In this document: one piece after another, positions 1 to 37,916 of the stretch
Position numbering within the stretch: position 1 is the first letter of the stretch
Layout of the letters: each line of letters opens with the position of its first letter
Assembly: GCA_020846295.1 (NCBI GenBank)
Contig: JADLEF010000196.1
Coordinates: forward strand, 1-37,916
Direction: 5' to 3'
DNA: 37,916 nt
DNA from: Acidimicrobiales bacterium
GTDB taxonomy: Bacteria; Actinomycetota; Acidimicrobiia; Acidimicrobiales; CAIXPF01
Notes under the pieces: generated by a model
What the model was told of the DNA's origin: nothing
Database searches by the model: none
The model's input: only the letters and a program-made list of their open reading frames with translations
Translations under genes and position numbers: made by a program

Positions 1-2
1 CC

Positions 3-3000
3 GACCGCAAGGCCGGGCACCGCACCGCCACCTTCGTCTCCGGCTACCAGGGCTCGCCCCTCGGCGGCTACGACCGGGAGCTGATCTCGCACAAGCAGCT
101 GTGCGACCAGCTGAACATCGTGCACCGACCCGGCCTCAACGAGGAGCTCGGCGCCACCGCGGTCATGGGCAGCCAGTTGTCCGCGCTGTTCCCCAAGCAG
201 CGCTTCGACGGGGTGCTGGGCATCTGGTACGGCAAGTCCCCCGGCCTGGACCGCGCCGGGGACGCCATCCGCCACGCCGCCTACGCCGGCACCCACCGCC
301 TCGGCGGCGTGCTCACCCTGACCGGCGACGACCCGTCGAACAAGTCCTCGACGCTGCCGAGCGCCTCGGAGTACGCGCTGGCGGACCTGCACCAGGCGAT
401 CCTGCACCCGGGCAACGTGCAGGAGGTGTTGGACCTCGGCATGCACGGTGTCGGCCTGTCACGCACCACCGGCCTGTGGGCGGCCATCAAGATCGTCACC
501 TCCGTCGCCGACGGCTCCGCCACCGCCGAGGTCGGACCGGACCGCATCACCCCGGTCATCCCCGACTTCGAGTGGAACGGCAAGCCCTACCTGCCGAAGG
601 TCAACGGACGCCTCGGTGGCCCGCAGGCCAACGCCATGGAGCAGGAGATCTACGAAGCCCGCTACGAGCTGGCCAAGCTCTACGCCATCGCCAACAAGCT
701 GAACCGGATCACCGTCAACCCGACCGACGCCTGGTTCGGCATCGTGGCCTCGGGCCGCCTCTACCACGAGGTGCTCGCCGCCGCCGCGCTGCTCGGCCTC
801 GACGAGGACGGCCTGGAGCGCAACGGCGTGCGCCTACTGCAACTCGGCATGATGCACCCCTTCGAAGGGGAGATCGCCCGCCGCTTCGCCGACGGCCTCC
901 AGGAGATCATGGTCGTCGAGGAGAAGCGGCCGTTCATCGAGACCCACCTCCGCGACGCCCTCTACGGCATGCCCGACGCCCCCCGGGTGGTCGGCAAGTT
1001 CGACCCGGAGCGCCGCAAGCTGGTCCCCGGCCACGGCGCCCTCGACGCCGACTACCTCGTCGAGCCGCTGCGCCGCCGCCTCACCGTGAAGATCGACGAG
1101 GCCCGCCTCACGCCGATCAAGCCGAGGTCGGTCAAGAAGAAGCTCGACATCCTGCCCACCCGGACCCCGTACTTCTGCTCCGGCTGCCCGCACTCCACCG
1201 GCACCAAGGTGCCCGAGGGCGAGCTGGTCGGCTCCGGCATCGGCTGCCACGGCCTGGTCACCCTCATGGACCCGAACCGGGTCGGCACGCTGATGGGCAA
1301 CACCCAGATGGGCGGCGAGGGCGTGCAGTGGGTCGGCATCGAGCCGTTCGTGGACGTTCCCCACTTCACCCAGAACCTCGGCGACGGCACGTTCGCCCAC
1401 TCCGGGTCGCTGTGCATCCGCGCCGCCAGCGCGGCCAAGGCCAACATCGCCTACAAGATCCTCTACAACGGCGCGGTCGCCATGACCGGCGGCCAGGACG
1501 CGGCCGGCGCCATGCCCGTGCCGCAGCTGACCCAGTGGCTGCTCTCCGAGGGCGTGCAGAAGGTCATCGTCACCACCGACGAACCCGACAAGTACAAGGG
1601 CGTCAGGTTGGCCGACGGCGTCGAGCTGTGGGATCGCGAGCGGATCATCGAGGCGCAGGAGGTGCTGGCCAAGGTGCCGGGCACCACCGTGCTGATCCAC
1701 GACCAGCAGTGCGCGGCGGAGAAGCGCCGCGACCGCAAGCGCGGCATCATGGTCGAGCCGCCGGAGCGGGTCGTCATCAACGAGCGGGTGTGCGAGGGCT
1801 GCGGGGACTGCGGCGTGCAGTCCAACTGCCTGTCGGTCCAGCCCATCGAGACCGAGTTCGGCCGCAAGACCCAGATCCACCAGTCCTCGTGCAACAAGGA
1901 CTACTCCTGCCTCGCCGGGGACTGCCCGTCGTTCCTCACCGTTGTGCCCAAGAAGAAGGCCGGCGGCAAGGTGAACAAGGCCGGCGGCGGTGCCCGTCGC
2001 AAGCCCGCCCTCGACGCGGCGAGCCTACCGGCACCCACCCTGTTGGTCCCCGCCCACGACGCCACCATCCGCATGCCCGGCGTCGGCGGCACCGGCGTGG
2101 TCACCGTGTCGCAGATCCTCGGCACCGCGGCCACCCTCGACGGCAAGTACGTCGGCGGCCTCGACCAGACGGGCCTGTCCCAGAAGGCCGGCCCGGTCGT
2201 GTCGGACCTGCGCATCACCACCGAGCCGGTGGAGGGCACCAACAAGCTGACCGCCGGTTCCGCCGACGTGTACCTGGTGTTCGACCTGCTCGTCGGGCTC
2301 ACCCCGAACAACCTCGAAGGCGTGTCGCCCGAGCGCACCGTCGCCGTGGTGTCCACCGCCAAGACCCCGACCGGGTTCATGGTGCGCGACCCGAACGCCG
2401 CCTTCCCCGACCTCGCCCCGCTGCGCAAGGCGATGGACGACAACACCCGCGCCGAGCACAACCGCTACCTCGACACCATCGCCGTCACCGAGGGGCTCTT
2501 CGGCGAGTCGACCACGGCCAACACCTTCCTCATCGGCGTCGCCTACCAGCTGGGCTGCCTGCCCATCGCGGCGGAGGCCATCGAGCAGGCCATCGAACTG
2601 AACGGCGCCGCATTGGAGGCCAACAAGCTGGCGTTCCGCTGGGGCCGCAAGTGGGTCGTCGACCCCGAGGCGGTGCGTGCCGCGTCGGTGCTGCCCGAGG
2701 ACCAGCTGGCCAAGCCGTCGGCGGCGCTGGAGGCGGCCATCGTCGCCGCCGGGTTGGGCGAGGGCGAGCTCGGTCGGGTGGTGCGGCTGCGCGCCGCCGA
2801 CCTCGTCGGCTACCAGGACGAGAAGTACGCCCGCAAGTACCTCGACACGGTGGCCAGGGCGGCCCGCAGCGGCCAGCCGGACTTCGCCGTCGCGGTGGCC
2901 AAGGGCATGTACAAGCTCATGGCCTACAAAGACGAGTACGAGGTCGCCCGCCTCCACCTCGAGGAGGCGGCCCGGCTCAACGTGCAGAACGCGGTCGGCG

Positions 3001-3368
3001 ACGACGTCGTCGTCTCCTACAACCTGCACCCGCCGATGCTGCGGGCCATGGGGATGAAGAAGAAGCTGCGGCTCGGCCCGCGCTTCACCCCGGTGCTGCA
3101 GGGCCTCGAGAAGGGCAAGAAGCTTCGCGGCACGCCGGCCGACCCGTTCGGCTACGCCAAGGTCCGTCGGGTCGAGCGCTCGCTGATCAAGGAGTACCGC
3201 GACGTCGTCGAGAAGCTGGCCGGCAAGCTCGACGCCGACAACGCCGCCGATGCCACCAAGCTGGCGGCGCTGCCCGACATGGTGCGCGGTTACGAGGAGA
3301 TCAAGCTGCGCAACGTGGAGCGCTACCACAGCGAGCTGAAGGACCTGCGCCGCCAGCTCGGCGTCTGA
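3..3368 (+). CDS. Indolepyruvate ferredoxin oxidoreductase family protein (fused; 5' end truncated by window edge)
   Basis: Frame 3 is open from the first bases (DRKAGHRTATFVSGYQGSPLGGYDRELI...) through ORF 120..3368. TPP-enzyme-like N-terminal region, Cys-rich ferredoxin-like segment (RVCEGCGDCGVQSNCLSV) and C-terminal gamma-like domain (MPGVGGTGVVTVSQILGTAA). Confidence 0.9.
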   Translation, partial: DRKAGHRTATFVSGYQGSPLGGYDRELISHKQLCDQLNIVHRPGLNEELGATAVMGSQLSALFPKQRFDGVLGIWYGKSPGLDRAGDAIRHAAYAGTHRLGGVLTLTGDDPSNKSSTLPSASEYALADLHQAILHPGNVQEVLDLGMHGVGLSRTTGLWAAIKIVTSVADGSATAEVGPDRITPVIPDFEWNGKPYLPKVNGRLGGPQANAMEQEIYEARYELAKLYAIANKLNRITVNPTDAWFGIVASGRLYHEVLAAAALLGLDEDGLERNGVRLLQLGMMHPFEGEIARRFADGLQEIMVVEEKRPFIETHLRDALYGMPDAPRVVGKFDPERRKLVPGHGALDADYLVEPLRRRLTVKIDEARLTPIKPRSVKKKLDILPTRTPYFCSGCPHSTGTKVPEGELVGSGIGCHGLVTLMDPNRVGTLMGNTQMGGEGVQWVGIEPFVDVPHFTQNLGDGTFAHSGSLCIRAASAAKANIAYKILYNGAVAMTGGQDAAGAMPVPQLTQWLLSEGVQKVIVTTDEPDKYKGVRLADGVELWDRERIIEAQEVLAKVPGTTVLIHDQQCAAEKRRDRKRGIMVEPPERVVINERVCEGCGDCGVQSNCLSVQPIETEFGRKTQIHQSSCNKDYSCLAGDCPSFLTVVPKKKAGGKVNKAGGGARRKPALDAASLPAPTLLVPAHDATIRMPGVGGTGVVTVSQILGTAATLDGKYVGGLDQTGLSQKAGPVVSDLRITTEPVEGTNKLTAGSADVYLVFDLLVGLTPNNLEGVSPERTVAVVSTAKTPTGFMVRDPNAAFPDLAPLRKAMDDNTRAEHNRYLDTIAVTEGLFGESTTANTFLIGVAYQLGCLPIAAEAIEQAIELNGAALEANKLAFRWGRKWVVDPEAVRAASVLPEDQLAKPSAALEAAIVAAGLGEGELGRVVRLRAADLVGYQDEKYARKYLDTVARAARSGQPDFAVAVAKGMYKLMAYKDEYEVARLHLEEAARLNVQNAVGDDVVVSYNLHPPMLRAMGMKKKLRLGPRFTPVLQGLEKGKKLRGTPADPFGYAKVRRVERSLIKEYRDVVEKLAGKLDADNAADATKLAALPDMVRGYEEIKLRNVERYHSELKDLRRQLGV

Positions 3369-3463
3369 CCCGAAGGCAACGCTCCACACCGCTCCACACT
3401 GCTCCCTACGGCGCCCCGTCGTTGCGGTCCGTCCCCGGGCCGCTGCGGCGGGGCGCCGTCGCG

Positions 3464-4312
3464 TCAGCCGCCCGACGCGCCGTCGCGGAAGAGGCGGATG
3501 AAGGAACGGGCGGTGCCGGTGACGGACTCCATGGCCCCGCCGAACACCGCCGGGAGGTCGTAGCGGCCACCATCGAGCGCGAGGCCGGCGGCGAGCTGCT
3601 CGAACCAGGCGCGGCGCAGCTCGGTGTTCACGTTGATCTTGCGCACCCCGCGCTCGATGCAGGCCGCGATCAGACCGTCCGGTATGCCCGAGGCGCCGTG
3701 GAGCACCAGCGGCACCGGGCTGACCGCCTCGATGGCGGCCAGGCGATCCAGGTCGAGGCGGGGCTCGCCCTTGTACACGCCGTGGGCGTTGCCGATGGCG
3801 ACGGCCAGGCTGTCGATCCCGGTGTGCTCGGCGAAGGCGGCAGCCTCGTCCGGGTCGGTCATCGGCACCTCGCTGTGCTGGCTGCCGGCGCGGTCCTCGC
3901 TGCCCCCGACGCCACCCAGCTCACCCTCCAGCGCCCACGGCCCCACGGCGGTGCGCGCCGCCTGCAGGTGCGCCACGTTGCCGGCGAAGGGGAGCGCCGA
4001 ACCGTCCACCATCACCGAGGTGAAGCCCGCAGCCACCGCTCGCTCCACCAGCGCCGGGTGGGTGGCGTGGTCGAGGTGTACCGCCACCGGCACCGTCGCC
4101 TCCTCAGCGGCGGCCAGCACCACCGCGCTGAGCAGCGTGAACCCGGCGAACTCCAGGGCCCCGGCACCGGCCGCCAGGAAGATCGGCGCCTGCTCCGCCT
4201 CGGCGGCGGCGATGAGGGCCCGGGTCAGCTCCAGGTCGTAGGTGTTGAACGAGGCCACCGCGCAGCGGCGCGCCACCGCCCAGGCCAGGATCTCACGACC
4301 GTTGACCAACAT
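3464..4312 (-). CDS. Class II fructose-bisphosphate/ketose-bisphosphate aldolase family protein (GatY/KbaY/FbaA-like)
   Basis: MLVNGREILAWAVARRCAVASFNTYDLELTRAL...VAVHLDHATH...GFTSVMVDGSALPFAGN...LVLHGASGIPDGLI...GVRKINVNTELR; aldolase metal/phosphate motifs. Start ATG at 4312 inside ORF 3464..6151. Confidence 0.9.
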   Translation of the reverse strand: MLVNGREILAWAVARRCAVASFNTYDLELTRALIAAAEAEQAPIFLAAGAGALEFAGFTLLSAVVLAAAEEATVPVAVHLDHATHPALVERAVAAGFTSVMVDGSALPFAGNVAHLQAARTAVGPWALEGELGGVGGSEDRAGSQHSEVPMTDPDEAAAFAEHTGIDSLAVAIGNAHGVYKGEPRLDLDRLAAIEAVSPVPLVLHGASGIPDGLIAACIERGVRKINVNTELRRAWFEQLAAGLALDGGRYDLPAVFGGAMESVTGTARSFIRLFRDGASGG

Positions 4313-4317
4313 CGGGA

Positions 4318-5760
4318 TCAGCCCTTCGGGGCGAACAGCTCGGCCAGCGAGCCGGCGGCACCGACGTTGCCGGGGAACACGACGTAGCGCATGGCCGGAA
4401 AGCGGCTCTCCGGGCCCAGGTCCCACACCGGCACGCCGGCCTGGGCCTGGCCGGCGACCATGGCCCGCCGCACCCCGAGCGCCTCGGTGGCCACGTCGCT
4501 CGAGGTGATGCCGCCCTGGGCCACCAGCAGCCGGGGCTGCACGGTGAGGCCCCGCACCGCGGCCACCACCGCGGCGGACACGCGGGCGCTCAGCGCCAGC
4601 GAGGCGGCGGCATCCGCCCCGGTACGTACCGCGCGGGATGTCCACAGCACGGCGTCGCCGTCGGCGCGCAGCACGGCGTCCACCGCGGCGGCGCAGCGCG
4701 CCCCCTCGACCTGCGGGTCGTCGAGGGCGGCGGCGACGTCGAGCTCCACCGAACGCACCGACGGCAGCGCCAGGACCCGCTCCAGCTGCTCGCTGCTGCG
4801 CGCCACGTGCGAGCCGACCACCAGCAGGCGGCCCTGTCCCGCGGACGAGGCGAGGGCAGCCGCATCGAGCAGCGGCTGCGCCTCGATGCCGGCCCGGACC
4901 CGCACGAAGCTGGCACCGGTGCGATAGAGGTAGCGCCGCCCGGCCGCCTCGGCCCCCAGCAGGCCGGCGACGACGGTGCTGACATCGCGTTCGACCAGCG
5001 CATCGAAGCTCACGCAACCGCCGGCGCGGCGGCCCAGCAGCGCAGCGGTGACGGCCTCGGGCCCACCGGTGCGGATCACGTCCAGCCCGATGTGGGTGAC
5101 CGATCCGGCCGGGATGCGGCCGCCCGTCTTCTCCTCGACCCAGGCGGGCAACCAGGAGCGGGGGTACCCGAAGGAGGCGTCGCGGGCGAACTCGGTCAGC
5201 CCGACCGGTCGGTACTCGTCGCCGATGCGGGCGTAGTGCACGCCGCCGACGGTCACCCGGCCACCGTCGAGGAACCACGGCGCGAGCACCACGGCGTCGA
5301 GCGCGTCGCCGAGGGCGTCGGCCACCGCGTCCACCTCGAGGGGGAAGTGGCCGCGCAGCGTGGAATCGCTGCGGCTGATCACCGCCACCGCCCGCCCGGC
5401 GCGCCGGGCGGCCTCCCGCAGGTTGGTCCCGATCTCCGTGGCGAGGGCCGCAGCCGCAGCGGCGGGAAGGGCCCGGGAGTTGGTGAGCACGAACAGGCAG
5501 CGGCTGCGGGCCAGCTCGGACTCGAGGCCCGCCACGTCCCACCTGGTCAGCACCGGCACCCCGTGCACGGTCTGGGTGCCGGTCGGATCGTCGTCGAGCA
5601 CGACGAGCACGGCTGGGTCGGCCCGGACACGGGCGACGACCTGCGGCCACGGATCGGCCGGCCACGGATCGGGCAGGCCGGACCCGAAGACGGCGGCGGC
5701 GATCGGGAGGGACTCGGCAGGGGTGAGCGCCGAGGGGTCGGAGGCCGGGGGCTGGGTCAT
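4318..5760 (-). CDS. Four-carbon acid sugar kinase family protein (DUF1537/OtnK-DtnK-like)
   Basis: VLVVLDDDPTGTQTVHGVPVLTRW...LTNSRALP...SRSDSTLRGHFPLE...VAQGGITSSDVATEALGVRRA; typical of the family. 5 bp upstream of the aldolase. Confidence 0.88.
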   Translation of the reverse strand: MTQPPASDPSALTPAESLPIAAAVFGSGLPDPWPADPWPQVVARVRADPAVLVVLDDDPTGTQTVHGVPVLTRWDVAGLESELARSRCLFVLTNSRALPAAAAAALATEIGTNLREAARRAGRAVAVISRSDSTLRGHFPLEVDAVADALGDALDAVVLAPWFLDGGRVTVGGVHYARIGDEYRPVGLTEFARDASFGYPRSWLPAWVEEKTGGRIPAGSVTHIGLDVIRTGGPEAVTAALLGRRAGGCVSFDALVERDVSTVVAGLLGAEAAGRRYLYRTGASFVRVRAGIEAQPLLDAAALASSAGQGRLLVVGSHVARSSEQLERVLALPSVRSVELDVAAALDDPQVEGARCAAAVDAVLRADGDAVLWTSRAVRTGADAAASLALSARVSAAVVAAVRGLTVQPRLLVAQGGITSSDVATEALGVRRAMVAGQAQAGVPVWDLGPESRFPAMRYVVFPGNVGAAGSLAELFAPKG

Positions 5761-5791
5761 AGCGGTGGGCGGTGACAGTAGTTTGCCCGCC

Positions 5792-6217
5792 GTGCGTTTG
5801 GCCCTCGAACCCTCCCTCGATCCCGCCGACTACCCCTTCGGGCACCAGCTCCGCGTGCGCTTCGCGGAGACCGACGCGATGGGCGTGGTCCACCACGCCG
5901 CCTACCTGCCGTACCTGGAGGAGGCCCGGGTCGCGTGGCTGCGGGCGATCGGCCACCCGTACGACTCGGTGCGGGCCGAGGGGGTGGACTTCGGGGTGCT
6001 CGAGGCGTTCGTGCAGTACCGCCTCGCCCTGCGCGTCGACGAGGTGGTCGACGTGCGCCTCCGCGCCGGGGCGGTCACCCGCACCACCTTCCAGGTGGCC
6101 TACCTGGTGACGGTGGCCGGGCAGGTCCGGGCGACCGCGGTGACGGTGCACGGGGCGATGAGCCCCACCGGCCGGCCGACCCGCCTCCCGGCCTGGGTGG
6201 CGGACCTGCCGAGCTGA
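5792..6217 (+). CDS. Acyl-CoA thioesterase, YbgC/FadM hot-dog family
   Basis: HQLRVRFAETDAMGVVHHAAYLPYLEEARVAWLRAIG; hot-dog 4-HBA-CoA thioesterase motif. GTG start inferred. Confidence 0.85.
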   Translation: MRLALEPSLDPADYPFGHQLRVRFAETDAMGVVHHAAYLPYLEEARVAWLRAIGHPYDSVRAEGVDFGVLEAFVQYRLALRVDEVVDVRLRAGAVTRTTFQVAYLVTVAGQVRATAVTVHGAMSPTGRPTRLPAWVADLPS

Positions 6218-6248
6218 CCGAAACCGGGCCGGCGACCCGAGCGGGCGA

Positions 6249-6968
6249 TCAGACCTTGTGGTCGCGAGGTAGGCGCAGGGCGTACCCCACGCCGCGCACG
6301 GTGTGGATCAGCGGGGGTTCGACGGTGTCCACCTTGGCCCGCAGGTAGGAGATGTAGGTCTCCAGCACGCTGGCGTTGCCGGTGAAGGTGTAGTCCCACA
6401 CGTGCTCGAGCAGCTGCTGGCGGGTCAGCACCCGCCGGGCGTTCGCCAGCAGGTAGTGCAGCAGCTTGTACTCGGTCGGGGTCAGCTCGATCAGCAGCTC
6501 GCCCCGCCACACGTCGCGGGTGTCCTCGTCGATGGTGAGATCGGCGAAGGACAGCCGGTGCTCACCCGGGCCGGCACCGCTCGAACGGCGCAGCACGGCC
6601 TTGACCCGCTCCACGAGCTCCTCCACCGAGAACGGCTTGGTGACATAGTCGTCACCCCCGAGCCGCAACCCCTCCACCTTGTCCTTGGTCGTGTCCCTGG
6701 CCGTGAGGAAGATGATCGGCAGCCTGGTCGCCGCGCCCTCCACCTGGCGCAGGCGGCGCGCCACCTCGAACCCGTCGAGGTCGGGCAGCATCACGTCGAG
6801 CACCATCAGATCCGGTCGGCGGGCGCGCACCGCGTCGAGCGCCGCCCGGCCGCTGCCGGCGGTGGCGACCTCGAAGCCGTTGAGCCCCAGCGCCATGGAG
6901 ACCAGCTCCGCGATGTTGGCCTCGTCGTCCACGGCGAGCACGTACGGCTTGGTCTCGTTGTCGGCCAC
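6249..6968 (-). CDS. OmpR/PhoB-family response regulator
   Basis: Receiver VLAVDDEANIAELV...LMVLDVMLPDLDGFEVARRLR...YVTKPFSVEELVERV plus winged-helix ELTPTEYKLLHYLLANARRVLTRQQLLEHVWDY...YISYLRAKVD...IHTVRGVGYALR. GTG start at 6968. Confidence 0.93.
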   Translation of the reverse strand: MADNETKPYVLAVDDEANIAELVSMALGLNGFEVATAGSGRAALDAVRARRPDLMVLDVMLPDLDGFEVARRLRQVEGAATRLPIIFLTARDTTKDKVEGLRLGGDDYVTKPFSVEELVERVKAVLRRSSGAGPGEHRLSFADLTIDEDTRDVWRGELLIELTPTEYKLLHYLLANARRVLTRQQLLEHVWDYTFTGNASVLETYISYLRAKVDTVEPPLIHTVRGVGYALRLPRDHKV

Positions 6969-7187
6969 GGACGCTCCCGGCACGGTTGAAAGATCGGCGC
7001 CGGCCAAGCGTAGAGCCGGGCGCGTCGGGCATCGCTGCATCCGTGGCCCGATCCCAGGAACTTCCAAGGATCCGCCCATGGGCCACCCAAGGCAGGCGGT
7101 CAGGATCCGACCGTGCGGCGCGCCCCGGAACACCATCGATGCGCCCCGGGCGGGCAGGATGGGGGACGTGTTGGGATCGGAGCGGCG

Positions 7188-8618
7188 ATGACGCTGAGGA
7201 CACGGCTGGTCGTGGCGCTCGGCGCGCTCCTGCTCGCCGGGCTGGTCACCTTTGGTGTGGTCACCACCTCGCTGTACCGCAAGGTCCAGATCGACCAGCT
7301 CGACGAGGACCTGCGCGCCTCGGAGGGCTCCGCCATCGACGCCCTCCGCGACGACGCCGAGTTCCCCGCCGCACCCGGGGATCCCGGCGCACCCGACGGG
7401 GGCGGCAAGCCGGCCGGTGGGTTCGACAACAAGCGACCCGCCCCCGAGGTCATCTCCACGCCCGGCGCCTACTACGAGCTGCGGGACCGCAGCGGCCGGG
7501 TGCTCGCCACCGACCAGGTCGCGGGCGGCAGCGGCCTGCCCGCCCTGCCCACCGAGATCCCCCTGGCCGGCACCGAGTTCCGGACGGTGGCCGGCGCCGA
7601 TGGCGACGGCGACTGGCGGGTGATGATCACCGACACCCGCTACCCGGTGGGCTACCGGCTGCTGCTCGCCGTGCCCATCGGCTACCTCGACGGGGACCGC
7701 AACCAGCTGCTGCTCATCGAGGGCGCATCCGGCGCGGCGCTGCTGCTGCTGCTCGCCGGCGGGTCGTGGCTGATCCTGCGGCGCGGCCTGCGGCCGCTCG
7801 AACGGATGGCCGGCGCGGCCCACCGCATCAGCGAGGGCGACCTGTCGGAACGGGTCCTGCCCGCCGACGGACGCAGCGAGGTGGGCCAACTCGGCCAGGC
7901 CCTCAACAACATGCTGGACCAGATCGAGCTGTCCTTCCGCCGTCAGGAGGCGACGGAGGCCAAGTTGCGCCAGTTCCTCTCCGACGCCTCCCACGAGCTG
8001 CGCACGCCGCTCACCTCGATCCAGGGCTTCGCCGAGCTGTTCCGGCTCGGAGCGGACTCCGATCACGTGGACCTGCCCATCATCATGCGGCGAATCGAGG
8101 AGGAGTCGATCCGCATGCGCGGCCTCGTCGAGGACCTGCTGCTGCTGGCCCGCCTCGACGAACGGCGGGAACCGCTCGTCGAGCCGGTCGATATCGCCGT
8201 GCTCGCCGCCGACGCCTGCTCCGACGCGGTGGCGGCCGACCCGCAGCGCCCGGTGGCGCTGCACGCAGCCGGCTCGATCGTCGTGCAGGGTGATCGCGAC
8301 CACCTGCGCCAGGCCATCGCCAACCTGGTCGGCAACGCGCTGCGCCACACCCCGGCGGGCACCACCATCGAGGTGAGCGCGGCGGCAGGCCGCGACGTCG
8401 CCCACGTGACGGTGCGGGACCACGGGCCCGGCCTCGACGAGGACGCGCTGGCCCACGTCTTCGACCGGTTCTGGCAGGCCGACGCGGCCCGGGTCGGTCG
8501 GGGCGCCGGCCTGGGCCTGTCGATCGTCGCCGCCATCGCCGAGGCGCACGGCGGCCGGGTCGATGCCGCCAACCACCCTGATGGCGGCGCCAGCTTCACG
8601 CTCGTGCTCCCGGCCTAG
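7188..8618 (+). CDS. HAMP/HisKA/HATPase sensor histidine kinase (divergent partner of the response regulator)
   Basis: Two TM segments, HAMP (LRRGLRPLERMAGAAHRISEGDLSERV), HisKA LRQFLSDASHELRTPLTSIQGFAELF, HATPase NLVGNALRHTPAG...DHGPGL...FDRFWQAD...GLGLSIVAAIAEAHGG. Confidence 0.93.
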   Translation: MTLRTRLVVALGALLLAGLVTFGVVTTSLYRKVQIDQLDEDLRASEGSAIDALRDDAEFPAAPGDPGAPDGGGKPAGGFDNKRPAPEVISTPGAYYELRDRSGRVLATDQVAGGSGLPALPTEIPLAGTEFRTVAGADGDGDWRVMITDTRYPVGYRLLLAVPIGYLDGDRNQLLLIEGASGAALLLLLAGGSWLILRRGLRPLERMAGAAHRISEGDLSERVLPADGRSEVGQLGQALNNMLDQIELSFRRQEATEAKLRQFLSDASHELRTPLTSIQGFAELFRLGADSDHVDLPIIMRRIEEESIRMRGLVEDLLLLARLDERREPLVEPVDIAVLAADACSDAVAADPQRPVALHAAGSIVVQGDRDHLRQAIANLVGNALRHTPAGTTIEVSAAAGRDVAHVTVRDHGPGLDEDALAHVFDRFWQADAARVGRGAGLGLSIVAAIAEAHGGRVDAANHPDGGASFTLVLPA

Positions 8619-8682
8619 CGATGCATCCGGGGCGCGCACCTGCACCGAACCACGGGTGGCTACCGTGGACCAGGAGCAGCCG

Positions 8683-10296
8683 ATGACCCCGACCGACGAG
8701 CACGCACCCGCCGATCCCACCCCCGCACCATGGCGGCCGCCGGGTTGGTGGGGGGCCGCCGCCGGGCTCGCGGCGGTGGCCGCCGCGCTGGCCGCCGGGG
8801 AGCTCGCCACCGGGTTCGCCGCCTCGCTGCGCAACCCCGTGGTCAGCGTGGGCGACCGGGTCATCGACGCCGCCCCGCGCCCGGTGAAGGACGTCGCCAT
8901 CGACACGTTCGGCACCAACGACAAGCCGGCGCTCATCACCGGCACGCTGCTGATCCTCATCGCCCTGGCGGTGGTCGCCGGCGTGGCGACGGTACGGCGT
9001 CGGCTGGCCGTGGGCCTCGGCATCGTCGCCGGGTTCGGCCTGCTCGGCATGGCGGCTGCGACGTTCGGGCGCAACGGCACCGGCAACGGCTGGGTGCCGT
9101 CGCTGCTCGCCATGGTGGCCGCCGGCGGCACCCTGGTGCTGTTCCACCGCGTGACATACCCTCCGGTACGGATCGCCCCCGCCGGCGTCGCGACGGCCAC
9201 CGGCACCGCACTGGCCGGCGCGGCGAGCCGCCGGCAGTTCCTCGGCGCGCTCGGCGGCATCGGCGTGGGCGCCGCAGTGCTCGGCAGCGCCGGCCGCCGC
9301 CTCTCCCAACGATTCTCCGCCGATCTGGAGCGGGCCGGCGTCCGACCCCGGACCCCGGCCGAGCCGCTGGCGGCACCCCCCGCCGATCCCGCGGCCGGCA
9401 TCGAGGGGCTCAGCCCGCTGTTCGTGGCCAACGACGACTTCTACCGGATCGACACCGCCCTCGTCGCCCCGCGGGTCACCACCGACGGTTGGGCGCTCAC
9501 CATCGACGGGCGGGTGGACCGGCCGCTCCGACTCACCTACGACGAGCTGTGGAACCGCACCCTGGTGGAGTACGACGTCACCCTGTCCTGCGTGTCGAAC
9601 CAGGTCGGCGGCGATCTCGTCGGCAACGCCCGCTGGATCGGGGTCCGGCTCGACGAGCTGCTCGAGGAGGCCGGCGTGCAGCCCGGCGCCGACCAGGTCA
9701 TGACCCATTCCGTCGACGGTTTCACCGCCGGGTTCCCCGTGCGGGCCGCGCTCGACGGGCGCGACGCCATCGTCGCGCTGGCCATGAACGGCACCGTGCT
9801 GCCCGTCGCCCACGGCTACCCCGCCCGTCTCGTCGTCCCCGGGCTCTACGGGTACGTGTCGGCCACCAAGTGGTTGTCGCGCATCGAGCTCACCCGCTTC
9901 GACGAGGCCCAGGGCTACTGGATCCCGCGCGGCTGGGCGGTCGAGGCCCCCGTCAAGACGCAGTCGCGGATCGACACCCCGCGCCGCTCAAGAGACCTTC
10001 GCGCCGGGCGCCTGCCCATCGCCGGCGTCGCCTGGGCGCCCGGACGTGCCATCCGCGAGGTCGAGGTCCAGATCGACGACGGGGACTGGCAGCAGGCCGA
10101 GCTCGGTCCCGAGCTGGCCGACACCAGCTGGCGGCAGTGGTGGCTGGCGTGGGACGCCACGCCGGGCGAGCACACCCTGCGCTGCCGCGCCACCGACGGC
10201 ACCGGCACCACCCAGACCGAGCAGCGCAGCCGGCCCGACCCCGACGGCGCCACCGGCTGGCACAGCGTGCAGATCGAGGTCGGGCCCGCCGACTGA
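8683..10296 (+). CDS. Membrane-anchored molybdopterin-dependent oxidoreductase (sulfite oxidase/YedY-like)
   Basis: N-terminal TM helices, then TDGWALTIDGRVDRPLRLTYDELWNRTLVEYDVTLSCVSNQVGGDLVGNARWIGVRLDELLEEAGV; Mo-binding Cys in LSCVSN; C-terminal Mo-co dimerisation-like domain. Confidence 0.88.
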   Translation: MTPTDEHAPADPTPAPWRPPGWWGAAAGLAAVAAALAAGELATGFAASLRNPVVSVGDRVIDAAPRPVKDVAIDTFGTNDKPALITGTLLILIALAVVAGVATVRRRLAVGLGIVAGFGLLGMAAATFGRNGTGNGWVPSLLAMVAAGGTLVLFHRVTYPPVRIAPAGVATATGTALAGAASRRQFLGALGGIGVGAAVLGSAGRRLSQRFSADLERAGVRPRTPAEPLAAPPADPAAGIEGLSPLFVANDDFYRIDTALVAPRVTTDGWALTIDGRVDRPLRLTYDELWNRTLVEYDVTLSCVSNQVGGDLVGNARWIGVRLDELLEEAGVQPGADQVMTHSVDGFTAGFPVRAALDGRDAIVALAMNGTVLPVAHGYPARLVVPGLYGYVSATKWLSRIELTRFDEAQGYWIPRGWAVEAPVKTQSRIDTPRRSRDLRAGRLPIAGVAWAPGRAIREVEVQIDDGDWQQAELGPELADTSWRQWWLAWDATPGEHTLRCRATDGTGTTQTEQRSRPDPDGATGWHSVQIEVGPAD

Positions 10297-10342
10297 TCCT
10301 CAGACCTCGGCTCCGCGCCGCGCGCCGTCCTAACGTGACCGC

Positions 10343-10810
10343 ATGCTCGACGCCGGCACCGACGCCCCCGAGTTCTCGCTGCCCGACCAGCACGGCGGGA
10401 CCGTGCGCCTCCAGGACCTGCGCGGCCGCTGGGTGCTGCTGTGGTGGTACCCCAAGGCCGCCACCCCCGGTTGAACCCTGCAGAGCCAGGCGTTGCGTGA
10501 CAACGCCGACCGCTTCGAGTCGCTGGGGTGCGAGATCCTCGGTGCGTCCTTCGACACCGTGGCCGAGAACCTCGCCTTCGCCCGGGCCCAACGACTTCCG
10601 TTCCGACTGCTGTGCGACGTCGACCGCGCCGTCGGCGCCGCCTACCAGGTGCTGCGCCCCGCCGGCGACCCGCTCGCCGCCTACCCGGAACGCTTCGCGT
10701 ACCTGATCGATCCGCACGGCGTGATCCGGCGCTCCTACGCGGTGAGCGACGTCAGCGACTTCGCCCGGCTGGTGCTGACCGACCTCGAGCGCCTGCAGGA
10801 GCGGGCATGA
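10343..10810 (+). CDS. Selenocysteine-containing peroxiredoxin (Bcp/AhpC-TSA type); in-frame TGA 10472..10474 predicted to encode Sec
   Basis: Continuous peroxiredoxin homology on both sides of an in-frame TGA: MLDAGTDAPEFSLPDQHGGTVRLQDLRGRWVLLWWYPKAATPG(TGA)TLQSQALRDNADRFESLGCEILGASFDTVAENLAFARAQRLPFRLLCDVDRAVGAAYQVL...YLIDPHGVIRRSYAVSDVSDFARLVLTDLERLQERA. The TGA replaces the Cys of the TPGCT motif. The supplied ORF 10493..10810 is only the 3' fragment, from an internal TTG. Confidence 0.88.
10489..10507 (+). promoter_or_regulatory. Candidate bacterial SECIS element downstream of the Sec TGA in the peroxiredoxin
   Basis: GGCGTTG-CGTGA-CAACGCC: perfect 7-bp stem and 5-nt loop with G as its second base, loop G 23 nt after the TGA. 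Confidence 0.7.
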
Positions 10811-11646
10811 ACGTCATCCGGCGGATGACCGTGGGCGGCGCCACCGCCGACGGGGGCACCCGAGGGGGACGGGCCGGTGGAGCCGGGCGCGGGGTGCCCT
10901 ACACGCCGGCCATCGAGCCCACCGTGGGCGACGTCGGTGCCGATGCCACCGAGCTGCAGGCCAAGGTGGATCAGGTCTCCCGGGGCGGCGCCCGGGCGGC
11001 GGTGCTCGGCGTCAACGACGGCCTCGTCACCAACGTGTGCGTGATCCTGGCGCTCGCCGGGGCCTCGGCCTCCGCCTCGGCGGTGCGCCTGGCCGGCTTC
11101 GCCAGCCTCATCGCCGGCGCGTTCTCCATGGCCGCCGGGGAGTGGGTGTCGGTGCGCAGCCAGGTCGAGCTGTTCGAGGGCATCCTCGCCGAGCTGCGGG
11201 CGCTGGTGAGCCGCAACCCCAAGCTCGTGCTCGACGAGCTGGTGTCCCGGCTCGAGGACGCCGGCCTCGGCCGGGAGACGGCGCAGCGGGCCTCCACCGA
11301 GCTCCCGCTCGACGAGGACCGCTTCTTCGCCTTCACGTCGCGCCTCGTGTTCGGGCTCAACCCCGATGAGCTCGGCTCCCCGAGGGTCTCGGCCGTCTCG
11401 TCGTTCGCGCTGTTCAGCGTGGGCGCCTTCACGCCGCTGCTGCCGTGGTTCTTCACCGCCGACGGCACCGCGGTGGCCAGCTCGGTGGTGCTCACCGCGC
11501 TGTTCAGCCTCGGTGTCGGCGCGTGGGTGGCGTACTCGGGTGGACGGCCGCTGCTGTTCGGCGCGGCGCGTCAGCTCCTGATCGTGACCGCGGCGGCCGC
11601 CGTCACCTACGCCATCGGTGCGGCGTTCGGAACCAGCGTGGCCTGA
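10807..11646 (+). CDS. VIT1/CCC1 family membrane transporter (iron/manganese)
   Basis: LGVNDGLVTNVCVILALAGASASASAVRLAGFASLIAGAFSMAAGEWVSVRSQVELFE; VIT1 signature and C-terminal TMs. ATG overlaps the peroxiredoxin stop (ATGA). Confidence 0.88.
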   Translation: MNVIRRMTVGGATADGGTRGGRAGGAGRGVPYTPAIEPTVGDVGADATELQAKVDQVSRGGARAAVLGVNDGLVTNVCVILALAGASASASAVRLAGFASLIAGAFSMAAGEWVSVRSQVELFEGILAELRALVSRNPKLVLDELVSRLEDAGLGRETAQRASTELPLDEDRFFAFTSRLVFGLNPDELGSPRVSAVSSFALFSVGAFTPLLPWFFTADGTAVASSVVLTALFSLGVGAWVAYSGGRPLLFGAARQLLIVTAAAAVTYAIGAAFGTSVA

Positions 11647-13640
11647 CCGGCGGCGACCCTCTCGGGCGATCGGCCGAAGCGCGTCTGCAGCTGCGCCACC
11701 GTGAGCGGCCGGGAGAAGTGGAAGCCCTGGGCCACGTCGCAGCCCCACGCGGCGAGCGCGGCGGCCTGCGCCTCGCTCTCGACCCCTTCGGCCACCACCT
11801 CCATGCCGAGCTGATGGCCGAGGGAGATCAGGTTGTACACGATCGCCGCATCGACGTCGTCGGTGCACAGGTTGTCGATGAAGCACTTGTCGATCTTCAA
11901 CGTGCTGAGCCGCAGGTTGCGCAGGTGGCCCAGTGACGTGGCGCCCTGGCCGAAGTCGTCGAGCTCCACCGCCACCCCCGCGTCGCGCAGGCGCCGCAAC
12001 GCCCTCGCCGCCCGCTCGGGCTCGGTGATGATGGCCGTCTCGGTGATCTCGAGCTCGATGTAGTCGGGTGGCAGGTTGTGCTTGAGCAGGCTGCGCAGCA
12101 CGTACTCGGGGAGGTGCTCGTCGCGCAGGTTGCGGGCCGACACGTTGATCGCGACCCGCATCGGCATCCCGTTGTAGGCCCACGACGCAGCCTGCGCCAC
12201 CGCGGTGTCGAGCACCCAGGCGGTGAGCGGGCCGATGAGCCCGGTGCTCTCCGCCACCGGCACGAACTCCGACGGCGGAACCGGCCCGCGCTCGGGGTGG
12301 TTCCAGCGCACCAGCGCCTCGACGCTGCGCACCCCCAGATCGACCAGGTGCACCTTCGGTTGGTAGACCAGGAACAGCTCCCCGTTGGCGATCGCCCGGC
12401 GCAGCTCGACGGCTAGGCCGAGACGGGTGGGGTCGGCGCGGTCGAGCTCGGCGCTGAACACCCTGGCCTCGATCTCGGCCCGCTTGGCCGCCCCCAGGGC
12501 CAGATCGGCCCGCTGCAGCAGCACGTCGGCCTCGGCGCCGTCGAGCGGGAAGGAGGCGATGCCCACGACCGCTTCGAAACCGACCGGTATGCCGGCCACC
12601 TCGATCTCCGCCGCGAGCACGTGGCGGACCACGTCGAGTTGGCGCAGCGCGGTCGGGCCGTCGACCCCGGGCAGCAGCAGGCCGAACACGTCGCCGCCGA
12701 TGCGGCCCACGAACTGCCCGGGCTGGATCATGGCCCCCAGCCGCTCGGCGACGTAGCGCAGCAGCTCGTCGCCGTAGGCCCGACCCAGCGCGTTGTTGAT
12801 CCGGGTGAAGCCCAACAGATCGAGCAGGACCACGGCGCCCGGCTGACCGTGCGGGCCGAGCGCCTCGATCGAGCGCGTCACCTCGTCGGCGAACTGGCGC
12901 CGGTTGGGCAGGCCGGTCAACGGGTCGTACAGCGCCAGCTCGCGCAGCGCCTGTGCGTTGTGCTGCAGCTTCGCCGTCGTCGAGCGGGTGAGCAAGGCCA
13001 GCACGAGCCACAGGATGGCCACGCTCGCCGCCAACACGACGCGCAGCTGCTGTTGCGAGCCGAACAGCCCGGTCTGGTCGAGCGGTACCACCACCTCCGC
13101 CACCAACGCGGCCGGGCCGTCCGCACCACTGCGGATCGGGACGAACACGGTCAGCACCGGCACCCGGGGATCGGCAGCACCGCCGAGGCCGTCCGGGACG
13201 GACACCCCGGCACGCGCCTCGAGGCCCTCGGGCCACCCCTCGGCGGCGCCGACCGACCCGGCGGCGGCATCGAAGAACGCGCCCTCGCTCACGGTGGCGG
13301 GCGCGGCGCGGGCCCGCTCGTCCGCCCACAGCAGACCGCCGGTGGGCGTCCACAGTCGGAGGCTGTGCAGCAGCCCGAGGTCCCGGGCCCGCTCGACGGT
13401 GGCCCGGAGCGCCTGCACCGAGATCGGGTCGATGGCGCCGCTGCGCTCGATCCCCCCGGCCAGCGACGACGTCGAGGAGGTGACGATGCCCTCCACCTGG
13501 CGGGTGGCCTGCCGCTCGAGCTGCACGCGCCCCTGATGGCGGGTGTACAGCTCGACGCCGATCCCGACGAGCAGGACCGGGACCAGGCTGATCACGACGT
13601 ACCGGACGAACAGCGCGAGTCCGTGGTGGCGAGGGCGCAC
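11607..13640 (-). CDS. Membrane GGDEF-EAL protein with degenerate GGDEF site (predicted c-di-GMP phosphodiesterase)
   Basis: N-terminal TM and periplasmic region, YDPLTGLPNRRQF...GRIGGDVFGLLLPG (degenerate GGDEF), EAL domain SVEALVRWNHP...ELEITETAI...ELDDFGQGATSLGHLRNLRLSTLKIDKCFI...VVAEGVES. Confidence 0.93.
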   Translation of the reverse strand: MRPRHHGLALFVRYVVISLVPVLLVGIGVELYTRHQGRVQLERQATRQVEGIVTSSTSSLAGGIERSGAIDPISVQALRATVERARDLGLLHSLRLWTPTGGLLWADERARAAPATVSEGAFFDAAAGSVGAAEGWPEGLEARAGVSVPDGLGGAADPRVPVLTVFVPIRSGADGPAALVAEVVVPLDQTGLFGSQQQLRVVLAASVAILWLVLALLTRSTTAKLQHNAQALRELALYDPLTGLPNRRQFADEVTRSIEALGPHGQPGAVVLLDLLGFTRINNALGRAYGDELLRYVAERLGAMIQPGQFVGRIGGDVFGLLLPGVDGPTALRQLDVVRHVLAAEIEVAGIPVGFEAVVGIASFPLDGAEADVLLQRADLALGAAKRAEIEARVFSAELDRADPTRLGLAVELRRAIANGELFLVYQPKVHLVDLGVRSVEALVRWNHPERGPVPPSEFVPVAESTGLIGPLTAWVLDTAVAQAASWAYNGMPMRVAINVSARNLRDEHLPEYVLRSLLKHNLPPDYIELEITETAIITEPERAARALRRLRDAGVAVELDDFGQGATSLGHLRNLRLSTLKIDKCFIDNLCTDDVDAAIVYNLISLGHQLGMEVVAEGVESEAQAAALAAWGCDVAQGFHFSRPLTVAQLQTRFGRSPERVAAGQATLVPNAAPMA

Positions 13641-13767
13641 GGCTCGGCTATCGACGGATGGATCGGCCGCCTTGAGGTGTGCCTCGTGGTGTCGGTCTCC
13701 CCGGAATTGGTCAAGTCTCGGGGTCGGTGCGGCGCGAGAACGGTCGGCGAGGCGGCAGAATGGAATC

Positions 13768-14463
13768 GTGCTAGCACACCTGCATCACACGCCTCGGGTA
13801 CGGCCGCACTACTCGCACTGGGCTCGCGACGCGGTCATCGCCGCTCAGGTCGGCGCGGCCGCGCTGATCGTCGTCACCGCGCTGGAGCACACCCGCCGGG
13901 ACAGCGACCGCGACGCGCAGCAGTCGACGCTGGCCCGGACCACGGTGGAGCAGGTTGCCCCTGCCGCCACGCCGACCACCACCGCCACCACCGTGATCGA
14001 TCTGCGCCAGGGCGCCGCCCCGATCACCACCACGCCGGCGCCGGCGGCATCGGTCAGCATCGCCGCGGTCGGCACGGAGCCGGTCGAGACGATGCCCAGC
14101 GTCGGTGTCCTCACCGCGCCGAGCGCGCTCAGCGGGCGGATCGACATCGCCGTCGAACACGGTGGCACCGCATCCAACCCACTGCCGACACTGACCCAGG
14201 ACCTCTTCGGTCCCGTCCGCGTCGAGGTGCTCGGGGCGGACAACGCCACCGTGGCCACCGCGTCGGTGGCCGTGGGCGAGGTCGGACGCATCGAGGGTCT
14301 GCCCGCCGGGCGGTACCGCCTGGTGCTCTCCACCGAGACGCCGATGACCGAGCCGGCGCCCGGTGTCGCCATCGGAGCCGCGAACTCGCAGCTCACCAGC
14401 GAGGTGGAGCTCGCCGAGGGCGACGTGCTGCTGGTGGCCCCGCAGTCCAACCCGACCGCCTGA
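13768..14463 (+). CDS. Hypothetical membrane-anchored protein with Thr/Pro/Ala-rich linker and beta-sandwich-like C-terminal domain
   Basis: ORF end 14463; probable GTG start at 13768; TM segment DAVIAAQVGAAALIVVTAL; low-complexity linker; VRVEVLGADNATVATASVAVGEVGRIEGLPAGRYRLVLSTETP. Confidence 0.6.
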   Translation: MLAHLHHTPRVRPHYSHWARDAVIAAQVGAAALIVVTALEHTRRDSDRDAQQSTLARTTVEQVAPAATPTTTATTVIDLRQGAAPITTTPAPAASVSIAAVGTEPVETMPSVGVLTAPSALSGRIDIAVEHGGTASNPLPTLTQDLFGPVRVEVLGADNATVATASVAVGEVGRIEGLPAGRYRLVLSTETPMTEPAPGVAIGAANSQLTSEVELAEGDVLLVAPQSNPTA

Positions 14464-14501
14464 CGACCCTGGCGGCACGCCCCGGGGGCCGGGCGTCGGG
14501 G

Positions 14502-14987
14502 TCAGCCCCCGACGGCCTCGGCGAAGCGGCGGGTCGACTTCAACGGCGTGTCCAGCGCCACCGACGGGGTGAGGCCCAGCCGGCTGGCGCCGCGGCACAG
14601 CTCCCGGATCGTCGCGTGCCAGCGCCGCGCCGTGGACGCCGCGACGATCGTGACATCGGCCGGATGCTCGACCGCGTCTGCGGCGAGCACCGGGAGCGGG
14701 TTGCCGTCGACCACGGCGATCTCCGCCTCGACGCCCATCTCCCACAGCAGCCACGACAGGCGACGCGCCCGGCGGAGGCCCTCCCGGCGGGCGCCCTGCT
14801 GATCACCGGTCGGGAATGCGAACGGCCACAACACCCCGCTGAGCGGATCGCCGATCAGCACCGGCATGCAGTCGGCGACGGGGACCGCCACGACGAGGCG
14901 CACCGCCACCGGCCCGGCGGCGAGCACCGTGCGCAGTTCCTCGGCGAGGTTGGGCCCGCCGGCACCGGGCAGGCACAGGATGGTCAC
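14502..14987 (-). CDS. Hypothetical protein, possibly UspA-like alpha/beta fold
   Basis: VTILCLPGAGGPNLAEELRTVLAAGPVAVRLVVAVPVADC...ADAVEHPADVTIVAASTARRWHATIRELCRGASRLGLTPSVALDTP. GTG at 14987 preferred; the longer ORF to 15059 is possible. Confidence 0.55.
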   Translation of the reverse strand: MTILCLPGAGGPNLAEELRTVLAAGPVAVRLVVAVPVADCMPVLIGDPLSGVLWPFAFPTGDQQGARREGLRRARRLSWLLWEMGVEAEIAVVDGNPLPVLAADAVEHPADVTIVAASTARRWHATIRELCRGASRLGLTPSVALDTPLKSTRRFAEAVGG

Positions 14988-15061
14988 CGCACGCCGCACC
15001 GGCGGTCGCCCGCGGTGCTCCCGTCGCCACCCCCGGCCCTCTCCACTGTCGCCGATCATGT

Positions 15062-15077
15062 TGTGACGATAGTCACA
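15062..15077. promoter_or_regulatory. CRP/FNR-like palindrome TGTGACGATAGTCACA
   Basis: Exact TGTGA-N6-TCACA dyad in the intergenic region upstream of complement(14502..14987). Confidence 0.55.
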
Positions 15078-15096
15078 GGAGACCGGAAAGAGAAGA

Positions 15097-15133
15097 GCCC
15101 CGGCCCAGAATCGGCGAGCGATCGGGCCGGGGC
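15097..15133 (-). terminator. Rho-independent-like terminator after the VOC gene
   Basis: GCCCCGGCCC...GGGCCGGGGC 10-bp stem, followed on the minus strand by TCTTCTCTTTCC. Confidence 0.6.
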
Positions 15134-15172
15134 GGCGTCAACGGGCGGTCCTGGCACGGACCGCGACCCGCA

Positions 15173-15730
15173 TCAGGACGTCGGAGCGGTGAAGACCTTG
15201 TAGTCGGTGTTGTCCACGAGCGCGTCGTCACCGTCGGTCGCTGTCGGCACGAAGTAGTTCAGCGCGCCGTTGACGTCCTGCTCCCACACCTCGGCCGGCA
15301 GTTCGTAGAGGATCTCGATGCCGTTGCCGTCCGGATCCACCACGTAGCAGCTGTGGGTCATGCCGTGCTCGCCACGGATGGCGAAGTCGACACCCTTCGC
15401 CTTCATGTACTCCAGCTGCTTGACGAAGTCCTCCTTGCGGTACGCGACGGCGTAGTGGTTGATCGCATTGATCGACTCGCCACCGGCGAGGTCCCACTTC
15501 TTGACCGGAGGCGCCGCATCCGGGTTGGCCATCTGGACCAGCGCGACGTCGTGGTGCGAGCCCGGACGGCACTGGTAGAAGCGCATCTGCATCGGGAACT
15601 GCGGACCGAGGGCGCCGATCTGCTTCCAGCCCAAGCCCTCTGTGTAGAACTTGTGCGAAGCCTCGATGTCCCGAACGTTCAGCACGAGATGGTTGACGCC
15701 CAAGGCGGGCACGGCCTGCGGATCGCTCAT
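15173..15730 (-). CDS. VOC family protein (glyoxalase / extradiol dioxygenase-like)
   Basis: LGVNHLVLNVRDIEASHKFYTEGLGWKQIGAL...HDVALVQM...AINHYAVAYR...HSCYVVDPDGNGIEILYELP; VOC beta-alpha-beta pattern. Confidence 0.9.
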   Translation of the reverse strand: MSDPQAVPALGVNHLVLNVRDIEASHKFYTEGLGWKQIGALGPQFPMQMRFYQCRPGSHHDVALVQMANPDAAPPVKKWDLAGGESINAINHYAVAYRKEDFVKQLEYMKAKGVDFAIRGEHGMTHSCYVVDPDGNGIEILYELPAEVWEQDVNGALNYFVPTATDGDDALVDNTDYKVFTAPTS

Positions 15731-15923
15731 AGTTGTTCCTTCCCCCGAGAGCTGCACCCGCAGCTCAGGTGTCCTGCTAGCGGCACGCTACGCAAACCCG
15801 TCAAAGATTGCGCAATACCAGTCTAGAGAGACGTCGGACACAGCCGGACTGCGCATCCCGACCACGGGAACGACCGGTGGCCGCAACCGTCCGCCGCCGC
15901 CGGGGACGGGGACCGGGACGGGA

Positions 15924-16457
15924 TCAGCCGACGGCGAGGAGGTCGACGACGAAGACGAGCGTCTCGTTCGGCTGGATCACCGGGGGGAAGCCCTGGGCGC
16001 CGTAGGCGAGATCGCCCGGGATGGTGAGCTGGCGACGGCCCCCCACCTTCATGCCGACCACCCCCTGGTCCCAGCCGGCGATGACCTGGCGGCCACCGAG
16101 CAGGAACGAGAACGGCTCACCACGATCCCACGACGCATCGAACTGCGAACCATCGCTGTAGTGCACGCCGACGTACTGCACCGTCACCTGCTTGCCCGCC
16201 ACCGCCTCGGCGCCGTCGCCGACGACGAGATCCTCGGTGACCAGCGACGTGGGCGCAGGACCGCTGGGCACGGACACGGTGGGCTTGCTCATGGCGGACT
16301 CCGTCTCGGTACTGGGCGTGGACCCGCCCGTGTTGACCGTCTCGCTGTCACCGCAGGCCACAGCGACCACCGACAGCAACAGGGTCGCAGCCGCCACCGG
16401 GGCGATGAGGGTGCGACGCTCCGAACGGGGGCGCGGGGCGGGAGGTGCAGCAGACAT
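15924..16457 (-). CDS. FKBP-type peptidyl-prolyl cis-trans isomerase, predicted lipoprotein
   Basis: Lipobox-like LLLSVVAVAC; VTVQYVGVHYSDGSQFDASWDRGEPFSFLLGGRQVIAGWDQGVVGMKVGGRRQLTIPGDLAYG...LVFVVDLLAV. Confidence 0.93.
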   Translation of the reverse strand: MSAAPPAPRPRSERRTLIAPVAAATLLLSVVAVACGDSETVNTGGSTPSTETESAMSKPTVSVPSGPAPTSLVTEDLVVGDGAEAVAGKQVTVQYVGVHYSDGSQFDASWDRGEPFSFLLGGRQVIAGWDQGVVGMKVGGRRQLTIPGDLAYGAQGFPPVIQPNETLVFVVDLLAVG

Positions 16458-16502
16458 GGACCGATCACGCTAACGGCCGCCGGGGCGGCCGGGGCGGATC
16501 CG

Positions 16503-17966
16503 TCAGCAGATCACACCGGGCGGCGGGACCCCCGGCGGCGTGACGCCGACCACCGTCGTCGTGGTCGCCTCGGGGTCGGCGGCGGCGCCGGTGTCCACCA
16601 CCTCCGGCACGGTGATGCCCACCCAATCCGCCCCGGTCACCAGCACGACACCGCTGCCGACCGTGCCGTCCTCCACCAGGTTCACGCCCGGCTGGAGGTA
16701 GCTCGCCACCAGCTGGGCGGCGGCCGCCGAGGCCGGGGCGTAGCGCACCGTGGTGCGGGTCTCGCCCGCCTGCGGGGTGTTGCCGACCTGGGCGACGGCG
16801 AAACCGATCGCCTCCAGGCCGCTGGCCGCATCACCGGCCTGACCCGGCACGCCGGTGCCGTTGAGCACGCTGACGGCGACCTGCGACGGGCTCAGCGCGG
16901 CCGGAGCCGTCGTGCTCGCCGCCGCCGGCGCCACCCCCCGGAACACGTCGAGGGTGGCCTGCGCCTCGGCCTCGCGCAGCACGACCACCGACGCACCCTC
17001 CGGCGTCTCGGTCAGATCGGTGGGCAACGCGTAGGACTGCATCGCCTCCGACCCGAGCGACGAGAACTGACGGGCCAGATCGACGAGGTCTCCCGTGCTC
17101 AGGTTGTCGTCGAAGGTGACGTTGTCGGTCGCCACGTTCACCAGGCGGTTCAGCTTGGTGACATCGGTCAGGCCCAGGGAGGCGACCTTGTCCATCACCC
17201 GGCGCAGGAACAGCTGCTGGCGGGTGATACGGCCCAGGTCGGCGGTGAGGTCCTCCTCGTACTCGCCGCTCTCCTCGTTGAAGTAGACGAGGTGCCGGGA
17301 CCGGGCGAAGGCCAGGGCCTGCTGGCCGTCGAGCGTGACGCAGCCGGGCTCGGTGATGTTCAGGCCCGAGTTCTCGTCGTACATGGCGCGGTCGAAGTAC
17401 AGCGGCACCCCGCCGACGGTGTCCACCAAGGACTTGAAGCCCTTGAAGTCCACCTCGACGTAGTGGTTGATGTCGATGCGCAGCACCGACTGCACCGTGT
17501 TGATGAGCTCCTGCGCACCGCCCTCCGCGAACGCGGTGTTGATGCGGTCGTTGGGGCCGGTGCCGTTCAACGGGACCCACAGGTCGCGGGGGATCGACAG
17601 CAGCGAGATCGACTTCGCAGCCGGGTCGACGCGCAGCACGATGATGGTGTCGGTCCGCTTGCCGCCCACCTCCTCGCCGAGGAACGCACCGGCGTCCGGA
17701 TCGTCCTCCGAGATGTTCTCCCGGCTGTCGGAACCGACCACGAGGAAGTTCAACGGCTTGTCCGCCGTGGTGTTCGGGGCCAGGTCGAGGTCGATGCGGT
17801 CGAAGGAGCCGAAGCGCCACCACACCACGCCGACGACGAGGGCGCCGAGCAACGACAGGACGGCCAGCACCGCACCGAAGGCGATCACGAACCGTTGCGC
17901 CCAGCTGCGACCGTGCTGGGCCGGCGGCGAGCCCGCAGGCGAAGGATCCGGCGTCGGCACCGTCAT
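16503..17966 (-). CDS. LytR-CpsA-Psr (LCP) family protein with LytR C-terminal domain
   Basis: TM near N-terminus; NFLVVGSDSRE...KRTDTIIVLRVDPAAKSISLLSIPRDLWVPL...INTAFAEGGAQELINTVQSVLRIDINHYVEVDFKGFKSLVDTVGGV; C-terminal VAVSVLNGTGVPGQAGDAASGLEAIGF. Confidence 0.94.
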   Translation of the reverse strand: MTVPTPDPSPAGSPPAQHGRSWAQRFVIAFGAVLAVLSLLGALVVGVVWWRFGSFDRIDLDLAPNTTADKPLNFLVVGSDSRENISEDDPDAGAFLGEEVGGKRTDTIIVLRVDPAAKSISLLSIPRDLWVPLNGTGPNDRINTAFAEGGAQELINTVQSVLRIDINHYVEVDFKGFKSLVDTVGGVPLYFDRAMYDENSGLNITEPGCVTLDGQQALAFARSRHLVYFNEESGEYEEDLTADLGRITRQQLFLRRVMDKVASLGLTDVTKLNRLVNVATDNVTFDDNLSTGDLVDLARQFSSLGSEAMQSYALPTDLTETPEGASVVVLREAEAQATLDVFRGVAPAAASTTAPAALSPSQVAVSVLNGTGVPGQAGDAASGLEAIGFAVAQVGNTPQAGETRTTVRYAPASAAAAQLVASYLQPGVNLVEDGTVGSGVVLVTGADWVGITVPEVVDTGAAADPEATTTTVVGVTPPGVPPPGVIC

Positions 17967-18156
17967 GCGGGCACCGATCGTACCAACCAGCGAAGCGCCG
18001 TTCGGGACAGCACTGCACGTCGCACCGGGGTGGTTCCTCTCCTGGACCGCGTCCTGACCCTCGCCCGCCGAGAGCGGCTACGGCGCCGTCCACGCTAGGC
18101 GACGTCGACGGGGTCGGCGCGGACCCGGAGCGTCGGCCACCGCGGCGCCCGGCGCG

Positions 18157-18996
18157 TCAGCCCAGGCCGCGGGAGTCCTGCTTGAGCGCGGTGTCCACGC
18201 CGACCGCGGCGGCGACGACCAGCGAGCGCAGCGGCTCCTCCAACGGTCGGTGGACGTGCACCACGTAGTTGTCCGCCGTCGTGAACAGGGTCTTGGCCAG
18301 GCCCTCCCACGTCTTGGTGATGCGGGCCACCTCGGTGTCGGTGTGGTCGCGGATGGAGAAGTTCCACGCCCGCCAGTTCTCGGCGTGGATCCCGCCGTGG
18401 CGCTGACCGTTGGCCACCAGACCGAAGCGGATCCTGCCGATGGCGTTCTCCTGGACGATCGTGCCGATCTCCGCGCCCTTCCCGTCCTGCACCACCACCC
18501 GGGACTTCACCAGCTTGGCCGGGCGGGTCAGCACCAGCTGCACCGCACCGCTCATGTCCACCACCTGCAAGGTGTGGGTCATGAACTGATCGAGCGAGGT
18601 CAGCACCCGCAACGCCTTCTTCGCCGTCGACTGGCCGACCTGGCGCACCGCGCCGAGCTGGCGGCCGTGCTGGTCGAAGATGGCGTACTCGTTGTTGACC
18701 TCGATCAGCTTGGCCTTCTGGTTCACGACCAGCACCGGCTCGCTGAACAGCGTCCCGCCGCCCTGCGCCACCGGTGGCAGCCCCGCCTGCTGGTGCACCT
18801 GCCGCTGCACCTGCTCGGGGGTGCGGTTCACCGTTGGCACCGCGCCCGGACCGGCAGCCTGCACCGGATCGATCACGTTGCGCCCACCGGACGCGGCCTG
18901 ATCGGTCCAGACGGCGCCGTCCCACCAGCGGTACTCGTGGCGGCCGAGCGGATCAGGGAACCAGCCCGGCGGTGTCGGTTGTCCTGCGTCGACCAC
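18157..18996 (-). CDS. DUF2510 plus phospholipid scramblase/LURP-one-like domain protein
   Basis: PPGWFPDPLGRHEYRWWDGAVWTDQA (DUF2510) followed by LFSEPVLVVNQKAKLIEVNNEYAIFDQHGRQLGAVRQVGQ...RIRFGLVANGQRHGGIHAENWRAWNFSIRDHTDTEVARITKTWEGLAKTLFTTADNYVV. GTG start at 18996. Confidence 0.82.
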   Translation of the reverse strand: MVDAGQPTPPGWFPDPLGRHEYRWWDGAVWTDQAASGGRNVIDPVQAAGPGAVPTVNRTPEQVQRQVHQQAGLPPVAQGGGTLFSEPVLVVNQKAKLIEVNNEYAIFDQHGRQLGAVRQVGQSTAKKALRVLTSLDQFMTHTLQVVDMSGAVQLVLTRPAKLVKSRVVVQDGKGAEIGTIVQENAIGRIRFGLVANGQRHGGIHAENWRAWNFSIRDHTDTEVARITKTWEGLAKTLFTTADNYVVHVHRPLEEPLRSLVVAAAVGVDTALKQDSRGLG

Positions 18997-19049
18997 GTCA
19001 GGCAGGGTACCGGCGCGCCGCCGCGCACGGGGCCATCCCGGACCCGCGT

Positions 19050-20393
19050 TCACACCGTGGAGCGAGCGAACTGCTCGTCGGTCGGCTCCGCTCAACAGAA
19101 CCAGGGTTCGGTCAGGTAGGGCACCGCGGCCGGCTGGGCCACCGCTCCCGGCGCCGCACCCGGACCCGACCCGGCCGCGGCCCGGGCGAGGTCGCGCAGC
19201 TGCGTGTGCACGACACGGTGGTGCGCCGCCCGGCCCGAGGGAGACTCGTCGACGCCTGCGTGACGGCGCACCACCTCGAGGGCGCGGACCGCCAGGGCAT
19301 CGACCGCCGGATCAGGGTGCCGCCACGGGTGGCTCAACTCCGCAGCGTCGTAGGGCCCGGCGACCGCCCGCACCTCGGGCAGGTCGAGCAGGCGGCTCCG
19401 GGCGGTCACCAGCAGGCGGATGCAGTACTGCACCGGCGGGACCACCGACTCGAGGCCGAGCGCGGCGACGGCGTCGAACAGGGCGGCGTAGGACGCCGGC
19501 GTGGTCCACGGGGTGAACGGGACGAACGTCGGGTTGAAGGCGATGCCCGCCGCCCGGCACGCGGCCACCGCGCCGGCGACGTCCGCAGCCCGATGATCCT
19601 TGCCCAACCACGCCAGGGTGGCGTCGTCGAAGGACTCCACCGCCGAGGTGACCAGCACACAGCCGGCGACGGCGAACCGTCCGAGCAGCTCGCCCGCCGC
19701 CAGGAGGTGGTCGATGCGGGCGGTCAGGTCGAAGCTGAGCGAGGGGAACGCGCCGTGCACGGCGTCGACCACCCGGGCGGCGTGGGCGGGGCCGTTGAGG
19801 AAATCGGCGTCGGTGAAGGTCAGATGGGCGGCCCCCCGCTCGACGAGGGCGGCGACGTCGGCGAGCACGGCATCGACCGGCGACGGCCGGAACCGGCCGT
19901 CGAACACCGGGACCACCGGGCAGTGGCGGCAGCGGTGACGGCAGCCGCTCGACGCCGCCACCGCGCCGACCACCCGCCGGCTGCCGTCGGGCAGCACCAG
20001 CTGGGCGTAGCGGTCCAGCGCCGGCGGCACCGACGGCACCGACGACCCGGGCGCGCCGGCGGCGCGAGCCACCGACCCGACCCAGGGCTGCACCCCTCGG
20101 GCGGCGAGCAGCTCCTCGTTGAGCACGGCGTACAGGCCGAACGCGCCCTGCCGGGTGCGCGGCGAGCGCGCCGCCACGGCGTCGATGAGCGGGAGCGCCA
20201 ACCGGGTGGCGGTGTGCATCGGCAGCGACCACAGCACCAGATCCGCCTGCGCGGCGGCCGCCTCGTCGAAGGGGTCGAGGCTCACGTCGCACAGCCGTGC
20301 CGACCAACCGGCCGCAGCCAGCTCGCGCACCGCGGCCCACGCCTCGACCGGGAACCGGCCGAGGTCGTAGGTCGACACCACGAGCGCGTCCAT
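19050..20393 (-). CDS. CUAEP-tail radical SAM protein, predicted selenoprotein; in-frame TGA 19092..19094 predicted as Sec
   Basis: Radical SAM CX3CX2C in SSGCRHRCRHCPVVP; Rossmann-like N-terminal region. Reading through TGA at 19092..19094 gives ...PYLTEPWFC-U-AEPTDEQFARSTV then TGA at 19050..19052. The CUAEP tail matches a radical SAM (seleno)protein family I recall being named for a CUAEP/CCAEP tail. Confidence 0.85.
19059..19089 (-). promoter_or_regulatory. Candidate bacterial SECIS element downstream of the TGA in the radical SAM gene
   Basis: On the minus strand, CGAGC-AGTTC-GCTCG (5-bp stem, 5-nt loop with G second) at 19063..19077, with an outer GGAG/CTCC pairing. Loop G is 21 nt after the TGA. 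Confidence 0.6.
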
Positions 20394-20426
20394 ACCGTTC
20401 AGTACGCGACGGAGCGGTATGGACGC
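20386..20426. repeat. 12-bp perfect inverted repeat enclosing the radical SAM start codon
   Basis: GCGTCCATACCG (20386..20397) and CGGTATGGACGC (20415..20426) with a 17-nt spacer. Start codon complement 20391..20393 lies in one arm. Confidence 0.85.
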
Positions 20427-20439
20427 ACGACGGGAGCGC

Positions 20440-21246
20440 TCAGCCCTTGTTGCGGTGGGCGCCGAAGTTCGGCGTGCGCTTCTCGTTGAACGCGGCCACC
20501 GCCTCCTTCTGGTCGGGCGAACCGAAGCAGGCATCCTCGAGCTGCAGCGACAGCGGCATCACCGTCGAGGAGATCGAACGCATCCAATGGTTGATCGCCA
20601 TCTTGGAGGCGGTGATGGCCTGCAGCGGCCCAGCGGCCAACGCGCCGGCCACCGACAGCGCCTTGTCCATCAGCTGGTCGTCCTCGACCAGGAAGCTGGC
20701 CAGGCCGATGCGCTCCGCCTCCTCGCCGCTGACCCGCTCGCCGCTCATGAGGAAGTACTTGGCCCGGTTCACGCCGATCAGCAACGGCCAGATCAGCTGG
20801 CCGCCGTCACCGGCGCCGATGCCCATCTTCACGTGGGTGTCGGCGAACACGGCGGACCGCCCGGCGACGACCACGTCGCACAACAGCGCCACCGTCGCGC
20901 CCAGCCCCATGGCGTAGCCGTTCACGGCGGACACCAGCGGCTTGTTGCACTCGAGGATGTGGTCGACGATGCGGCGGGCCTCCTCCAGCATGCCGCCGGT
21001 GGTGGAGCCCATCACCTCCCCACTCGGCGAGAAGTCGCCCCCGGCGCAGAACGCCCGGCCGGCGCCGGTGATGACCGCGGCGCGCACCTCGCGGTCGGCC
21101 TGGATGTCCCGGGTGAGGGTGGCCAGCTCCCGGTGCATGGTGGCGTTCACCGAGTTGAGCCGCTCCGGCCGGTTGAGGGTGCACACGGCGACACCGTCGC
21201 TCCGCTTCTCGATGGCGATGGTCTTGTAAGCAGCAGGATCGAGCAT
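20440..21246 (-). CDS. Enoyl-CoA hydratase/isomerase family protein
   Basis: VCTLNRPERLNSVNATMHRELATL...AAVITGAGRAFCAGGDFS...KPLVSAVNGYAMGLGATVALLCDVVVAGRSAVFADTHVKMGI; crotonase signature. Confidence 0.94.
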   Translation of the reverse strand: MLDPAAYKTIAIEKRSDGVAVCTLNRPERLNSVNATMHRELATLTRDIQADREVRAAVITGAGRAFCAGGDFSPSGEVMGSTTGGMLEEARRIVDHILECNKPLVSAVNGYAMGLGATVALLCDVVVAGRSAVFADTHVKMGIGAGDGGQLIWPLLIGVNRAKYFLMSGERVSGEEAERIGLASFLVEDDQLMDKALSVAGALAAGPLQAITASKMAINHWMRSISSTVMPLSLQLEDACFGSPDQKEAVAAFNEKRTPNFGAHRNKG

Positions 21247-21318
21247 GACCCGGACCCTACGCCCAGCGGCCGCGGCGCGCCCGCCGGAGACCCGGACGCA
21301 GTGGTAGGGTCCGGCGCT

Positions 21319-22230
21319 GTGACCGTCGACACCGTGGAGCGCTCGCGGTCCACCAACCTGCCCGGCGTGATCGCCATCCTGGCCGCCACCGCCTGCTGGA
21401 GCTCCGGGGGCGTGCTCGCCAAGAACGCTGACCACCCTGGCGTCGTGCTGGCGTTCTGGCGCCTGCTCATCGTGACCACCGTGTTCGGGGTCATCCTCGT
21501 CGCGACCGGCCGCTCGATCACCTGGCCGATGTTGAAGCGCTCCATTCCGGGCGGGCTGCTGTTCGGCTGCAACCTGGCCGTGTGGTTCGAGGCGTTGCGC
21601 CACGCCACCGTCGGCATCGCCACCGTGACCGGCGCGCTGACGCCGGTGCTGGCCATGCTCATCGGGTGGCGTCTGCTCGGCGAGCGCATCAGTGGCCTGG
21701 CCATGGCCTGCGCGGCAGGGGCGGTGGGCGGCGTCATCATCTTCGTGGTACCGGGCTTCGCCGCCAGCGGCACCACCGCGCTGGGCATGGGCCTGGCGTT
21801 TGCCGCCATCCTGCTGTGGGTCTGCTACCTGCTCGTCACCAAGCGGGCGCGCGAAGGCGTCGGCACCATCGAGTACCTGTTCCTGATGGCCTCGGTGGCC
21901 ACCGTCTCCCTGCTCCCGGTGCTCCTGGCCAGCGAGGAGGGCCGCAGCGTCCCGGACCACGGCTGGGGCTGGATCATCGCCCTGGCCCTCATCCCGGGCA
22001 GCATCGGCCACGGCCTGCTCGCCTGGGCGCAGGCCCACGTGCCGCTGTCGACCGCGGGGATCCTCCTGCAGGGCGAGCCGGTGGGCGCCGCCATCGCCGG
22101 GGCGATCTTCCTCGGGGAGACCATCGGTGCGCTGCAGGCCCTCGGACTGCTGCTCGCGTTCATCGCCCTCGCCGTGCTCACCCGGGCCACCAGCGGCCCG
22201 GCCGAGCAAGCCCCTCCGGTCGACGCCTGA
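21319..22230 (+). CDS. DMT/EamA family transporter
   Basis: Two EamA repeats with about 10 TMs: GVIAILAATACWSSGGVLAKNADHPGVVLAFWR... and ...HVPLSTAGILLQGEPVGAAIAGAIFLGETIGALQALG. GTG start at 21319. Confidence 0.88.
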   Translation: MTVDTVERSRSTNLPGVIAILAATACWSSGGVLAKNADHPGVVLAFWRLLIVTTVFGVILVATGRSITWPMLKRSIPGGLLFGCNLAVWFEALRHATVGIATVTGALTPVLAMLIGWRLLGERISGLAMACAAGAVGGVIIFVVPGFAASGTTALGMGLAFAAILLWVCYLLVTKRAREGVGTIEYLFLMASVATVSLLPVLLASEEGRSVPDHGWGWIIALALIPGSIGHGLLAWAQAHVPLSTAGILLQGEPVGAAIAGAIFLGETIGALQALGLLLAFIALAVLTRATSGPAEQAPPVDA

Positions 22231-22236
22231 GGGCCC

Positions 22237-22791
22237 TCAGCCGGCGTCGTCGGGGAAGCCGGGCACGCCGTCGTCGAGCTGCACCCCGAAGGTGTTCAAC
22301 GCCATGGACACCAACGTGTACTGGCCCACGGTGAACACCAGGTCGATGATCTGCTGGGTGCTGTAGCGCTCGGTCAGCGCCTGCCAGGTCGGCTCGCTGA
22401 TGAAGCTGTCGTCGTGCAGTTCGTCGACCGCGGTGACCAACGTGCGGTCGAAGTCGCTCCAGCCGGGCGCATCGGCGGGCTTGGTCAGCCGGGTGATCTC
22501 CTCGTCGGTGAGCCCGCAGCGCTTGCCGATCAGGGTGTGCTGACCGAACTCGTAGGCCGAGCGGCAGCGCCAGCCGATGCGCAGCATGATCAGCTCCCGC
22601 TCCCGGGGCTCCAACGTGGACTTCTCGAACACGTGGTTGCCGAAGACCGACCACCGCTTGAACAGCTGCGGGTGGTGGGCGATGGTCCGCATCACGTTGG
22701 GCGGGCTGCCACGGCCCTTTAGGCGATCCGCGATGGCGGGATCCCACTCCGATTCGGGCAACGGCGGCACACGGGGCTTGTCGAGGCGCAT
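22237..22791 (-). CDS. Carboxymuconolactone decarboxylase (AhpD-like) family protein
   Basis: RTIAHHPQLFKRWSVFGNHVFEKSTLEPRERELIMLRIGWRCRSAYEFGQHTLIGKRCGLTDEEI; CMD family pattern. Confidence 0.88.
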   Translation of the reverse strand: MRLDKPRVPPLPESEWDPAIADRLKGRGSPPNVMRTIAHHPQLFKRWSVFGNHVFEKSTLEPRERELIMLRIGWRCRSAYEFGQHTLIGKRCGLTDEEITRLTKPADAPGWSDFDRTLVTAVDELHDDSFISEPTWQALTERYSTQQIIDLVFTVGQYTLVSMALNTFGVQLDDGVPGFPDDAG

Positions 22792-22910
22792 GGCCCGGAC
22801 CGTAGCCCGCCGCAGCCGACCCCGATCCGAAAACGGCGCACCGGACGCGAAACGGCCCCTCCATACCTACCGGCATGGCGGGGCCGCGTCCTGGAGCGTC
22901 GGAGCGCTCG

Positions 22911-24092
22911 TCAGTGGTCGGCCTTCGCCCCTTCGGGCAGGCCGACTCGCGCCTCGGGCGACGCCCAGGTCGGCCAGCGGGCGCGGCTGCGCTCGGCCAA
23001 CTTGTGCATGAGCTTGATGGCGCCCGGATCGGAATCCCCCGGCTTGCCCTCGATCACCCCGTCGGCGAGCATCCGCATGATGATCTCGCGCCCGAGGGCG
23101 GTGCGCACGATGGTCAGCGTCCAGTCGGTGGCGTCACCGATGCCCCCGGTCGAGATGTCGGCGTGCTCGGCGGCGAAGTCCGGGCAGTGGTTGCAGCCCT
23201 CGCGGGTCCAGGCGTGGCACTCCTTGAGGTTGATCTCGTGGTAGCTGCCGTCCTTCATCCAGATCTGGAAGACGCCCTTGATGTTCATCTTCTTGATCTG
23301 GTCCTTGGCCAAGCCGTACTTGACGTCGAACAGCTCGTCGAACAGCGAGTCGTCGAAGCTCTTGGAGCACAGCAGGCCGATGTTGAGCTTGATCGGCCGC
23401 GACACCTTGCCGATCTTGCGGGTCCACATCACCGGCGCGATGGACGTCTGGCAGCTCATGCCGACCAGCGCCAGATCCTTGAGGCCCTTCTCCACCGCCT
23501 CGTCGTAGGCCATGGTGTTGGCCGAGTAGGTGTACCGGCTCCCGGCCCCGGCGAGGACCTCCTCGCGGTTGGTGGCGACCATCGGCTTGGCCTTCCAGCC
23601 GCCGTCGCCACCCTCGCTGCTCTCGAGCCCCGAGACCAGCGCGCCGTCGATGTAGCCGTGCTCCAGCGCCCAGATCAGGATGGCGGACACCAGGCCACCG
23701 TCCTGGCCGGTCTCGTAGACGAAGTCGTCGGAGGCGCGGCACAGGATGACGTCCTTGTAGATGCCGGACATGTCCTCCTCGGTGCGGACCCGCCCGTGCA
23801 GGTGCAGGTCGGCCTCGGGCTCCCAGTGACGGAAGCGGGGGCACGCCCGGGTGCAGGAGGTGCAGCCCTTCTCACCGTGGATGCAGTTCTCGAGGCCGAG
23901 CTCCTCCTCGAGGTGGAACGGCTTGTACTGCCCCGGCTCGTGCTTGTAGCCGATGACGTCGTGCGGGCAGGAGATCACACAGCCGGCGCATCCGGTGCAG
24001 AGCCCCGAGGTGATGACCTCCTCGTAGAGCTCCTTCCACTGGAAGGTCCAGCGTTCCTTGGCCGCGGTGGGTGCATCCTCGGTGACCGTCAT
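22911..24092 (-). CDS. Coenzyme F420 hydrogenase/dehydrogenase beta subunit family (FrhB/FdhB-like) ferredoxin-type protein
   Basis: Two Fe-S motifs CTGCAGCVISCPHDVI and CTSCTRACPRFR; ETGQDGGLVSAILIWALEHGYIDGALVSG; SCQTSIAPVMWTRK; HCPDFAAEHADISTGGIG. Confidence 0.9.
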   Translation of the reverse strand: MTVTEDAPTAAKERWTFQWKELYEEVITSGLCTGCAGCVISCPHDVIGYKHEPGQYKPFHLEEELGLENCIHGEKGCTSCTRACPRFRHWEPEADLHLHGRVRTEEDMSGIYKDVILCRASDDFVYETGQDGGLVSAILIWALEHGYIDGALVSGLESSEGGDGGWKAKPMVATNREEVLAGAGSRYTYSANTMAYDEAVEKGLKDLALVGMSCQTSIAPVMWTRKIGKVSRPIKLNIGLLCSKSFDDSLFDELFDVKYGLAKDQIKKMNIKGVFQIWMKDGSYHEINLKECHAWTREGCNHCPDFAAEHADISTGGIGDATDWTLTIVRTALGREIIMRMLADGVIEGKPGDSDPGAIKLMHKLAERSRARWPTWASPEARVGLPEGAKADH

Positions 24093-24187
24093 GACCTCAC
24101 ACTAGGTGCCGCAGCGCACCACGGCCCAGCCTTGTCGACGAGCGGGCGGCCCCCGGGCCCGCCACGGGACGCCCGCCGGCAGCGCCG

Positions 24188-24544
24188 TCAGGCGTCCGGC
24201 GTGTCGCGCAGGCAGGAGGTCACGGCGTCGTGCACGTCATCGGGCAGGTCGGCGCCGTCGGCCAGCGCGGCGTCGAGCCCCGCCAGCTGCGCCTCGGGGA
24301 CCGCCCCCGTCCAGCGGTCGAACCCGCACCGGCAGGCGTCCGCGTCGACGCCGGTGCGCTCGCAGGCACCGAGGAACTCGGACCGGAAGCCGGGGCCGGG
24401 CACCGCCGGATCGGACGGGCGCAGCACCACGGCCGCCACGCCGATGACGGTGAGCGCGGCGAGCAGGCCGACGGCGATGCGCACCAGCATCGGCCGGTCC
24501 ACGGCGCCCTCGCCCGGGGCGGCGTGGTCGGACGCGGTCGGCAC
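24188..24544 (-). CDS. Hypothetical single-TM small protein with Cys-containing extracytoplasmic region
   Basis: TM segment MLVRIAVGLLAALTVIGVAAVVL; then CERTGVDADACRCGFDRW...VTSCLRDTPDA. Confidence 0.6.
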   Translation of the reverse strand: MPTASDHAAPGEGAVDRPMLVRIAVGLLAALTVIGVAAVVLRPSDPAVPGPGFRSEFLGACERTGVDADACRCGFDRWTGAVPEAQLAGLDAALADGADLPDDVHDAVTSCLRDTPDA

Positions 24545-24587
24545 GGTGGGCGACGATACCCGCCTCCGAGGCGACGGCGTGGCGCGC

Positions 24588-25019
24588 TCAGTCGGCCGGC
24601 TCGTCCTGCGCTGTGGGCTCGTCCTGCGCTGTCGGCTCGTCCTGCGCTGTGGTCTCGTCCTCGGCGGGGGGCCGGCGACGGGAGCGGAACGCGTCGAGGT
24701 CGAGCAGGGCGGCGGGCTGCGGCCGCTCGTCGACGTAGTCGGGGTCGGCCATCAGCTCCACCGGGAACGGCACGATGGGGCCCTCCACGGTGCCGACCAG
24801 CTCCCGGTACAGCTGCACCAGCAGCGCCCGCTCCTCGGGGTCGATGCCGAAGTCCGGCTCGGGCGGCGCAGGCTCCAGCGCGGCGAGGTCGGTCATCAGC
24901 TGCTCGATGCCCACCATGGGGGGCCGGCGGCGCAGGAAGCGGGGACGACGACGCTCGCGCCCGGCGAAGGGCACCGTCACTCCGGCATCTCGCTCACGGC
25001 CTCTCCACGGCTCTTCCAT
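24588..25019 (-). CDS. Hypothetical protein with C-terminal TAQDEP repeats
   Basis: ORF ends ...DETTAQDEPTAQDEPTAQDEPAD; acidic/Pro-rich composition. Start uncertain. Confidence 0.5.
   Translation of the reverse strand: MEEPWRGRERDAGVTVPFAGRERRRPRFLRRRPPMVGIEQLMTDLAALEPAPPEPDFGIDPEERALLVQLYRELVGTVEGPIVPFPVELMADPDYVDERPQPAALLDLDAFRSRRRPPAEDETTAQDEPTAQDEPTAQDEPAD
24598..24651. repeat. Three tandem 18-bp units (GGCTCGTCCTGCGCTGTS), in frame
   Basis: Units 24598..24615, 24616..24633 and 24634..24651, plus a degenerate fourth. Confidence 0.9.
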
Positions 25020-25070
25020 GCCCCCGAAGTGTCAACGGAAACCGAGGCACGACGGCAGGGTCTCATCCGC

Positions 25071-25814
25071 CTACCCAGCGTTGGGGACCACCCCGCCGAG
25101 CACCGCAGCCCGGGCGAAGACGGCGTCGAGCATCGGCTCGGTGAGCCGGCCCGTGAAGGTGTTCTGCTGGCTGACGTGGTAGCTGCACAGCAGCGTCACC
25201 GCGGCGCGGTGGGCCGACGCCGGTACCGGGACCTCCAGGCCGTGAGCGAAGCGGGGCCTGGGTCGGCCCACGCCCAGCAGTTCGGCGACGACCTCGTAGC
25301 CGAACCCGCCCAGCGCCACGAACACCCGGGCGTGGCGCAGCAGGGCGAGCTCCGCGTCGAGGAACGGCCGGCAGGTCTCCCGCTCGGTCGGGGTGGGTTT
25401 GTTGGCCGGCGGGGCGCAGCGCACCGGGGCCGTGACGTAGGCCCGGTGCAGGCGCAACCCGTCGTCGCGGGCCACGCTGTGGGGCTGGTTGGCCAGCCCG
25501 GCGCGGTGCATGGCGCGGAACAACCAGTCGCCCGAGCGGTCCCCCGTGAACATCCGGCCGGTGCGGTTGGCGCCGTGGGCGGCGGGGGCGAGGCCGATGA
25601 CCACCACGGTGGCATCGGGATCCCCGAAGCCCGGCACCGGCGCACCCCAGTAGGGCTCGTGGCGGTAGGCCGCCCGCTTGGTCCGGGCCACCTCCTCCCG
25701 CCAGTCCACCAGGCGGGGACACCGCCGGCACCCGACGATCTCGTCCTGCAGCACGCGCAACGCCTCGGCGGTGCGGGCCGCGCCGCGGCCTCGGCGCGCC
25801 TGGCCGGAGTTCAT
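25071..25814 (-). CDS. Uracil-DNA glycosylase, family 5 (UdgB-like)
   Basis: IVGCRRCPRLVDWREEVA...YWGAPVPGFGDPDATVVVIGLAPAAHGANRTGRMFTGDRSGDWLFRAMHRAGL...LLCSYHVSQQNTFTGRLTEPML. Confidence 0.92.
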   Translation of the reverse strand: MNSGQARRGRGAARTAEALRVLQDEIVGCRRCPRLVDWREEVARTKRAAYRHEPYWGAPVPGFGDPDATVVVIGLAPAAHGANRTGRMFTGDRSGDWLFRAMHRAGLANQPHSVARDDGLRLHRAYVTAPVRCAPPANKPTPTERETCRPFLDAELALLRHARVFVALGGFGYEVVAELLGVGRPRPRFAHGLEVPVPASAHRAAVTLLCSYHVSQQNTFTGRLTEPMLDAVFARAAVLGGVVPNAG

Positions 25815-25843
25815 GGGTGCAGGAGACTAGGTTGGACCACCGC

Positions 25844-26557
25844 ATGCCCGCACCTGCCGCCTCCGGCCCGCCCCCCTCCCCCGCTCCCGCCCCCGCGGCC
25901 GACGCCGCCGCCAAGACGGCGCCCTCCGGTCCGAAGCCGACGCTCGTGCTGTTCGTGCGGCACGGCAAGACGCCGACCACCGGCACGTCGTTGCCGGGCC
26001 GGGCGAAAGGCCTGCACCTCGCCCCCGAAGGGGTGAAGCAGGCGCAGGAGGCGGCCAAGCGCATCGCCAAGCTGAAGCACGTCGCCGCGGTGTACGCCTC
26101 ACCGCTGGAGCGCACCCGGGAGACCGCCGCCCCCATCGGCGCCGCCATCGGCGTGCGGGTCAAGCCCGAGCCCGGCCTGCTCGAGTGCGACTTCGGGGCC
26201 TGGACCGGGCGGGAGCTGAAGGACCTGTTCAAGCTGCCGGAGTGGGCGACGGTGCAGCGCTACCCCTCGGGCTTCCGCTTCCCCGACGGCGAGTCCTTCG
26301 CCGAGATGCAGCTTCGCATCGTGTCCACCGTCGAGCGCCTCGTCGCCCGGCACCCCGGCCAGACGGTCGTGGCGGTGAGCCACGCCGATCCGATCAAGGC
26401 GGCGATGGCCGCCGCGGTGGGCACCCACCTGGACCTGTTCCAACGCATCGTCATCTCGCCGTGCTCGGTCAGCGCCGTCCTGTACGGTCCGGCGGGGCCG
26501 GTCGTGCTGGCGACCAACTCCACGGGTCGGGACCTCACCACGTTGCAGCCGTCATGA
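25844..26557 (+). CDS. Histidine phosphatase family protein (MSMEG_4193-like)
   Basis: LVLFVRHGKTPTTGTSLPGRAKGLHLAPEGVKQAQEAAKRIAKL...VYASPLERTRETAAPIG...VVAVSHADPIKAAMAAAVG. Confidence 0.9.
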   Translation: MPAPAASGPPPSPAPAPAADAAAKTAPSGPKPTLVLFVRHGKTPTTGTSLPGRAKGLHLAPEGVKQAQEAAKRIAKLKHVAAVYASPLERTRETAAPIGAAIGVRVKPEPGLLECDFGAWTGRELKDLFKLPEWATVQRYPSGFRFPDGESFAEMQLRIVSTVERLVARHPGQTVVAVSHADPIKAAMAAAVGTHLDLFQRIVISPCSVSAVLYGPAGPVVLATNSTGRDLTTLQPS

Positions 26558-27072
26558 ACATGCCTTCGCCCTACGACGTCATCAACGCCGATCACTTCAC
26601 CGCCGGCGCCCTCGGCGAGCCGGGTCAGCGCGTCTTCTACCTGCAGTGCCGCGGCGACGGTGTCCTGGTCAGCCTGCGGTGCGAGAAGCAGCAGGTCGGC
26701 GCCCTCGGCGAGTCCTTCGCCCGGGTCCTGCAGGAGCTGCCCGAGCGCACCCTCGGGCCCGTCCCCACCGACCTGGAGCTGGCCCTGCCGGTCGAGGCCG
26801 CGTTCACCGTCGGCGGCCTGGGGCTCGGCTACGACGCCGATCACGACCGGCTGCTGTTGCTCATCGAGGAGTTCGTCCCCGCCGAGGAACCCGACGATGC
26901 GCCGGAGGCGGCGGCGGCCCGCTGGGTGCTCACCCGCGAACAGGTGCACGCCTTCGTGGCCCGCGCCGAGGACCTGCTGCGCGGCGGCCGGCCGCTGTGC
27001 CCGCTGTGCGGCCGCCCGATCGACACCGAAGGCCACACCTGCCCCAAGACCAACGGCCATCGGCCTCACTGA
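26554..27072 (+). CDS. DUF3090 family protein
   Basis: YDVINADHFTAGALGEPGQRVFYLQCRGDGVLVSLRCEKQQVGALGESFARVLQEL...CPLCGRPIDTEGHTCPKTNGH. ATGA overlap with upstream stop. Confidence 0.9.
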   Translation: MNMPSPYDVINADHFTAGALGEPGQRVFYLQCRGDGVLVSLRCEKQQVGALGESFARVLQELPERTLGPVPTDLELALPVEAAFTVGGLGLGYDADHDRLLLLIEEFVPAEEPDDAPEAAAARWVLTREQVHAFVARAEDLLRGGRPLCPLCGRPIDTEGHTCPKTNGHRPH

Positions 27073-27100
27073 GCGCCGCACCGGAAGGTGGCCTCGAGCG

Positions 27101-27826
27101 ATGAACCTGCCCCCTCGCCGCCATCTCGACGACGCCGCCACGCTCGACGCGCTCCGCACCGGCCCCATCGACATACTGGGTCGTATGCCGTGGTCGTCGA
27201 ACGGCACCTACCTGGTGTCCATCGACGCCGAGGGCGAGCGCAAGGCCATCTACAAACCGTTGCGGGGCGAGCGACCGCTGTGGGACTTCCCCTCGGGGTT
27301 GTACAAGCGGGAGATCGCCGCCTACGAGCTGTCCGCCGCGCTGGGGTGGCAGGTGGTACCGCCGACGGTGCTGCGCGACGGCCCGCTCGGTGAGGGCTCG
27401 CTGCAACTGTTCGTCGACGCGGACTTCGAGCAGCACTACTTCACCGTGTCCGACGAGGCGCGGTACAAGCCTGACCTACAGGCCATCTGCGCCTTCGACA
27501 TCGTGGCCAACAACACCGACCGCAAGAGCGGGCACTGCCTCATCGGCAAGGACGAGCGGGTGTACGCCATCGACAACGGCCTGTCCTTCCACGCCGAGTT
27601 CAAGCTGCGCACGGTGTTGTGGGACTACGCCGGCGAGGAGATCCCCATGACCCTGCTCGACGACCTCGAACGCCTCGCCCAGGCCGGCCTGCCCGCCGCC
27701 GTCGGAGACCTGCTCGACGACGACGAGGAGCGCGACGCCTGCCTGCAGCGCACCCACCTGCTGCTGCGCAGCCGCCGCTTCCCGTCGGACCCCACCGGCC
27801 GCCGCTACCCCTGGCCGTTGGTGTGA
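27101..27826 (+). CDS. SCO1664-family / phosphatidylinositol kinase-like protein
   Basis: DILGRMPWSSNGTYLVSIDAEGERKAIYKPLRGERPLWDFPSGLYKREIAAYELSAALGW...ICAFDIVANNTDRKSGHCLIGKDERVYAIDNGLSFH. Confidence 0.9.
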   Translation: MNLPPRRHLDDAATLDALRTGPIDILGRMPWSSNGTYLVSIDAEGERKAIYKPLRGERPLWDFPSGLYKREIAAYELSAALGWQVVPPTVLRDGPLGEGSLQLFVDADFEQHYFTVSDEARYKPDLQAICAFDIVANNTDRKSGHCLIGKDERVYAIDNGLSFHAEFKLRTVLWDYAGEEIPMTLLDDLERLAQAGLPAAVGDLLDDDEERDACLQRTHLLLRSRRFPSDPTGRRYPWPLV

Positions 27827-28824
27827 ACGACCGGATGAACGAGCTCGACGAGCTGATCGCCCGGGCGGACCTCGACGGGCTGCTGCGCCATGTGGAGGTG
27901 CTGTGCGATCGGGCCGACTGGCCCGAGCTGCGGCGGCTGCGCGACGGCTGCCGCGCCGCCACCGACTCCGGCCGCCAGCTGTGGCCCGTCGCCGCCCACG
28001 CCGAGTACCGCCTGGCGTTGCAGGCCGATGCCGCCCAGGCCGGCGCCATCGTGAACGACGCCACCGGCCGGTTCTCCATCGGTCCGCTCAGCGAGGTGGT
28101 GGCCTCCACCCACGACTGGGCCTCGCTGGCCCCACACATCGACGCCGGGCCCATCCGGGCGCTGGTCGCCTACGAACGGGTGCTGCGGGGTGAGGACCTG
28201 CGCCGCGATCGCACGATCGACACCTCGGTCTACGACCTGCCGCTGGTGCTGCAGCCCTGGGAACCGACCTATCCACTGGCCACCTACGAGGCGTGGCGGG
28301 GGATCTTCGCCCCGCCGTCCAACCTGCCCCCGCTGCGGCCGGTGGTCCTGCCCTTCGAGGAGGCCCGGCTGGTCGGCGACCCGCTCGCCACCGACGCGCT
28401 GGGCGAGCTGACCCGTCCGTGGACCACCGAGTCCAACGGCCGGGCCGACAGCGTGGCCATCGCCGGCGACGCGCTGGACGCCATCGCTGCGCTCGGCGTT
28501 CCCGCTGCCCGGGTCTGCCCGATCGAGGGCCGCCAGGCGCTGGAGATCATGGCGTGGACGGCGGCCTCGGGTGGGGCGCACGGCCGCCGCCGGGGCATGG
28601 CCGCCGGCCGCTTCAACGCATGGTGGGCGCTGGCCTGTCTGGCCGGCCTCGGTGACGAGTGGCCGCTCGACGCCGAGGATCTCGGCGACGCGCTGGAGGA
28701 TCTCGCCTTCTACGCGTGGGACACCGCCGAGCCCGAGATGGGCTGGACGTTCCGCCTGGCCGTGGTCGACCCCGAGCGGGGCCTGTCCTGGGCGGCCATG
28801 GCCAACGACCAGCGCCTGGACTGA
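27823..28824 (+). CDS. Uncharacterised protein, translationally coupled to the SCO1664-family gene
   Basis: GTGA overlap at 27823; long ORF with protein-like composition (NELDELIARADLDGLLRHVEVLCDRADWPELRRLRDGCRAATDSGRQLWPVAAHAEYRLALQAD...). Hairpin follows the stop. Confidence 0.75.
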   Translation: MNDRMNELDELIARADLDGLLRHVEVLCDRADWPELRRLRDGCRAATDSGRQLWPVAAHAEYRLALQADAAQAGAIVNDATGRFSIGPLSEVVASTHDWASLAPHIDAGPIRALVAYERVLRGEDLRRDRTIDTSVYDLPLVLQPWEPTYPLATYEAWRGIFAPPSNLPPLRPVVLPFEEARLVGDPLATDALGELTRPWTTESNGRADSVAIAGDALDAIAALGVPAARVCPIEGRQALEIMAWTAASGGAHGRRRGMAAGRFNAWWALACLAGLGDEWPLDAEDLGDALEDLAFYAWDTAEPEMGWTFRLAVVDPERGLSWAAMANDQRLD

Positions 28825-28831
28825 ACGCGAC

Positions 28832-28862
28832 GGGGCCCGGGGATCATCGACCCCCGGGCCCC
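28832..28862. terminator. GC-rich terminator-like hairpin between convergent genes
   Basis: GGGGCCCGGGG-ATCATCGAC-CCCCGGGCCCC, 11-bp perfect stem, 8 bp after the stop at 28824; no T-run. Confidence 0.55.
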
Positions 28863-28899
28863 TGCAACGGCTGCACCCTGGACGGCGAAGCCGCCTGGA

Positions 28900-29865
28900 T
28901 CACCGTCCCTGAAGTGCCTCGATCAGCTTCGGCATCACCTTGTGGACGTCGCCCACGATGCCGAGGTCGGCGATCGAGAAGATCGGGGCTTCCTTGTCCT
29001 TGTTGATGGCGATGATGTACTTCGCGCCCTTCATGCCGACCATGTGCTGGGTGGCACCGGAGATGCCGGCGGCGATGTACACGGTCGGCTTGACGACCTT
29101 GCCGGTCTGGCCGACCTGGTAGGAGTACGGCACCCAGCCGGCGTCGACGATGGCGCGGGAGGCGCCGGGCGCCGCCTTGAGCAGCTTGGCCAGCTCCTCG
29201 ACCATGACGTACTTCGACTGCTCGCCGAGGCCGCGCCCGCCGGACACGACGATGGCCGCCTCCTCGAGCTTCGGACCGGTGGTCTCCTCCACGTGGCGGG
29301 CGGTCACCTTGGCCGCGCCGGTGGCACCGAGGTCCGGCACGTCGAGGTCCTCGACGTCGGCCTCGGACCCGCCCGCCGGCTCGGCGGCGAAGGACTTGGG
29401 TCGCACGAGCACGATCTTGACGGCGTCGCCGGTGAACTTGGTCTTGACGTTGGTGGTGCCGCCGAAGACGGGCTCCACGCCGACCACGTCGTCGCCGTCG
29501 ACCTCGATGTCCACGATGTTGGTGATCACCGGGGCGCCGAGCTTGGCCGACAGCCGACCGGCCACGTCGCGGCCGTCGTAGGTGGTGCCCAGCATGATCA
29601 GGTCGGGCGCACCGTCGGCCTCGATCTTGGCGGCGAGGGCGCCGGCCACCGCCGGGCCGAGCAGGCCGTCGTCGATGTCGCCGGTGGCGAACACGGTGCC
29701 CGCACCGTGCTCACCCACGGTCTCGGCCACGTCGTCGCCGTCACCGGCGTAGAAGCAGGCGACCTCGTCGGCGATCTCGCGGGCCTTGGCCAGCATCTCC
29801 AGGGTGATGGTCTTCACCGCGCCGTCGGCGGTCTCGGCGAACACCCACACGTTGTCCAGCGCCAT
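28900..29865 (-). CDS. etfA: Electron transfer flavoprotein subunit alpha
   Basis: ETF alpha C-terminal FAD motif [100 protein letters not shown]. Confidence 0.96.
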
Positions 29866-29866
29866 C

Positions 29867-30646
29867 TCAGATCACCTTCAGGTTCTCGAGGAAGGACACG
29901 ATCTCCGCGTAGCCTTCGCCTTCGTCTTCGACCACTCGGCCGGCCGCACGGGCCTCGGCCGCTTCGATGGCGACGATCTCCTGACCGCCGCCGGCCCAGC
30001 CGACATCGTCGCCGGACAGACCGAGGTCCGCCACGGTGAGCTCCTCGACCGGCTTGGACTTGGCCGCCATGATGCCCTTGAAGGACGGGTAGCGGGGCTC
30101 GACCACACCGGCGGTCACCGACACGACGGCGGGCAGCGGGCACGTGACCTCGTCGTAGCCGGATTCGGTCTGGCGCTCGACGTTCACGCTCTGGCCGTCG
30201 ATGACGATCGACTTGGCGAAGGTGACCGACGGCAGGCCCATGAGCTCGGCGATCTGGCTCGGCACCGTGCCGGTGTAGCCGTCGGAGGACTCGGTGGCGG
30301 TGAGCACCAGGTCGGGGCTCTTGCGGGCGATGGCGGCGGCGAGCACCTTGGCCGTGCCCAGCGCATCGGTGCCGCTCAGGGCCGGGTCGGACACGAGGAT
30401 GGCATCGGCTGCACCCATGGCGAGCGCGGTGCGCAAGCCCTTGGTCTCGCCACCGGGCGCCATCGACACCAGGCTGACGGTGCCACCACCCGCCGAGTCG
30501 ACGAGCTGCAGCGCCATCTCGACGCCGTAGGAGTCGGACTCATCGAGGATGATGTTGCCCGTCCGCTTCAGCGTCTTGGTGGCCGGATCGAGCGAACCGG
30601 GCTCGGCCGGATCTGGAATCTGCTTCACGCAGACGACGACATGCAT
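29867..30646 (-). CDS. etfB: Electron transfer flavoprotein subunit beta
   Basis: MHVVVCVKQIPDPAEPGSLDPATKTLKRTGNIILDESDSYGVEMALQL...DLVLTATESSDGYTGTVPSQIAELMGLPSVTFAKSI; directly upstream of etfA. Confidence 0.96.
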   Translation of the reverse strand: MHVVVCVKQIPDPAEPGSLDPATKTLKRTGNIILDESDSYGVEMALQLVDSAGGGTVSLVSMAPGGETKGLRTALAMGAADAILVSDPALSGTDALGTAKVLAAAIARKSPDLVLTATESSDGYTGTVPSQIAELMGLPSVTFAKSIVIDGQSVNVERQTESGYDEVTCPLPAVVSVTAGVVEPRYPSFKGIMAAKSKPVEELTVADLGLSGDDVGWAGGGQEIVAIEAAEARAAGRVVEDEGEGYAEIVSFLENLKVI

Positions 30647-30702
30647 ATCCGAATTGTGCTGCGCAGGGCAGGTGGCGGGCCAAATCAGGGCGCCGCCGAG
30701 GG

Positions 30703-31794
30703 GTGCCGATGCCACGGTCGTCGGTCACCGTCGGCCAGGATGAGCCGGTGCGAGTGCTCCTGGTCGTCAACCCGGCGGCGCGCCGGGTGACCGACGCGGC
30801 CGTGCGGCTGTGCACCGAGCGCTGGTCCGCCCGGCACGAGTTGACCGTGCTGCACAGCTCCGGTCCGTCGACGGCGTCGGCGCTGGCGCCGCTGCTCTGC
30901 ACCCGGGCCACCTCCAATGGGACCCACCGGACCGATGGCCCCGGCACGGCGGACGGCGGCCCCGGCACGGCGGACGGCGGCCCCGACGCGGTGGTCGTGC
31001 TCGGCGGCGACGGGATCCTGAACACGGTGGCCAACGCCATGCTCGACGCCGGTAGCGCCGCTGCGCTGGTCCCGCTACCGGCGGGCACCACGAACGTCGT
31101 GGCCCGGTCGATCGGGCTGCCGCCCGCGCTGGCCGACGCCGAACCCATCGCCCGGGAGGCCTTCGAGCGGGGGCGGGTCGCCCGGCGCGGCGTGGGCCGC
31201 ATCAACGGCCGGGCCTTCCTGGCCAACGCCGGCATCGGGTTCGACGCCTCGGTGGTGGCCCGCACGGAGGCCGCACCGTCACGCAAGCGCCGCTTCGGCC
31301 ACGCCTGGTTCGCCGCCTCGGCGACCGCGGAGGTGCTGAGCCGCCACGGCGCCCGCCACGCCGCGCTGCGCTGCGACGAGGGGCTGCTCGACGGCACACT
31401 GTTCTGGGTGCTGGCGCTCGCCGCCCACCCCTACACCTATGTCGGGCCGAGGCCGATCGAACCGGTCGGGCCGGCCGGCTGGTCCGGCGACGGCGGGTCA
31501 CTGCGGCTGGTCGGCGTCGCCCCGATGGGCGTCAACCGTCTGCTCCGCTTGGCGTCGACGGCGATCTTCACGTCGCGCGGCATCGATCGGGCCAAGGGCG
31601 TGTACTTCGCCCGGACGTCGTCCGCCGTGACCATCTCCAGTCGCGATGCCGTCAACTGGCAGATCGATGGCGAGCCGCAGCCGGCGCAGGACCGGTTCAC
31701 GCTCCGCTGGGAGCCGGCGGCGATCCGGGTCCTCGACCTTGCCGCCACCCCGGCGGCGGAGCGTTCCGCAGCCCGGCCTCCCACAGGGTCCTGA
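30703..31794 (+). CDS. Diacylglycerol kinase/lipid kinase family protein
   Basis: VRVLLVVNPAARR...AVVVLGGDGILNTVANAMLDAGSAAALVPLPAGTTNVVARSIGLP...FLANAGIGFDASVV...VNWQIDGEP. Start uncertain (GTG 30703 or 30748). Confidence 0.9.
   Translation: MPMPRSSVTVGQDEPVRVLLVVNPAARRVTDAAVRLCTERWSARHELTVLHSSGPSTASALAPLLCTRATSNGTHRTDGPGTADGGPGTADGGPDAVVVLGGDGILNTVANAMLDAGSAAALVPLPAGTTNVVARSIGLPPALADAEPIAREAFERGRVARRGVGRINGRAFLANAGIGFDASVVARTEAAPSRKRRFGHAWFAASATAEVLSRHGARHAALRCDEGLLDGTLFWVLALAAHPYTYVGPRPIEPVGPAGWSGDGGSLRLVGVAPMGVNRLLRLASTAIFTSRGIDRAKGVYFARTSSAVTISSRDAVNWQIDGEPQPAQDRFTLRWEPAAIRVLDLAATPAAERSAARPPTGS
30937..30985. repeat. 21-bp in-frame tandem repeat (two units plus partial) in the lipid kinase gene
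   Basis: GGCCCCGGCACGGCGGACGGC at 30937..30957 and 30958..30978, partial GGCCCCG at 30979; encodes GPGTADG repeats. Confidence 0.9.
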
Positions 31795-32539
31795 TCGCCT
31801 CGGCCGGCCGGTTGGTGATGATGCCCTCGACACCGAGGGCGGCCAGGCGGCGCTGCGCAACGGGGTCATCGACGGTCCAGGCGTACACGGCGAGCCCAGC
31901 CCCGTGGGCCCGCGCCACCATGTCGCCGTCGACGGCGCGCCAGTGCGGGTGCACGGCGGCGCACCCGAGCGAGCGCGCGTCGGCCACGGAGAAGCCGGCG
32001 ACCGACCCGGCATCCAGCAGCCAACCGACCGGTATGTCCGGCAGCTGTTGCACGGCTGCTTCGAGCGCGTCGCGGTCGAAGCTGCTGACCAACAACGCCG
32101 GGTGCTGTCGATGAACGCCGAGCTCGCGCTGCACGGCTGAGACCAGCTCCGCCACCGCTCGGCGCCCGGCGGACGCGCGCCCGGCGGACGCGGGTCCGTC
32201 GACCTTCAGCTCGAGGTTCAGCAACCCGCCGTCCCAGCCGTCGAGCAGGGCGAGCACCTCGGCCAGGGTCGGCACCCCGACGGGCCGCTGCGCCGCGGTC
32301 GTGTCGGCCACCACACGACCGGCGAGGGTCGCCGATCCGGCGGCGCGACCCCACGTCGGGTCGTGGTGCACCACGGCGATGCCGTCGGCGCTGAGGCGTA
32401 CGTCGAGCTCGATCCCGTCCGCCCCTTGCGCCCGGGCGAGCCCGAACGCGGCGAGGCTGTTCTCCGGCGCGTCGGCGCTGGCGCCTCGATGGCCGAGCAC
32501 GGCGGGCCCCGAGCGGGCGTGGTCTCGTTCCACCTGCAC
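31697..32539 (-). CDS. Glycerophosphodiester phosphodiesterase family protein
   Basis: AVLGHRGASADAPENSLAAFGLARAQGADGIELDVRLSADGIAVVHHDPTWGR...LLNLELKVDG...LVSSFDRDALEAA...VYAWTVDDPVAQRRLAALGVEGIITNRP. GTG start near 32539. Confidence 0.9.
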   Translation of the reverse strand: MQVERDHARSGPAVLGHRGASADAPENSLAAFGLARAQGADGIELDVRLSADGIAVVHHDPTWGRAAGSATLAGRVVADTTAAQRPVGVPTLAEVLALLDGWDGGLLNLELKVDGPASAGRASAGRRAVAELVSAVQRELGVHRQHPALLVSSFDRDALEAAVQQLPDIPVGWLLDAGSVAGFSVADARSLGCAAVHPHWRAVDGDMVARAHGAGLAVYAWTVDDPVAQRRLAALGVEGIITNRPAEAIRTLWEAGLRNAPPPGWRQGRGPGSPPAPSGA

Positions 32540-33052
32540 GCGTCCTTCCTGCCGTCGCGGCCCCACCGCTCCGGCCCGGCAGGCTAGCGACGAGCCGAAC
32601 GGCAGCGACCCGCCCCCACTGGTAACGGTTCCTATTGTGACTCCGAGTCCGGTGCTCGCCGCACCGAGGGCTGCTCGCCCCGGCCGGCTCGATCGTGACG
32701 CTGTCGGTGCTCGCGGTGGCGGCGGGGGCGACATCCGCGTCGCCGGGCCGTCGGACTCGAGGCCGGGTGTCCTCGGTGGCCGTCGTCGGAGCACGCCCGG
32801 CGGCCGTGCGGCGACCTGAACGGCGCGGCGCGATCGGTCGCGCCCGGGCAGCCAGGCGTGGTGGCACGTCGGTACTGGTCCTTGACCATCCTCCGTCGCC
32901 AACTGTGCGAGTGAAGTGAACGCAGGTCGACCGAGCGATGGCCGAGTGGTCACCGCACCGCAGCACCGTCGAACCGCAACGTCGGCGCCACCGACCCGTC
33001 AACGGCCGCTCACCACCCGTTTGCGGTAAAACTCCGCGAAAAATCTTGTGGC

Positions 33053-33085
33053 TATCCCTTGATCGCCAGGATTAACACGCTGTAA
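33053..33085 (+). promoter_or_regulatory. Tentative promoter upstream of whiB
   Basis: Locally AT-rich (against a very GC-rich background) with TTGATC-18 nt-TAACTT spacing. Pattern match only. Confidence 0.25.
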
Positions 33086-33234
33086 CTTTTGACGGTCGTT
33101 CGATCCCGCCTACGGCAGCATCCACTCGGCACCGCCCTCGTACCGGTGCCCCTTGGTGTCAGCAATCGGTCGCTTCGAACGTCATCACATCGTTCCATTT
33201 GTGCGTATTCTGCGCGCTGTGGGTTGGAGGTCAG

Positions 33235-33531
33235 GTGGCCCTTTCTTCGTCTCGTAACTTGACCCTCGCGGCCGAAAACGACGAATGGCGCCGAACGGCC
33301 AACTGCAGGGACACCAGTCCGGACCTGTTCTTCCCCGTCGGGACCACCGGTCCTGCGCTCGAGCAGATCGCCACCGCCAAGGCCGTGTGCGAGACCTGTC
33401 CCTCGATGCAGCCGTGCCTGGAGTTCGCCCTGATGACCAACCAGGACACGGGGATCTGGGGCGGCACCTCCGAGGAGGAGCGCCGCAAGCTTCGCAAGGC
33501 CTGGCTCGCTCGCCAGCGAGAAGCTTCCTGA
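33235..33531 (+). CDS. whiB: WhiB-family Fe-S transcriptional regulator (WhiB1-like by context)
   Basis: WRRTANCRDTSPDLFFPVG...AKAVCETCPSMQPCLEFALMTNQDTGIWGGTSEEERRKLRKAW: four Cys and G[VI]WGG motif. GGAGG 4 nt before GTG at 33235. Confidence 0.95.
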   Translation: MALSSSRNLTLAAENDEWRRTANCRDTSPDLFFPVGTTGPALEQIATAKAVCETCPSMQPCLEFALMTNQDTGIWGGTSEEERRKLRKAWLARQREAS

Positions 33532-33552
33532 CCGCTCGCAACCACCGTGCTT

Positions 33553-33587
33553 CGAACAGCCTCCCTCCGGGGAGGCTGTTCGCGTTT
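33553..33587. terminator. Intrinsic terminator between convergent whiB and pdtaS
   Basis: CGAACAGCCTCCC-TCCG-GGGAGGCTGTTCG perfect 13-bp stem, followed on the + strand by CGTTTTCC. Confidence 0.88.
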
Positions 33588-33629
33588 TCCCCCACCATGG
33601 GACGGCCGGACCGATCTGACGCGTTGGCG

Positions 33630-35177
33630 TCAGTCGTGGTCGCGCACCAACGGCACCTCGACCACCACCTCGGTCCCGGTACGGCCGTCGTCCCGACCGC
33701 GCACCGAGATGGTCCCCTCCAGTTCGTGCTCGACCAGCGTGCGCACGATCGACAGCCCCAGACCGGTCGAGCCGTCCAGCGAGAACCCCTCGGCCAGACC
33801 CGCGCCGTCGTCGAGCACGCCGACGCGGACCCGGGCCGCGCCGTCGACGTCATAGGGACCGGTGACCGTGACGATGACCTCCCCGCTGTCCACCGGCGCG
33901 GCTCCACCGCTCTCACCGGAACCCTCGGCGGACGGGGACTGGTGGTACGCGTGGTCCACCGTGTTCTGCAGCAACTCCGTCAACACCAGGGCGAGCGGGG
34001 TGGCCACATCGGCCGGCAGGGTCGGCGCGTCGCCCACCAACCGGAACAGCACCGCCCGCTCGGGCGCCATGAGCGACTCCTCGACCATGCGGATGATCGG
34101 CCGGGCGATGTCGGTGAACGGCACGTCGTCGCCCGCCTCCCGCGACAGCGTCTCGTGCACGACCGCGATCGACGCGATGCGCCGCACCGACTCCTCGATC
34201 GCCTCGCGGGCCTCGGCCGAGGACACCCGCCGGGCCTGGATTCGCAGCAGCGATGAGATGGTCTGCAGGTTGTTCTTGACGCGGTGGTGGATCTCACGGA
34301 TGTGCGTGTCCTTGGACACCAACAGCCGATCGAGGCGGCGCACGTCGGAGATGTCGCGCAGCACGGCCAGCACCCCGACGACCGCCTTGCGCTCGAGCAG
34401 GGGGACGGCGTGCACCAGCACGTGGGTGTGGTTGCCCCGCGACAGCTCTTGGGTGGCGGGCCGGCGCTGGGCCATCGACATGCGGACGACACCCTCGTCG
34501 AGGCCCAGCCGGGCGAGGGTGGCGCCCTCCACCTGGGCGACGACACCGAGCCGGTGCAACGCCGAGATGCCGTTGGGCGAGCAGTACTGCACGCGCCCGC
34601 CCTCGTCGAGCATCATCACCCCGTCGCCGACGCGGGGCAGCTCCTTGAGCGGGTCCTCGCTGCCCGGGAAGGGGAACTCCCCCAGGGCCACCATCCGGGC
34701 CAGCCGGCTGAAGGCGGTCAGGTAGGCGTTCTCGAGAGCCCCGTGGCGGCGGCCGCCGCTGGGCAGGCCGACGCTGGTGAGCACGCCGATCACCCGGCCC
34801 TCCCGACGCACCGGTATGGCCAGGATGGACGCCCGCACATCGTTGGCCGCGAGCAACTCGTCCGGCCCCACCGTCTCGCCGGAGCGCAGGCAGCGCTCCA
34901 CCTGCGGCTGGACCGACCCGGTGAACACCTGGCCGACGAGGTCGTTGGGGTGCATGGTCTGGCTGGTGGTGGGCCGCACCTGGGCCAGCACCACGTAGCG
35001 GCGGCGGCCGGCCCGGGCGTCCGCACCCTCCGCCAGGTCCGCCGCGGCGAACAGCACCAGGTCCGTGAACGACAGGTCGGCGAGCAGGCCCCAGTTGGCC
35101 ACCAGCCGGTGCAGGTGGTCCACGTCCGCCGCGACCAGGCCGGTGTGCACCCGGGCGACTTCGGCCAGGCTGTACAT
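33630..35177 (-). CDS. pdtaS: PdtaS-like sensor histidine kinase (GAF/PAS/HisKA_2/HATPase)
   Basis: N-terminal VDHLHRLVANWGLLADLSFTDLVLFAA resembles mycobacterial PdtaS from memory; IREIHHRVKNNLQTISSLLRIQARR HisKA_2; HATPase LVLTELLQNTVDHAY...DDGAGL...GLGLSIVRTLV. Confidence 0.9.
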   Translation of the reverse strand: MYSLAEVARVHTGLVAADVDHLHRLVANWGLLADLSFTDLVLFAAADLAEGADARAGRRRYVVLAQVRPTTSQTMHPNDLVGQVFTGSVQPQVERCLRSGETVGPDELLAANDVRASILAIPVRREGRVIGVLTSVGLPSGGRRHGALENAYLTAFSRLARMVALGEFPFPGSEDPLKELPRVGDGVMMLDEGGRVQYCSPNGISALHRLGVVAQVEGATLARLGLDEGVVRMSMAQRRPATQELSRGNHTHVLVHAVPLLERKAVVGVLAVLRDISDVRRLDRLLVSKDTHIREIHHRVKNNLQTISSLLRIQARRVSSAEAREAIEESVRRIASIAVVHETLSREAGDDVPFTDIARPIIRMVEESLMAPERAVLFRLVGDAPTLPADVATPLALVLTELLQNTVDHAYHQSPSAEGSGESGGAAPVDSGEVIVTVTGPYDVDGAARVRVGVLDDGAGLAEGFSLDGSTGLGLSIVRTLVEHELEGTISVRGRDDGRTGTEVVVEVPLVRDHD

Positions 35178-35215
35178 CGTCGGCCGATGCTACCGGTCGG
35201 GGCGACCGCCGCCGG

Positions 35216-36418
35216 TCAGTCCAGCCCCTCGTCGCCCCACAGCCCCCGCCCGACGTCCAGCACGTCGGCCAGCTCCCCGATGTCATGGTCGAGGTGGGGG
35301 ACGAACACGCTGCGCGGCGCGAGGCGGCCCAGCCGGACCGCCAGCTCGCTCTCACGGGCGGCGAGCATCCCGTAGTCGTTGAAGCACTGGCCGATCTCGC
35401 CGAGCACGTGGGCGCCGGCCACCGGATCGAACCCGCTGCGCCCGGACCGGGCCCGGGTGGCGGTGTCGAGGGCCTCGGCGAGCTCCCCGGCGGCGGTGGC
35501 GGCGTGACGGCGGTACCGGTCGGCCAGCTTCTTGGCCGAGCGGTCGTCGAGCACCGCTGGCAGGGTGCGGTTGAACACCAGTGCGCCCAGGGTGAGGGAT
35601 CGCTTGGCCAGCTCCTCGCAGAAGTAGGTCGCCTCCCGGGCCGGCACCGGCTCCAGCGTCGTGACGACCACGAAGGAGGTGCGCGGATCCCGCAGGGTCC
35701 GTTCCACCGCCTTGGCCCGCTCCACGAACCCCCGGTACATCGATTGGAAGAGCAGGAAGAACTCGGCGATGTCGGTGAGGAACGAGGCGCCGAGCAGGCG
35801 GTCGGCCACCACGTAGAACGGCTTGGAGGCCAGGTTGACGAGCTTGGAGCGGGCGGGGGCGATCAACCAGCGCAGCAACCGGCTGGAGAAGAACTCCGCC
35901 ATCCGGGCGGGAGCGTCGAGGAAGTCGATGGCGTTTCGCGAGGGCGGGGTGTCGACCACGATCAGGTCGTAGCGGCCGGACGCGTGCAGCTCGTGCAGCC
36001 GCTCCATGGCGATGTAGTCGTGGCTCTGGGTGAACGTGGCAGTGATGTTGCGGTAGAGCGGGTTGGCCAGGATGGCGTCCCGGGCGGCGGCGTCGGGGGC
36101 GTGGCGGCGGACGAGGTCGTCCCAGCTGGCCTTGGTGTCGAGCATCGCCGCCCACAGCTGGCCTCGGGGCTCCACCCCCGCGGCGCGGAACGCGTCGTCC
36201 GGCACCCGGGTCTCGATGTTGCCGAAGCGCTCCAGTCCCATGGCGGTGGCCAGCCTCCGGGCCGGGTCGACCGTCAGCACGAGGACCTTCGCGTCGAGCT
36301 CCGCGGCCGCCGCCGCGGCGACCGAGGCCGCGATCGTCGTCTTGCCCACACCGCCGGCACCGCACACGAGCAGCACGTCGCTGGCAGCCACCAGCTGGTC
36401 GAGGCGCGGTCGCAGCAT
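35216..36418 (-). CDS. ArsA/GET3-family ATPase (Rv3680-like)
   Basis: VLLVCGAGGVGKTTIAASVA...VLVLTVDPARRLATAMGLE...YDLIVVDTPPSRNAIDFLDAP. ATG at 36418. Confidence 0.9.
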   Translation of the reverse strand: MLRPRLDQLVAASDVLLVCGAGGVGKTTIAASVAAAAAAELDAKVLVLTVDPARRLATAMGLERFGNIETRVPDDAFRAAGVEPRGQLWAAMLDTKASWDDLVRRHAPDAAARDAILANPLYRNITATFTQSHDYIAMERLHELHASGRYDLIVVDTPPSRNAIDFLDAPARMAEFFSSRLLRWLIAPARSKLVNLASKPFYVVADRLLGASFLTDIAEFFLLFQSMYRGFVERAKAVERTLRDPRTSFVVVTTLEPVPAREATYFCEELAKRSLTLGALVFNRTLPAVLDDRSAKKLADRYRRHAATAAGELAEALDTATRARSGRSGFDPVAGAHVLGEIGQCFNDYGMLAARESELAVRLGRLAPRSVFVPHLDHDIGELADVLDVGRGLWGDEGLD

Positions 36419-36425
36419 CGCCGGG

Positions 36426-37367
36426 TCAGCCGAGCTCGTCGGCCAGCGCGTCGGCCAGCAGGTGCACGGCCCGGGCGCCGTGGCCACGGGCGAACAGGAA
36501 CGGCAGGTACAGCAGCGGCAGCTCCCCCGCCTCGGCGCGGAGGCGGTCCAGGTGTGCGGTGCTGTTGCGGCGCAGGCTGGTGGCCAGCTCGGCCACCTCG
36601 ACCACGGCCAACGCCTCGGGACCGTGGCGCTCGACCAGGGTGCGCTGCCAGGCACCGGGGCGGGCGAACCGGTCGAACAGCGCCTGTTCGGTCCGGTTGA
36701 ACAGCTCGGGCAGCACCCGGTTGACGACGATGGCGGCGACGCGCACGTCGGTGCGGGCGCTGATCGCGTCTCGCAGCTCGAGCGTCTCGGTGACCGGCAT
36801 CTCCTCGGCGGTGCACACGAGCACGGCGGCGGTGATGGCCGGATCGGCCAGGATGTCGGTCATCCAGTCCGCCTGGGTGCGGATCAGCCCGACCTTGACC
36901 AGATCGCCGATCGCCCGCGGCGCAGAGAGCTGTCCGACGACGTGGCCGCTGGCGACTGCGTCCACCACGACGAGGTCGAAGTGGCGCTCGCGCACCTCGT
37001 AGGCCAGCTTGCCGACGGTGAGGATCTCCTTCACCCCCGGCGCCGCGGTGGCGACGAAGTCGAACACGTTGGCCAGCGGCCCGATGCGCCCCTTCAACGG
37101 GATGCGCAGGTGGAGCTTGAGGTACTCCCGCAGCGACGCCTCGGTGTCCATGGCCATCAGGTGCAGGCCCGGTTCGATCTCGACCGGTTCGAAACCGACC
37201 GGACCCGATTCGAACGCGGTGGCGAGGGACCCCTTGGCGTCGACCTCGCACACCAGCACCCGTTTGCCCTCGGCGGCGGCGCAGCGGGCCAGGGCGGCGG
37301 ACACCGTCGTCTTGCCGACGCCACCCTTGCCGGTGACGAAGAGGAGGCGATGATCGATCAGCCGCAC
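36426..37367 (-). CDS. ArsA/GET3-family ATPase (Rv3679-like)
   Basis: LLFVTGKGGVGKTTVSAALARCAAAEGKRVLVCEVDAKGSLATAFE...FDLVVVDAVASGHVVGQLSAPRAIGDLV. GTG start at 37367 (longer ORF possible). Confidence 0.88.
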   Translation of the reverse strand: MRLIDHRLLFVTGKGGVGKTTVSAALARCAAAEGKRVLVCEVDAKGSLATAFESGPVGFEPVEIEPGLHLMAMDTEASLREYLKLHLRIPLKGRIGPLANVFDFVATAAPGVKEILTVGKLAYEVRERHFDLVVVDAVASGHVVGQLSAPRAIGDLVKVGLIRTQADWMTDILADPAITAAVLVCTAEEMPVTETLELRDAISARTDVRVAAIVVNRVLPELFNRTEQALFDRFARPGAWQRTLVERHGPEALAVVEVAELATSLRRNSTAHLDRLRAEAGELPLLYLPFLFARGHGARAVHLLADALADELG

Positions 37368-37383
37368 CGGCGCACGCCGTGCA

Positions 37384-37620
37384 TCAGCGCTCCGGCGCGA
37401 AGCCGATCTTGCGCGTGTTGTCCGCCTTGCCCAGCTCGACATAGGCGATCCGGTCGGTCGGCACGCCCACCGACCGGCCGTCCTTGTCGGTCAGCCACAG
37501 CACCGACACCGGCCCGGCCAACGCACCGTCGACATCGGCCTTCACCTTGTCGCGGTCGACCTCACCGAGGTCGAGGGCGAGCTCCTTCGGGTTGTGCAAC
37601 ATACCGATTCGAACGTCCAC
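37384..37620 (-). CDS. DUF3107 family small protein
   Basis: MDVRIGMLHNPKELALDLGEVDRDKVKADVDGALAGPVSVLWLTDKDGRSVGVPTDRIAYVELGKADNTRKIGF; typical actinobacterial DUF3107. Confidence 0.88.
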   Translation of the reverse strand: MDVRIGMLHNPKELALDLGEVDRDKVKADVDGALAGPVSVLWLTDKDGRSVGVPTDRIAYVELGKADNTRKIGFAPER

Positions 37621-37800
37621 AGTGTGCGCTCCTGTTGGCTGGACCTGCTGGCGAGAGCCCGGCGGTGGCTGCTCGGCGCATGCACGCTACCGGGTCCCGG
37701 CCCGTATTCCGGTCACCCGCCGCCCGGCCTACCGATGACGAGGTCCCGAGCCCCGCCAGCGACCTCAGGCCGGCACCCCGGGCGGGATGGACAGGCACCC

Positions 37801-37916
37801 ACCGCCCGGCATGGGGAAGGGGCCCCATGCCCGGGAGGAGGATGGGGTCGGGGCCCCATCCGGGCACGGCGAAGCCGCCAGCAAACACCGCCCGGCATGG
37901 GGTAGGGGCCCCATGC
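37801..37916. repeat. Repeated hairpin element: three copies of ATGGGGNNGGGGCCCCAT, two inside a 30-bp near-identical direct repeat
   Basis: ACCGCCCGGCATGGGGAAGGGGCCCCATGC at 37801..37830 and ACCGCCCGGCATGGGGTAGGGGCCCCATGC at 37887..37916 (1 mismatch); third hairpin GGATGGGGTCGGGGCCCCATCC between them (37840..37861 region). Confidence 0.88.

What the first reader, a model, noticed from the sequence alone, without database searches (positions are those of the whole stretch)
19050..20393. CUAEP-tail radical SAM protein: apparent stop codon is a predicted Sec codon at the extreme C-terminus
Seen in sequence: the radical SAM ORF (CX3CX2C: CRHRCRHC) appears to end ...LTEPWFC-TGA at 19092, but the next codons are GCG GAG CCG ACC GAC GAG CAG TTC GCT CGC TCC ACG GTG TGA. 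The product would be ...EPWFC-U-A-E-P-TDEQFARSTV. I recall an NCBI family annotated as CUAEP/CCAEP-tail radical SAM (seleno)protein, which this tail matches literally. The substrate and function of this family are, to my knowledge, not established. A vicinal Cys-Sec pair on a C-terminal tail suggests a redox-active arm or metal ligand for the radical SAM active site (inference).
Basis: partly seen in the sequence, partly recalled or inferred. Interest (0 to 1): 0.95.

Follow-up and report, generated by a model that had tools for sequence, protein, structure and literature searches.

The report
Selenocysteine-tailed radical SAM enzyme
A soil-type actinobacterium encodes a radical SAM enzyme whose apparent stop codon is read as selenocysteine on a conserved tail; the family has a name but no known function, and comparing genomes shows that it travels with an amino-acid-ligase partner and is the sister of the arsenic-antibiotic enzyme ArsL, which gives a first testable idea of what it makes.

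Summary
The minus-strand ORF 20393-19050 reads ...LTEPWFC-UGA-AEPTDEQFARSTV-stop. The UGA is almost certainly selenocysteine: in 101 relatives the pair before AEP is CU, CC, UU or UC, all 60 in-frame stops are UGA, and a SECIS-type hairpin (loop G in 58/58) follows the UGA in Sec forms, not in Cys forms. This genome has selA, a selB fragment and a Sec-containing selD; its tRNA-Sec is not cleanly assembled. NCBIfam NF040546 already names the family, without a function; the window protein scores 430 bits against a cut-off of 500 (divergent, ~35 residues missing). New here: (i) the family is the sister of ArsL; (ii) it is tied to an L-amino-acid-ligase-type ATP-grasp enzyme (near it in 45/79 loci, co-occurring in 23/24 actinobacterial genomes, unlinked but present in this genome); (iii) some ArsL clusters carry a distantly related ATP-grasp gene; (iv) many Cys-form genomes lack selD, so selenium is not the substrate. 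Best guess: ArsL-like 3-amino-3-carboxypropyl transfer to a soft acceptor held by the Cys-Sec arm, then ligation. That chemistry is inferred.

The parts
19050..20393 (-). CDS of the Cys-Sec-tailed radical SAM selenoprotein, 447 aa, ATG start, terminal stop TGA 19052-19050
   Evidence: NF040546 429.9 bits; Pfam Radical_SAM 38.5 bits; AlphaFold2 mean pLDDT 93
19920..19943 (-). CX3CX2C (CRHRCRHC, residues 151-158), [4Fe-4S]/SAM site
   Evidence: the three Cys are invariant in A1, A5 and A6
19092..19094 (-). UGA read as selenocysteine (residue 434)
   Evidence: all 60 in-frame stops at the pair in relatives are TGA
19083..19097 (-). C433-U434-A435-E436-P437 tail motif
19061..19079 (-). Bacterial SECIS-type hairpin 13-31 nt downstream of the UGA; 5-bp core CGAGC/GCTCG, loop AGUUC with G at 19071
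   Evidence: register and loop as in 58 Sec-form relatives, compensatory changes, absent from Cys forms; the minimum-energy fold of the window's own 42 nt is a different hairpin
20034..20105 (-). Region about residues 97-120 where the protein lacks ~35 residues (the family's G-E-x-E and R..F..P.R stretch)
   Evidence: AlphaFold2 confidence dips to 66 there

Best explanation
The ORF is a UGA-recoded selenoprotein, a divergent relative nested inside the CUAEP/CCAEP-tail radical SAM family (NF040546), the sister family of ArsL. SelB and the hairpin just after the UGA put selenocysteine into a C-terminal arm with a vicinal Cys-Sec pair; relatives in Sec-less genomes use Cys-Cys. By analogy with ArsL (C-terminal RCCLKC tail; a 3-amino-3-carboxypropyl radical from SAM is added to As(III)), the most likely mechanism is that the CX3CX2C [4Fe-4S] cluster cleaves SAM to a 3-amino-3-carboxypropyl radical, the Cys-Sec arm holds a soft acceptor (a metalloid, metal ion or sulfane/thiol sulfur) in the active site, and the resulting amino acid is joined to a second amino acid by the conserved partner, an ATP-grasp L-amino-acid ligase (in this genome unlinked, contig C344). 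Shown: recoding signature, Sec machinery, family, ArsL sistership, ATP-grasp linkage. Inferred: 3-amino-3-carboxypropyl chemistry, acceptor binding by the pair, order of the steps, dipeptide product.
For: Sec: near-universal C[CU]AEP with all in-frame stops TGA; SECIS hairpin with loop G in 58/58, 84% of pairs formed against 46-54% when slid, 41% in Cys forms, beyond 500 synonymous resamplings; selA in 18/19 Sec-form and 13/27 Cys-form genomes, and the one exception has a selD with an in-frame TGA; own-genome selA, selB fragment and selD GAGUACK. Kinship: NF040546 430 bits, then ArsL NF040542 227 bits, next family 37 (5); ArsL itself scores 336 bits on NF040546; vicinal CC at both C-termini. 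Partner: ATP-grasp_4 + LAL_C2, close by in 45 of 79 loci and in 14 of 27 mainly actinobacterial loci; 23/24 genomes with the rSAM against 10/373 without (p about 2e-28); present in this genome. ATP-grasp genes also in ArsL clusters of Pantoea, Priestia and Alicyclobacillus, the Pantoea one distantly related (hhalign probability 98.6, 21% identity). Selenium is not the substrate: 13 of the 14 Cys-form genomes without a full selA hit also lack selD. ArsL chemistry: PMC8552651.
Against: No residue-level or biochemical evidence for 3-amino-3-carboxypropyl chemistry; close radical SAM sisters can differ in reaction. Fold neighbours are AprD4 and cobalamin-dependent radical SAM enzymes, most of which make 5'-deoxyadenosyl radicals or methylate. 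Arsenic genes are nearly absent near the family (ArsM in 1 and ArsR in 1 of 100 loci), so As(III) is unlikely. The window gene is not next to its partner, has a long branch and a deletion, and might be drifting. The tRNA-Sec gene of this draft genome is not cleanly assembled.
Confidence: 0.42

Rival explanations
1. The Cys-Sec pair is a redox arm: it reduces a disulfide or sulfenate, or relays electrons or a hydrogen atom to the radical SAM active site or substrate, and the reaction is a conventional 5'-deoxyadenosyl-radical one (dehydration, epimerisation, C-C or C-S chemistry).
For: A vicinal pair that tolerates CC, CU, UC and UU is what a redox pair would show; repeated Sec/Cys exchange, at least 19 changes on the tree; nearest fold AprD4, a radical SAM diol dehydratase.
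Against: The sister family ArsL, a 3-amino-3-carboxypropyl transferase, has the equivalent CC in a three-Cys tail (chemistry from PMC8552651).
Confidence: 0.28
2. The tail is a ligand of an auxiliary Fe-S cluster or other metal site in a SPASM-like manner.
For: Neighbours are NfuA-like and Fe-trafficking (YggX) proteins; tandem cysteines are discussed as Fe-S ligands in Dph2 (PMC11048331).
Against: Only two conserved soft residues in the tail; Sec is not a usual Fe-S ligand; NfuA stays next to the ATP-grasp gene even where no CUAEP rSAM was found, so it is not specific to the tail.
Confidence: 0.15
3. The enzyme makes an organoarsenical like ArsL.
For: Sistership with ArsL; ATP-grasp genes in some ArsL clusters.
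Against: No arsenic efflux, ArsM or ArsR genes in the neighbourhoods apart from two loci.
Confidence: 0.1
4. UGA is a true stop; the tail is a chance ORF extension.
For: RefSeq gene models can truncate here; T. roseum WP_012643191.1 ends at ...ESWFC.
Against: Tail conservation across several phyla, all-TGA stops, SECIS hairpin, Sec machinery.
Confidence: 0.02

Closest known systems
CUAEP/CCAEP-tail radical SAM (seleno)protein, NCBIfam NF040546
   Same: Best match by 200 bits; CX3CX2C core, same C[UC]AEP tail, same SECIS position; nested among members in the tree
   Different: 429.9 bits against a cut-off of 500; ~35 residues missing in the N-terminal half; long branch; not adjacent to the ATP-grasp partner
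ArsL, arsinothricin biosynthesis radical SAM (NCBIfam NF040542, RCCLKC tail)
   Same: Same domain layout (27-32% identity), vicinal Cys pair at the C-terminus, ATP-grasp neighbour in some clusters
   Different: Tail is RCCLKC directly after the core, with three Cys and no Sec; ars-type neighbourhood, absent here
AprD4 and B12-type radical SAM enzymes (PDB 6fd2, 5ul3, 6wte)
   Same: Closest solved folds (TM-score about 0.6)
   Different: 20% identity or less; a C-terminal Cys/Sec tail was not seen in the matches
SAO (Sec-assisted organometallic) system
   Same: SaoD/DsrE family protein beside 3 members, within 2.5 kb in 2 more; several of its selenoproteins carry CU motifs (PMC13188914)
   Different: No other Sao genes were sought or seen in the clustering; core enzyme unrelated

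Membership tests
NF040546 CUAEP/CCAEP-tail radical SAM | Radical SAM core with CX3CX2C | tested here: met
NF040546 CUAEP/CCAEP-tail radical SAM | C-terminal C[U/C]AEP | tested here: met
NF040546 CUAEP/CCAEP-tail radical SAM | Curated score cut-off of 500 bits | tested here: not met
   429.9 bits; therefore described as a divergent relative nested in the family by phylogeny, not as a clean member
NF040546 CUAEP/CCAEP-tail radical SAM | ATP-grasp partner in the genome (found here, not part of the model) | tested here: met
   absent from the window, present in the genome at C344
Bacterial selenoprotein | UGA codon with a SECIS hairpin just downstream, G in the apical loop | tested here: met
Bacterial selenoprotein | selA, selB, selD in the genome | tested here: met
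   selB truncated by the contig end and below its cut-off
Bacterial selenoprotein | tRNA-Sec (UCA) | tested here: inconclusive
   46.3 bits against 47, UCA anticodon, acceptor mismatches and short D arm; a second identical 3' part runs off a contig end
ArsL (NF040542) | RCCLKC tail and 450-bit cut-off | tested here: not met
   227.1 bits, tail CUAEP
3-amino-3-carboxypropyl-transferring radical SAM enzyme | Cleavage of the SAM C-gamma-S bond, 3-amino-3-carboxypropyl product | not testable with these tools
   needs enzyme assay

The most novel reading that the evidence does not exclude
A widespread, so far undescribed two-enzyme pathway of soil bacteria (ArsL-like radical SAM with an interchangeable Cys/Sec pair + LAL-type ATP-grasp ligase, often beside NfuA-like or iron-trafficking genes) that makes a 3-amino-3-carboxypropyl-derived amino acid on a soft non-arsenic acceptor and ligates it into a small peptide-like metabolite, with Sec, including a UU diselenol form, as a catalytic upgrade.
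Probability: 0.27. Interest if true: 0.85.

Novelty: new variant of a known kind. Interest (0 to 1): 0.6.

Why it matters
NCBI has named the family but its function is unknown to my knowledge; a 2026 review of the prokaryotic selenoproteome does not list it (PMC13188914), and no held paper mentions it by the CUAEP name. The ATP-grasp linkage and the ArsL sistership turn an orphan selenoprotein into a two-enzyme pathway that can be assayed. Relatives with CC, CU, UC and UU at one place give a natural series for asking what selenium adds to a radical SAM enzyme. Gene models can truncate these proteins, as in Thermomicrobium roseum.

Tried and rejected
Chance stop read-through: rejected. Selenium as substrate: rejected, Cys-form genomes often lack selD. 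Arsenic as the usual substrate: unlikely. Horizontal gain of the window gene from Acidobacteriota: the tree groups it with L058 and L086 (95-97%), but the AU tests do not reject actinobacterial placements (p 0.43 and 0.31), so not claimed; its ATP-grasp partner groups with actinobacterial sequences. Rfam gathering search of the window: nothing. Search for true ArsL in the class of G425: none over the cut-off. First tail listing had wrong strands and was redone. Two papers by Haft and colleagues cited in the review are not held, so whether they treat this family was not checked.

Full report
Observation. On the minus strand 20393-19050 encodes 447 residues if TGA 19094-19092 is read through: a radical SAM core with CRHRCRHC at residues 151-158 and the end LTEPWFC-U-AEPTDEQFARSTV. 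The neighbours are an enoyl-CoA hydratase upstream and a DUF2510/scramblase-type protein downstream, neither obviously related.

Family. NCBIfam NF040546 (CUAEP/CCAEP-tail radical SAM (seleno)protein) is the best match at 429.9 bits, under its cut-off of 500; the ArsL family NF040542 follows at 227 bits and everything else is at or under 37 bits. The deficit comes with a shortened stretch around residues 97-120 and a long branch. In the tree the protein nests among members, so I call it a divergent relative inside the family.

Is the UGA selenocysteine? Three independent lines say yes. First, relatives: a search of 397 genomes of the phylum and a scan of species genomes gave 101 tails (the window's own locus among them). 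The pair is CU in 57, CC in 42, UU in one (L107) and UC in one (L126); every one of the 60 in-frame stops is TGA, while the terminal stops of the Sec forms are 35 TGA, 13 TAG, 10 TAA. Second, RNA: in 58 Sec forms the positions 13-19 and 25-31 after the UGA pair in 84% of cells against 46-54% when slid by 1-3; G-C, C-G and A-T exchange; loop position 2 is G in 58 of 58. Cys forms pair in 41%. Resampling synonymous codons never reached the observed pairing. The window keeps the 5-bp core CGAGC-AGUUC-GCUCG, although its minimum-energy fold is a different one. Third, machinery: selA is over its cut-off in 18 of 19 Sec-form genomes and 13 of 27 Cys-form genomes; the exception carries a selD with an in-frame TGA. 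The window's genome has selA, selB cut by a contig end, and selD with Sec at its active site, GAGUACK. A tRNA-Sec-like gene with the UCA anticodon scores just under threshold and a second identical 3' part runs off the same contig, so this part is inconclusive.

The partner. ORFs around 79 relatives fall into few recurrent families: an ATP-grasp protein with an L-amino-acid-ligase C-terminal domain (PF13535 + PF18603) in 45 loci, mostly directly downstream; an Fe(2+)-trafficking protein (PF04362) in 34. In 27 mainly actinobacterial loci the ATP-grasp gene is found in 14, usually directly upstream, and an NfuA-like protein in 12. Genome-wide, 23 of 24 actinobacterial genomes with the radical SAM gene (over 280 bits) have the ATP-grasp gene (over 350 bits), against 10 of 373 without (genomes are related, so the p-value is only indicative). 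The window's genome has it too, on contig C344, unlinked. In the 15 other ATP-grasp loci fetched, mostly apart from the radical SAM gene, NfuA-like ORFs sit beside the ATP-grasp gene. In three loci a SaoD/DsrE-type gene lies beside the radical SAM gene.

ArsL. ArsL makes hydroxyarsinothricin by adding the 3-amino-3-carboxypropyl group of SAM to As(III) (PMC8552651). It aligns along its length with this family and ends in RCCLKC, again with a vicinal pair. ArsL-type clusters of Pantoea, Priestia and Alicyclobacillus carry an ATP-grasp gene, the Pantoea one a remote relative of the partner found here. This parallel is the main ground for the mechanism I propose. It is not arsenic by default: ars genes are almost absent around the family. 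It is not selenium either, since 13 of the 14 Cys-form genomes without a full selA hit also lack selD.

Structure. AlphaFold2 gives a confident model (mean pLDDT 93, last three ten-residue blocks 77-86). Nearest solved folds are AprD4 and cobalamin-type radical SAM enzymes, which fits the family but does not settle the reaction. I could not read coordinates, so the distance from the Cys-Sec pair to the cluster is not known.

Verdict. The Sec call itself is already implied by NCBI's name. What is added is the evidence for recoding, the full Cys/Sec series, the ATP-grasp partner, the ArsL sistership and the exclusion of selenium as substrate. Step by step (my estimates): Sec insertion 0.97; family affiliation 0.95; functional link with the ATP-grasp ligase 0.9; ArsL-like 3-amino-3-carboxypropyl chemistry about 0.45; acceptor held by the pair about 0.4.

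Noticed in passing
L107:7535-7597; L126:11333-11395: Chloroflexota relatives with UGA-UGA (Sec-Sec) and UGA-TGC (Sec-Cys) instead of Cys-Sec before AEP.
   Followed up: partly
L190:5932-7476 (NC_011961.1): Thermomicrobium roseum WP_012643191.1 is truncated in the record at a UGA; the DNA continues UAEPLEDPSGP... with a possible SECIS hairpin.
   Followed up: partly
L194:5063-6268, L199:7563-8765, L192:1-1197, L193:1-1159: ATP-grasp genes within ArsL-type clusters of Pantoea, Priestia and Alicyclobacillus; no held paper has both arsinothricin and ATP-grasp.
   Followed up: partly
L050:6621-6705 and 10509-10549 (G000:C1): Two copies of the 3' part of a tRNA-Sec-like gene 3.8 kb apart, one at the contig end, one with a poor 5' half: possibly an element integrated at tRNA-Sec, or a misassembly.
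   Followed up: partly
L139, L141, L142, L132, L119: SaoD/DsrE-type gene close to the radical SAM gene, a possible tie to Sec-assisted organometallic systems.
   Followed up: no
window 20384-20426: Inverted repeat GCGTCCATACCG...CGGTATGGACGC spanning the ATG of the radical SAM gene: terminator of the upstream gene or a start-masking hairpin (seen).
   Followed up: no
L158-L167: Ten actinobacterial genomes have the ATP-grasp and NfuA-like pair but no CUAEP radical SAM hit.
   Followed up: partly
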